The notes under the pieces are model-generated. The model ran no database searches, had not been told where the DNA came from, and saw only the letters and a list, made by a program, of their open reading frames with translations. The position numbers and the translations under genes were made by a program. From Zygnema cylindricum (Eukaryota; Streptophyta; Zygnematophyceae; Zygnematales; Zygnemataceae), in NCBI GenBank assembly GCA_037447655.1, contig JBBHKE010001242.1, forward strand, positions 62,001-126,000: a DNA stretch of 64,000 nucleotides, in the 5' to 3' direction. Shown here piece after piece: positions 1 to 64,000 of the stretch. Position 1 is the stretch's first letter. Each line of letters begins with the position of its first letter.

Positions 1-1472
1 GTTGCCAGACGTCTCCGAATGATTCGCTCCCGCACTTGGTCCTCCCCCTCCTCTGGTACAGCCTCGGGACCCTCGGGTTGCCGCGGAATGGCCGCGGGTG
101 TAGGCTCTTCTGGTGCCGGAATTTGGGGCGATTTGGGTTTTGCAAGTTGTTGTGCCTCTTCCGCCTCCTTTTCAGCCGGTTCCCACCTAGGTATCTTTCT
201 TAGCTTGAAGGACGCATATTTTCGGCAGCTCGGGCCCGCTGCACAACGTTATTTCTGGCTAGCTTGAGTGCTCGTACTTCGGGGTGACCTCTGCCCGAGC
301 AATGATGTTATGGAGGCGAACATCCCACGGGTGATAACGGCGGAGTAACCCGGGAACATCCACCCTGTACCGATAGTTATCCTCAACTACTTCCAAAAAC
401 AGTAGGACATGGGGGTTTAGTTGCACATAACCCTTGTGGTTGTTCCCGAGGTCCTTTGTTCTTATAAAATTCTAGGCCGGGTGTGACGGTACGCTGGCGA
501 GGATAAAGATAGGATCCCCAGGTTTTCTCGTACGCCACTCCTTGGGCCACTCCTTCGGATCCCAATACAGGCGCTCCGCAAAGCTGAAGGCGAGAGGCAG
601 ATGATGTGTGTCGGCAGGAAGTCGGAAGAGGTAATCGGGAATTTCCTCTCCCTCTTCGCTCTCCTCGGCCGTTCCCTTTGGCTTTCTCGAAGGAGAAACA
701 CCTCGTCTCCACTAGGGTATTGTGCTTCCGCTTTCTTTTCCGCGCTTTTGGAGGACTGCTCGTCTGCGGTACTCTCCTTGTTGGTGTCTCTCATCACCTC
801 CAGATCCGAGGCGCGCTCCTCAATTGGCGGAGGCGTTGGTTCTCGTTCTGGTTCCTCCGCCTCCAAGAGCTCATCATCCTCCTTATATTCTTAATCCCCT
901 TCCCGGGTTGGGGTGTATTCGCTGTCCTGTGAGTTTTCCGACCCCTCCCCTTCAATGGTTTCTGCCGACCCTGCCTTGCTACTGGCGGTTTCTTCTGCTT
1001 CCGGCTCCGCTTCTACCTCTCCTCTCTGGTCTGCCTCTACCATGACCTCCGCTGCCATTAATAATATTTTGGGACGGGTCACATCTCCTTGACCCACTCG
1101 TACAAGCCTCCTCCTTTTCGGTGGTGGAGAGGACGATAACGCCATAGACATTGTTGTACAAGACAATTCCGGTAATTCTAGATGTGAAGGTAAACTGACC
1201 GCGCGGAGAGAAGCAATCTCTAAGCTGTCGAGACTCGGTTGGTCGCCAAGGCGGATGGCGGCATTATCAACAAGGGTAGAGGGTTTCATTTTTGGATTCC
1301 ACGAAGCGTCGCAGCGTGCGAAGGTGTCGCAGCGTCCAACATTCATAAAAGTGCGCTGCTGCGGCAAAACCAAAGGTTCGTTGTTACCAACGTGGTGAAA
1401 CCCAATTGCGCCGTTGCGCTTTCCTCTCAGCGCAGCGGTGGTGCTGCATTCCTCTGACACCATCGTGACCAT
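1..1472 (-). pseudogene. Extra sense ORF after chromovirus pol; acidic N-terminus plus conserved HPWD domain
   Basis: This ORF begins a few bases after the chromodomain reading frame, on the same strand. It reads open from 1472 to 893, has one in-frame stop at 891-893, and continues in the same frame to about 620. The N-terminal half is rich in Glu, Asp, Ser and Pro. After frameshifts, a C-terminal part at about 600-200 reads with a block containing LLRRYHPWDVRLHNI (near 310-350). That block and its surroundings align with the C-terminal half of the gene at 25749-27246 (LLRHYHPWDPLLYTV there), including an upstream W-x-EW pattern and a downstream LKLARNN/LKKLRMTRN segment. I do not recognise the family. 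By position it would be an additional ORF of the chromovirus, but because the 3' LTR is not visible it could also be flanking sequence. Confidence 0.6.
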
Positions 1473-1478
1473 GTTGCG

Positions 1479-1730
1479 CTACGGTGGTTGTGCTGCTATA
1501 GCGCTGCGGTGCGGTAACATCTCCGCTGCGTTTCTTTGCCGCGTCCCCAATATAATTGCGATGGTTCGGACACTGCATTTCGTTCCTTTATTGCAGCGGC
1601 TGCGATTTCCCCTCCGGCGAAGCTGAGTGTCCTCACTCTGGTGAAACCGGTGCAGCAACTCTGGGGAATGTAGATCCTCCTCGTCCACCCAAGAGTCATC
1701 CTCAGCACCGTAGCCCTTCCAACGCACCAA
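1479..1730 (-). pseudogene. Chromodomain at the C-terminus of chromovirus integrase
   Basis: The reading frame starts MVRWKGYGAEDDSWVDEEDL, which is the core of a retroelement chromodomain (V-R-W-K-G-Y, then an aromatic/acidic W-x-x-E-E-L segment). Chromodomains of this kind bind histone marks and steer integration to particular chromatin. It follows the integrase C-terminal part (1767-2423) but is in another frame, so at least one frameshift separates them. The tail after the domain is Arg/Gln-rich and ends near 1479. Confidence 0.8.
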
Positions 1731-1766
1731 ATATTGGCTAGAGTTAGAATTCTGAGAGCGGCGCGA

Positions 1767-3214
1767 TTAAAGGATCTCTTCCACCTCATACTCGTCTGAG
1801 GTACCCCGAACGGGTGATAAAGGAGTATTCCGTCGTCGATTAGGAAACATCGAATCAGGGTCGCGGAATGGTTTAAGGAGTGAAACATGGAAGACATTAT
1901 GGATATGCCTGTATTTTGAAATATCCAACTTATAAGCCACTTCGCCCACACGGGAGAGAACTGTGAATGGGCGCGTGAATTTCGGTGCGAACTTCTTAGA
2001 GAGGGCACCCGACAAGGAGAGGTTTGCCATATTAAGGCAAACCATTTCCCGCACGCTAAAGATGGCGTCCCTTCGGTGAGCGTCGACCTGCAACTTTGGG
2101 CGATCCTTTGCTAACTGTAGCGCCCTGGCCACCTTTTCTAGGTTTTCTTTTAGCGTTTTGGCAAAATCTTGAGCTGCTGGCGTATGGCCGTCCGCTACCA
2201 ATAAGTTTTGGGGAAGAGTGGGCTGTCGTCCATTTAGGGAGAATGGCGTAGCATTCATAGACAAGTGCACCGTACTGTTGTACGCCACCTCAATTGCTGT
2301 TAAATGGTCCACCCAATCCGTTTGGTGCACCGAAACATAAACCCCCAACGCTTCCTCCAGAGTACGATTCACCCTTTCAGTCTGACAATCAGTTTGAGGG
2401 TGGTAAGTTGTGGACATAGCCAACTACGTACCACACAGGGCATATAGATTTCTCCAAAAGTGGCTCACGAATTTGCGATCGCGGTCGCTGACGATCCTCT
2501 TCGCGAGTCCGTGATGGGGAAATATCTCCCGAAAGAATAAGTCGCGATGTCTCATGCTGTGGCTGTGGTGGACGTTGGTAGGAAATGGGCCATTTTCGTC
2601 AAATAATCCACAACAACGAAGATTGAGTCATAGCCCTTTTTAGTTAGCGTAAGGGCTACAATGAAATCCATCGAAATCGCCTCTTAAGGAACAGATGGTA
2701 TGGGAAGGGGTTGTAATAGGCCTTCTTGCCCTGAATCCGATTTGTTCCTATTACAGGAGTCACACGTCCGGACATATTCCGCAATGTCGGGAGTCATGTT
2801 CGGCTAGTAATACGCCTTAGCGACACGCGCCATTGTTTTATCCCGCCCAAAGTGTCTGCTGATCGGCTCGTCGTGGCTCTGTTTAAGAATCGAGTGACGT
2901 AACTCCGTATTTGTCGGAACATAAAGTCTTGTTGTTTTACTCGGTCTGTACCGCCACATACCATTGGCGGTTCGAATTAGTACCTTCCGTTTGCTGAGTT
3001 CCTTCATTTTGTCATCGTCGTCATAGGCAGCCTTTATCCTCTTTAACCACTGTTCGTCCACTTGCATCGTATTGATGACTGCGCTCAGTTTCGGGTCTTG
3101 CAGTGCAGTCGCCGCTGCGGTGTTCTCTTTCACCGAGCTTACGTTTACATGTTGCAATGCTTGCGGTCGTTGCTTCTCTACTGGCGCAGCGACTCCTGGT
3201 CTTTTTGAAAGCAC
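1767..3214 (-). pseudogene. Chromovirus integrase (H2C2 zinc finger, DDE core, C-terminal part)
   Basis: At 2804-3214 the N-terminal part ends with a zinc-binding segment that contains ILKQSHDEPISRHFGRDKT and continues to CDSC at about 2760-2770. The core follows: a first Asp region reading [11 protein letters not shown] near 2580-2620, a second Asp region reading SDRDRKFVSHFW near 2460-2495, and a segment ending YHPQTDCQTERVNRTLEEAL (near 2360-2420) that holds the catalytic Glu. The C-terminal GPY/F-like part (FTRPFTVLSRVGEVAYKLDI) is at about 1900-1990. At least one stop near 2430 and frame changes near 2550-2800 interrupt it, so it is a decayed copy. It would insert element cDNA into the genome. 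Confidence 0.85.
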
Positions 3215-3238
3215 ATCCCCCAGGTTTGAATGTCCGGT

Positions 3239-4706
3239 TTATACTCGATGATCAGTTCCGGTCCAAAGGTCTGAAGAAACGTCATCCATTGCACTTGTTT
3301 CTTTGGCAACTTTGGCTGTGTTTGTACGTACTATAGGGCGTGGTGATCCATGATAATTGTGATGCGCTGAGCGTGGTGATCCGTGATAATTGTGATCTGC
3401 TTCCCCTGAACGTAACATTTCCAAACTTCTAGCGCGTTGATGATCGCAATTGTCTCCTTTTCATTGGTGGCTCAGTTAAGCTCCGCTGCCTTTAGTTTTC
3501 GACTGTCGTAGGCAATGGGTTGTAGGCCTTTTCCTTGATCTTGCATAAGGATCGCTCCAATAGCCGTATCGCTGGCGTCTGTAATTATCGTCCAAGGTAA
3601 TTCCGGGTCGGGAACAGCTAAAACAGGGGCGGTAACCAACCGCTCTTTTAGCGTGTTAAAAGCTGCCTTTTGCGCCGATTTCCACTCGTAGGGCACGTCA
3701 TTTTTAAGTAGTCCCGTGAGTGGTGCAGCGATTTTGGCGAAACCTTTGACAAAACGTCGATAGTTGGAGCATAACCCTAGAAAGCTCCGTAATTCTGTAA
3801 TGTTCATCGGTTGCGGCCACTCCTTCACTGCCCTCGTTTTGTTCGGATCCACTGTGATTCTGTCCTCGCTTACCACATGGCCCAGAAAATCAATTTTCTC
3901 CTTCAACAAGTCACATTTATTCCTCTTTGCATACAACTTATTTTCCCGAAGGGCTTGTAGGACCGTTTGTAGGTGCTTCATGTGATCCTCCAGCGTTCGG
4001 CTATACACCAAGATGTCGTCTAGAAAGACGATTACAAATGCATCCAGATATTGCCGAAAGATGGAGTTCATCAAATGCATAAAAGTCGCCAGCGCATTGG
4101 TTAACCTGAACGGCATTACCCGAAACTGGAAATGGCCATACCGAGTTCTAAACGACGTCTTTTCCACATCCTCCTCTGGAATCCTAATCTGGTGATAACC
4201 GCTCCGCAAATCTATTTTTGAGAAATATTTAGCACCTCGAAGTCGATCAAACAATTCGTCTATTCGCGGTAAAAGGTACGCATTCTTCACTGTTAACTTG
4301 TTTAGCGCTCGGTAGTCCACACACATAGGAAAACCTCCATCTTTTTTGTTCACGAAGAGAACGGGGGTTCCATACTGTGACTTGCTCGGTTCTATTGCTC
4401 TGACTTTGACCAACTCCGCGAGTTGCTTTTTGAGTTTGTCTAATTCGGTGTGTTACTCATCTTGTTCATCTGATTAGCCGGGGGTACCGCCCCGGGAACA
4501 AGTTCTATCTTGTGGTCTACTTCGCGCTTCGGAGGTAAGCCCTCCGGGAGCTTTGGGGGAAAAACATCTACGTACTCCTCGAGAAGTTTTGTCACGACTT
4601 CCGGGGCCTCTTCGGAAGTCTTTCCGGTGTCGTCACTTTCTTTTGAGTCGAAGTCAGGGTCCCTCTTCTTCCATTCCTCCGGAATCTCCTCCTTCGCCTC
4701 CTCCAT
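3239..4706 (-). pseudogene. Chromovirus reverse transcriptase and RNase H
   Basis: The segment 4440-4706 gives the linker before RT (EEYVDVFPPKLPEGLPPKR). The main RT frame, 3472-4413, has [19 protein letters not shown], the palm Asp in [13 protein letters not shown], and the catalytic box [13 protein letters not shown] (the usual YxDD with L for the variable residue). The connection ends in [20 protein letters not shown], and the RNase H start [18 protein letters not shown] follows. RNase H continues in broken frames to about 3239. A frameshift separates the 4440-4706 and 3472-4413 parts. The RT block itself is well preserved over 313 residues. Confidence 0.9.
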
Positions 4707-4865
4707 GGGCTAGACGACCGCTACACCAATAGTTTCCCCTTTTCTGAGTGCCCTCTTAAGCTGTAAAGCCGAAAGTAGGCGTCCCTCTTCCGCTCCTTTA
4801 CCAGCCGCTCCCACTTTTACCTCAAACTCTTCTTCACCCTTCGTCACTCTCATGGCCCCACTTCT

Positions 4866-5201
4866 CTAATCGATCGTCAAATTCCATTTTTGCAGCCACG
4901 GCTTCCCCAAGATTACCTCATGGTCCCCAAGAGGTAACACATGAAGAGTGTCGCACCATCGGAATTTCTCGATTCTGATGCGTAACCTCGGAGTAAGATG
5001 GGTAATAGATAAGGAACTTCCGTCTGCCAATTGTACCGGCTGATGATCCTTAAGTATCGCGAGAGGAAGTTTCAACTTTTTCACCGTCGCCTCGTTGATG
5101 AAATTTCCCGATGCTCCGGAGTCCACCATGAAGCTGGTTGCGCACACTCCGATTTGACCCCGAAATATCAAAGGGTCTCCTCCTTCACCGGCTAACCTCA
5201 T
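4866..5201 (-). pseudogene. Chromovirus aspartic protease
   Basis: The frame contains FMVDSGASGNFINEATVKKL, the D-S-G-A active-site loop of retropepsin-like proteases, near its residues 25-45. A second hydrophobic block (HVLPLGDHEVILGKPWLQKW) is typical of plant gypsy proteases just before RT. It lies between the gag zinc knuckle (5229-5570) and the RT linker (4440-4706), as expected for gag-PR-RT order. It is in a different frame from gag. The protease would cleave the gag-pol polyprotein inside the virus-like particle. Confidence 0.85.
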
Positions 5202-5228
5202 GACAGTAAGTTTCCCCTTCCGAGGATT

Positions 5229-6144
5229 TTACCGTTTTTGACATTCACGGGCCATATGGTCCGAGGAACCGCACTGGAAGCATAAGCCATTTTGCCTCCT
5301 TCGTTGGAGCTCCTCGGGGAACAAGTTGTTGGCCTTGGTCTTGATAGCTTTCTTCTTTTTCCGCAGTAGGTTGACCACCTCCTTATCATCATCAATTGCT
5401 CCAAGCTCCATGGGAGTTGGACCATCGTCTCGAAGACCCCCTCCACCACTACTCAACCCATAATGAAAAGGTTGTTGGAAGGTGAAGTCGACTGAATCGG
5501 TCCGCTCAACAAAGTGAATGATCGCTGAGAGACTAGGAGTTGTGCTTTCCCGAGCGAGCCATTGCTCCACATCCCTACGAATGGAGAATTGAGCCCCTTC
5601 ACGTAGCGATCCACAACTTCATCCTCCGTCATGGTAGGTATTTGCACCTTGCACTCCAAAAACCGTTGTGTAAACTCCAACACCGAAGTTGTTGCTTCAA
5701 CACTGCGATCTTATCTCTTGCAGCCTTAACCGTATTAACAGGCTGCCAGGCGTCACCGAGTATTTGAACGAAGAGAGCCCAAACCGTCGGTATCTCATCA
5801 TTATCCACCAATGACCTCAACCATGCACCCGCTGCCCCCTTAAGAAGACCACCCGCGTAGTGAATCTTCTCACGGTCCGACAGGCTAGGAAAATTCTCAA
5901 GATAAGTCGCAACAAAGAATAGCCACGTGTCTAGGTTCTTGTGTCTTGCAAGGTCGAAATCATCGAGAAGTCGTAATTTCGGTCTCCTATAGTCCCTCTC
6001 CATGCCTCCATGAGGTCGCTCACCAAGACGAGATTCCAAAGTTGCGACGGTGTTGCTCAGCTGCGTGTTCTGTAATCTAACGTTTTCTAACTCCCTCAAA
6101 ACTTGCGCTAACATTTCCGTAGTGGACACGCTTTGTTCACCCAT
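5229..6144 (-). pseudogene. Chromovirus gag (capsid plus CCHC zinc knuckle)
   Basis: The start at 6144 (MGEQSVSTTEMLAQVLRE) lies about 22 bases downstream of the primer binding site, as expected for gag. A coiled-coil-like N-terminus is followed by a retrotransposon gag domain (LDTWLFFVATYLENF, then AGGLLKGAAGAWLRSLV, residues about 65-115). The protein is split by frameshifts near 5690 and 5560 into the pieces 5629-6144, 5453-5683 and 5229-5570. The last piece ends with the zinc knuckle CFQCGSSDHMARECQKR (CX2CX4HX4C), which would bind element RNA. Confidence 0.85.
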
Positions 6145-6165
6145 GCTGTCGAGTCACGGGGAAAA

Positions 6166-6177
6166 GCTCCGATACCA
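6166..6177 (-). promoter_or_regulatory. Primer binding site for initiator tRNA-Met (chromovirus)
   Basis: On the minus strand this reads TGGTATCGGAGC, one mismatch from TGGTATCAGAGC, the complement of the 3' end of plant initiator tRNA-Met. It begins one base after the LTR end, so it primes minus-strand DNA synthesis. Confidence 0.85.
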
Positions 6178-6178
6178 G

Positions 6179-6696
6179 TGTAAAAGGACAAGAAATATAA
6201 GCACCACAATCTACCACGATGCAAAGCGGAAAGTTCTAAGGATCTTCCCGTAGCAACAGCAGGCGCACACAACAGTTAATTCTCAAGGTTGCACTTTATT
6301 ACTCAAAAGAGGATTACAATATTCACCGCTCACTGCGAAGGTCTACTCAAAGAGTTTACTATCCACTAGGCCTATCTGACTATTTAAACTAGCTAGTTGC
6401 TAGTCAACCTAGTACTGTACAACTGTACATGTGGACTTTCACAGTCAACCGAGACAATTCCCCAAAATATCTTCTAGAACAATACCGTTCTATCTACATT
6501 CTGCGGCGTTGCTATACTGCTAAGCTGCGTTGCGCTGCTGCGCTGCTATGCTGCTACGCCACTAAGTAGCTATGATGCTAAGCTGCTATACTGCTATGTT
6601 GCGCTGATCTGGAATCGCAGCTGCGCTGCTCTGACATCGCAACCATAGCAGCCTAGTTGCTAACTACTAAGTACCCAACTTTGTAACCGTGTTACA
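6179..6696 (-). repeat. 5' LTR of the chromovirus (518 bp)
   Basis: On the minus strand it starts TGTAACACGG (at 6696) and ends CCTTTTACA (at 6179), giving TGT...ACA termini. One base separates it from the primer binding site. The outer half (6500-6660) is full of GCTGC/GCTATG words, resembling a tract in the copia-2 LTR. The right boundary is inferred from the terminal inverted bases and from copia coding sequence resuming at 6697; there is no second LTR in the window to confirm it. Confidence 0.75.
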
Positions 6697-6765
6697 CCTT
6701 TTAATGGTGTTATCTGGGTTCAGTTCACCTTGAATACCCATTCGCTGCTGATTGCTTATGTGCCC
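6697..6765 (-). pseudogene. Copia reverse transcriptase remnant
   Basis: Directly outside the chromovirus LTR the minus strand encodes EWVFKV and, after a one-base deletion, LNPDNTIKR. This is the copia RT motif (C-K-W-V-F-K-x-K-x-N-P-D-N-x-I-E-R) that is also seen in copia-1 (near 15690-15730) and copia-2 (near 47890-47930). The chromovirus inserted right after this motif. The upstream part of the same RT is at 7850-8277. Confidence 0.75.
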
Positions 6766-6963
6766 GGAGGAAGATGTTGAAATTTATGTATTTTTCAGGT
6801 CTGTATTGGAAAAATAAATAGAATATTGAAAAAAGGTAATTAATAGTTCACTTCTATATTTTAGTTAGAATGTAAAGAGAGAGAAAGAGAGGACCAAAGG
6901 CAGGCCATGGCTGCTGTGTAATTTAGAAGGAGGAGAATGAATTAGAAGGTATTTTAGCAAAAT

Positions 6964-7035
6964 AGTGCCTCTAGCCGGATTTCAACCGGGGTCTGCAGAA
7001 TACTATATAGACCTACGCCTTATCCATTAAGGCAA
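6964..7035 (-). ncRNA. tRNA-like sequence (pseudo-tRNA or SINE head)
   Basis: The minus strand reads GCCTTAATGGATAAGGC, a D-arm with an A-box. It then has GGTCT/AGACC arms around a 14-nt loop and a T-arm-like CCGGTTGAAATCCGG (B-box with GA for CG). The D-arm resembles plant tRNA-Arg from memory. The acceptor ends do not pair and the anticodon loop is too long, so it is not a working tRNA. It may be a tRNA-derived SINE or a fossil tRNA. It lies in the 1.1-kb stretch that separates the two copia RT fragments. Confidence 0.35.
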
Positions 7036-7849
7036 TACCGAAACGATAAACATGAAATGTTTCATGCATATATATCTATTGATCTAGGGACTAATTCGCA
7101 ACAGACAAACAAAAACGTGCATTTATCAATTCATACATGGAAGCGAATCGAAGCCGTATAAATACAACTCATTCAACAGCCACCATTACAGCCGCCACCC
7201 ACAATGAGATTTCGGCGGCCTTTGGGGATAGCCTCACGTGGTGCCACGTGGCGCCACATTATTTGATATCGGAGAGATGGGAGGAGGAACCATGGCTCCC
7301 AATTTGGCAGATGTCACCTTGTAGACCATGTCGTACAATGGCCGTACAATAAGTACATCGCCCATTGTATGTTTTTGTACTATATAGTCTTCCTATTGGA
7401 ATAGGGTGTTGTAGTAGGTAGTCGTGAGTAGGTAGACCAAGACTTATTGATATTTAGGTACCTCTCCCTAAGAGAGCTTGTAACTATAAAGGTCATCTTT
7501 GACCAGTCATAACTTAATGCTCAAAGGAGCAAATTCAATGATTCTATTTGATGCGGACACAAGGGAGTCTAGCCTACATAGGGGTGTAGTCGGTCAGAGC
7601 TTTTGTCTGCCACGGTGGCTGCAGTTCTAAGGGAAAGTCAAAGTGGGTGAATGTGTCCAAAACTCATATTCTAACTTTGCATTCTGTGGTGGAACTGAGC
7701 ACACACAAAGTCTTATTTCACAGGGGTGAAGCTATAATGGGGTTTTGATTGTCAAGGGGTCAATCATTTGGGTTTATATCAAGTTGGAGTCGGCACTATT
7801 TAGATTAGCTTCTTTTGGATCTGCAATTTATGTGTGGCAATGGAGCCCA
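7036..7849. other. Non-coding insertion between copia fragments
   Basis: No convincing gene. The sequence separates two parts of one copia RT and so was probably inserted into it. It includes the tRNA-like sequence at its left side and a GT/AC-rich part at 7210-7450. I see no clear terminal repeats. Confidence 0.4.
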
Positions 7850-8277
7850 TAGAATTTCAGAAGATCCACCAGCTCCCATGTATTTGCCTCTATAATAGAC
7901 TTCATTTTGTTTTTTGCCTCGATCTGGTGATTTCACTCAGATGATGAAAAAGCCTATTGAATTGATATAGGCTCCTGTGTTGCTGCAGAAAAAGCAAAGT
8001 GAGAACTTGTTTGCAGACGACTGGTAGATCTCCTTCCCTCGGAAATAATGAGAGTGATATTTTCGGCATCCTTTGATTTTACTGCCTTGTTTGAACCGTG
8101 ACCTGAGGTTGTACTGACTCTGCAACAGTTTCTTCCGGTTGAGTAAGAACTTGTTGTGAAGCATCCTGTGAAGGCACCAAGGGAACCGACAAAAGTGATG
8201 TCCCACTTGTTTGTGGAAAGTAAACTCGTTGTGTATGGTGTAAAATAACATATTCCAGAAGCCACCCAAACTATCAT
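7850..8277 (-). pseudogene. Copia pol linker and RT N-terminus remnant
   Basis: The minus strand (7954-8277) encodes a Ser/Thr-rich linker ending EGRRSTSRLQTSSHFAFSAA, then past two stops AFSSSE and KNKMKSIIEANTWELVD at about 7855-7925. Copia-2 has the same order (GGRRQSSRLR ... [17 protein letters not shown]) and copia-1 has MASIMAADTWELVDCPP. The reading stops at WELVD, and the next expected block (CKWVFKVKLNPDN) is found 1.1 kb away at 6697-6765. This is therefore one copia copy split by an insertion and then by the chromovirus. Confidence 0.7.
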
Positions 8278-8311
8278 GCAAAAAGCTAAGCGAAGCTAGG
8301 CCAATGAACAA

Positions 8312-9737
8312 TCATTTGAAATGCATCCTCCATTTAACATACATGCATACACAGATGCAATCATTCATCCGCACACAAGCGGAGCTATCATCCGTACATA
8401 GACGAAGAAAGCATGCATACAGAGATGCATGAATACCATTTAGGGTTACATGAAAAATCACAAGAAACCCTAGGACAAATGCATAAATAATACATATCAA
8501 AGAAATATAAAATTAACACATATAAATAATAATAATTGAATGCATCACATATAAAAAAAGTATAATCAGATGATAAATGTATCATTTAAATGCATGACCT
8601 AATCGGCAACCCTAAAAGTCTACATCTTTGGTCCCTACTTTTCATGCTAAGTATTGATTATTCATTCCTAACAAAGCTCATTCCTATATATACACTTGTG
8701 AGCTGTCAACGAATCGCTACATGTCAAAATAACCAACGTAATTTCCACTAAGTAGTATTAAACCATGAGAACCTATTACGACAAATAATCCTAATTGTAA
8801 TGTACACTTGAGAGTCGACCAATCATAAGAAGAAGATATGAGTGTCATCGACAACTTTAGCTATATGGGAAATTCCGGAAATCTCTTTAAACCCCTCAAT
8901 TTTTTTTTCCATAACCCACCTGTGAGGTCGTTAAATATATGTAGTTTGAAGCGGGCCAGCTAATACCGAGCAAATATCTTCAGTATAATTAACTATGGTG
9001 GATATACCGATAAAAAACATTTCGGATAACGCAGTGAGAGGGGTGTTATGCGCTAACCGGTGTAGCAGAACAACACAAGCCTTATTCAAGTGGATATCAA
9101 CTCGATAGCAAATATGTCGTTTTTGAACCTATGGCCCCACAACCAAAATAAACTTTTCAAAAGTGGATAGGGTCATACGAATCAACCGGTGGGTGTTATA
9201 TGGTTCCCTGGCCATTTCTAAGTTTATTATTTGGGCACAAGTTTGGATCCTGTTAAATCCACTTTAGAAAAGTTCAATTCCAGACTGCTAGATAACAATA
9301 TTGAACGTGATTTGGGTTCGATGGAGTGGGTGCTACAGTAATGAAACAAAAGGTAAATATACACCATTCATTATTGAAATTGAAATCCCTTTATTGTTCA
9401 TAATTAATTTTTCAATTGCTTAAAAACTTGTCGGCCCGCACACAAGTCCCCACCTTTTCTCCCTCTCTTTTAATGGAAACTTTACTCATTTAACATTTAC
9501 GTTTTAAATATCAAAAAATGCATCTATTAAAATGAAATGCTGCTTACAATCAAAAGATAAATCTCAGTATATCGATGGACGACAGAATGCTTCCAATCAA
9601 TTGGTTGCCATGTAAAACTCTTTGACATCCTCACCCCCCATAACTCTTATGTACTTCATACTTTATACGCATTATAATTTCACAATAAACAAATGACCGT
9701 AGAGTGATATGGACCCAATAATCTCCCCCCAAGCTCT
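8312..9737. other. AT-rich intergenic stretch
   Basis: No gene or recognisable element. Short ORFs here have no family features. Short words such as GCATGCATACA and CATTCATC recur at 8340-8430 without a regular period. Confidence 0.5.
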
Positions 9738-10699
9738 TTAGCATGCAGAAGAGCTAGACAAGACAACCAGGAGCATGGGAGAGCCATGACGGTAGCAATG
9801 GTCAGCCAGGTTGAAAGTGAATGGAAGAGCGAGGCACTCTATATGGAACCTTTGATCACCACCTGTCCACGTATACACCCTTTGCAAACTGAACATCCCG
9901 TTAGTATCGATGTCCACCACAAAGAGAATGTGTGGAGAAACATTAATGTCGAAAGTATCCAAAAGATGACGCTAATCGAAGAGAAAACCCAACTTATTGA
10001 AAATATCCAGCATTGATAGGCTCTCTTGGAAGGCCTTTCCTGCAAAAAGGTATATGAAAATTTAATCCCTAATGCCAGTACCAGAGAATGCCGGAAGAGC
10101 TGAAGCCAAATGTGCTATAGTGGGCAACAGTTTGCAGGAAGAGATAAGATGAATACAAATTTTGCGTCCAGGAAAGTTAGAGGGGCCCTAACAGAAGGTT
10201 TGATCGTGCATATCTACTCCTCCACCTATTCGAAAGATAACATCTTGTCTAACTAAGCATTCTAAGTCGTTACATTTTATGACCAATCCTAGAACAAAAA
10301 CTTCCACAGACTCGTTCTCATTTCTGTTTTGGAATCGAAAAACGAGCTGGTCCTTGGTGATTCCAAAAACTGGCTTCGTGGTAGTGGCTGAAGTAAGAAG
10401 CCGTCTACCTGTGGCTTGAATACTGTTTGTGGTCACCCCAAGATTGAGTGCAAATCCAGATCTAAAGATCACCTGTTTGGCTTCAGTGTCCATGAGAAAG
10501 AGAGAAGGGCAACACCATTGACAGAAAATGACTTCTTAGAGTTGTCTAGGAAACTAATATAAGGGTTTACGTTATGGATTTCATCCACGGTAACCGACTC
10601 AACCACGGAAAAACTACGGTTCAGTTGCAATGCCCTGAAAGCGGTGGCTGCAGCAACTTCGTTAACTAGAGGAGAGGCTTTGGGGACATCTTTAATCAT
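9738..10699 (-). other. Unrecognised overlapping minus-strand ORFs
   Basis: Three minus-strand ORFs (10469-10699, 10188-10493 and 9738-9962) are open for 74-101 codons with ordinary composition. The first two overlap in different frames, as in a frameshifted gene. Residue patterns such as TTTKPVFGITKDQLVFRFQN do not match a family I know. The stretch may be a decayed exon or transposon fragment. I assign no function. Confidence 0.25.
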
Positions 10700-10879
10700 G
10701 GCAAAAATGATTCTTAACCATTATTTTACTCGATGCGCCTCAGGTATGGTACTAACAAGAATGGTTAGCACCACAGCCACAATGGAGGAAGTTGTTTGTG
10801 GTAGAGGGGAGAGAGATTCTTTGTCAAACAAAAGTGGAATTCGGGAATTGTGTAATTTTCTTTCTTGATTGTGATCAAG

Positions 10880-11075
10880 CGAGTCCTTATCAAAAGTTGC
10901 TGCCCGTTGTTGGACACTTAAATTGCAGAGAATTTGGCCAACCAATAATGGCATGTGAAGACATGTGAAGACTTTCCTGATCAGGCGAGCCCTTATCAAA
11001 AGTTGCTGCCCGTTGTTAGACAATGGCATCGCGGAGCATTCGACCAGCCAACAATGGTATGTGAAGACTTGCTTG
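10880..11075. repeat. Degenerate two-copy tandem repeat, about 100 bp
   Basis: The phrase CTTATCAAAAGTTGCTGCCC occurs at about 10886 and again near 10992. In both copies it is followed by GTTGTT-GACA, an imperfect middle, then CCAACAATGG-like and ATGTGAAGAC words. The copies differ by substitutions and short indels. Confidence 0.6.
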
Positions 11076-11489
11076 CCATTCAGGTGAATTGTGGTTTGAT
11101 TTCTGTCATGAAGGCACCAAATTGCTTTTTCATCATGGGGGCCATCATGGCCTACAACTTTGCTTTTCCTTTTTTCGGCGAGAGATCTTAAGTAGAGTCA
11201 CCTTTTTTTCAGCCTTTTTAAAAGGAGTAACTGGCTTGACGAACGGGCTAGAATTCCCATGTTTAGAATTTTGTTTTAATGCGTGAAATTAAGGTCTTTA
11301 GCATGGCAATGGAGGACGTAATGTCTTTTCAACTAGCAATGGGTGCATGTGGCATAGTCACGCTTATTCTTTTCATGGTGTATATATATTTTCTGATCCA
11401 TTTTTATCCCTATTCATTTTCGTTGGTATATGAGTTTGTCCGCATGACTTTCATGGTTGTATTGCATGTTCGCTCCTGTTTCTCTCTCA

Positions 11490-13075
11490 TACACAACAAC
11501 CCTACTCTCTCAATCCCCCCTCTCTTTCCCTCTCTCTTTCTCTCTATCCTACTTTCTCAAACCCCCATCTCTCTCTCTCCATGTCTCTCTAACCCACCCT
11601 CTCCATCATTCTCCTCTTTCCATCCCCCGTCACTCTCTTTCTCGGTATCTCTCTATCCCCCTCTCTTGATCCACCCCTCTCTCTCTCTCTCTTTGTCTCT
11701 CAATCCCCCTTTTTTTAATCACCCTATATTTCATTTTCTTTGTCTCTCTATCCCCCTCTTTCTCTCTTTGTCTCTCTATCCCTGTCTCTCAATCTCTTCT
11801 TTCTCTCTTTTTGTGTCTCCCTATACCCCAATCTCAATCGCCTTCCTCTCTTTCTCTCTCCTTGTTCCTCTATACCCCTCTCTTGATCCCCCGTTTTCTC
11901 TCTCTTTGTCTCTCTATTTCACCATTTCACTCCTTGTCTCTGGATCCCCCACTCTCTATTCCCCTTTCTTGATCACCCCCCTCTCTCTCTTTGACTCTTT
12001 ATCCCCTTCTCTTAATCCCCTCATCTCTCTCCCTCACTCTGTCTACCTATCTTTGTCTCTCAATCACCCCCCTCTCTCTCTCTCTCTTTCTCTCTATCCC
12101 CCTCTCTCCATCCACCCCTCTCTTTCTCTCTCCTTGTCTCTCTATCCCCCTCTCAATCCCTCTCTCTTTCTCCCTTTTTCTCTATCCCCCTTTTTCAAAC
12201 CCCCCCTTTTTCTATCTCTCATTGTCTCTGTATCCCCCTCTCTCTCTCACCATATCCCCCTCTCTCTCACCATATGCCCCTCTCTCTCTCTCCTTGTCTT
12301 TTCATCCCCCTCTCTCGATCCCCTCCCTCTTTCATTCTCCTTGTCTCTCTATCCCCCTCTCTTATTCCCCCCTCTCTCTCCCTCTCCCTTTTTCTTTTTC
12401 CTACTCTCTAGAACCCGCACCTCTCTCTCTCCACGTCTCTCTAACCCCCTCTCTCAATCATCTCCCTCTTTCTATTCCTCCCCTCACTTTCTCTGTATCT
12501 CTCTATCACCCTCTCTCGATCCACCCCTCTCACTCTCTCTCTCTATTTATCTCTCTATCCTCTTTCTCGATCTTCCCCTTCTTTCATTCTCGTTGTCTCT
12601 TTATCCTTCTCTCTCAATCCACCCCTCTCACTCTATTCATCTCTTTTTCTCCGTATCTCTTTATCCCCATCTCTCGATCCACCCCTCTCTCTCTCATTGT
12701 CTCTCTTTCCCCCTCTTTTGATCACCCCTCTATTTCATTCTCTTTGTCTCTCTATCCCCCTCTCTCGATCCCCCCTCTCTCTCTCACACTATCTCTCTAT
12801 CCCCCTCTCTCAAATCGCCCTATCCCCCTCTCTCAAACCGCCTTCTATCACCCAGTATCTTTATCCCCCCTTTTCCATTCCCCCCCTTTCTCTATCTCCC
12901 TCCCTCTCCATTCCCCCGCTTTTTGTTTCTCCCTGTCTTGCTATCCCCCTCTCTCAATCCACCCCTCTCTCTCTCTCCATATCACTCTATGCCGTTCTCT
13001 TGATCCCCCCTCTCTCTCTCTCTTTATCTCTCTATCTCCCTCTCTTATCCTCAACTCATTTTCGTGCTACTTATG
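11490..13075. repeat. Pyrimidine-rich degenerate tandem array
   Basis: About 1.6 kb of almost pure C/T on the plus strand, built from variants of TCTCTCTATCCCCCTCTCTC alternating with GATCCACCCCTCTCTCT. Units are about 35-60 bp and poorly preserved. Long ORFs of Ser/Leu/Pro (for example 11279-12721) result from the absence of purines in stop codons and are not genes. Purine:pyrimidine mirror tracts of this kind can adopt triplex DNA. Confidence 0.85.
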
Positions 13076-13219
13076 GATTCCATAGGGTATCCTCACTATT
13101 TTCCGTCGAATCCTCCATTATTGTAGTCTTTAAATCGCATCAAATTTCCACATTAATTTTGGTTATCCTTCGGATGAGGTGCAATACCCATACTTATTTC
13201 AGTTTGGTTCCTTTCAATA

Positions 13220-13224
13220 TGGTG
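13220..13224. repeat. Left target-site duplication of copia-1 (TGGTG)
   Basis: TGGTG directly precedes the left LTR and is repeated at 20173-20177 directly after the right LTR. The 5-bp length is typical of copia integration. Confidence 0.9.
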
Positions 13225-14269
13225 TGAAACTCTGAGACCTCCATAAGTCCTCAGAGTGGACAGTTTCCAAGAAGCCTCTAGGATAATCCTGACCCCTTTG
13301 TGTTTCAGCAAAAATAACTGCCACCCTGGCAGACAAAAAGTTTGACCTCCAACACCTTTGTGAAGGCAAGACTCCCCTGAGTCGATAACAAAAAGAATCT
13401 TTGAATTTGCTCCCCTGAGCAGTAAGTTATGGAGGGTCAAAGTTGACCTTTTGTACTGAAGCTCTTTGGGAGAGAGGATCCTATCTCCTAATTTTTCTAA
13501 GTCTTATCTCTCTCACACACTCTATCTACTGATATACGGAACCAATCAGATTTCTCTTCCGCACACAAAAGTACAGTCGCCGGTGTACTTTATGTACGGA
13601 AATTGTACAACATGGCCTAAATGTCGACACATGTCATATCCGGATTCGGTGCCGTAATCTCCAAAGATACCACGATCGAATGTAAATTCGCCACGTGTCA
13701 TCTGATGTGGCGATGCCCACAAACGGCCGTATTCTTCTTCCGAGATCTAGGCGCTAATTCTAGCCGTCCGATTAAATTCACATTTGATCGGAGCCGTAAT
13801 AAATACATGCGCGGTATTTGTTTTGCTTTACGAAATCAATGCGCGGTATTGATTTCTTATCCGTACCGCAATTCCTACTTTTACACTACCGGTTCTATGT
13901 ATCCCGTAAACAATTATAGTTAAATGATTTATCCTACGTATTAATGATTAAATAGTTATCAAACTATGTAGTACGTAACACTACTTCAAGACTTAACGGT
14001 TAAGGTTACCGGCTATCGGCAGCTTGCCGTCCGGCATGTACCAGGTTCAAATCCTTTGGCCGCCGCATATCTTTTTACTTAATAAACCCCAAATATATAT
14101 TTCCCGTAAACCTCAGGATAGCCTAGGTAGCCATGGCTCTAGCTTCCTCTCCAATTTCTCAGTGACTGCGACAAGTTTGAGAGTTGGAGAGAGAAGTTAG
14201 AGGTAGACTGCCTCGGCTTCTTTCTTATTTCTAACCAAGAAAATACTTTAAAAACCATTAATTTCTACA
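13225..14269 (-). repeat. 3' LTR of copia-1 (1045 bp)
   Basis: On the minus strand it starts TGTAGAAATTAATGG at 14269 and ends GAGTTTCA at 13225. Its outer 60 bases are followed by TSD TGGTG. The centre (about 13995-14070, plus strand) carries a tRNA-like A-box/B-box pair with GGTTCAAATCC, antisense to the element. The same LTR family is present as a 298-bp short form at 25115-25412. Confidence 0.9.
13990..14070 (+). ncRNA. tRNA-like motif inside the copia-1 LTR (antisense)
   Basis: CTTAACGGTTAAGG looks like an A-box/D-arm. A GGCAGCTTGCC hairpin and the B-box GGTTCAAATCC follow within 75 bases. The stems are imperfect, so it is not a functional tRNA, but it could be a Pol III promoter or an absorbed SINE. 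A second copy lies at about 19893-19973 in the other LTR. The short LTR at 25115-25412 lacks this part. Confidence 0.4.
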
Positions 14270-14286
14270 CTCCCCTTATTTTCTAG
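14270..14286 (-). promoter_or_regulatory. Polypurine tract of copia-1
   Basis: The minus strand reads AAAATAAGGGGAG immediately before the 3' LTR start TGTAGAAA. This is the usual primer site for plus-strand DNA synthesis. Confidence 0.85.
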
Positions 14287-14393
14287 TCTATCTTTAATTT
14301 CAGACCACACTTCACCCTGCAGAAAATTAGCTTAGGGGTAGGCACAGGTTTGGTCATCATATGTGCTACCATCTCACTATCTGGTCGGTACTC

Positions 14394-14804
14394 TCATCTG
14401 ATTATTTTATTTTCTACTTTCTCTCTAACAAAGCTGAGTCTAATACCCATGTGTTTGGCTTTAAAATGATGTTTAGGATTGGCAGAAATATCAATTGCTG
14501 CCTGATTATCAAAAAATATTTTCTGCACACCACTGTTAAGGTGACCAAGCTCACCAAGCAAAGACTTGACCCACATCAATTCTTTTACAGCAGAGCAGGA
14601 GGCCATATACTTAGCCTCCCTGGTGGACTGAGCAATAACCTTTTGTTGTTTCCTGCTCCAACAGCAAGCCCCATCACCCATATATAATAGATATCCAAAA
14701 GTGCATCTCCTAATAGGAGCATCACCATAACTGGAATCACTCCAAGTGGTGATGTTAGTATTCTCCCCACCCAAATGCAACCATAGATCCCTAGTTCCTA
14801 TCAA
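14394..14804 (-). pseudogene. Copia-1 RNase H
   Basis: The frame contains TTWSDSSYGDAPIRRCTFGY, the first Asp of copia RNase H. Next come KVIAQSTREAKYMASCSAVK with the catalytic Glu, VQKIFFDNQAAIDISANPKH with the next Asp, and HFKAKHMGIRLSFVREKVE at the end. It is the C-terminal part of pol, cut from the RT frame (14832-16661) by a single in-frame TAG near 14832. It would degrade the RNA strand during reverse transcription. Its end lies about 110 bp before the polypurine tract. Confidence 0.85.
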
Positions 14805-14831
14805 GTATCTAAAGACTCTCTTAGCTGCCTC

Positions 14832-16661
14832 CTAATCCCTCTTATTGGGAGCATTTAGACTTCTACTCAGCACTCCTACAGCTGCAGCTAAATCCGGCCC
14901 GGTACAATTTATAAAATAGATTAGACTTCCCACTACTTGTCTGTAAGGAATAGTCTGCATAAACTTCTGTTCTTCAGGAGATAATTCCTCCGCTAAGACT
15001 ATGACTCCTTCTTCCTCACTCCCCTCACTTCCCTTCTTCAACTCCATTGAAGTTGTACAACTATTAGCTTTATCCATTTGAAATTTTTCAAGCATGTTCC
15101 CTATTGCTTCCTTTTGAGTCAATCTTATATTTTTTCTTTTTCGGTCTCTCTCTACTTGAATTCCCAAAATATATTTTGCTTCCCCCATATCCTTCATTTC
15201 AAATCTCCCCTTAAGATCGGTTTTCAGTTTATAATTTTTTTCCATTGATTTACTTAAAACAAGCAAATCATCAATATAAATTGCAATAAATATTAAACCT
15301 TCCTCTTCTTCGAAAACATATATTGAGTGATATGAGCTGATCGGGATATATCCTTCACCGATAAGAAACTCATCAAGCTTCTTAATCCAGTGTCGAGGCG
15401 CGTGTTTCAAACCATAAAGAGATATAATCAGCCGGCATACCTTACTCTCCTCTCCTTCCTCCACAAACCCTTCGGGTTGTCGCATGAACATCTCCTCTTC
15501 CAATTCTCCATGCAAAAAGGGAGTTTTGATGTCCATCTGGTGCACTTCCATATCTTCTGCTGGTGCCAGGCTAAGAAGTATGCGGATGAAGGGAAATCTA
15601 ACCACCGGGGCAAAGGTTTCCTCGTAGTCAATTCCCTCCTTTTGTGTAAATCCCTTTGCCACTAGTCGCGCCTTGTAGCGCTCGATTGTGTTATCTGGGT
15701 TCAATTTTAACTTGCAAACCCACTTACAACCGATTGGTTCTCGGTTAGGTGGACAATCCACCAGCTCCCAAGTATCGGCTGCCATAATTGAGGCCATCTC
15801 CACATTGATGGCTGTCTTCCACCGATTTCTTTCTGGACAAGTCATCGCCTCTCCATAAGTGTAAGATTCATCTTGATGAGATAGTTTAGTTACCTTGTTT
15901 TTAACCTGTTTTTCTTGCAGTCCTTTGCTACTTCTCCTTCCCCCCTCAAAATCTGAGGCCGGTATAGATGGTTCTTGTGGATTCTTTCGAACAAACTCGG
16001 CTTCTCCCCTATCCCTTGATTCCGAATCAATTTCCACCACGTCTTCCGCTTCGCGTAGAGCTGTCACTGGAGTTTCCACAACCAAGTCCTTTTCGGTCTG
16101 ATTTGTACCTGCAAGAATGTCATCTTCTCTAAAACCTGGATAGTTAGGAAACTCAAAGTCATCAGAATTTTCTGACTCAAATCTGATTTTTACTGACTTC
16201 GTATATTTGAAGGGATCCACAAACTTTCCTTCATCCATAACTACTAGATGCTTTACTAAGATTATATCTTCCCTTTTTAGATCATAAACCCTATATCCTT
16301 TAACATCCTCATCATATCTTAATAAGTATCCCGGTTTTCCTTTAGGATCTAGCTTCCAATTAGACCGATCTATACCTAGACTCAATACTTGACTGTCGAA
16401 AACCTTTAAGTGAGATATGTCTGGTTTCCAGCCTCTCCATCTCTCATAAGGTGTTTGATCTTTTATAGCTGAAGTAAGAACTCTATTTTTGAGGTAATTA
16501 GCATTGTTCATTGCTTCTGCCCAAAACCTTTTTCCTATCTTCTTATCTGACAACATACTTCTAACACTATCACTTAGTGTTCTATTTAACCTTTCAGCTA
16601 CCCCATTCTGTTCTAGATTTTCTAGAACTGTCTTTTGGTGTTGGACCCCATCTTCCCTCAT
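14832..16661 (-). pseudogene. Copia-1 integrase C-terminus and reverse transcriptase
   Basis: This frame is open for 609 codons. It opens in the integrase (QNGVAERLNRTLSDSVRSML, containing the catalytic Glu of DDE) and continues through the integrase C-terminal region and an acidic linker. The RT begins with TWELVDCPPNREPIGCKWVC, has [40 protein letters not shown] and the catalytic FIAIYIDDLLVLS box. It ends with copia-type TIPYRQVVGSLIYFINCTGP. The integrase part upstream (16662-16938) is broken by frameshifts and stops. The length is normal for a copia IN-RT block. Confidence 0.9.
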
Positions 16662-17457
16662 AAAATCCTCAAACTAGTTAGAATTATACTCTCCACCATT
16701 GTCACTCCTTACTCTTTTGATTGGAGTTTCATGGAGTTTTTCGCTCTTGTCTAAAACAATCCTGATCTTCTGACTGGTTTTTCAAAAAATACACCTGGGA
16801 ATACTGAGACCATTCATCAGTTATAGTCATCATAAATCTCTTCCCCCCCGGTGAGGGCACTTTAGCCGGTCCCCAAATATCTGTGTGTACTCAATCTAGA
16901 ATTTTTTCTCCCTTAAAGTTGGCTTTTTTAGGAAAGGGTTACCTTTGTGCTTTACCTTGAGCACATGCACTACAATCACTTATATCATCATTCTCACTGA
17001 ACTGAATCCCTTCCACCACTCCCATCTTTTTCATCTCTTTTAACTTATCTAGATTCTTATGCCCAAGCCTCTTATGCCACATCAAAATATCATGAACATG
17101 AGCATAATAAAGTTTCTTCGTTTCGTTACTTAAAATCAGCCTAAACATCCCATGGCTACCTTTCTCAGTAATGAAATAGACATCCTCCTCAAAACTAGCA
17201 GTAAAGACTCTTTCCCTAGTGCTAGTGAAAAAACCCTTATCATCTAATACAGATGAAGAGATAAGGTTTTTGTTCAGCTCTGGAATAAACAATACATCAG
17301 AGAATGTTAATATTGATGTCTTTCCTTCTACTAACACTTTCAAATCTACCGATCCTACAAGAGTAGTAGTGACTATCCTCCCATCCCCGTACTCTATCTC
17401 TACGATGGGAATTTTTCTTATCTTAGTGAACAGGTGCCTATCCTTACACATGTGCAT
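16662..17457 (-). pseudogene. Copia-1 protease C-terminus, gag-pre-integrase and integrase N-terminus
   Basis: The frame 16939-17457 opens within the protease and contains a gag-pre-integrase domain with the zinc-binding pattern (MWHKRLGHKNLDKLKEMKKM ... CSACAQGKAQ, an H-H-C-C finger). From 16938 to 16662 the minus strand still shows integrase words such as RSDNGGEYNSN and LKCPHRGG, but in shifting frames with stops. The integrase core is therefore the most decayed part of this copy. The upstream protease and nucleocapsid lie at 17458-17704. Confidence 0.8.
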
Positions 17458-17704
17458 GGAGGCACCTTAATCTATAATCCAACCTGCTTCACCTTTCAAT
17501 CCACCGTAAACACATTTCTGCCTTCGTGGAATTTTGACCTCATTTTTCGCCTCCAACTCCTCATCCAAAAGAAGCTCATCGTCCTCATCCTCAGATTTCG
17601 CCTCATGTACCTGTGACACGAGGGCCTTTTTCTTTCCTCTCGAGGTACTACCGATCTACCCCTCTTTTAACCGAAGCTCGGTTAGCTTAGTGCACTCCGC
17701 CATG
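17458..17704 (-). pseudogene. Copia-1 nucleocapsid/protease junction
   Basis: Between the TRIM and the protease frame the minus strand encodes a short basic and acidic stretch rich in Glu, Asp and Ser (LLLDEELEAKNEVK and similar). It follows the second half of the interrupted gag zinc knuckle (AECTKLTELRLKEG near 17650-17703) and ends in a stop near 17655. The order fits the segment between the CCHC knuckle and the D-S-G protease of copia. Confidence 0.5.
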
Positions 17705-17932
17705 TGTTGGATTGGCACGTGAAGCCGGTCCAATACGGGGTAGAATATGGAAATATCCATACTCGAGCCGCCTGTAATAAATGGGTACAGACCCGCCAGT
17801 CTCAACATCGAGCTGGTGGCACAGTGGTAGTGCGTTCGCAGCTGAAGTGAAAGGTCCCAGCTCCGAACCCTGGCCGGCTCAATTTTCCCAAGTGTGGGAC
17901 ATGCCGAATCCCGGATTTCTTGGAAATCAACA
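17705..17932 (+). repeat. TRIM 5' LTR (228 bp)
   Basis: It starts TGTTGGATTGG and ends GGAAATCAACA, next to the primer binding site. The tRNA-like unit is 105 bases from its start. Confidence 0.93.
17810..17880 (+). ncRNA. tRNA-like unit in TRIM 5' LTR
   Basis: A 71-nt cloverleaf with paired acceptor ends GAGCTGG/CCGGCTC, a D-arm with CAGTGGTAG loop, and a T-arm damaged in the loop (AGCTCCGAACC instead of AGGTTCGAACC). It is the same as the copy at 18095-18165 except for about three bases. Confidence 0.75.
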
Positions 17933-17945
17933 TGGTATCAGAGCC
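17933..17945 (+). promoter_or_regulatory. Primer binding site of the TRIM
   Basis: TGGTATCAGAGCC directly follows the LTR. It is an exact complement of the 3' end of plant initiator tRNA-Met. Confidence 0.92.
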
Positions 17946-17980
17946 AGCGGGATATCACATGGTTTGACCGGCTTTCCCGT

Positions 17981-17989
17981 GAGGGGGGG
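17981..17989 (+). promoter_or_regulatory. Polypurine tract of the TRIM
   Basis: GAGGGGGGG stands directly before the second LTR start TGTTGG. Confidence 0.88.
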
Positions 17990-18217
17990 TGTTGGATTGG
18001 CACGTGAAGCCGGTCCAATACAGGGTAGAATATGGAAATATCCATACTCGAGCCGCCCGTCATAAATGGGTACAGACTTGCCAGTCTCAACATCGAGCTG
18101 GTGGCACAGTGGTAGTGCCTTCGCAGCTGAAGTGAAAGGTCCCAGGTTCGAACCCTGGCCGGCTCAATTTTCCCAAGTGTGGGACATGCCGAATCCCGGA
18201 TTTCTTGGAAATCAACA
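17990..18217 (+). repeat. TRIM 3' LTR (228 bp)
   Basis: Same length and ends as the 5' LTR, followed directly by TSD CCATG (18218-18222), which also precedes the 5' LTR (17700-17704). Confidence 0.93.
18095..18165 (+). ncRNA. Intact tRNA-like cloverleaf in TRIM 3' LTR
   Basis: The 71 nt fold by eye as a full tRNA. There is a 7-bp acceptor stem GAGCTGG/CCGGCTC with one G-T pair, then U8, a D-stem GGCA/TGCC with CAGTGGTAG loop, a 5-bp anticodon stem TTCGC/GTGAA, a 5-nt variable loop AGGTC and a T-arm CCAGG-TTCGAAC-CCTGG. A-box and B-box (GGTTCGAACC) are canonical. The anticodon loop AGCTGAA has G instead of the universal U33, so decoding is unlikely. D-loop, variable loop and B-box look most like plant tRNA-Cys from memory. 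It probably works as an internal Pol III promoter, if at all. Confidence 0.82.
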
Positions 18218-18218
18218 C

Positions 18219-19147
18219 CATGTAGTGCCACAGTTTCTACAAAAATGACTTAAACCTTTGGGAGCCCTTGGTTCGAACTCATCGGCCTATTTTTTCTGCT
18301 CCCTACTCCCATAGTTTCCGGCTGGTTTTCGAGAATCCTTGTTTTTCCAATCACTCGATGTTGCCAAGGCTTGGCCACTCTTTCCTCCCCTTCGGATCTC
18401 AATCATATTCTCTCGAACGAGAATCATCCCTACCACTGAGTTCCATATCCACCTTCAGTCCGGCAAGTCCTGCACACGGTTGACTATGTTCTCGTACTCA
18501 TCAGGTAACTTCATCAGTAAACAGTTAACCTTTTCTTTTTCACTAAAATCTTTTCCCGCACTCTCTAGCTCCATGAAGAGTGTAGCAAACTCATTACAAA
18601 AATCCAACATATTTCCCCTTTTGTATGCATACTCCTTAACTTTCTGATTAGCCAACTGTTGTTGCTGAATCGTACCACTTCGGTACATCTTTATGAGAGC
18701 CGTCCAAAGATCAGATGCCCTTTCTACCTGCAAATGAGGACATGCAAGTCCTTGAGTGAGATGGCCTAGGATGAAGTGCTTTGTCGCCATATTGTTGAAG
18801 TTCCTGGTTTCAGTATCATTCTCCTCGTTTCTCGGAATAGGTGACATGAATGCCGAACCAGTAGCTATTGGTGGGGTCGTCTCCTTCTCCTTTCCTTTGT
18901 CCACCACCTCTCCTTCTTTTGTTTCCTCCGTTGAAGGTGGATCCTCTTTCCTGGTGAATCTGCTTCCTCCTAACCCTGGAGGAATTCCAAGACTTGATGG
19001 ACGCCCCAACCGTCCACTCACTATCCCCCAAAACCTTTTTTCGCATAGAGCTCCTATCATCATACTTTCCCAGTATATGAAGCCAGTTCCATTTAAGATT
19101 GGTACCCTAGAGGGTGGGCCTATAACCTGAAACTTTGAGACCTCCAT
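18219..19147 (-). pseudogene. Copia-1 gag, starting inside the LTR, knuckle split by TRIM
   Basis: The ATG at 19145-19147 lies inside the 5' LTR; the sequence MEVSKF is encoded by the LTR and the frame runs on as QVIGPPSRVPILNGTGFIYW. The copia gag domain follows (GHLTQGLACPHLQVERASDL, LANQKVKEYAYKRGNMLDF, LLMKLPDEYENIVNRVQDLP; residues about 120-230). The open frame ends near 18455. A zinc knuckle begins CRNCGTT at about 18225-18245 and is cut by the TRIM. Copia-2 gag has the same start plan, with the block QVTGPPSQIPVFNG directly after the LTR. Confidence 0.8.
19113..19127 (-). promoter_or_regulatory. Primer binding site of copia-1 for a half tRNA-iMet
   Basis: Directly next to the LTR the minus strand reads GGTTATAGGCCCACC. 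No TGG complementary to a tRNA 3' CCA is present. The plus strand GGTGGGCCTATAACC matches 14 of 15 bases of the anticodon-stem/loop region (about nt 25-39) of plant initiator tRNA-Met as I remember it. This is the site and fragment known for Drosophila copia priming. The sequence is also gag coding. Confidence 0.7.
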
Positions 19148-20172
19148 AAGTCCTCAGAGTGGACAGCTTCAAAGAAGCCTCTAAGATAATCCTGACCCCT
19201 TTGTGTTTCAGCAAAAATAACTGCCACCCTGGAAGAAAAAAACTCTGACCATCTTCACCCCTATGAAGGTAAGACTCCCTTGAGTTGATAGCAAAAAGAA
19301 TCTCTGAATTTGCTCCCCTGAGTAGTAAGTTATGGAGGGTCAAAGTTGACCTTTTGTACAAAAGCTCTCTGAGAGAGAGAATCCTATCTCCTTATTTTTC
19401 TAAGTCTTATCTCTCTCACACACTCTATCTACTGATGTACGGAACCAATCAGATTTCTCCTCCGTACACAAAAGTACAGTTGCCTGTGAACTTTATGTAC
19501 GGAAATTGTACAACCTGGCCTAAATGTCGACACATGTCATATCCGGATTCGGTGCCGTAATCTCCAAAGATACCACGATCGAATGTAAATTCGCCACGTG
19601 TCATCTGATGTGGCGATGCCCACAAACGGCCGTATTCTTCTTCCGAGATCTAGGCGCTAATTCTAGCCGTCCGATTAAATTCACATTTGATCGGAGCCGT
19701 AATAAATACATGCGCAGTATTTGTTTTGCTTTACGAAATCAATGCGCGGTATTGATTTCTTATCCGTACCGCAATTCCTACTTTTACACTACCGGTTCTA
19801 TGTATCCCGTAAACAATTATAGTTAAATGATTTATCCTACGTATTAATGATTAAATAGTTATCAAACTATGTAGTACGTAACACTACTTCAAGACTTAAC
19901 GGTTAAGGTTACCGGCTATCGGCAGCTTGCCGTCCGGCATGTACCAGGTTCAAATCCTTTGGCCGCCGCATATCTTTTTACTTAATAAACCCCAAATATA
20001 TATTTCCCGTAAACCTCAGGATAGCCTAGGTAGCCATGGCTCTAGCTTCCTCTCCAATTTCTCAGTGACTGCGACAAGTTTGAGAGTTGGAGAGAGAAGT
20101 TAGAGGTAGACTGCCTCGGCTTCTTTCTTATTTCTGACCTAGAAAATACTTTAAAAACCATTAATTTCTACA
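19128..20172 (-). repeat. 5' LTR of copia-1 (1045 bp)
   Basis: On the minus strand it runs from TGTAGAAATTAA (20172) to AAGTTTCA (19128). It contains the gag start codon 20 bases before its end and the antisense tRNA-like motif at about 19893-19973. TSD TGGTG follows at 20173-20177. Confidence 0.9.
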
Positions 20173-20177
20173 TGGTG

Positions 20178-20689
20178 CTGCTTATGGATGATATCCGGTA
20201 TATCCACACTAATTTTGGTATGAAACTCTCAAATAAGACGATATCTACTCCGACTCATCTTTCAATCTTTGTCTGGTTTTGGTCCGCTTCTCCCTTTTGA
20301 AAATGGCCGCCGTAATGTTGTCGTTGTTACCACAAATCCGCTTTAGTATCCACACTATTTTGGTACACTAAGTAATAAAATTCAAATGTTTTTCATATGC
20401 TCTAACTACAGTAGTTTTGGTCCGGTTCTTCCTTTTGGATTCGAGGCAATGGGGTCGCATTTTTAACATTTTAATGGGGTGTTTTTGGCGTTGTTGCCTA
20501 GTTCTGAACCAGTATAAACACTATTTTCGGTACATGAACAAAAATATTTTCTATTGTTATTTGTATCGGAAAAAAAGAAAGTCAACCATCACATCCACAC
20601 TAATTGTGGTGTGCAATTCTTAAGAAGTCTGACCGGATTCGCTCTTTTTTTTTCTCATTTTTTACTTCTTCTTCCTGTTTTGAATCAAA
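20178..20689. other. Diverged repeat stretch right of copia-1
   Basis: No gene. Phrases such as TATCCACACTA-TTTTGGT and TTTTGGTCCG-TTCT recur three times at irregular distances. Related phrases occur left of copia-1 (13080-13190), so copia-1 inserted into a pre-existing repeat. Confidence 0.5.
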
Positions 20690-21360
20690 CTACAGTTTAC
20701 AAAACTGAAAAACTGCATAACTGAAAAACTAAAAAACTGAGAAACTAGAAAATTGGAAAAATGGAAAACTGAAAAACTGGAAAACTGAAAGCTGAAAAAC
20801 TGAAAAACTGGAAAACTGAAAAACTCGAAAACTAAAAAACTGCAAAACTGAAATACTGAAAAATTGAAACTGAAAAACTGAAACTCTGAGAAACTGGAAA
20901 AAAGAAAACTGGAAACTGGAAAACTGAGAAACTGGAAAACTGAAAAACTGAAAAACGGAAAACTGGAAAAACGGACAAACTTAAAAAGGGAAAAACTGGA
21001 AAAACTTGGAAAACGGGAAACTGAAAAAAAGGAAAAACGGCGGAAAAACAGAATGACGGGAAAAAAAAAAAGCCTGAAAAACAATAAAAATTGGGAAAAC
21101 TGGAAAAACTGAAAAACTGAAAAACTGGAAATCGGAAATAAGGAAAAACGGAAATAGGGAAAAACGGAAATACATAAATAAGGAAATACGGAAAACCTCA
21201 AAAACTTGGAAAATTCGAAAATGTAAAAACTGGAAAACGGAGAAACGGAAAAAGGGAAAAAGGGAAAAAGGGAAAATTTGGCAAAACTAGAAAAACTTGG
21301 AAAACTGAAAACTTGAAAACTGGAAAACTGAAAGACGGAAAAACGGAAAAACGTCAAAAC
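20690..21360. repeat. Purine-rich minisatellite, AAAACTGAAA-type units
   Basis: About 670 bp of 8-10-base units (AAAACTG, GAAAAACTGG, GAAAAACGG). The plus strand is almost free of T except in the ACTG unit. A 231-codon Phe/Ser ORF on the minus strand is a by-product and not a gene. Confidence 0.9.
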
Positions 21361-21523
21361 ACCTTGGTTATCTAGTGTCGAACTTTTAGGTCTGAATAGA
21401 GTTACAAATCAGTTTTAAAATGCTACGACTTTCATTGATAGATTAGGGGAATTTTTACTGGGAATTGGTCATGGCAGTGACTTTTGGTTGCGCACAGTCA
21501 CTTACGTCACTTTCTCAAAGATT

Positions 21524-21609
21524 GTACGTGTTAAGTACACATTGGTACAAGTAAAGTACCAAAGTGGTACGTGTTAAGTACACATTGGTACAAGTAAAGT
21601 ACCGTAGTG
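21524..21609. repeat. 43-bp tandem duplication
   Basis: GTACGTGTTAAGTACACATT with its following GGTACAAGTAAAGTACC occurs at 21524 and again at 21567. The unit itself is built of GTAC palindromes. Confidence 0.8.
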
Positions 21610-21720
21610 GTATTAGTGTATTAGGGTAAGGTTCCATTAGGGGAAAAATGCCATTGTCTACTGAAAGCCGTACTCTTTCGTAAAGTACCGTCCCAAAAAA
21701 AATAAAATGTCAGAAAAACA

Positions 21721-21814
21721 AGCCTACTGAATGAGGGATTTGATTCTCCACGTTTATGGGCGTAAACAGCCTACTGAATGAGGGATTTGATTCTCCACGT
21801 TTATGGGCGTAAAC
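21721..21814. repeat. 47-bp perfect tandem duplication
   Basis: The unit AGCCTACTGAATGAGGGATT...CGTAAAC occupies 21721-21767 and 21768-21814 without visible difference. Confidence 0.9.
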
Positions 21815-22650
21815 ATGGACCGTCGGATGCATAATCAGATACTCCATCGTGTGACACTTTCAGTTCACAACAAGTGACCCGGAGTAGGTCAATTCTTAGC
21901 GCCTGAAGGAATAACATCGTGCCTCGTGGAAAAGTGAACAAATATCCACAACGACCGCACGACCAGGTGGGTACACGTCGCATATGATATGTGCCTTCGG
22001 CCAGGGAGGATGCGAGGCCACCGGAAGACGCAAAAAAATCTTTGACAGAGGATATTGTTTCACGCGATCCACTAATCATTTTGACATTTTCGTACACATT
22101 TACAAATCTTAAGTTTCGTCCGCTCGTACAAATTTTATACAATACATCGTACGAGTCACTTTTTACCTTCGCTGGTACGAATACGTGGTCACAATTTGCT
22201 GCCAGAGATTCTTTGAAGATTACCAGAATCGTATTCTTTTATTACGTGGCCAAATCAAAGTGTGCCACGCAAAAATAAATGTCGGTTACTGACCCGACAC
22301 AATGGATTGGTCGCTTCAGTAAACGAATTTTTGATGTTTACAGAGACCGCCTAATGGAACAACGCTCTTAGACATTTGGGGGAGGGCCTATTTGGCGGGG
22401 GTGGAGACCTTCGAGGAGGATTTGCTTAGGCAATCTAAATCACAAAAAAATATCCGATTTTTATTAGGAATCTCCTCGCTGATTACGTCAGATGGACAAA
22501 AAAAAACTAAAGAAAAACAAAGTGTTCATACTCATAGCGTTCTCATATAAAGCATTCGCTACAAATAGCGTCACGCGCGTCGCATGAGAACATGTAAATC
22601 GCGTTCGTGACTCAAAATATCTACATAATTTATTCATGCTTTAAGCACTA

Positions 22651-22674
22651 CACCGCGAATCGTAATTAGAGTAA
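22651..22674 (+). repeat. Left terminal inverted repeat of the pogo-like element
   Basis: Begins CACCGCGAATCGTAATTAGA after the flanking TA at 22649-22650. It is perfectly complementary to 32737-32760. Confidence 0.85.
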
Positions 22675-23769
22675 TAAAAAAATTAGAGTAAAAAAAATAA
22701 AAAAAAACAATTAGAATAATGTACGTTAATTAAGGTGATAGATATTTTTCAACTATGAAGTTTACTCTACTTTATTTAGGTTTTCTATATTGGGTTATGT
22801 CGGCGATAATTATGTGCGCGATAATTATGAACACTAAATTACGTAGACGTACAAAATCTGTCCGTATATGTCGACGTCATTGTGACGTTAATATTATTTG
22901 TCACGCTGAGTGTCAGTTCTGTCGGACAACCGTCAACGGTTACATGTAAATTATACGCAATTACGTAATTAATTAGCAATAGTTATGAACAACGGATTTC
23001 AACGGAATTCGAATGTAAACGGCATTTCCGTTACGTTTTTTTCATTTCCAGGTGAAAAAAGTAATTTTGAACTCTACTACTGTCGCACTTTGGTGGTTAT
23101 ATGAGATTCAATTTACTTTAATAATGACTCATTACCCTAATAATGTTGCTTTCACACGACGAAGTCGGAAAATGAACACTTATTACAATTAAGTATGACT
23201 CTAAATAAGTTGCGATTAGAAGCTACCTTAACGAATCTACGTAACGCGACATATCATTGGACGACCACAATTCCACGTGGCCATTTTATTAACCGTGGAA
23301 ACGTGATGCCTAAAAAACAACGATAATACGCAAACCGTTTGTCCTGTTAAATTTCTTTCCTGGATAATAACATACATTGAATAACCTGTATCATTTTCCA
23401 CAGCTCTTTCGTAAAAAAATTCGGCGGCAAATTTTACAGCTTCTCGCTTAATTTTTTGTTTTTAAAAAATGTGAGTTTTCAAATTTAAAACCAAATATTA
23501 AAATTAAATTTTGAACCCACCCTCTTTTCACAATGAATTGCCGCGTTTTTATGACTTCTCACTTTCGTAATTTTTACGTATATATTGCACCTTCGGACAA
23601 GCAATGGCATTATCGATTTACCTTTTTTATTTGTGTTTTCTCTTACATCCGACTCTTTTTGTTGACTACACTCTCTTCCTTTAAATAGTCGCTTAGTCGT
23701 CAGAAGTATGTGGAGATTTTCAAGAATGTGGGGTAACTACGCGTCGAGATATAACGGAATATCTCATAT

Positions 23770-24110
23770 GTGGAAGAGGTGATCGTAGAGATGAACCCTG
23801 CCGGATCCGAAATGGCGAGTGGTGCGAACGAATTGCCACATGTGGAGCCACTCGTGGAAGAAGCTTCGAGCGGAGAAGATGACACTGTGGGCACAGATGT
23901 GGGGAGTCAGCCTACAACTTTTGACCCGCCGCACTCCAGCCGGAAAAAGTAACATTTTACAACCAAAAGGGATTGTTTGCGGATAATCATGTGGGTGATC
24001 GCTGAGGAGCGGGAGAACAGATTCCGAAACCTTATCCACATAACTATGAAGAAGTTTCCGGAAAAATTTTCGGGAAGCAAAGGATGTGGTAAGATTTCCT
24101 AAAACACTCC
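23770..24110 (+). CDS. Unrecognised acidic ORF near left end of pogo-like element
   Basis: An ORF of 60 codons (23770-23952) starts MEEVIVEMNPAGSEM and is rich in Glu, Gly and Ser. After the stop the same strand stays open in frame (IMWVIAEERENRFRNLIHI, MKKFPEKFSGSKG) up to a possible GT donor near 24088. A TTTAAATAG stretch 80 bases upstream could serve as a TATA-like element. No family is recognised. It may be the first gene, or first exon, of the element. Confidence 0.3.
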
Positions 24111-24479
24111 CCCCCTTTACCTCATCAACCCATCTCTCTCGGTATTGTTATTATTTCTGCGGTTATCAACGATTTATAATGTGTTATTCTCTCATTTTTT
24201 CCGTTTATGCTATTGTATATTTCCTTTCTACAATTTGTTGTTGCTTACTTATTATTGCGAATTTTTCGAATGTAATCCGTTGAAGATGAGATGAAATGAA
24301 ATGTATTCCTCCTCTCTATTAACCGTTTTCTCTATAGGTGATATTTATCGGTTGTTATACGTCCTATTTTACATGTTTTCGTATGTAGTTAGGATGAATC
24401 TTTAGGTAGGATAAAACAGTATGAGTGATGGTGATGGATAACAGGAGGAGGAAGAAAACTGTGTTTAGGGTCTTTAGAA

Positions 24480-24990
24480 TGGCGACGACATTGCCTTGTC
24501 GCTTCATTTATGTCCACGCATCACACAATGTAATGGCGATGAGAAACGTCGACCCTTTGATGTGGACACTCTCGGAATCTGTTAACCAGCGATGACATTC
24601 TTTCGTCGCCGTATAAATGGAGGTATTGTACAATCAGCGATGACTTATTTTCGTCACTTCAATGTTGGACTCCGGGACAAGTTTGGCATATTCGGCGACG
24701 ATATTTTGTCGTCGCCATATAAATAGAAGTATTGTACAATCAACGATGACTTATTTTCGTCGCGTGAATGTTGGACTTCGGGACAAGTTTGGTGTTTCGT
24801 CGTTGCAATGTTGGAACGCCATTTAGCAGGTTTCAATGGACGCTCGACGCGAATTTTATGTCGTCGGAAGAATGTTGGATTACTCGACTGTACATGAGGA
24901 AGGAATTCGCCGTTTCGTCGCCGCAATATTGGAACGTACGAAAATGGTGCTTGAACGTGGGTTTGACGTCATCGACAAGTATACAATTTG
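24480..24990. repeat. CGACGA hairpin repeats, left array (about 118-bp units)
   Basis: GGCGACGA-ATTTTGTCGTCGCC-type palindromes alternate with ATAAATAGAAGTATTGTACAA and AATGTTGGACT-CGGGACAAG. The best two units start at about 24612 and 24717. Similar hairpin words return at 27350-27790 and 29870-30700. Confidence 0.75.
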
Positions 24991-25114
24991 TACGTATTTA
25001 AGAAACAAATCCTCCGCTTCTATGGAATGAAGTTGTCAAATTATTCTTCTCTCTCATTTGTTTATCTTTTACCATTATTTTGTCCTATTTTGCACTCTAG
25101 TTTCGTACTCTTTG

Positions 25115-25412
25115 TGAAACTTCGAGACCTCCATAAGTCCTCAGAGTGGACAGGTTCCAAAAAGCCTCTAGGATAACCCTGACCCCTTTGTGTTTCAGCA
25201 AAAACAACTACCACCCTGGCAGACAATAACTCTGACCACCTTCACCCTTTAAAAGGCAAGACTCCCTTGAGTCGATAGCAAAAAAAATCTTTGAATTTTC
25301 TTCCCTGAGTAGTATGTTATGGAGGGTCAAATTTGACCCTTTGTACAAAAGCTCTCTGGGAGAGAGGCTCCTATCTCCTAATTTTTGTTTAAATGGACCA
25401 TTAATTTCTACA
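25115..25412 (-). repeat. Solo LTR of the copia-1 family, short 298-bp form
   Basis: Both ends match the copia-1 LTR (plus strand TGAAACTTCGAGACC ... CATTAATTTCTACA). It is flanked by the direct repeat CTTTG (25110-25114 and 25413-25417). About 750 bp of the long LTR, including the antisense tRNA-like motif, are absent. It is the footprint of LTR-LTR recombination of a short-LTR relative, or a solo LTR with an internal deletion. It interrupts the pogo-like element between the left array and the acidic gene. Confidence 0.88.
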
Positions 25413-25748
25413 CTTTGCACTCGTGTGAAAAGCAACTCCATGGATGGCGACAAGCTACCAAATAAACAACCACGTAGCTCTGTACTAAAATACAATCGAT
25501 TTCCTCCATTCAAAATTAGTCGACTCGAAAATCGCCGGCCAAGTGAAGAGAGGGACGACATATTAACGGGCGTGGAGAAAATGGAGGTGTCACAAATAGA
25601 GGTACAATTACATAAAAGAGGGGTTGCGTAAGAGTTAGTGAGGGAAAGGAATACAAGTGAAGGTGAAACAGATAATAAATTGGTACAAGACCAAAAAGGG
25701 GCATTGAATGAGAAAGGAAGTGGAGAAAAATAGGTTGAAGGAGAAAGG

Positions 25749-27246
25749 GTGATAGAGGAAGTGGGTGGAAAGGAAGGGAATTTAACGGATGTGGTAGGAG
25801 AGGAAAAAGGGGAATCAAATGAGGAGGAAATTGATAAGGGATTAGAAAAGGAGGTTGGAGGAGAAAAGGTGATAGAGGGAGAGGGTGTAAAGGAAGGTGT
25901 TTTCCCGGATGTGGTAGGAAAGGAAAAACGGGAATTAAATGAGGAGGAAATTGATAAGGGATTGGAAAATGAGGTTGGAGGAGAAAGGGCGATAGAGGGA
26001 GAGGGTGTAGAGGAAGGTATTTTCGCGGGTGAGGTAGGAGATGAAAAAAGGGAATCGGATGAGGAAAAAAGTGATAATGGGTTAGAAAAAGAGGTTGGAG
26101 GAGAAATGGTCGTAGAGAAACAGGGTGTAAAGGAAGGTGTTTTAGCAGGTGAAGAGGGAAGTGAAAATGACGGCAAACAAGAGCTACGAGGGAAAAAAAA
26201 GGTAAAGAAAAACGGTAGGGTGGTGTCATTATCCGAGGGAGATGACCTAGTATTAGATAGAGTCCAAGAGGGAAACAAAAATAAAGGGGAAGATGATGAG
26301 GATTGTGTCCCATCGGATTCCGAGGATGACGAAAGTATCGTGGAAGGAAGCGAACCAACTGAGGAGGAAAAATCGCCAGAACAAATTCATCCCATGGACA
26401 TTCCTGACAAAGTTTGTGGGGGAAGCCTCGACCAAGAATGATCAAAGTTCAGAAAGCTCCAAAAAAAGGAAAGAAAACGACTTCGTAAGAGATAATGAGG
26501 TTGTCATGCAACCCCCTTCACGGAACCGGGAAAGAGCACTCGTTATGGCTCTTCCGAGCCAAGTGGGGCCCATTCAACCGGCTCTATACCATGTAAAGGA
26601 GCCGGATTGGTATTTTCCGCATCCCACTAGAGAGGAGGAAATAGATAGTTTCCGTCCGAGCACCTCCCATTACATTCCTGTGGAAGAATGGTCGGAGCAT
26701 TGGAGGTACGGCGAACCGCGCCCCATTGATCCAGCGAAAAACCTTTTCTTGGAAATGTTGGATATTCCTGCCAACGTACCGGCTCATCCTACTTGGGTTT
26801 TCATAGCGGGAGAAGATAGAGGGTCAAACTTTGGGTACATTCGGCATTTCCAACTCGATGACCAACAATTCACGTGGATTGTTCGAGAAAGTAATGGCTA
26901 TTTCATCGATCTACCAGAATTACTTCGACATTACCATCCATGGGACCCTCTGTTATACACCGTCATCCGAAATGCTCGTAAAACCCCCGAACTAAAGAAG
27001 TTGAGAATGACACGCAATAAAATATTGCATATATTTTGCAACCTTGTAGTAAGGCGAGATTTTTTACGGGAAGTGCCGAGAGTGGTACCGGTGAACCCTC
27101 CTCCCCTTCCATCGGAGGTAGAGGATCTTCCACGCCTAGTTGCGGAGCTCAATCGGCAAGTTGCAGAGAAACAAAATCAATTGAGACATGTTTGGCGAAT
27201 TGTGGCATACCTCTCTCGAGAGAATAAGAAAATAAAAAAAGGGTAA
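25749..27246 (+). CDS. Acidic repeat protein with HPWD domain, unknown family
   Basis: The first part (25749-26441, 230 codons) contains four degenerate repeats of about 42 residues (…EEIDKGLEKEVGGEKVIEGE…, …GVFPDVVGKEKRELNEEEID…), very rich in Glu, Gly and Lys. An overlapping frame (26293-27246) continues with a folded-looking domain. It includes VEEWSEHWRYGEPRPIDPAK, PTWVFIAGEDRGSNFGYIRH, LPELLRHYHPWDPLLYTVI and a basic/heptad C-terminus (LVAELNRQVAEKQNQLRHVW) that may form a coiled coil. A frameshift or short intron joins the two near 26420-26440. The domain half aligns with the ORF at 1-1472 (minus). Function unknown. It could be an accessory protein of the transposon. Confidence 0.55.
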
Positions 27247-27349
27247 TTTAGAGGGGTAGTGACCATAGCCGGTGAATTGGTGACGAAATTGCCCAGCTGG
27301 TAAGCCTTTCGCCAAGCCTAACCTTCCAAATGCATTTCTGGTATATATT

Positions 27350-27790
27350 TGTATGATTGCCAAATCGGCGATGACATTATGTTCAAGCCGAATCAGCGAC
27401 GACAAATTCTCATCGGTGAATATCCGATGCCGGATTGTCATCATTTATTCAGCGACGAGATATTGTCGTTGCTATATTGGCGATGACATAATGTTCAAGT
27501 CTAATCAGCGACAACAAATTCTCATCGCTGAATATCCGATGATGGATTGTCATCATTTATTCAGCAATGAGAAAATGTTGTCGCTAAATCGGCAATGAAA
27601 TTATGTCAAAGCCGAATCAGCGACAAGAAATTCTCATCAATGAATATCCATGACGGATTATAATCATGTATTCAGCGACGAGATATATCGTCGCTGATTC
27701 GGCGATGACATATTTTCTAAGCCAAACCAGCGGCTACAAATTCTCGTCGCTTATATTCTCGTCGCTGAAATTCTCGTTGTTTTCATATTT
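27350..27790. repeat. CGACGA hairpin repeats, middle array
   Basis: Five units of about 80-115 bp with AATCAGCGACGACAAATTCT, CATCGCTGAATATCCGATG and GTCATCATTTATTCAGCGAC. They lie between the acidic gene and the transposase. Confidence 0.75.
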
Positions 27791-27891
27791 TTGGGTCGTG
27801 TTATTTACTAACCCTATTTTGTATTTGATGTTTTTTCTTTTTATCCTCATCTGAAAAATATCAAAAAACAAAGAGATGTTGGGCCGACAGG

Positions 27892-29402
27892 GTGGCCATA
27901 GTACAAGGCATAAGAGATACAAGTAATACATTGTCTACGTCGGGCTTCGGGAAACGAAATGTGGCGTTAATGAAAGCATTACCGAGTAGGGGAAGGAAAG
28001 AGATGCCATGGGTGACCGGTCTTCATGAAAAATTACTCGAGGATTTTCATCGATGTAAAAAAGCGGGTATGAAATTTTATACGTCAATTGTGCAAGAGAT
28101 GGTGTACAACATCATTGTACGTTTGAAAGAAGAGCATGCGCAAGAGTTCTTTGACGAGTTCGGTCGTGAGAGAACTACACGAATTACAAAAAAATGGATC
28201 TAAAGGTTTCATGAGAAACACCACATCGTCATCCGCGCCCAAAAAGGCAAACTACAATGTAGTTCGGAAAAAGAGGAATACATTGAGAAAACCATGGCGT
28301 ATCACTTGGGTGTTCTAAAAAAGGGCTTCCTTTCGGGTAAGACTTATACTTTATTGCAATGTATGATATTGTAATTTATTTTTTTGTGTCAAAATTGTTG
28401 CTTTTATAAAACCTAGAGTACTAACCCTTTTTTACTCATCATTATTTTGTTGTCGTCATCTTCATCGTGTGAATTATTTGAGCTTGACGAAGATTTGGTG
28501 GAGAATATGGATGAGAATAGGAGTTACCCGATTCGCAATCTTCCAGCCAATATTCCAGGTATACATCCCTTTGTTTCATTTTATTTGTATTGAATTGTTC
28601 GTTTTTTCCCTCTTCCTTTCTTCTCCCCTCAACTTTTTCATCCTCCTTCTCCTTCTTTCCCTCCCTCATGTATTCTATTTTAATGCATTTTTTCTTGTTT
28701 CCATGTAACTAATAACAAGTGTGTGTTATTGCACGGATCCCAAGGGTTAGAACGACTAGAGAGTCTTCCCCCAATGGTTTGAGGACCGGAGGTCGTGTCA
28801 AGCTGATCCCTACGGTCGACATAAAACAATCTTCCTCGATAATTGCGGCGGACACAACATGTGCGAGGAGCTAAACCGCGTCTTGATTGCCAAAAATACG
28901 GTGTTACACTTCTTTCCACTGAGTGCTACTCACTGGGTGCAACTGGTTGATTCTTTCGTAATATCTAAAATTAAAAAAGGCTTTGAGTAAGAAGTGGGAA
29001 AATTGGAAGATGTCACGGGTAATGAATGAACAATCGTCACAACACTCTAATCGAGGTTGGTGTGGAAAGCTATTAGGGCCAAAAAAAGGTTTTTCCTCGA
29101 ATTGGCTAGGGACTCCATCCGAGAAGTTAACGTCATGAAAGACAAGGATGGGATGGGATATGCGAGAAAGGCTATGATAGAGTGTGGGTTGTCATTGAAA
29201 GACGGGACATGGGAGGAGGGAATGCTTACACATCTGTTGCAATGCATCATGAACAAGCACCGACACCATTTCGAGGACGAATAAGTGCCGCCTCCCTTAC
29301 CAAGGGCACGGGAATCCCATGGAAATTCTCACGACGCCGACGCTGAAACTCAAGTAGACGAGATTACGGACGAACAATTCACGGAAGAGGACAAATATTA
29401 AG
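27892..29402 (+). pseudogene. pogo/Tigger-like DDE_1 transposase, decayed
   Basis: Exon 1 (27892-28336) encodes a helix-turn-helix type N-terminus with TKKWI, a TAA stop at 28201, then RFHEKHHIVIRAQKGKLQCS and AYHLGVLKKGFLSG, closely like the region before DDE_1. After an intron, 28483-28558 gives LDEDLVENMDE (first catalytic Asp) joined directly to RSYPIRNLPANIPG; the roughly 50 residues normally between are missing. Exon 3 from about 28720 gives YGRHKTIFLDNCGGHN (second Asp) and WVQLVDSFVISKIKKGF (third Asp), then in another frame FFLELARDSIREVN and YARKAMIECGLSL, the usual C-terminus. It ends in an acidic tail (TQVDEITDEQFTEEDKY). Several stops and frameshifts are present. The family cuts and pastes DNA at TA sites. 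Confidence 0.8.
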
Positions 29403-29869
29403 CTTTTGCTAATGCCTAAGCATTCCCCATGTTTGCCTTTTTAGTGGATTTTGGAGCGAAGAAGAGGCATAGTGTTTTAGTTTTTGTTGATTTCACGTGT
29501 ATTACTTATTTTAAAAATGAATGGAGTGTACGGATTTAGGACATAGGAGTTTTATACAATATAATAGGGGTAATACGTCGCATAGTGCGTCTTATTTTAC
29601 ACTATCATTTTTTTTGCAATTTTATTATTTACTTCATTGTGAAGTAATTATGCTAAAAAAATGTATGACACGACCATTTTAAGTAACACGAGTTTCTTTT
29701 GGCAATTTATGAGTATGTGCACGAGTTATGGTTTGTTATTCCCAATGTGTTACTGTGTGTTTATCATTCACCTATGCGAAACATGATGTAGTAATGGGTG
29801 AACAGATTCATATTTTTTAGCTTTGATACACAAACATGTGGTTGTGGCGTTATTGATATTAGGCGAGAG

Positions 29870-30700
29870 CGCGCCTCATCGCTGGTCGCTTCAGCGATGA
29901 CTTTGCCTCACAGTCGAAGCATTTTTCAGCGATGACATAGCGTCCTTAGTGTTTTTTGGTTATACGACGACATTGCCTTATTGGAAATCTTCAGTTCAGC
30001 GGCGACACACTTAAGTCGCCGGTTGGTCCATGAAGCCAATTGTGTAGGCAATTGTAACATAAAAAAGAACTAGTGTAAAATCCAGCGACGAAAATGTGTC
30101 GTCGCCTGTTGTTCAACATCCATGACGAACGAAAAACAATACCTAAATAACTGATGTAAAATCCAGCGACGATAATGTCTCGTCGCCGGTTGTTCGGCAT
30201 CCACGACAAAAATAAATAAAATTAACTCATTCCATTGGTGTATAATCCAACGACGAAAAATCCTTGTCGCCAATCAGTCAACATCGAAAGACAAAAAATA
30301 AAATACCTTCATTCCATCGATGTGCAATCCAGCGACGAAAATGTCTCGTCGCCGGTTGTTAAACATCCACGACGGAAAAAAAAAATTACTCATCACATTG
30401 GTGTATAATCCATTGACAAAAAATCCTCGTCGCCGATTGGTCAACATCCAAGGACAAAAAAAATAAAATACCTTCATTCCATTGGTGTGCAATCCAGCGA
30501 CGAAAATGTCTCGTCGCCGGTTGTTAAACATCCACGACGGAAAAAACAAATTACTCATCACATTGGTGTATAATCCATTGACAAAAAATCCTCGTCGCCG
30601 ATTGGCCAACATCCAAGGACAAAAAAAAAAAACCTTTATTCCATTGGTGTGCAATCCAGCGACGAAAATGCCTCGTCGCTGATAGGTAAGCATCCATGAC
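29870..30700. repeat. CGACGA hairpin repeats, right array (about 176-bp higher-order units)
   Basis: Two alternating unit types are seen. Type A reads ATCCAGCGACGAAAATGTCT followed by CGTCGCCGGTTGTT. Type B reads ATCCATTGACAAAAAATCCT followed by CGTCGCCGATTGG. Type A recurs at about 30328 and 30504, a period of 176 bp, with weaker copies at 30079, 30163 and 30653. GCGACGA/TCGTCGC arms can pair. Confidence 0.8.
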
Positions 30701-30719
30701 AAAAGAATAAAAAAACAAC

Positions 30720-31680
30720 ATTCCATAACGTACGCAAACATGTACAAGACAAAATCATTTGGTACAAAACACAAGACAGTCATACGTAGAGTGAAATAAA
30801 GAGTGATAACATGTAGTAATTACTTTAAATTTAAAGAGTTATGAATCCAAAATTTCACTATTGTACACACTCCGAAACTGAATATAGGCCCTGAACTCCT
30901 AAAAATTTCTATACCTTTCCATTTTCTTTTGAATCTTCTATCTATTACCTCCGTTGAATTCCATCTTTATACTATTTATTTCACTATCCTCTTATGCGAC
31001 AGAAAAATTAAAAAGTCGAAGGTAACATGATGTCGGAAATAAATGAAAAACTTTGGCCCCAACCTGAAAAAATAAAAACCAAAAAAATTAGATTCAATTG
31101 TCGATCCGTTAAAAGGTCCAAGGGTTATTTATGAGTTTTTAGGGTTGCTAAAGGTTTTTTTATTACATCGCACTTCAAGCGACAATAAAATTTCTTCGAC
31201 ATTTTTAAATTATTTTATTAATATTTGGCTGAAAATCCATTTTTAAGGACATGAAATGAAAAGTCAACAAATACACGTTTCTGTGTTTTTGAATCCATAA
31301 AGATTACAAAACCGGATGTTATTATAAAAATCTAACACAAAATATGTTAAAGGAATATATCCTTCCCTTTCAACTATTATGAACATTTCTCTAAACACCC
31401 TCGCCATCGATATTTATAAGCGTTAAAAAAATGAAGCTTAAATCAAATGGTCAAAGGAAAAGGTGAAAGGAGGGAAACAAAAGCAAACCAAAAAATAAGA
31501 ATAAAAAAAACACATATGAGCCACCTTGAATAAACCCTTTATAAAACAAAAATGGTAATAATAATTACGAAGGACATAACCGCACCCTAAAAACCGACAA
31601 CAAAGTGAAAGGATTATAAGGCATGACTTATCATAACTTTCCATAAATTATGTTAGAATATGTAGATAAAAAACGCCATT
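30720..31680. other. AT-rich stretch inside the pogo-like element
   Basis: No gene or repeat is recognised. Short antisense ORFs here have low-complexity composition. Confidence 0.4.
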
Positions 31681-31684
31681 TACC

Positions 31685-32160
31685 ATGTCATCTCGAACCA
31701 ACGGTAAGAGAATACGCACTTGCCTCGTCACCAATGGTGGAGTTAGATGGGAACAAAACGTTCACCAGTTCGTACATCAAGACCCTAATGAAGTAAGCAA
31801 CCTAAAATATTAAGGCGACGGCACGAAAGTGATGACGTGCACGACGTGCAATCCATGGAGGTGATAGAGGAAGCGAGTCTATCACAAATCCCTGTTGGAA
31901 AAATGGAGAGATTTTCGGGATGGCGGCCCATACAGGATGGAGGCGCAGTCGTCAGATTCCACACGCAAAAAAACAAAGGGAATGAGGGGCTGCGATTGGA
32001 CATAGACAACATGAATTGTGATTCGTCCAAAACGATTATATTTCATGAGGTCTGTCCGCATTTGGCGTTGTCTGGCGACATATATCACCCACGCCAAATG
32101 TTGTATATTTATTCTATTTTTGTCAGTGTGTTTACTCTAGTTCATGTGCCATCGTGGTAA
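31685..32160 (+). CDS. Unrecognised two-part ORF near right end of pogo-like element
   Basis: A 44-codon ORF at 31685-31816 starts MSSRTNGKRIRTCLVTNGGV; a GT donor (GAAGTAAGC) lies near 31789. A second open stretch, 31837-32160, reads MHDVQSMEVIEEASLSQIPV and later LRLDIDNMNCDSSKTIIF. Joined by an intron they could form a small protein of roughly 140 residues. No family is recognised. A gene of the transposon or a captured host fragment are both possible. Confidence 0.3.
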
Positions 32161-32736
32161 AAACCCATATTACAGTTAAAAGTTACTCCTTTCAAGGGGC
32201 ATTTTGGTAAGTTTGGTTTTTTTAGAATTAATATTTACGCTAAAATAGACGCGATCCAATATTAGAATACAATTTTAATGAAATTGGTGCGAAGTTACCT
32301 ATTCTAACAGAATACGCGGAACGTAGAACAACAGTTACAAAGTTATTATACAAATAAACGCGCACACGTATTGTCGCCGTTGAACTATAAACTTATACCA
32401 TGTAAATTCAAGTAAATGTTCACATTGACGACGATGCTGTCGACGGACGAAAGTTATGCGAACGGATTTTTTTCGATGTGATTGAGTCTTTTTGTTTAGT
32501 GCGACTCCACGTGCGATCGCGAGTCTATTAAATCGGTATTTGTACCTTTATATTTAGAAAAGTACAATTTTGCACTGCCGGAAATTATCCGTATTCCACA
32601 CTATTTAAAACGAACCTATATTAGAATTTTTTACGCTAATTAAACCTCACCTAAATTAGAATAATGAAAAATTTAGGATCGTTTACTCTATTTGATATGA
32701 TAGAGTCGAAATTTCGAGCGACCGAATTAGAGTAAT

Positions 32737-32760
32737 TTACTCTAATTACGATTCGCGGTG
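32737..32760 (-). repeat. Right terminal inverted repeat of the pogo-like element
   Basis: Ends ...TTACGATTCGCGGTG, followed by TA at 32761-32762. It is complementary to 22651-22674. Confidence 0.85.
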
Positions 32761-33029
32761 TAGCTTTTGAACTGCTAACATTCTATGAACGGACGGTCAC
32801 GATCAAAGGATAGACGGTTGAACACTCATTAGTGCAGGTGGCGGCTTTATCTATATTTCATAGACAAGTTCGAGCACCCAAGATCTAACGGTCAAAAACG
32901 ATTGTTGAGGAGGAACTTTGAAAGCGAAGGTCGCCCAAGGGACAAAGTTACCATTTTGATGACGTCGCCCAAGGGACACGCCGTTCAGGTCGGCAGACAA
33001 ACATACACCACCTATTTAAAGGTTTTCAG

Positions 33030-33851
33030 TAGTGTTGTGTATCGGTAAGGATTTTCCGATAACCGATATGGGCCATTTTTCGGGGACCCGATAATCGATA
33101 TATTGGTACAATATATCGCTATCGGTCTTATCGCCGATAAGTAGCCGATAATATCGGCTACTTATCGGCGATAATGCCGATAACGATAACTATCGGCGAT
33201 AACTGTACGAACCGTACAGATAAATGTACGGCATGTACACTCATATGTACGACTTATTCCCCCGACAGTAGCCGGCATAATATATGTACGACTTTAGTAC
33301 GGATCCAGTTAAAGCGATGTACCTTCCACATCCGACGCCGTGGCTTTGTCCCTTTCTTTTTTGAGATCCACTAAAAACCTGCCACGTGTCAATCCATCGA
33401 CTTTTTTGGCCAAAGCCGCCAAAAAAGCCATTCTGAGATGTCGGCGCTCACGCTGACCGTCCGCTCTTATTTTATCATTGAATTTCGTCCGTTCGATTCT
33501 AGCCGCGCGCATAATGTTATTCTGCATCCGTTGTACTTTGAGTCCGCCGTCTTTTTACCGTTTCATGGTAATCAGTTTATCGGTACAATTCCGTACATTC
33601 CCGTCAAATTTATGTACAGTTAACCGCCCAAAAAGTACTACAAAGTGCAACGTATTTTTTCGTCAAATTCCGTACATTTCCCGTAAAATGCCGTACATTT
33701 CACGTAAATTTCCGTTCAGTTTACCGGACAGAAAGCATTCCTGACAGAAAGTACAGAAAGTACAAATATATCGGGACCGCTGACCGTTCGATAACGATAA
33801 CTATCGGTATCGGTGTTATCGCGATAAGTTTTTTACCGATACACAACACTA
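33030..33851. mobile_element. Non-autonomous hAT element (822 bp)
   Basis: A 19-bp perfect terminal inverted repeat TAGTGTTGTGTATCGGTAA (33030-33048) has its complement at 33833-33851. An 8-bp direct repeat GTTTTCAG flanks both sides (33022-33029 and 33852-33859). The 8-bp duplication and the TAGNG start are diagnostic of hAT transposons. No transposase is encoded. The left part is filled with palindromic CGATAATATCGGC/TATCGGCGATAA words, and the right part with CCGTACATT and GTAAA-rich repeats. Confidence 0.92.
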
Positions 33852-33929
33852 GTTTTCAGACAGACGACCAAAAGTCTATAATTTCTATAAAAATTCGTAC
33901 TATTCTATACCATTTTTCAATTTTTTTGG

Positions 33930-34165
33930 GAAACAACTTTACTACGACGCTAATCGTTATTAGTGTTAAAGTTTTTTTCGCCACTTAAAACATATTTTCT
34001 CCGTGCACACTTGTCCGATTGTCGATCTGACGGTTGATATTCGAAGCAAAGATACTCACCTTCGTATCGAAGGTCTTCGATGGACAAGCCGACAAGTGTG
34101 CACGGAAAAAATATATTTTAAGTTGCGAAAAAAGGTTAACAGTAATATAGATTAGCAGTGTATAG
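33930..34165. mobile_element. Foldback MITE-like inverted repeat
   Basis: Two arms of about 85 bp are inverted around a 50-bp centre. The left arm contains CGCCACTTAAAACATATTTT and CCGTGCACACTTGTC; the right arm contains GACAAGTGTGCACGG and ATATATTTTAAGTTGCG. Identity is roughly 85-90 percent by eye. No coding capacity. Exact ends and target duplication are not clear. Confidence 0.7.
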
Positions 34166-34199
34166 ATCTTTTGAATTCTCAAAGCTTATTGGTGTACAC

Positions 34200-36715
34200 C
34201 TTGACCGTCTGATTTTTTTTACTTAATTTGCGACGCAATTGCTCAAACCATCCAATGTGTAGCTATGGGCACGGCCCGCAAGCCAAAGTAAGGTTTCTTT
34301 TTGTCGTTTTTTTGAAAAAACTTAGCGTCGTACTTCCAAACCGTACGAAGAAATTGCAAAAATATTAAGAACAATTTTGCGTCATATTCGAACTTAGAAT
34401 GTACCAAAAGATGTCGTCTTATGTTTTCTCACAAATGAAAAAACAAATTTGCACGTGTCAAAGGTTTTCAAAGATTTTTGACGAGGAGAAGTACAATTAT
34501 TTTTTTCTGTCTGTTTACATCTTGTACGGACTTTTTTTTGGCAGTGGCCTGTAGGTTTCAATAAGAACTCACGGAAAAATTTGTGAAGGCGTGAATATAG
34601 GTCGCGCCTCTCTCACCTTCCTCACCTTACCTCTCCTTCACTCTAAACTTCAGTACTTCGCGGCAGTAGTGGAGGAAGGCACAATGCTGAGGGCGACCGC
34701 ACATGCTAGAACCAAGTAACGTTGGGAAGAATCCAACAAACGCACCAAAAAAAAATGTTTAATTTTTTGCAGGGGCCCTCGAGAATTCTTTGTCCAATCA
34801 TGACAACGAGACCGGACAGGAGAGGCAAATGTAGAAGCAACTTATTCAACCATGAACAACACAGATTGAAAGGTTGTATGTCCAACATATCACACAAATA
34901 TATGCGACGTACCAAAACGTTTCAAAAAATACGACGAGTCTTGCGACGTACCAAAAAGTTTCAAAAGATACGGTGCGTTAAGACATTTTTTAGATGTTCA
35001 CAGCCGTCATGGGCATTGTCAACGTATACATCGTCACAACCTTAAGTACCAATTTTATTGTTCCGCACCGGGACACTTGAAACCGTGTACAGAGAATCTT
35101 CGCTACAACACAATGGCTACTGTCCTGGAAGGAATTAGGGTACGGCCCCATGTAATTGTAATTTAACAGCTTACACTGGACGTGTACATTGGTACACTAT
35201 GGAAAAACAAAAAATATCCACGATGAATACGCGATGATAACCCTACACGTTGCATGAGCCTTCCGCCACCAAAATAATCCTCTCACACTCCGTTTGTCAT
35301 CTACTAATCCTTGAGGTGGAAAGGTTTTCATTTGAAGTTTCATTATAAAATATGGACGTACAAATAGGACATTACAGTACTCGTACGAATCATTAATTAC
35401 CTCCGTTGGTACAGATATTACGTCCAAACCGTTTGAAGTATCTTTGTAATTTTTTAGCATCTGAATGTTGACGTTATATCAACAAGGATGAGCCACGCAG
35501 GTGAGAGGCATGTTTACTAGCCCGACTTAATGGAGGATTCGGCAAGATACCACTGGCATTAAACGTACGTGAACTTTTACTGGGACCGTCTAATAAGAGT
35601 CCGGCCTTAGAAAGCATAAGGCTATCCCGTAGGTGCCCATGGGCTTCCCACCCTCAAAGATGTGCTGTCACTTGTAAGACTGTCAGCCTGTACCTTGCAA
35701 GACTTGGGGGCCTTTACCACCTAGCTCCTACTGTGACCGCACATGCAATCGTTAGCCTATGAGTGATATATCTCCAATTTTTTCTTATAAGAGCCAAACA
35801 ATGTCATGTATGTAATGGCCTGACCATACTGTTACATCCACCTTGATGAACTTGGGAGTGGTTCAATATTTGTTTTTTGCGCTATAGACATAGGACTTTG
35901 TTTGGCCGGTATTAAGGGATGCGACCAATTGCCTATCAAATCTTTGAACAATTGATTTCATTGATACCGTATAAGGCTTAACTTACCCTCTAAGTTTGCT
36001 ATCAACAGCAAATTTGTTAACATTCGAGCAATTACCTGCGTACTTTTCAAAAGCGTGAGCTACTGGCGACAATAGTTTTCAAGTAGTTCAGCAGGGCAAA
36101 TCTCGTTATTTCCAGTCCACACAGGTGGGTTTTAGATTGCATTGGGCTGGGCAAACCTAGGTATAGGCGAAGGGCAGTTCCTTACCTCCAGAAGATGGGA
36201 GGTACATGCAGAAACTTTCTGTTGATTTTATGATGATATAACCAAGTGTAAATAACCAAATATGAGCGTACAAATACATAAATGCCTTTAGGATGGCCGT
36301 ATATCGTGCATCCAAACTGTTGAAACAATTCCCATCTGTTCACATAGAGGTGGTGCTTCCATATGATCATGATAAAATGTGGGTTGTCAACTCTAAAAAT
36401 AGACTTCATTGGCCTGTGCTCCAACGTTCATTGATTTGTACAAGAAAACTGGATTCAACAAACATGCACACTAGAGTTGTCTCGAATAGACAAAACAATA
36501 CACCCTGGCATGCTGAATGAAGCAGAATGGAAACAATTGTCAAAGTTTCGGGATCAGTGGTAAGCTCCATACTTAGCTCAAAAAGAGAGGACAACAAGAC
36601 AGAACATCCCATGAATGAAAGAATGCTAACAAGAGAGTTAATGACACATCATAAACTTTGTAAAAGCAATACAAATACATATGTAAGGCAACTTGGCCAA
36701 TCACTCCGGCCTTCT
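34200..36715. other. Intergenic, no gene recognised
   Basis: Short ORFs only, none with recognisable motifs. A two-copy motif GCGACGTACCAAAA-GTTTC with following CAAAA-ATACG stands at 34903-34970. Otherwise it is unique-looking sequence between the transposon cluster and the RFI2-like gene. Confidence 0.4.
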
Positions 36716-37089
36716 GGTGGTTCATTGCGGCTTTGTGGTTGAACTCCATATTTACCTTGCATAGTACTTCCACACAAAAGTTTGGCCTACTTGTTAAGCC
36801 TGACGGACAAAGAATCATTGCATTGTCGTCTAATTTTTGTATCAAGGAAATTGTCCAAGCATGACATGATCCTGAGGAGGACACACAAAACATTCCTTTC
36901 TTGGTGGTTCATTGCGGCTTTGTGGTTGAACTCCATATTTACCTTGCATAGTACTTCCACACAAAAGTTTGGCCTACTTGTTAAGCCTGACGGACAAAGA
37001 ATCATTGCATTGTCGTCTAATTTTTGTATCAAGGAAATTGTCCAAGCATGACATGATCCTGAGGAGGACACACAAAACATTCCTTTCTT
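36716..37089. repeat. 187-bp perfect tandem duplication
   Basis: The unit from GGTGGTTCATTGCGGCTTTG to CACAAAACATTCCTTTCTT occupies 36716-36902 and 36903-37089 with no difference seen. Short minus- and plus-strand ORFs run through it but are not recognisable. Confidence 0.92.
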
Positions 37090-37666
37090 GCTCCATCCCT
37101 TCAGTATCTTCAAGATGTACATATGATAAACAAGAAATCCAATTTGTACAGAGTCCCCAAATGAAGGACGACAAACCCACATGCTAGGTAACACGTGGCC
37201 AGCTCTCAGTTACAGGCCAATGCAAGAAGACACGCAACGCTTGCTGGTACCTCATCCCCATCAGAGGCCCGGCGCAAAAAAAAAACGTTGTCCCTCGCCT
37301 TCCATCTGCAGGCAGCAGCCCAGCAGTTCTACAAGGCAGCTTCTTCACTCAAATCGACCAGAAACTAGCGAGCTATTAAAAAACGATGCAGGGACAACCT
37401 CGCGGCCAGCTTGCCAACACACTGGATCTCTCGCCACAGTCTTTAAACCAAAAACTTCCATTGCTCAGTGCAAACCAGGTTATACAGGTGCTGTGCAATA
37501 AAAACCTGCACAAAAAAATTCCATAGAGGAACTGATTTCATTTTAGAAACCCATTCGAGAATACACCAATTTCAGCAAAAGCTAACTAGCCTTTGAATCC
37601 ATTAAAAAAAACAATGCGACCATAATCCTTTTATGAGCGTGTGCCAGAGGTCCCTAGGCCATACCA

Positions 37667-40600
37667 TCACAAGGCTGCTCCCATGGTGAAAGGATCATGC
37701 TGATGCCTCGTCAGAGCATGGTGACGGAGAGACGAGAAGTCCCTGAAACTCGTCCTCCTTGGAGAGGACCCGAGCGACTCCCTCCATGGAAGCACTTCAG
37801 CGCAAAGCAAACAGCGAAACTGCAGCCAGAACTGCAAAACAAACCTTAGTACAGGCCACGCAGCGATGTACTAGAAAGAGAATGTTCCTTATCTAAATAT
37901 TGTTTCACCCACTAGTTGCTCCCAACCATATGCATGAAAAATGATAACAGTCAGCGTAACAAACTACTTGTTTACATAATGTTTTACAATTCCAAACTCA
38001 GTAAGTTAAAGTTCCAGGGTAACAAACATGGTCAAGTTTTCCACTTCCTTCGCATATAGTGTGCTAAGGGTTTACAGGTCTTGTTTGGGTTTTTCAAGCT
38101 AAACTGAGATGCATTGACGTTTTGCCCTCAGAACAATTTCTTTCCTCTGCAATTCCTACCAAACATGCTCCACCATGCAAATAGAAACAAGAAAATGTAC
38201 AGCTTAAAAACTCCTTCAGATTGTTTTGATGTCTGTATAACAAACTAAAATGAAGTACCGTGAAATCACCACAAACAGAAGATTCATTTCCTATTGAGCT
38301 TTTACTCCCTGTATTTTTGTTCCGTTTCAACTCAGCTCTCCTTACTTCTTAGGGTGATGTAGTATTTGAGGAGCAAACATTAGTTGATATGCATAGAGTA
38401 GAGGTGTATACTGCTTAACGTTTGCATAAAATTTACCCCAGCTTGAGAAGGTCCTTCAAATTACAATTGACGCAAAATGTAACAAAGGGAGATTTACAGA
38501 CTTGACTTCCCGTTATTTAGCGTTTAGCATTTCATTCTCATCAAAGGGGGGTCAATGGCCGAAAAAGGTGTGGAATTGGCATTATCACCTAAACAACATT
38601 GGATCAAGCTAAACAAGGCGAAACCAATTCCTTCAAAAGCAAAAAGTAGCTGTAACACCACGGTTACAGCTGTTGACGAGGTGTATGCGTAGCCCAGAAC
38701 CTCATTAAAAGCATGGGGCACACTAATCTGCGCAGTAAGGATGGTTTGAGTACCCAATGGAAAGCAGGAGGTCAAGGATCAAACAACACAGAAAATTGCT
38801 TGCTCTCAGAAATGACCTGCAGATAGAAAGTAGACACCAATCACCTCATAGCTCACTACTTGAATGTGGCCCATCAGCATGTTCCTACTTTGGTTGAATG
38901 CTCCAACAGAAAAAATACCAAAACCTATTTAGCCTAAGGTTAACAACAATAACATCGCTTTCCTTGTGCCTAAGTAAGTCTTCCTCTATACAATGCCCAA
39001 TCACCTCAATCGCTCCCCCTTCTTGACAAAAAATCCATGTGCTCCAACAGTGAACATATGAATATTTTTACCTTTGAAAGACTTTATTTTGAGGTACAGT
39101 CAGAAAAAGGTGACCCACGTACAACGATTCGCTACCACTGCAGGAAGTACACTATGGTAAATTTCACATAACAGTACGGAATAACAATTGTAATGCCAAT
39201 CTGAACTAGGAACGGCATCCAATACCTACGTGGAGAATCCGGATATCAATAAACTACTTGCCGAACATAACCAAGCTAATATAAATAAAAGTATAGATTT
39301 TGGATCGTTGGGGAGGACAAGACTCCTGATATTAAGCCTTGACAAAACATATTTTTAACGTTTAGTGCAACTGAGGGTTGAAGCACCCATTTTCTGCTCT
39401 CAATCATAAATGCCCACTAGCAGAATTCAGTCGCGAGTCACTTTCATAACCATGGACACCTCAGACGCTGAAATCCATCTCTTCATAAAAAACTCATATA
39501 AATGCCCAGATAATTCATAGCTTTCCATATTGGGTGCAGGTAGCCAATAAGAACCTGACATCTAATTGAAGGTCAAGATTTTACCCCTCGTGAATATAAC
39601 CAGCAACAAGGAGATTGTTCACTGACCTCCGATCCAGGAGGCCCATCCCTATCGTATGATCGAAACGCAGGAGGAGAGGGATTAAACACTTGACGCCGCC
39701 ATCCTGCAGAATGCATGTCACTTGACGAACTGCCGCCATGCATGACATCATAAGTAGATCCGAGCGATGGTCCTGGTAGGCCATCCGCCTGCCCTGAGGT
39801 GAGAGGTGAGAGTCCAGACATGGGTCCCATACTACTCGAAGTGTATGAATCCCTTGGAGACCTGGACCTCTCTACTTCCCAGGCATCTGGCTGGGGAACT
39901 TCTGCTCTCGCCGTTAACCCGAGAGCTTCCGCGCGCCATCTCCAATCCCTGACGGGCATTCCGACGCCAACACCCCCTTCATGTCCTGATAGCCTACTGC
40001 TTCCACTCAGTTGTCTGCTAGGCTGCTCGGGAGACAACCCCCTTCGTCCATGGAAAGCACTGCCTCCATAATTAGGGCGCAAATTCCGGCTAGGAGGCCC
40101 TCGGAAATTATTTTGAGCTGACTGCTGCAAATTCCTTAGGAGTGGAGACCGGCTTTGTCTCAAGCGATAAGATGAATCGTCAATCCAGTTCGTCGGACCA
40201 GATTGTGCTGCTCCAGGTAAGTACACCCCGGGCAGCTGATGGCCCTCCATTTCCATGGAGCCATGACGCCTGCTGGAGAGGCCCAGAAAGCACATGATTA
40301 GATGCAAAACAAAAACAAGATTGCAAACGGATGTGAGTGATGGGTCCACAACAGATACACTAGAAGACAACTAATGGAAGCAAAACCAGTGAAGTTTGAA
40401 AAAAAAAAAAAGTCAGCATGACTCCCAGGAACTTTCCTGCAAACTTGATGTTGAGAAAGACCAGACAAGGTTAAATAAAGCAAGGCAGTGAGGATGAACA
40501 AAACACTAGTTTGTCAATGGTAGATGTTATTTATCTGGTTAACCTGGTGTGAACAAACTACTTCTGTGGCATTCATGCAATTTACTGAAGGATCAAAGTC

Positions 40601-43600
40601 CTATTCCACTTTGCTACAATTGCACGTTAACTTGAAAAGCTAACATCCATTAACTTATAAACACAGCCCCCACACCGCAAGCAGGAAGGAGAGCGGGAAA
40701 GAAGAACAAGAGCGAAAGGGTGAGGAGAACGAAGGGCAGAGGGACGGAGGGTGCAAGCTAATGTATACATGCAGACAGCACATCGATAACATGATACCGC
40801 ATCAAAACAGAAAATGCTAAACATGATCGTAGATACGAGTGTGTTTTAAATGGCTTGGCAGGAAGAGAGGTGATCAGATAATTGTGGACTTCTAAAACAA
40901 TTTGTCTTCAAAATACCTTTGATCGTCCAGGAAAAATTGTCATAAAATGTGCGCGGACTTTTTTTTACCTATAAAAATTCCATATCTGCGGCTCATTGAT
41001 GTGGTAAATAACCAAAAAACATTGTCCACTTCTTATTTAGACGCAACTCCTGTTTTCAGTGCATTTACATAGAATACCTTACAGCTTTCAGCTATTAAAC
41101 AGAAAAAAAACTTCCACCTAAGTTTATAATCTGTCAAATAATATTGGTATAGTCCGATCCTGGCTTGTTCTCAACTGCACATATAAAAGCAGCTATGTAG
41201 TTGCTAAGCTCCAACCCAGAGCACAACATTCACAAACTTAGACATTCAAAGGAAGACATCCGAATAAAACTGATCAGCCTATTTGCATAACATGTCATAG
41301 CTTCCAAATACAAACAAAAAGTGCAGTTTGCAGATGTACCACAATCTCTTTACAATCTGTTGGCTATTACCAACCATGTCCCAACCAGTATCTAAGACTA
41401 ACATATCGTTAGAAGTCTTTGGAACAAAGAACAAAACGTCCACACTGTCTTTTTCAATTGGATAAATGGTTCCTAGAGCCCGCAAAGTGTAATTAGTATA
41501 CCTTGAAGAATGATTCATATACAGCATGGACAAATTTACGGAGCAAGTGAGAAAAGGAGAAAAAAATGACTCAGTAGCAAACCTAGCCTGCAAGGACATT
41601 TCCAAAATGGCTGCTGCAAGGCGGAAAAGTGGAAAGGAAGGCAGCGCAGCTACTTAGAAGCATACAAGAGGAGACCGAGCAACATGCACTTTTGTTTAAG
41701 ACTATCCAAGTTCATATAAGAACTATGCAACCACAAAGTAGCAAAACAGATTAAACCCTGGAAAAACTATAACCCACTCTGTAGGTAAGTAACATTAACC
41801 AAGACTCAAAAGGTTGTATGCAGAAAGGAATTGGGCATATATCTGACTCACCCAATGCGCATCTGGCCACTTAAAGCTACATCTGGAGGAGCAGGCGCTC
41901 TCACTCTCTCAACATCTGCTGGACCCCATCTCCGAGCTTCAAGCATCGGCCAAAAAGGCTGGCCTGCAATAAAATTAAAAACGAATGTCAAAATCTGACT
42001 GAAATACACCATCACAGTACCAATAATCACTGAATTATTTATTCAGTCAGCAAGAGACTAGTCTGCGCCATCTTATATTGTATGTCATTGAACAAATTAG
42101 CACATTTAGGAAAAAATATTTGAAGATTTGGACTTCATAGCTGAATATCAGTACAGTTAATTTGTGAGCTGACATCACGAATCTATTCAACTAATTACCG
42201 AGGTCAGTCGACACTGATGTTGGAGCATTCTGGCTGCTCTATGTGTGGACTATGTCGTCTGACCTGAGCACTTGCTTCCAATGTCGAATATGACCTTAGT
42301 CGGCCGCTCCTAGCACCTGAGGCTACATTTGAAAGGATAGCATTCCAGACACAACCTCTCACAGGCTTGTTCTGAACCAAGCAGCCTGTCTGATAAACCT
42401 GATGAAAAAATGAGTTGCTTGAGAGATTTGGATGTCAGCACTTACCTTCAGCCATGCTTCCTATGTGATGTCTTTCAAGTCTTCTCCTACAACACATGAA
42501 CATGTAAAACAAGGGAAACAGAACACAGCAACTGCAGAAAATTAGCAAACAAAAAACCACCAGGAGTGATGCCTCCTGAAAGAGAACAACTAGAGAAAAC
42601 AACAAACCTGAGAAGGGACAGCAACAGCCAAACTAAAGGACAAAAATGGGATAACTAGCTCACTCAAATGAAACGGCGGCCATTTGAGGATGGGGGCAAT
42701 GGCCCAGATGCGGACAAGCTCCCCAGTGGTTATTGTAGGGCTGTGCTCAAAACAGAAGTCCCAGCCCGCAAGTTCAATGTGTTAGGCTTAAAAAAAGCCC
42801 AAAAACCAACAAATAGTGAAGATATTGATAACCTTATTCGATGCACCATGAACGACTGCAGCATATGATTTGAAGAATTCAAAAAGGAAAAAAAAAAAAC
42901 AGGGGGAAACAGCACCTCAAGCTCCGGGCGCCCTGTAAAAGGAGATACCCCAAGCAAAGGTCCGCCTGAAAATGGCTGCAAGTAGAAAAAATACGATCCA
43001 AAATTAGTGCTCCGGCTTGGCAACATTTGTAATAGTTGAAATGGGAAATTGAGAAAAACACGCAATACGTATGGATGAACCTTGACAGCCGTCATAGATA
43101 CAAATGCTACCACAGAATCACAGATATCTAATGAATTGAATTGCGTTTTTTTAACACAAACAATTACAAAGAGGACGACGACTCAATGAGTCGAGTAAAC
43201 TTGCTGACTTACTTTTTTAGACAGCACATTCTTGTACTATGACTTCTATTACTTAGGTGAATGACTGTCGTATAAATGTAGCAGCAGTCATTTACAAGCA
43301 AAATCTGGCAACATGTGGCACGTGAGTCCGAGTCTCTGCATTGGACTTCAGGCAAGGCAGACAGTTGGCCACGCCCAGCTATTGGCACCTACCGTGTCCT
43401 CTACAGCGGATAGCACAGCAGAGAGGTCAACAGAAAAGTCAAAGTCGTCATCAATGACATAATCCTCAAACGCAAAGTCTTCCGGCACACGAAGGGCTGA
43501 CGCATAGAGCCACTGTCCATCCTCCACGTGGCGGCAGTTGGGGCACTGCATGGCTCCCTTTACATTGAAAGCAGACCCGATACAATCTGCTCCCTATCCC

Positions 43601-43888
43601 TGAACAGTCAGCAAACAGTTTAACTACATCATCTTCCTCTCTTTACTGTTCCTCTCCTCCCTTCTCCTTTTATCCATACGCACCAAGATGAAACTGGTGT
43701 GCACACCGCAGTCGGGCAGTTGCACGGTCTCCATCAACCACAACGGCGTCCAGACACACTGAACAAGTGGCTGGTACTTTCTCCCTCTCCGTCGACTTTT
43801 CCTTTTCTTTTTCCTTAACTTTTGACTCTTCCTTTTCCTTCTCCTTTTCCTTCTTCTTGTCCTTCTCTTTGGCCTCAGAGACCTCCAT
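37667..43888 (-). CDS. RFI2: RING-type E3 ubiquitin ligase, RFI2-like
   Basis: The only convincing host gene. Proposed coding exons (minus): 43684-43888, 43393-43586, 42916-42975, 42446-42486, 41852-41963, 39627-40269 and a tentative last exon 37667-37831. Exon 1 starts MEVSEAKEKDKKK, a Lys/Glu-rich leader, then the RING begins (C42, C45, C62, H64, H67). Exon 2 completes it with CIGSAFNVKGAMQCPNC (C70, C83, C86), giving a C3H2C3 RING, and continues CRHVEDGQWLYAS, the signature of RFI2-like proteins. RFI2 in Arabidopsis acts in red/far-red light signalling and flowering time. Introns have GT/AG borders and phases fit at 1-2, 2-3, 4-5, 5-6 and 6-7. The 3-4 junction is two bases out of phase, so a small exon is probably missed. 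The long exon 6 is Ser/Gly/Arg/Pro-rich and looks disordered. The 3' end is least certain. Confidence 0.75.
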
Positions 43889-45463
43889 AGGCGTGGCGGT
43901 TCTCTACCCTTACTGCCAAAGTAGCAGAATGGTCAACTGATGCAAAGATGGATGGAAAGAACACTCTCTCACGGACATTCGTTGAGACTTACATGTGGCG
44001 ACTCGTCACAGGCTGACTGGCGAAAGTTACAGTACATTACCTGTGACTACCTGTACCGCACCCAACCCCCCCGGCTTCACGATGCTCGTGTCCGGTTGGA
44101 CACCTTCGACCGTGCGACACCCACGCGGACAAAAGCGCGCGTTTTATTGTACCGAAGTTTTAAAAATCCTATTTTATTAAAAGCGAATAATATATGGAGG
44201 GTATGGAGTTCCCTTAAGCACAACGCAATCTGGACGCCTAATTTCGTTATCTGGACGACGAATCGTAGCAGATATTTGTCATTATTGATGTCATCATATA
44301 ATTCCCGATTTTTGAACGGTCGAAGCGCGTTGACGTCAATAAATTGACACAAATAGTTCTGACCTTAAGAAATTCAAATTGAATGTCTGATATGGGTAAA
44401 TTGAGAGTGTTGTGTATCGGCAGTCATTTGCAGCTAACCGATATGTACATTTTGACCTATCGATAATCGATATATTGGTTCCTAAACATATGAAACTCTA
44501 AAATCCCAGATTTTCAATTCTTAAAGAGCTCCGGAAAAAACTTAATTTCCCGAGGTGAAAAACAGTGGACAATCCTTGTCCCTACCACATCAACTTGCCG
44601 AAGACTTTCGAAAAATTAATCTTCCAAATCACTCAGGCCTCCATACATTTGAGATTCTTCCTCAAACCAAACATCATGAAAACAAAACGGTTTTTTCAAA
44701 AAAGACGACTAAGCCACCATGGGTCCTCTTTTTCTTCCCCGTACACTAACCTCCCTCCATCTTTTAATATTTACCTCCAATATTAGTTGTAAGATCAAAT
44801 TGAATAATGCAAAAAAAAAAAAAACAACACGAAAAAACAATTCACATCCGAAGCATTCATAAGAAAAGACGATCAGCAGAAAGGGAATCTGTATGTTTTG
44901 GCCGAAAAGCCTCTTTTCCATTCTCTTCACTCTCCTCTACACTCTTAAAATATCACTCAATAAAGATAATACTCTTTCACACCTCTTTGCTCCAAATGGA
45001 TCACCAAGGATTTTGAACACCTTTTAACTGATCACAAAGAATCTTCACCTCTCTCTTTATTAATCATAAATGATTTTCATGTCTCACTTTTAATTTATCA
45101 TAATATTCATCTCTACACCTCAATTGATCTAAAGCTAAGGTAAAGATATCTATAAACCTTTTTTTCTACTTAAATATCCCCCACAAAAACGTGTCATGCA
45201 CCCTTGCCAGACTGCATACGTGACGCTTTCACGAGCAATGCACGGGGAGGATGCTGGAAAAGGAAACCGCACGAAAAATAAGCGCACGCGTTTTCCATTC
45301 AAAACGAAACACAAAAGAAAAAAAATTCCCACGTGCGTCATATGCACACGAAAATCTTAAGATACACACGAATATATATCAACGCGGATCGAATTTGTAC
45401 GTTTTGGCGCTAAACGCTAATATTCTAAATGTACGAGACTCTATATATTAGTGTAACGTACCA
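43889..45463. other. Upstream region of the RFI2-like gene
   Basis: No gene. It should hold the promoter and 5' UTR of the RFI2-like gene. A hAT-like end (GTGTTGTGTATCGGC, followed by ACCGATATG and TCGATAATCGATATATTGG) stands at 44405-44490 and resembles the left part of the hAT element at 33030; a matching right end was not found nearby. AT-rich sequence follows to the copia-2 insertion. Confidence 0.5.
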
Positions 45464-45468
45464 CAGAC
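45464..45468. repeat. Left target-site duplication of copia-2 (CAGAC)
   Basis: CAGAC precedes the left LTR; AAGAC follows the right LTR at 51685-51689. Four of five bases agree, consistent with an aged 5-bp duplication. Confidence 0.6.
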
Positions 45469-46477
45469 TATTGATTTGAGACAGCTCGTGCCACTGAAGA
45501 AGATGAAGAAGCACCAGCAGTTGCCATGATAATCAATTGTGCAAAGAGGAAACTCTCACGAAATCCCACAAACAACCAACTTCACAATGAAGCCCCAAGC
45601 AAACCAGACACACCCTAGATCTGCAAATTTGTCACACTATAGAATATACACCAAAAAAACCACATGCTGAATTTCACAAAGTTCTGCCAAAAGATCACAA
45701 TGATCTTATAATTCAAACACACCCAAAAACTGCTTCGCAGTTTTCCTACGCAACAATCTTATTTTTCCTAAAGTAATCTAAGTCCTATATATACAAGTGA
45801 GCCTACAGTTGATCACACCGTACTACAACTAGCAAGGTCAATTGGTACACTACTCTTCATTAACAAAATCCCACCGTCGAATGCACATAATTATTTACAC
45901 CAATCAGATAGCCGCTAGAAATGAAATAGTACGCGGTTAAAGTTCGTCTGCTGAAATGACGGTACATTCAATAATTCTCTTCAAAAATGACGGCGGACTT
46001 CGTCCGCTTTCCACGTATTCTTTCATCACCGAAGATGAACCTCCACGTGTAACTTTGGTCCTCAAATTTAAATGTACCTTTTTTTCTAGAACAACCAAAC
46101 TTGACTTTCTCACGGACCGACACGTGTGCCTGAAGTGCACCGAATCTGTGTACTCCCTTTCGAGTTACATACTCACTAAATCATGTCCCCGTCAATTTAT
46201 CTTCACACAAACTGACTCATATTCAAAACACCTTTCTTGCGCACACTGCTATAGCAGCTATGACCCTGCTACGACTGCTATGACTGCTATGACTGCTATG
46301 ATCTGTCAGCGCAGCTGTGATATTAGAGCAGCGCAGATGCGATGTCAGATCAAAGCAGCATAGCAGCAGAGCAACAAGTGTAGTGTGCTCAAGGTTTCTA
46401 GCTGCGATGTCAGACTTAGCGCAGCATGGCAGCATATCAGCAAGATATAGAGAGGACTCAAGGTTTCCAAAACAACA
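45469..46477 (-). repeat. 3' LTR of copia-2 (1009 bp)
   Basis: Starts on the minus strand TGTTGTTTTGGAAACC at 46477. The U3 part (46240-46450) is rich in GCTATGACTGCTATG and GCAGCGCAG words. A TATATATAGG box is near 45795. The end of the LTR contains the first 18 codons of gag (start at 45527). Confidence 0.88.
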
Positions 46478-46490
46478 CTCCCCTAAACCT
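46478..46490 (-). promoter_or_regulatory. Polypurine tract of copia-2
   Basis: The minus strand reads AGGTTTAGGGGAG immediately before the 3' LTR start TGTTGTT. Confidence 0.82.
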
Positions 46491-46500
46491 TTAGACTCTC

Positions 46501-47193
46501 TCAGCCACTGAGTCCACATTCCTCTCTACAGAACTTCAACTTAGGTGCAGGTAAAGGCTTAGTCATCATATCTGCTACCATCTTCTCATCCGGAAGATAA
46601 CTTAGCTTTAAAATTCTGTTCATCAACTTCTCTCTTACAAAATGCAACTTGACATCAATGTGCTTGCTTTTGAAGCGATGTCTCGGGTGGGATGCAATCG
46701 CAATAGCTGCCTGGTTGTCACACCACACTATTTGAGGTCCGGATTGCATAAAATGAAGTTCTTGGAGGAGCGACTTCACCCATAGTAACTCCTTGACAGC
46801 TGAGCTTGCTGCCATATATTCAGCCTCCATTGTAGACTGAGCTGTTACCTTTTGAAGCTTGCTGATCCAGCAGCATGTTCCAGTTCTAATCTTCAAAATG
46901 AATCTAGTGGTGGAACGGCGGCTTGGCATGTCTCCATAGCTAGCATCACTCCACGTCTGAATTTTGACTTCATCTCTACCGAGAGCAAGTCGAAGATTCC
47001 GTGTTCCTGCAAGGTACCGAAGAACCCTCTTTGCGGCCTCCCTATTTGTTTTTTTCGGATTCTGCAAACTCGGGCTCAAAGTGCCAACTGCTGCCGCAAT
47101 ATCCGGCCTCGTGCAGTTCATGAAGTAAATTAGGCTGCCAACAATCTGCCGGTATGGAATGGTGGCCATAAAATCTGCCTCCCCTGACTCCAA
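46501..47193 (-). pseudogene. Copia-2 RT C-terminus and RNase H
   Basis: The frame contains TIPYRQIVGSLIYFMNCTRP (end of RT), VKIQTWSDASYGDMPSRRST with the first RNase H Asp, VTAQSTMEAEYMAASSAVKE with Glu, and QIVWCDNQAAIAIASHPRHR with a further Asp. It ends LSYLPDEKMVADMMTKPLPA, the usual copia C-terminus, just before the polypurine tract. It is in a different frame from the RT part 47130-47723, so one frameshift lies near 47190. Confidence 0.87.
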
Positions 47194-48618
47194 AGTATCG
47201 AAAAAATGATTCCTCCATCGGTCTCCATGCCTTCCACTTTCTGCTTAAATTCCATGGGAGTGGCACTTCCGTTTGCCTCTGCCATGCCAAACTTTTCAAG
47301 CACATTTCCTATCGCTTCACGTTGTGTTAAATGGATTGTTCTCCTATCTCTATCCCTTTCTACTTGAATTCCAAGAATATACTTTGCCTCACCTAAGTCT
47401 TTCATCTCAAATCTTGAATTCAAGGCTGCCTTTATTTTGTTAATCTCATTTAATGACTTGCTTAACAGCAACAAATCATCTACATATACTGCAATGTACA
47501 TAATCCCATCTTTTCCTTCCATAACATATACTGAGTGATCTGAGCTAATCCTAACGAATCCTAGACCGGTTAGAAACTCATCTAATTTTAGGTTCCACTG
47601 ACGTGGAGCGTGTTTCAAACCATAAAAGGATTTCAACAGCTTACAGGCCAGATTTTCTTTTCCAGTCTCTTCAAACCTTTCAGGCTGCTTCATATATATT
47701 ACTTCCTCTAAATCTCTATGCAAGAAAGCTGCTTAACATCCATTTGATGTAGTTCCATATTCTCAATGGCCGCTAAGGATAACAAAATTCTAACAGTTGG
47801 AAACCGGACAATCAGAGAAAAAGTCTCTTCATAGTCAATTCCCTCCTGACTAAAGCCTTTAGCAACAAGACTAGCCTTATATCTTTCAATAAAGTTATCT
47901 GGATTAAACTTTACTTCAAAAACCCACTTACAGCCGATGTCTTTTAGGTCTGGTGGAAACTCCACAAGCTCCCAAGTTTGAGCCTCCATTATGGATTGCA
48001 TTTCATCCTTAGCCGCAGCGATCCATTAATCTTTTTTCCGGAGCTGAAAAGGCTTCCTGTATTGTGACCGGTTCCATCATGCTGGCATATAATAGAATAG
48101 TTTCGCAGCTTCGCAATTTCGCAGCGTCGCAGTTTTGCAGCTTCGCAGCTTTGCAGTTTCGTAGCGTTGCAGTTTTCATTCAGATCCAACGTACCGACAG
48201 AAAATAGAGCAGCTTCGCAGTTTCGCAGCCTGCTACTTTGCCTTCTTCCCCCCGGAAAATATGAAGCTAGAACTGTTGGATCCGTAGGTTGCCGCCAAGG
48301 AGGAGATGGAGGAGGAGGAGGAGGAGGAGCAGGATTCTCCACATGTGGACCAGCCGGAGTGTCCAAAGTGGGACTAGAAGAAGTGAGAGGAACACTTTCA
48401 AAAATAAGATATTCTTTGATTTTGGAATCTTTTTCAAAATTTGTCATACCAAAAACATCTACCGATCTGCTCTCTTCTTTAATCTGAATATTTCTAGCAG
48501 TCTGAAGAGTATTCCTATCCTTATTAAATACTCTATAGCCCACGGATTCATCATCATATCCCATAAAAAATCTTGGAATCGATTTCGGACTAAACTTAGA
48601 AATAGGGAGATTATCCAA
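47130..48618 (-). pseudogene. Copia-2 pol linker and reverse transcriptase
   Basis: The frame 47989-48618 covers the end of integrase (SIPRFFMGYDDESVGYRVFN) and a Pro-rich linker (PPPPPPPPSPPW). A stretch of CEAAKLRR-type repeats coded by a GCAG-rich minisatellite follows. RT follows in two more frames. 47708-48001 has [39 protein letters not shown] and MELHQMDVK. 47130-47723 has [20 protein letters not shown], the catalytic box MYIAVYVDDLLLLS and KDLGEAKYILGIQVERDRD. At least two frameshifts separate these blocks. Confidence 0.87.
48100..48235. repeat. GCAG-rich minisatellite inside copia-2 pol
   Basis: Eight- to nine-base units TTCGCAGCT, TTCGCAATT, GTCGCAGTT and TTTGCAGCT follow each other at 48100-48178, with two more at 48213-48230. 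They lie between the GGRRQSSR block and the RT start, where the related remnant at 7850-8277 has no such repeats. Confidence 0.8.
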
Positions 48619-48684
48619 AATAAAACATTAACTCCCAAAAACCTGGAAGTGACTAACATTCGGTTTTCTTCCGGTCCACACTTC

Positions 48685-50019
48685 CTACGGTGTTTTCCCT
48701 TTTACTGCTCTAGTCTCTATTCTATTCCTAATATACGACGCACACGAGAACGCCTCACCCCAAAATTTGAAATCTATTCCTTTATCTAGTAACATAGACT
48801 TTGCATTTTGAGTTAGAGTTCGGTTGAGTCTTTCGGATACTCGATTTTGTTCCGGAGTATAAGGAACTGTAAATTGCCGAGAAATGCCATTGTCTTTTAA
48901 ATATTCAGAGAATGTATGAGAAATATATTCCCCTCCGTTGTCGGACCGAAGGGAAAGGATCGGTTTCCCATGAAGTTTTTCGGCCCATACCCGAAAATGC
49001 TTGAAGTGAGTGAGCACTTCACTCTTTTCTTTCATAAAGTAAACCTTGCTATATATTGAGAAGTCATCCGTAAAAGTGACAAAAAACTGGTAGCCACTGA
49101 GTGGAGGAACTTTTGATGGTCCCCACACATCCGAATGAATAATTTGCAGCAAATCCGTTGCCCGGTTATCCGCTGTCTGAGGTAGTGGCAGCTTATGAAG
49201 TTTTCCCAAAGCACATCCATCACATACATGGGACTCTGTTTGTCCTAATTTAACACCATCTATCATATTTTGCTTTACCATTTTATCAAGCCTTTCATGA
49301 TGAACATGAGCGAGCCTCTTATGCCACAAAACATTTTCTGAAAGGACACTAGAGTATGCAAAGTCAATTTCATTAGCCAAGTCCATCCGGTACAACAAGT
49401 TTGGGCCTCTAGTTCCTACCAAAGCTACCTTCTCATCTTTGCTGACTACCTTTTTCCCATTTTTTTGTAAAATTTCAAAACCTTTCATTTCTGCTACCGA
49501 AGTGGAAAACAATTTTTTTGTAAACTTTGGGATATAGAGAACATCATGCAAGGTTCTCTTTACAATCTGACCATTGATGTCACATGCTAACTCCACGCTT
49601 CCCTTTGCCGTAGCCTCCACACCGCTGTCATCCGCGTAATAAATCCGACGAGTGGGAATTGGAGTAAGCGTTTTGAAGTAAGCCCGGTTGCCGCACATGT
49701 GGGAGGAGCATCCGGAGTCCATAATCCATCCGTTCTCTCGAGGTCCCTCTATGAGATCTTTTGCAAGAGCAAAGAACTCGTCATCATCCGATTGCGGAAA
49801 TCTGACCACATCTTCCTTTCCTTCCAATCGTTCATCTTGTGACGTCTCATCAAATACAAGGAACGCCGCATTTTTAATCGGCAGTTTTGATGTCGAAAAT
49901 TTTGGTGATGAATCCTCTGATCGCACCCTCCATCCCGCATGAAAAATTCCTGTTTCACACGCTTTTATAAATGCCGGACACAGCCGGAAACATGACCTTG
50001 ACCAAAGCAATAGACACAC
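48685..50019 (-). pseudogene. Copia-2 protease, gag-pre-integrase and integrase
   Basis: The frame is open for 444 codons. After a short nucleocapsid tail it has the protease loop WIMDSGCSSHMCGNRAYFK (residues about 95-115). The gag-pre-integrase follows with VLWHKRLAHVHHERLDKMVK and HVCDGCALGKLH (H-H-C-C zinc finger). The integrase core carries LQIIHSDVWGPSKVPPLSGY (first Asp), ILSLRSDNGGEYISHTF (second Asp) and TPEQNRVSERLNRTLTQ (Glu). It ends SYIRNRIETRAVKGKTP. All DDE residues are present, so this is the best-preserved part of copia-2. It joins the linker frame (47989-48618) after a stop near 48680. Confidence 0.9.
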
Positions 50020-50734
50020 CTATCATATTGCCTATAATTCGGATTGGGGGTAAAGTTTCTGTTTCCAGAAAATCCAGCCGGCTTATATGTCTGTGCATTG
50101 TAAGCAACTACTGTTTGACCACCATTTAATGCTATCTGAGTTGCCTCTTCGTCTAAGATATAAACCTGAGCTACTGTTATATTCCATTTACCTGTAACCT
50201 TCTTAGCTGCTCCGCTGCTCCTTCATATTCAGTAGGAAGCCCTCTCATTAGAATCATAGCTTGATGATAAGGAGGAAAACTCCCCCCGGAACATGCATTC
50301 TCCGACAATAGAAGTTTCAAGCCATTACAATATGAGTTCATGTCACCCCCAGTATATTTATAGTCCCAAATTTTTCCAGCAGTAACAACCTCATTCTGCT
50401 CACTAGCTAAGACATAAGATTCACTCAAAGCCTTCTATATTTCAAATGCCGTAGAGATATTGATTTATGTCATGTTAAGATCTGCTGACAAAAATAACTT
50501 CAAAACATGCAATGCATCTTCATTTTTCGTTCCAAACTCTGGATCCGTATTCGGAAGAATACCAGAAATCACATCATATAATTTCACTTGTTTCAAATAA
50601 GACTTAGTCAAATCCGCCCAATAAAGATACTTCTACCCATTAAACACCGGTATCTGTGAGGGAGGACCCGTGACCTGTTGATTTGAGGCAGCTGGTGCCA
50701 CTGAAGAAGATGAAGAAGCACCAGCAGTTGCCAT
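50020..50734 (-). pseudogene. Copia-2 gag, starting inside the LTR
   Basis: The ATG at 50732-50734 lies inside the 5' LTR (MATAGASSSSSVAPAASNQ). The frame crosses into the internal region as QVTGPPSQIPVFNG, then a TAG stop, then KYLYWADLTKSYLKQVKLYD. A UBN2-like gag core follows (YKYTGGDMNSYCNGLKLLL, AMILMRGLPTEYEGAAEQLR at 50177-50428). The CCHC knuckle CVYCFGQGHVSGC lies at about 49985-50023. Several stops make it non-functional. Start inside the LTR and position of the GPPS motif are the same as in copia-1. Confidence 0.82.
50661..50675 (-). promoter_or_regulatory. Primer binding site of copia-2, half-tRNA type
   Basis: Directly next to the LTR the plus strand reads GGAGGACCCGTGACC. It agrees with the internal initiator tRNA-Met fragment GGTGGGCCCATAACC at 11 of 15 positions. 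It takes the same position as the 14-of-15 match in copia-1. Confidence 0.55.
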
Positions 50735-51684
50735 GATAATCAATTGTGCAAAGAGGAAACTCTCACCAAATCCCACAAACAACCAAGTTCACAATGAAGC
50801 CCCAAGCAAACCAGACACACCCTAGGTCTGCAAATTTGCCACAATATAGAATATACACCAAACAAACCACATGCAGAATTCAACAAAGTTCTGCCAAAAG
50901 ATCACAATGATCTTATAATTCAAACACACCCAAAAACTGCTTCGCAGTTTTCCTACACAACAATCCTACTTTTCTTAAAGTAATCTTAGTCCTATATATA
51001 CAAGTGAGCCTACAGTTGATCACACCGTACTACAACTAGCGTGGTCAATTGGTACACTACTCTTCATTAACAAAATCCCACCGTCAAATGCACATAATTA
51101 TTTACACCAATCAGACAGCCGCTAGAAATGAAATAGTACGCGGTTAAAGTTCGTCCGCAGAAATGATGGTTGAGTCAATACTTCTCTTCAAAAATGACGA
51201 CGGACTTCGTCCGCTTTCCACGTATTCTTTCATCACCGAAGATGAACCTCCACGTGTAACTTTGGTCCTCAAATGTAACTGTACCTTTTTTTCTAGAACA
51301 ACCAAACTTGACTTTCTCACGGACCGACACGTGTGCCTGAAGTGCACCGAATCTGTGTACTCCCTTTCGAGTTACATACTCACTAAATCATGTCCCCGTC
51401 AATTTATCTTCACACAAACTGACTCATATTCAGAACACCTTTCTTGCGCAGACTGCTATAGCAGCTATGGCCATGCTACGACTGCTATGACTGCTATGAC
51501 TGCTATGATCTGTCAGCGCAGCTGTGATATTAGAGCAGCGCAGCTGCGATGTCAGATCAGAGCAGCATAGCAGCACAGCAACAAGTGTAGTTTGCTCAAG
51601 GTTTCTAGCTGCGATGTCAGATTTAGCGCAGCATGGCAGCATAGTAGCAAGATATAGAGAGGACTCAAGGTTTCCATAACAACA
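50676..51684 (-). repeat. 5' LTR of copia-2 (1009 bp)
   Basis: On the minus strand it runs from TGTTGTTATGGAAACC (51684) to TCAAATCAACA (50676). It contains a TATATATAGG box near 51000, the gag ATG at 50734, and a GCTATG-rich U3 at 51450-51640. Confidence 0.88.
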
Positions 51685-51689
51685 AAGAC

Positions 51690-51955
51690 CACTTGCCGAT
51701 ATTCGATATGTACCAAATTTTAGGTACGCGATAATCGATATATCGCTTAGATATATCAAAAAGCAAACTATCGCTGATATATCGTATAGCGAAATATCGT
51801 GGCTTTTTTTTTGCTTTTTATAACTATTTGTCCTACTGCTGCCGGTACTAATGGTGTTGCTAGTACTTGTGGTGTTGCTGTTAGTAGTACTAGCTACTGT
51901 TGTTGTTAGTAATAGTGTTGTGTTGCTAGTACTAGTGTTACTGGAAGCAGGTGAG
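51690..51955. repeat. CGATAT palindromes and CTAGTAC repeats
   Basis: GATATTCGATATG and CGATAATCGATATATCGC with following ATATATCG words at 51700-51795 resemble the inside of the hAT element at 33030. From 51838 to 51955 TGTTGCTAGTACT-type words recur. No gene. Confidence 0.6.
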
Positions 51956-52009
51956 TGTCATCATCCTTGTCACGCCGCATGATCTCAGTTGTAGGCACAA
52001 ACGATATTT

Positions 52010-52115
52010 TGCACAGAGGTACGATTTTAGGCATGTGCGCACGATATTTTGCACGCATGCACGATATTTTGCACGCGCGCACGATATTTGCACGCAAGCA
52101 CGATATTAGGCGCGA
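52010..52115. repeat. GCACGATATTTTGCAC tandem repeats
   Basis: Five units of 20-24 bases: GCACGATATTTTGCACGC at 52040, 52060, 52080 and degenerate forms on both sides. Confidence 0.75.
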
Positions 52116-52139
52116 TGTTTTTTAATTCACATTTGCGAC

Positions 52140-53100
52140 TTATTTATTTTTTACGTGAATGCTATTTGCGTGCACGTCTTGTTGAGCATGTACTAATTTC
52201 GTGCAATTGTTTGTTTTATTTCGTGGGTAGGTACGCGATTTCAATGTATGAATGCAAATATCCGGCGTCATATGGAATCGTTTGTACAATGAGCGTTTGG
52301 TGGCCCTTTGATTTTCGGTTAAGTTTTAAGTCATGAACCCATGTAGGTTCCCTCGTACATGTAGATTTGGAGGGTTTTTATCCTCGGACCGTGGATTTTG
52401 TCAACTATGCCAACATCTACAGTATTTTGATATATGTGAATTAACCTAGACGTAGGTTAAGTTGGCGTAGGCGTTGCGTAGCTTATACTTAGGCTAATTC
52501 TCAAACTTAGGAATTTAGTTTTTTGACAAGAATTTTCTCTTAGCGGCGGAGCTATTTTTTTGCTTCCTCCTTGCTACCGATTGCCCATTCTTTTTTTTTT
52601 CTTCTTGTTAGCTAGTGATAAATGCTAGTTAGTGTACGGATTTTTATCTCATTTTTTTCTACTTCATTTTTAATTCACACGGCTTCAGCCAAGTCCGGAA
52701 GGTTTCCCTCCAAACTTGTCTTTTTGGCGATTGGTGGAGTGGAGGCTTGAGGCGTGGCATCTTGTATCGTGTTGCGCTATTCTCCTGACAGCTGGAGGGT
52801 TTGCTTGAGTGTATTTGTTGTGTGGCATTTCGGTTGTCTTGGAAAAGTGCCATTTTTGACCGAATCTGATTTTCTTGGTTTTGGTTGGAAGTGCTTATTT
52901 TCCTCTGTTGCATCTTTTAAGATAACACTTGTAGAGAATACGTGGAAGACCTAGGAGCCAAGTGGCTAACCCACGGCTTAGTATTCTTGTCCGAAAAAAA
53001 CTATCTTTAAAAAAAAAAAAAAAATGTTATTAATAATATAAATTTTATTTTATATAAAAAAAAAAAAAAATTGTTTTTGTCTCCTACTATTTCTTTCTTT
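52140..53100. other. Non-coding with A-tract ends
   Basis: No gene recognised. Two A15-A16 runs at 53011-53026 and 53057-53071 follow a non-repetitive 400-bp stretch on the plus strand. A decayed retroposed sequence with poly-A tail is possible, but no coding domain is seen. Confidence 0.35.
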
Positions 53101-53169
53101 CAATCTTTGTCTCCTATTCTGCTGCCACTCTTTTTCTTGGCTACAGCATATGACCTAAATTCTGCGGCA

Positions 53170-53345
53170 AAATTAGGGTTAATATGCAGAATTAGGATTT
53201 GATTGCAGATTTAGGGTTTTGGCTGCAGAATTAGGGTTGTGGTAGATTTAGGGTTTATTTTTTGTGATTCTAAACCCTAGGTCGTTGCCATACTATTCAT
53301 TGGTCGCAGATTGTGGGTTTTGGCAGCCTGGAATTAGGGTTTGGG
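53170..53345. repeat. Cluster of telobox-like motifs
   Basis: TTAGGGTT occurs at about 53173, 53211, 53231, 53247 and 53334, with AAACCCTAG on the same strand at 53271. Spacing is irregular, so it is not a telomere array. Teloboxes are common in plant 5' UTRs and promoters. Confidence 0.7.
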
Positions 53346-54925
53346 TAATCGTCTGACCTAATTCTAACTTCATTTGTGGTTTATCTTATCTTTTGACCGA
53401 TATTGTACATCTTTTTTTCCTAGTTTTTTTAACATTCCGAGGTGGAAATCTGCACCGTGCGGAGAGTCTTGTGGAAAATACCTTCGGACTCACTCTCGGT
53501 GTCGTTTTTAATTTGCATGTTTTCCAGTTTTCTTTCATCTTTAAACATTTTATTATTTTTCCTTCTTGCAATTCTATTTGCTACTTAGTTGATTTTTGGT
53601 ATTTGTTGGATTTGATATTTTCTTTCCTTTACTCTACTAGATTAAATCATTCATAACATCTAAGAAAACGAAATATATATTTATATATATTAGGATTGCA
53701 CAAATTATAACATATAATTATCATTGTCTTATAGTTGGGTATAGCGTGGCATGGCGTTGATACGCATACCCTAACAAGTTATTCTTTTCGTTCGTGTTGA
53801 GCTGTGGTTTTCGGCACGATTATTTGGATTTGGATTGGATTTCATTCCACGGAACAGTGCAAAATTCGACTTGCTTCGAACAAGTCCGGTTCACTTTTAG
53901 TACCCACTAAAGTATTAAAGGTGTTTGTAAGTATCACAATGCCTTCCGGGTGTAGGAACATTCAAATTTAGTGCGGAAACTCGTTTAGGGGAATCTGTGT
54001 GGATTGGTCCCAATTGAGACCAATCTATTAGAGCATTTGCATTTCTCTGCTTTCCTTGCATGCTATCTGGCCGTGAGTGGCCTTGAGGTTTTCCTTTAAT
54101 TATTTGGCATGGATTTCTTTCCTAGATTTTGCCGTAAGTGGCACTTCTTAGTTTTTTTTCTGTCTGTGATGTTGTAGCTCTACACCCTAAGGTGTTTGGA
54201 TAGAGATTTGTTTGTTTCATAGATTTGGCCCTTAGGCTTTGCCCATTGTTTGCAGTGTAGAGGTTTTAATACTTTGGTTTCGTGCTAGATTTGACCACTT
54301 GGTCTTGCTAGTGACTTCGTCTGTTGATTTGTCGTGTGTGGATTGGCTTGTCATTTGACGCACCTCCGATAGGCCGTTCCGAACTTTAAACAGTCACAGT
54401 CGAAGGTTTTCTCTTCGTTTATGCCCACGGATTGGGATAACTTACGTTATCAATCCGGATCTACCTGCGGCGGGATAATTTTATGTTTACCGTAGTTAGA
54501 TACTTCTGGTTTTTGCGAGTCTACGAACGCATCGGATACGGTTGCTACTTTTAGATCTCCCTCATTTTGTTCAGTTCTTTGGCGTCATCATTATCATCAT
54601 TTTCTTCTAGGTCTTATCTAGAGAGAACCGAAGAAAACTTACCGGAGGAAATCTTTTCCAATCCTCTCACATTTCATTCCCCAGCCACTCCAAATTTTGT
54701 ATAACGCGTGCATTTTTCTTTTGATGACATGACTTCCTCCTAGAAGGGGTCCATGGGGAGGATTCTATTTTGTTTCTCAAGTTTGATAGACACCATGTCT
54801 TTCTTTCATTTTCGGATGTTGTTTGATACGGAAATGAGAGATTTGGCCTTTATTTATCATGACAGGTTTGACCTTAGGGTTGCCTTCTCTCTCCTCGATC
54901 GATATCTTCGGGGTTCGGCTCTCGT
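53346..54925. other. Possible promoter/intron sequence, no coding region found
   Basis: T-rich on the plus strand, with no ORF showing a family motif. Together with the upstream telobox cluster it could be 5' UTR and intron of an unidentified plus-strand gene, but no exon can be defended. Confidence 0.3.
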
Positions 54926-55022
54926 TGCAGCTGGTAGTACTAGGTGCAACTACTAGTACTAGTGCTACAGCTGGTAGTACTACCACCAGCTGCTAGTACT
55001 AGTGCTACGTTGCTGGTAGTAT
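54926..55022. repeat. CTAGTACTAG palindrome cluster
   Basis: CAGCTGGTAGTACTA, ACTACTAGTACTAGTGCTAC and CTGGTAGTACTACCACCAGC alternate and can form hairpins. Similar words are at 51840-51950. Confidence 0.7.
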
Positions 55023-55342
55023 TACTTACTATTCCAAATTTGTAAAATTACACTTCTAATTATAACATCAATAAAATTAAAAATCCATTATTTTTACCAT
55101 TCAAAAAATGCAATATAATTCCAATACCAATTCCAATATATATAATATAAATTAATATGGGGCCACAAGTAACCCATATTTCCACATTAATATTAAGTAT
55201 TTATATATATATATATTAATGAGTTTTCCATGTGTACAATTTCCATATTAGGAAGTAGCTGGGTGTCATTATCCTCTAAACCTCCTATGCTGCCTCCTAT
55301 CCCTTGGGAATCCATGGAGAAAGCTAAAATTTCTTGGTTGAA

Positions 55343-55345
<3 letters not shown>

Positions 55346-55416
<71 letters not shown>
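55346..55416. repeat. (GA)n microsatellite
   Basis: An uninterrupted run of about 35 AG/GA repeats. Ser-Leu and Arg-Glu ORFs through it are artefacts. Confidence 0.97.
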
Positions 55417-55417
<1 letters not shown>

Positions 55418-55635
55418 CAATTTTATTTGTTAGATCATCCTTCGAAAATTTACTGTAGTTCTCGTACGTCAAAGTTCAATCTGTACTAAGTAATGAATTC
55501 TATGCAATACGGAATTAGTAATTTTTTTGCGGTTCCATTTTGCGGCGTTTATCGTGAAGTTACGGAGTAAACACGTTGTACGTGGCGTCTCACAGTGCAC
55601 ATAATTAATACTTTTCGGTAAAATAACATATTATA

Positions 55636-56432
55636 TAAAGGGAATTGCTAATCGCAGAGACGATTTTTGATGAACTCATGTAGTTGTCAGAAATTGTACA
55701 TTTGAAGTATAATTTCGTACAAGCTACGTACCTTTAATTTCAGATCTGACGGTCAATCCGTCGAACAACTTTGTCTGGCGGATTATTGTACCGGCGGTTA
55801 AAAAAGTGTCTCGCTTGCAAACGTCAACCGTCATTAAAAAAAATAAAAATTCACACGGCCGGCGAAGTTTTATTGTAACCAAAACTGCGACAGCCACATA
55901 TAAATAAAGGGAATTCATAATCGCAGAGACGATTTTTGCTGCGCACAAAGTTGTCAGAAAAAAGTACATTTGAAGTACATTTTCGTACAAGCTACGTACC
56001 TTTATGTTTAGATTTGACGGTCAATCTGTCAAACAACTTTGACTAGCGAAATGTTGTAACGGCGGTTAAAAAAATGTCTTGGTTGCAAACGTCGACCGTC
56101 ATAAAAAAAAAAACAATTTTCACGGTCGGCGCAGGTTTACTGAAACAGAACTGCGGCAGCCACATATAAATAAAAGGAATTGCTAATCAAAGAGACGATT
56201 TTTGCTACGCGCACGTAGTTGTCAGAAAATGTACATTTGAAGTACATTTTCGTACAAGCTACGTACCTTTATGTTTAGATTTGACGGTTAATCCGTCAAA
56301 CAACTTTGACAGGCGAAATGTTGTAACGGCGGTTAAAAAAATGTCCCGGTTGCGAACGTCGACCGTCATAAAAAAAAAAAAATTCACGGCCGGCGCAGGT
56401 TTATTGAAACAGAACTGCGGCTACCACATATA
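55636..56432. repeat. Three tandem units of the MULE outer end (about 262 bp each)
   Basis: Each unit runs from GGAATTGCTAATC/GGAATTCATAATC through ACATTTGAAGTACATTTTCG, GACGGTCAATCCGTC and CGGCGGTTAAAAAA to CAGCCACATATAAATA. Units start at about 55640, 55909 and 56173. Identity between units is high. Confidence 0.85.
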
Positions 56433-56617
56433 AATAAAAATGGCTGCGCGCAGGTAGTTTCTCACTTCACGTGACCTCCACACACCGACATTTGACTTAG
56501 GCAATTAGCCGCAAAAACATAATCTAATCGCAAACTGTTCTAAATTAAAGGACGACGTACGGCATCTATAAACTCGCAGGAAACGAAATTAACTTCATAC
56601 AAAATCAAAAAGCGTAC
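56404..56617 (+). repeat. MULE left inner inverted repeat (214 bp)
   Basis: Runs from TGAAACAGAACTGCGG to AATCAAAAAGCGTAC. It is complementary to 63787-64000 without length difference. Confidence 0.88.
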
Positions 56618-56985
56618 AAATATCATAGATGTCGCGTGCGCATATTACGCACGGAATAAACCAACAAATTCTACGTACGGTACGCATCAAACGATGTTCA
56701 AAAGTTAATAAAATGCGTACCTTCCTTAGTACCCATACAATATTTTGACACTGACGTACAGTGTCCGTCCATGTTCGTACATTTTAGGGTTATTTTTAGG
56801 GGATTGTTAGGGTTTTCAAAGTACATTACCATAAGCTTGACTATATTTTAGTACGGACGCTATAGATATTCCTTACTATTAGGTTTTTTAGGGTACATTT
56901 TCATACAATTTCGTACATTTGTGTTAGATTTCCGTACTGTTAAAGATTTTTAAGGATTTTTTAAGATTAAACTTTCTGTACGTTT

Positions 56986-57333
56986 TTGTACATGGCCGTA
57001 GAGCGAATTATACACCAATTTTACGAAAAGTATGAAAAAGACAGATATTACGTAGTTTTCGTAAAAAAATTGAAATTTGTACGAATTGGACATCAACGAC
57101 AAATATCAATGAAACTATTTCAGGGCAGTTCCGCGTTAAACGATAAAGCATCGAAGAGGACATATCGAACAGACTTACCAGAAAAAGTCTCATGTAGAGC
57201 ATGTGCTCCTTCGCCCGGACACCTATATTGGCTAGCACTTATAATGGAAAGAAAGATGTTTTCTGTCACAATTAAGTTAAATGGCAATGCCACACTTAAC
57301 TACTATTGGTCGTCGCGAAAATGGCGTTATTGA
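56986..57333 (+). CDS. Unrecognised ORF inside the MULE
   Basis: 115 codons starting MYMAVERIIHQFYEKYEKDR, basic and aromatic-rich (FVKKLKFVRIGHQRQISMKL). It is on the strand opposite to the transposase. It follows sequence with many GTACATTTT words. No family is recognised. It may be a chance ORF or an accessory gene of the element. Confidence 0.25.
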   Translation: MYMAVERIIHQFYEKYEKDRYYVVFVKKLKFVRIGHQRQISMKLFQGSSALNDKASKRTYRTDLPEKVSCRACAPSPGHLYWLALIMERKMFSVTIKLNGNATLNYYWSSRKWRY

Positions 57334-58139
57334 ATAGTGGAGATACCTCTCTATTTCGGAAGGAAATTATGAGTACCTCCATTGTTGTTTGTAGGAAAAT
57401 CTGGTCAAATTCTACTCTGTAATTCTCCTCTCGTCAGAAATGGGACAATTGATGGTCCAACTACATAGAAAAAACTGAATTGAAACCTGAAGAAACCTGA
57501 CCAAAGTCCATTTCAGTAGAATAAGTGGCACATTTAGTTCTAGATTGGGTACTAGATATAGTGCCTTGATTATACTGAACATACATAGTTGTTATCTTTA
57601 TAGACGGTGTAGACCCTTTTGTGACTTGTAGGCAAAAATATTTTCTCATTTTTTCTCTGTACCAACAAAGTGCAAGTGCACATTCCCCACAATGATTACA
57701 TTAGACTTTCTTTGTTTGTATTTTAACTTGTTTTCAACATTCTTTCAAATCCTTTGGCTCAATTGCATTTAATCCTTGTGTTTTACGTGACTTGTTGTAT
57801 CTCTCCCAATTATAGGAAGTTTTGGGGTTGGTTAAACATTTCATGCATGCAAACGCTTTCTCAAAATTTAATGGCCTTCATTTTATGACCCGGCTTTTAT
57901 AGCGCAGTTTATTTGTTTAGTCTAGAAAATAAGGAAAAATATAAACAGTTGCGGATGTTTCTCTCCGACAAGCTCTTGATGATTGGACGTGTGCCAATGT
58001 GGTCTCGTTCGCGCTTTGTTATGGTCTTGGAGATCTAACAAACTCGTATTGTTTGTAAACGGACAGCTTCAGTCGAAGCTTTTACTCTTCTCAAGTGGAC
58101 CTATGGAACCAAAAATTGGTCAACCTTTGGACATCTTCA

Positions 58140-58740
58140 CAGGTAATTGCTTCACATTGATTCAGCCACACTATTTACGAATCAACATTCCTACATTGAA
58201 GGAGTACTTCACATTGATTTTCCCACACTAAATACGAATCAATTTTCCTACATTGAAAAATTACTCCACATTGATTCAGCCACACTATTTACGAATCAAC
58301 ATTCTTACATTGAAGGAGTACTTCATATTGATTTTCCCACACTAAATATGAATCATTTTTCCTACATTGAAAAATTACTCCACAGTGATTTAGCCACATT
58401 ATTTATGAATCATCATTCCTAAATTGAAAAATTACTCCACATTGATTCAGCCACACTATTTACGAATCAACATTCCTACATTGAAGGAGTACTTCACATT
58501 GATTTTCCCACACTATTTACGAATCAACATTCCTAAATTGAAAAATTACTCCACATTGATTCAGCCACACTATTTACGAATCAACATTCCTACATTGAAG
58601 GAGTACTTCACATTGATTTACCCATACTAAATACGAATCATTATTCCTACATTGAAAAATTACTCCACATTTATTCAGCCACACTATTTACGAATCATCA
58701 TTCCTACATTGACAACGTCCTTCACATTGATTCTCATCAG
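58140..58740 (+). repeat. MULE left subterminal array (about 57-bp units)
   Basis: About ten units of CACATTGATTCAGCCACACT, ATTTACGAATCAACATTCCT and ACATTGAAGGAGTACTT or ACATTGAAAAATTACTC. Two unit types alternate in part. Confidence 0.9.
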
Positions 58741-59622
58741 CGCAAATTTTGAAAAGCGAGTTGTACGTATATGGTAAGAATTTAGGCGCATGTAACCAAA
58801 GCTTCGAACAGCAAGGGAAATATAGGGGAAAAGTTTCATAAAAGCAAGAAAAACCCATATGGTTTTGTAATTCTGATTGGCAATGAACCACGCAAAAGTG
58901 AAATATACAACAATTTCACCAAAAAAATCAAACCTTGGATATATTTCAACGTTTACGGAGGTTACTTATTTCTGTTCCATCATTGATCGTTATTACAAAT
59001 TGGGAGTTCTAAACTTTCATAAAGGGTTTGGAGTTGAATGAAAAAGAAGAAATGAAAAAAACACATCACATTTAAGAATCATTCCAGTCCAATGACACAC
59101 TAGTTTCACGCGAACAAGACATACAACAAGGTGAGAAAATTCAGAAAAAGGAAAAAAGACGGGTAATTTGTTGACATTACAATGAACTAAGAGTACCAAA
59201 CATTTCTACAAGCATTCAAATTTCTATGCCATCTAAAAATTATATAAAACAACTTTAAACATTCAATGTAAAGAAAAACTAACATATTCGAAATTGTTTG
59301 ATGAATTAAACAACGTAAACAAAAGCAATTCAAAACCATAGATTTTAAAATCTTTTCAAAATGTGAAGTAAAAAGCCTAATACATTGAGATAAAGCTAGT
59401 GAACCTTAAGGAAACCAATTACTCGTTCTAAAATGACACTCCTCCAAAAACGGAGAAATGAAAACAAAAAAATCGAGAGAACATTGTCAAAATAAAGAAT
59501 AAAAAAAGTTTGATGATTATGTTTAAATTTAATCTTTGTATGTTTCCTGCATGAAAAAACCAAACAATTCAATGAGAATTTGTATATCATTAAAATATGT
59601 AAGAGTTGCAATTACACTCTTT

Positions 59623-60716
59623 CTATGTGAAAATTATACTCGTTTCGTCACATAAATGTATTATATGCTTATAATTTTCTATTTTTAGGTTCATACACAC
59701 CATAAAAATACGTGAACAACGCAATTTAAACTTATAAAAAGTTAAAGGTTTAACATAGACATATACCTTCAAATGATTGTTCCAATTTTGAAAACGAGGG
59801 TTCAATACTTCCAACCATCTTTCACCATAGACAGAATTACGATTCCTTCCAAACCATTGAGGCTCCACTGGAGGTAGAACTCCACCTCCCAACACACCCA
59901 CTCGAAAGTGATTTTTGTCGACATACACCAAACAAATAGGAGGTTGATCGCTGAATTTTGTGTATGGAATATACGTATTACTACCCACTATATTTTGTGA
60001 GACAATCACAACAAGCCTCTCCAATTGAGTAGCGAGAAGTATTGGCATTTCTGGTGTTGCGAACCATTTACATTTTTTTGCAACTCCTTTGTGATGGTCC
60101 AATCCTGAATGCAATTTAAAAAAATGGTTCCAAACAAATCCTCATAATGCTCACGATTCCCAAGAAGATGTTCAATCATCGAAATTCGAACTTCAACCCA
60201 ATTGTGTTCACTTCCATACAATTGGGATGCAACGGCCCGAAAACCACAATTCTCGTCAGGCATGACTTCGTGTATTTCTCTTAAACAAAATGCTAAATGT
60301 AAAGGCACCATTAGAGAAAAAACTCTTTTATATACCATTTCGTCCAATTGAGATCTTTGTTTTGCACGCCTATCTTTCGTTTGAGAACTTTCGTTACTCA
60401 CCCCTTCGTTCGATTGTGAACTCTTTTTCTCTTCCCATTTATTTGATTCGGCACCTTGTTTAGCCATCTCTTGTTTTGATTTTGAGTTTTGCTTGTTGAC
60501 CCCTTCGTTTGATTGAAGACGTTTTTTGCCATTTCCTCCGTTGGATTGAAAACTTTGGTTAAACATAGTCGGACATTTTCTTAAATTGTGCGCTGTCTTT
60601 TTACAAAAAGAACACTTTCTAATAACCGACTTTCTTTCCACGTGTTTAAAATGTGACGGGTCCCGTTTGGTTGAGGAATCTTCTTTATTTTTTGAGCCTA
60701 TAGGTCGACCACGCAC
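59623..60716 (-). pseudogene. MULE transposase C-terminal part: AT-hook, CCHC knuckle, OTU-like domain
   Basis: The frame opens VRGRPIGSKNKEDSS, an AT-hook-like motif (R-G-R-P). It is followed by RKCSFCKKTAHNLRKC (CX2CX4HX4C zinc knuckle) and a Lys/Gln/Ser-rich repeat region. Then comes VMPDENCGFRAVASQLYGSE with the D-x-x-C-G-F-R-A signature of OTU cysteine proteases (Cys nucleophile). After a one-base shift near 60085-60125 it continues KWFATPEMPILLATQLERLV and ICLVYVDKNHFRVGVLGG, the latter holding the expected OTU His. OTU domains usually cleave ubiquitin-like chains; what they do in transposons is unknown. It follows the transposase core as the last part of the same gene. Confidence 0.75.
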
Positions 60717-61105
60717 GTTTGGCTTTTTAGGGTCAAAAATTGGGTGAATTTTTGACTCCGAAATTTTTTCCAGTTGAATTGTTCATACTTTTGATGATGG
60801 AGGGTCCAAGAATTGAAATTTTCTTGTAGTTTTTCCCAAGCTTGTAAAAGTTTGGAGAAATTTGCATTTTTATGCATTTCGGATTTTTCTTCTTTTTCGA
60901 CTTCTTCTAAATTTTGAAGTAGATATAGGTACCAATGTTTGTGGATGTGTGTTACAAGAATGTTTTTTTGTTTTGTTAATAAATCGAGGATGAAAAGACT
61001 ATATGGGAGCCCCATAGTACTCCTCAAAGTAAGAGTGCAAAGAGCCAAAGCATAACAACTCTCTAAGCTCTTTTTAGCAAGTTCATATTTTTTATTAATC
61101 TGCAA
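60698..61105 (-). pseudogene. MULE transposase, SWIM-like and linker part
   Basis: The exon follows a TTGCAG acceptor near 61100. INKKYELAKKSLESCYALAL and LRSTMGLPYSLFILDLL take the position of the SWIM zinc finger of MULE/FAR1 proteins (C-x-C ... G-L-P-C-x-H), though key Cys and His are partly lost. The rest is charged linker (KWYLYLLQNLEEVEKEEKSE). It ends out of frame with the AT-hook exon: the next part is read only after a one-base shift near the TTTTT run at about 60740. Confidence 0.6.
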
Positions 61106-61273
61106 GGAGAAATTTTAAACAAAAAAACAAAAAATCATGATAAATAAAAATTATACATTAAAATCCTTAGACTATGTTCAAATGTTAAGTGAACATAAAA
61201 GTAAGCATTTTTGTTTCTTTTTTTACATTCAAGTTTAAGACAACATTGAAAAGATTGAAACACTTATTGAGTT

Positions 61274-61516
61274 TTAAACATTGTAACAAAGCCTTGTTAT
61301 AGATATACTTACTATTTGTAACGCGAAATTTGATACGAGACCCGTCAAATTGGAGAAGAATGTTTCTCGAACAAAATGTGGAATCCTCACAACATCAGAT
61401 GCATTACTGGCGTTGAACTCTTGATATTGATTTTTAACCATCATTTCTAATTTCTCCACAACACTTCGTAAATCACCTACACAAATATGCGATTGATTTG
61501 AAATCAAGTCAGACAT
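61274..61516 (-). pseudogene. MULE transposase, small internal exon
   Basis: The stretch GDLRSVVEKLEMMVKNQYQE followed by FNASNASDVVRIPHFVRETF lies between a TAG acceptor near 61476 and a GTAAGT donor near 61307. The heptad-like start could form a helix. It connects the DDE exon to the SWIM-like exon. Confidence 0.55.
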
Positions 61517-62112
61517 GCAATTAAAAATGACACTTATCCTACTATAAACTAATAAGTTAAGTTAAAAAAAATCAAATATATCATTTGAATCAATGTCAAA
61601 GGAACATGTACTATCAATAAACTAATGATAACATGTAATTAATTTATAACTAATATAATGTCACATTTAGTTTGTAAGTTCAACACACGTGTATTTTAAC
61701 CATTAAACATTGTGATTTACAGTTGTTTGACACCATAATAATTACAAATTTGATTAACTAAATTACCACTATGAATGTGGATAACATTTTTTTAATTATT
61801 GTTACTAGTGTGGATTTTACATCGACATTTTATTAAAGATTCCATTCGATTTACCTCTATTAGTAATGTGCACAGTTCATTCATTTAATCACCATTAATA
61901 GTACGAAAGTCACATTATATGACCAAATATGTGTCAATCCACACTCATTGGTCACTTGATAATTATGTCTTTGTTACATGAATAAATAACTTAAATAAAT
62001 TTAAATCACAAGAAAAATTTCAAATCTTACATGGAGAACAATGATGAAAAAATTGGTTAAACAAACAATGAACATACAAAAGTAACAAAAAAAAATCGAA
62101 TCAAAAACTCAC

Positions 62113-63363
62113 CGGTATATGTTTGCAAATAAGACTTCAGCGTGGCATGAGCCCCCTCAATCCGAGATGTGGATTTATTACCAAGGTGGAAACAACGGTA
62201 TGCCCATGCATTCACAAAACGCTCTTTCCAAGGAAACCATATTTCTTCCAAATATGACAATATTTTTTTATTATCGTAAAACAGGGTACTACACTTTTCC
62301 CACAACACCATAAATTCTTCCTTGGAATTTGATTTTACCACTTCGATCCATGTTTGATAAAAATCCCCCCATTTTTTGACCGGCCCACTAAAATCGGGTT
62401 TACATTTAGCCACGACATTTTTATTAATGTGCCATTGGCAAAGGAGTTTTTGGGTATTAGGAAATACTATTTCTAAAGTGTTCATTAAAGCTAGTTCTTT
62501 ATCTGTTACACATACTTCTGGGAGAGAGTCTTTCTGAAATAACTTAACTAATTGTTGTAATGCCCACATGTAATCCTCTGATTTTTCTGAACTCAAAAAA
62601 GCAAAACAAATACTAAAAGTTTTGTTATTGGGAGACAACCCAACTTCATGTAACAATGGCATCTTAAACCTATTTGTTTTATATGTACAATCTAACAATA
62701 TACATGAATAGTTTTTCCTTAGCATATGAACTGATGTCTTAGGCGCTATAAAAAGACGAGATATACAATGTTCATCATGTAATTCATACTCTTTTTCGAA
62801 TATCGTTGAAGTTTCCAATTCAGTAATCAAAGTTATAATAGATGATTTACCGTTCAATTCTAGTTTTCGTATTTTTAGACGTAAGTTGTAAATATCTTTA
62901 GCTGTCACGTAACATGGATTTTCTCCTACCCGTAAAGAGCTCACGACTTGTCTAGGTTTTGATACTGTTTGAAAAAAATGTTTAACTTTTTCTATCTCAT
63001 TGTCATCCATGCGTCTACACATAGGGTGCGCCATGATGTGCGGAGATTTCTCATGATTACGAATTCGTCTTTTTGTGTGTAGTTCCCATTTACCATCCCT
63101 TTCATAACCGCAAACAAGAAATGGACAAGATATTTTTCGGCTGCTACTTGTTAATTTTTGTTGAGAAAAATAAGTGTTCGACTCTAGTCCTATTTTTCTA
63201 CCTTTAGCAACTCTATACGCACCCCCTCTATCACATTGGAGAACAACCATTTTTTTTTTGAAGAAGCTATTGATATATCATAACCTTGTCGCATTGCAAA
63301 TTTACGTGCTGAACATAGAAGCTCATCCCTTGAATCGAATTTCCCATCCGGTATAGGCAACAT
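62113..63363 (-). CDS. MULE/FAR1-like transposase core
   Basis: From 63250 to the GTGAGT donor at 62111-62112 the frame is open for about 380 codons. It begins with a FAR1/WRKY-GCM1-type zinc finger (LQCDRGGAYRVAKGRKIG, CPFLVCGYERDGKWELHTK, NHEKSPHIMAHP: C-C-H-H). The MULE transposase domain follows: LLDCTYKTNRFKMPLLHEVG (first Asp, with the D-x-T-Y-x-T-N motif), VCVTDKELALMNTLEIVFPN (second Asp), LLCQWHINKNV, and STSRIEGAHATLKSYL (Glu). Upstream, 63251-63363 encodes the matching N-terminus (MLPIPDGKFDSRDELLCSAR, GYDISIASSKKK) but is one base out of frame at an A9 run, so the start is either disrupted or misread in the assembly. Confidence 0.88.
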
Positions 63364-63574
63364 CTTCTAAAGAAAAGAGAAAAAATAAATAACAAATACG
63401 AAATAGAAGACACATAGAGTTTTTTTCTTTAAACCTAACCAACCTGTAAATATATCTATACCTCTAACCCTAATTGTTGAATTGCATGGAGAATCTTTTG
63501 AAATTTTTCCCTTGCTGGTCGAAACTTTGGTTACTTGCGGTTAAAATCTTACCATCTACGTAATCCTCGCTGTT

Positions 63575-63735
63575 CGAAATTTGCGTTGATGAGATTCAAT
63601 GTGAAGTACGTTGTCTGTAGAGGTGTTGATTCGTAAATATATGAAGCTCGCTGTTGAAAATCTTCGCTGATGAGAATCAATCTGAAGTACGTTTTCAATG
63701 TAAGAATGTTGATTCGTAAATAGTTTGGCTTCAGT
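63575..63735 (-). repeat. MULE right subterminal array
   Basis: Two to three units of GATGAGATTCAATGTGAAGTAC and GTGTTGATTCGTAAATA-type sequence, in inverted orientation to the left array at 58140-58740. Confidence 0.85.
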
Positions 63736-63786
63736 TGGTCGCGCGTGACGACGCGTCATTTTAGTTTCATTGATATTTATGCGCGG

Positions 63787-64000
63787 GTACGCTTTTTGAT
63801 TTTATATGAAGTTAATTTCGTTTTGTGCGAGTTTATAGATGTCGTACGTCGTCCTTTAATTTATAACGGTTCGCGATTAGATTATGTTTTTGCGGCTAAG
63901 TGCCTAAGTCAAATGTCGGTGCGTGGAGGTCACGTGAAGTGAGAAACTACGTGCGTTCAGCCATTTTTATTTATATGTGGCTGCCGCAGTTCTGTTTCAG
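63787..64000 (-). repeat. MULE right inner inverted repeat (214 bp within window)
   Basis: Complementary to 56404-56617. It runs up to the last base of the window and may continue. Confidence 0.88.

Follow-up and report, generated by a model that had tools for sequence, protein, structure and literature searches.

A Helenus-type TRIM of Zygnema cylindricum whose LTRs carry a tRNA-like unit

The window analyzed here, a stretch of 64,000 nucleotides from Zygnema cylindricum, carries on its forward strand, at positions 17705-18217, a 513-bp TRIM made up of an LTR, a short interior and a second LTR. Repeat comparison delimits the two LTRs, each of 228 bp, at 17705..17932 (5′) and 17990..18217 (3′); their termini are TG...CA and they are identical at 220 of 228 positions (96.5%). 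The 57-bp interior between them (17933..17989) opens with the PBS TGGTATCAGAGC (17933..17944), which we take to be the initiator tRNA-Met word, and closes with the G-rich polypurine tract (PPT) TGAGGGGGGG (17980..17989). Flank comparison identifies the pentanucleotide CCATG on both sides as the TSD (17700..17704 and 18218..18222), the left copy also being seen at the empty Copia sites described below. An earlier note on the same DNA had reported the LTRs and their length, the PBS, the PPT, the interior and the CCATG duplications, and the sequence bears these out. The ORF list of the window holds no ORF of at least 150 aa overlapping the element.

Each LTR contains a tRNA-like unit at an offset of 105 bases, as the earlier note had recognized; it measures 72 nt with the discriminator base counted, a correction of the 71 nt given there. 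The unit of the 3′ LTR (18095..18166, +) is intact, as had also been claimed: it alone is called by ARAGORN and by Rfam (RF00005, 50.5 bits), all 21 pairs of its four stems are present, and pattern matching places an A box TGGCACAGTGG at 18102..18112 and a B box GGTTCGAACCC at 18145..18155. Its anticodon loop, AGCTGAA, reads CTG (Gln), with a base other than U at position 33. The 5′ unit (17810..17881, +) differs from it by three bases, two of them within the B box (17861 and 17863), and is predicted to fold differently. Compared to shuffled sequences, the intact unit does not fold with unusual stability (z -1.50; 17 of 200 shuffles were as stable); it is the covariance model and the two boxes that support the tRNA call. 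Rfam searches of the element at E up to 1 returned only the tRNA and one weak miRNA match, with no match to 5S rRNA and none to a hammerhead ribozyme, the Retrozyme criterion.

The TRIM sits inside a Copia element on the minus strand (13225..20172), defined by its LTRs (13225-14269 and 19128-20172, 96.5% identical) and by domain matches to gag (18455-19153) and RT (14832-16673); the insertion lies between gag and the Pol_BBD/GAG-pre-integrase region. We searched the genome with the left flank of the insertion, scored the best 40 of 3040 candidates and fetched 20 loci, one of which was the window itself and was left out of the count. In all 19 other Copia copies the site was empty and the flanks joined with a 2-5 base overlap; this overlap at unfilled sites bears out the 5-bp TSD. 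The 228-bp repeat at 96.5% identity, the exact TSD, the 19 empty sites and the hundreds of copies described below together go beyond chance and confirm the window element as a genuine TRIM whose LTRs contain a tRNA-like unit.

The host Copia family itself seems to be very abundant, a 205-bp piece of it having drawn 3040 first-look candidates, of which 40 were scored. Its RT protein showed 33-48% identity to the best 120 matches listed, in plants and others. A B-box-like CAGGTTCAAATCC occurs in both Copia LTRs (13995-14070 and 19898-19973, +), on the strand opposite to Copia, and is perhaps part of an old tRNA-derived insertion in the LTR of that family. Elsewhere in the window, at about 7045-6975 (-), an A-box-like TTGCCTTAATGGATAAGGC and a B-box-like CGGTTGAAATCC give the look of a tRNA-derived SINE; Rfam at E up to 1 made no call there. 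Two long open tracts of low complexity, one CT-rich (11267-13227, +) and one TTC/TTT-rich with 8-nt steps (20661-21408, -), do not look like genes. A protein search with the ORF at 39573-40370 gave no match at E 0.001 or better among 1439 candidates, while the best-scoring match in the MULE protein search reached 41%, with matches in plants and fungi. PsaD is present in two copies in the genome; its top PDB match is a three-fold repeat chain (9vfj_D), and its best single-domain match is 6igz_D (257.5 bits), with 9xj1_D (255.8 bits) and several others close behind. We take PDB entry 6igz to be from the green alga Bryopsis and 5l8r from pea. On this basis, the host belongs to the green lineage.

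To place the element within its family, we searched the whole genome (352,776,454 bases, 352.8 Mb) with the full element, tRNA part included. The best 40 of 963 first-look candidates were scored and gave 49 matches. Thirty loci and a further 15 stretches were sampled which, once L021, L023, L025, L027 and L045 had been dropped as overlapping, left 40 distinct places, a set skewed to close relatives of the query. The earlier note had suggested a search for further copies with two LTRs: 35 of the 40 insertions are such elements, and the parallel to Cassandra that it drew, with a tRNA unit inside the LTR of a TRIM, extends to a large family of the same structure. LTRs are identical in six of the 35 (L003, L005, L006, L007, L008 and L010), indicating that the family was active recently, and the window copy, whose LTRs differ at 8 positions, belongs to the most diverged in the sample. 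With up to two mismatches allowed, a word from the junction between interior and 3′ LTR (PPT/LTR) had 280 matches in the genome and a 25-nt word from U5, at the LTR end, had 579; the reversed control had none. The ratio of about 2 suggests that solo LTRs are few, and the two words may decay differently. A scan for the element's pattern gave no match in viral contigs and, in genome contigs, 11 prokaryote stretches that we take as chance.

Several family members form arrays of 3 or 5 LTRs with shared interiors, the array on C683 comprising 5 LTRs and 4 interiors. A single outer TSD pair surrounds those on C683 (CTCAC), C346 (ATACT) and C1088 (CTTGT). The array at L041 (C2060) is irregular, with a partial LTR and spacings that do not correspond to one interior, and has the outer TSD GTCCG; that at L004 (C2373) is cut at both ends and has no TSD. 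Cassandra and further TRIMs of plants are also described as forming tandem arrays (PMC7215508, PMC4717578).

Such arrays would fit a tandem SINE, or a chance duplication, taken for an LTR element, and the earlier note had named tandem SINE units with neither TSD nor PBS as an outcome that would overturn its interpretation. This was not what we saw. Both PBS and PPT are present in all 32 interiors checked, and the last 14 nt of the interior, which include the PPT, are identical in every one of them. The PBS is exactly TGGTATCAGAGC in 6 interiors, TGGTATCGGAGC in 22 and TGGTATCAAAGC in 4, each variant being one change off; the TGGTATCGGAGC form could still pair via G-U. Exact 5-bp TSDs flank 31 of the 40 distinct insertions (23 of 26 and 8 of 14 in the two samples), the exceptions being L004, L008, L011, L031, L032, L034, L035, L038 and L043. 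Together with the TG..CA ends, the empty sites and the single TSD pair lying outside each of the arrays on C683, C346, C1088 and C2060, these data refute the tandem SINE or chance duplication, whose probability we regard as negligible.

The earlier note had also considered that the tRNA-like part might be missing from most members. It was not missing in the members examined, which had been fetched with a tRNA-bearing query. ARAGORN finds a tRNA-like unit in 30 of 30 fetched loci (26 distinct places), with at least two per locus except in L001 and L002; most are read as tRNA-Gln and one array unit as tRNA-Ser. Of 86 complete LTRs, 83 have the A-box pattern, 82 the B box and 79 both, while TTTT occurs at LTR positions 171-190 in 85 and accompanies both boxes in 78. 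All 21 cloverleaf pairs are present in 67 of these LTRs, one is missing in 17 and two are missing in 2. The anticodon loop AGCTGAA (CTG, no U33) is found in 82.

Runs of T act as Pol III terminators, and their position in the element is consistent with such a role. In the window copy, TTTT follows the 5′ unit at LTR position 179 (17883..17886, +) and lies one base past the 3′ unit (18168..18171, +), where it is the sole run of four or more Ts in the 285-nt LTR-plus-interior unit. In the family, all but one of such runs in the first 57 LTRs are at LTR position 178-180, and 32 interiors contain none. Among 5000 dinucleotide shuffles, 53% had no T4 and 39% had exactly one; a single T4 being so common, little weight can be given to the scarcity of T runs. 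What stands out is the place alone, as a T4 fell within about 3 nt of the unit end in just 1.1% of the shuffles.

Since T runs terminate Pol III and the T4 stands at the end of the unit, the simplest reading is that transcription would start in the 5′ unit and stop in the 3′ LTR. We propose, with a probability of about 0.6, that the element is a Helenus-type TRIM transcribed by Pol III from its LTR tRNA-like unit and mobilized by the proteins of an autonomous element. RNA polymerase III would initiate in the 5′ LTR, at its tRNA-like unit, and some transcripts would pass the TTTT of that LTR, traverse the interior and end at the TTTT of the 3′ LTR. The tRNA-like unit would then be R, with about 75 nt, preceded by a U3 of 105 nt and followed by a U5 of 46 nt or so. 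The proteins of an autonomous LTR element would reverse-transcribe this RNA, with initiator tRNA-Met as primer, and the same proteins would integrate the product. Judged from the sequence, Pol III transcription of the element is likely and the tRNA-like unit is probably its promoter. Cassandra provides a precedent, in which transcription begins in the 5S unit and ends in the 5S unit of the 3′ LTR (PMC10886601). Against this model, the T4 of the 5′ LTR is expected to stop part of the transcripts ahead of the PBS. The nine insertions without a TSD, and the choice of copies from the best-scored 40 of 963 candidates, also count against it.

A less probable reading, but one that deserves serious consideration, is that of an ordinary TRIM transcribed by RNA polymerase II, whose tRNA-like unit is a passenger that arrived when a SINE or tRNA inserted into one of the LTRs and that retrotransposition then multiplied. 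Compatible with this is a weak ATAAAT, 33 nt upstream of the unit at LTR position 73. So too is the conservation of the boxes, for which we saw no clear excess among the young copies (86 LTRs): minor calls per site per 100 LTRs amounted to 0.53 in the A box, 0.85 in the B box and 0.79 in the whole unit, compared to 0.91 in U3 and 0.87 in U5. As the variation in the boxes is hardly below that in U3 and U5, the young copies give no proof of promoter constraint. A mere passenger, however, would fit less well with the number of LTRs in which both boxes (79/86) and the full cloverleaf (67/86) are intact, or with the location of the window unit's sole T4 at the end of the tRNA-like unit. In published relatives, moreover, both boxes are retained from family to family (PMC10886601).

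The completeness of the cloverleaf, with its 50.5-bit match to RF00005, and the tRNA-Gln call in 30/30 fetched loci raise the question of whether the element disperses working tRNA genes, its tRNA part being kept by host benefit; among Helenus, a few families from bivalves and fungi might encode a tRNA (PMC10886601). We consider this very improbable here. A CTG anticodon without U33 makes a working tRNA unlikely, and the loop AGCTGAA, with its non-U position 33, is that of 82/86 LTRs. The unit has only 38-42 positions in common with three host tRNA-Gln genes, and 62 of the 63 listed genome tRNA matches score above 50.5 bits. The LTR unit thus hardly looks like a usable tRNA. Its cloverleaf might nonetheless act as RNA, in addition to any promoter role, so that tRNA mimicry would determine where R starts and stops or how the transcript is packaged. 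RNase P/Z, export or packaging factors would in that case recognize the LTR unit, in which the seven acceptor pairs are retained. We hold this to be unlikely. To our knowledge, tRNA mimicry that shapes the RNA of an LTR element is known for neither Cassandra nor published Helenus; if true, it would be an unfamiliar route to LTR-element RNA formation.

The source of the unit was sought among 20 host tRNA genes hand-picked from 63 listed (24,620 first-look candidates), a set from which initiator-Met was absent. The best alignments, with Arg-CCT, Cys-GCA and Asn-GTT (the last with 16 gaps), each had 50 of about 73 positions in common. With no better agreement than this, we name no donor tRNA; the tRNA-Cys suggested by the earlier note does no better than the other two, and the anticodon is that of Gln. 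The tRNA-like unit was unconvincing as a primer for its own element (7 of 13 positions anchored at the 3′ end, CCA included). As for an autonomous partner, the host Copia was set aside, since by eye it seems to have a different PBS. A minus-strand Gypsy has TGGTATCGGAGC at 6177-6166, upstream of its gag (together 6177-5629), the same PBS variant as in 22 of 32 TRIM interiors; the sequence that follows looks, again by eye, unlike the TRIM interior. This is a possible hint to the primer type of the partner.

TRIMs with tRNA-derived sequence in their LTRs were named Helenus by Kojima in 2024 and grouped with Cassandra and Ajax as TRIMp3 (PMC10886601). The parallel design put forward in the earlier note is real, and its class had already been published. 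By its structural features, our element is assigned to Helenus, the comparison with named families being by description only: it has two LTRs, tRNA sequence in the LTR, a PBS, a PPT and a 5-bp TSD, and its 513 bp fall within the 311-1263 bp reported for Helenus (PMC10886601). It resembles the elements described there in being a short non-autonomous LTR element whose tRNA-derived LTR part contains both boxes, in a 5-bp TSD like that of the plant and fungal members, in disagreement over isotype and in tandem arrays, reported there for LTR-11_DR. It differs from the sole plant listed in that paper, Selaginella moellendorffii, in its dimensions (LTR 228 vs. 120 bp, interior 57 vs. 85 bp). Its box A has TGGCA where most Helenus have TRGCY, the Y being replaced, whereas TGG (YGG) and the box-B GGTTC agree (PMC10886601). 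It also has a full 21-pair cloverleaf, whereas the predicted structures of Helenus are said not to support tRNA function; the same account argues for several origins and describes Pol III transcription as not validated (PMC10886601).

Cassandra is likewise a TRIM with a small-RNA gene in its LTR, a TGGTATCAGAGC PBS, a word that forms part of the Cassandra search pattern, and tandem arrays (PMC7215508). It carries 5S rRNA, whereas the window element has a tRNA-like unit and no 5S match. Ajax, also a TRIM whose LTR includes a promoter sequence of Pol III type, contains part of 5S rRNA and was found in two nemerteans (PMC10886601). Ordinary plant TRIMs (Gao 2016) have a similar size, the same LTR-interior-LTR layout and common arrays; the main text of that paper does not use the word tRNA and describes no tRNA unit (PMC4717578). 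tRNA-derived SINEs also have boxes A and B in a tRNA-like head, but are without LTRs, PBS and PPT and integrate by target-primed reverse transcription (PMC10886601). Our searches of the open PMC literature turned up no further report of a plant TRIM whose LTRs hold a tRNA unit. What is possibly new is a high-copy, recently active Helenus of the green lineage in which the cloverleaf is complete and a terminator of Pol III type is present.

For genomes of this kind, tRNA counts may be inflated, as ARAGORN calls a tRNA in most LTRs of the 30 loci. Beyond this, a green-lineage family with hundreds of copies, including members with identical LTRs, makes the claim of Pol III transcription directly testable.
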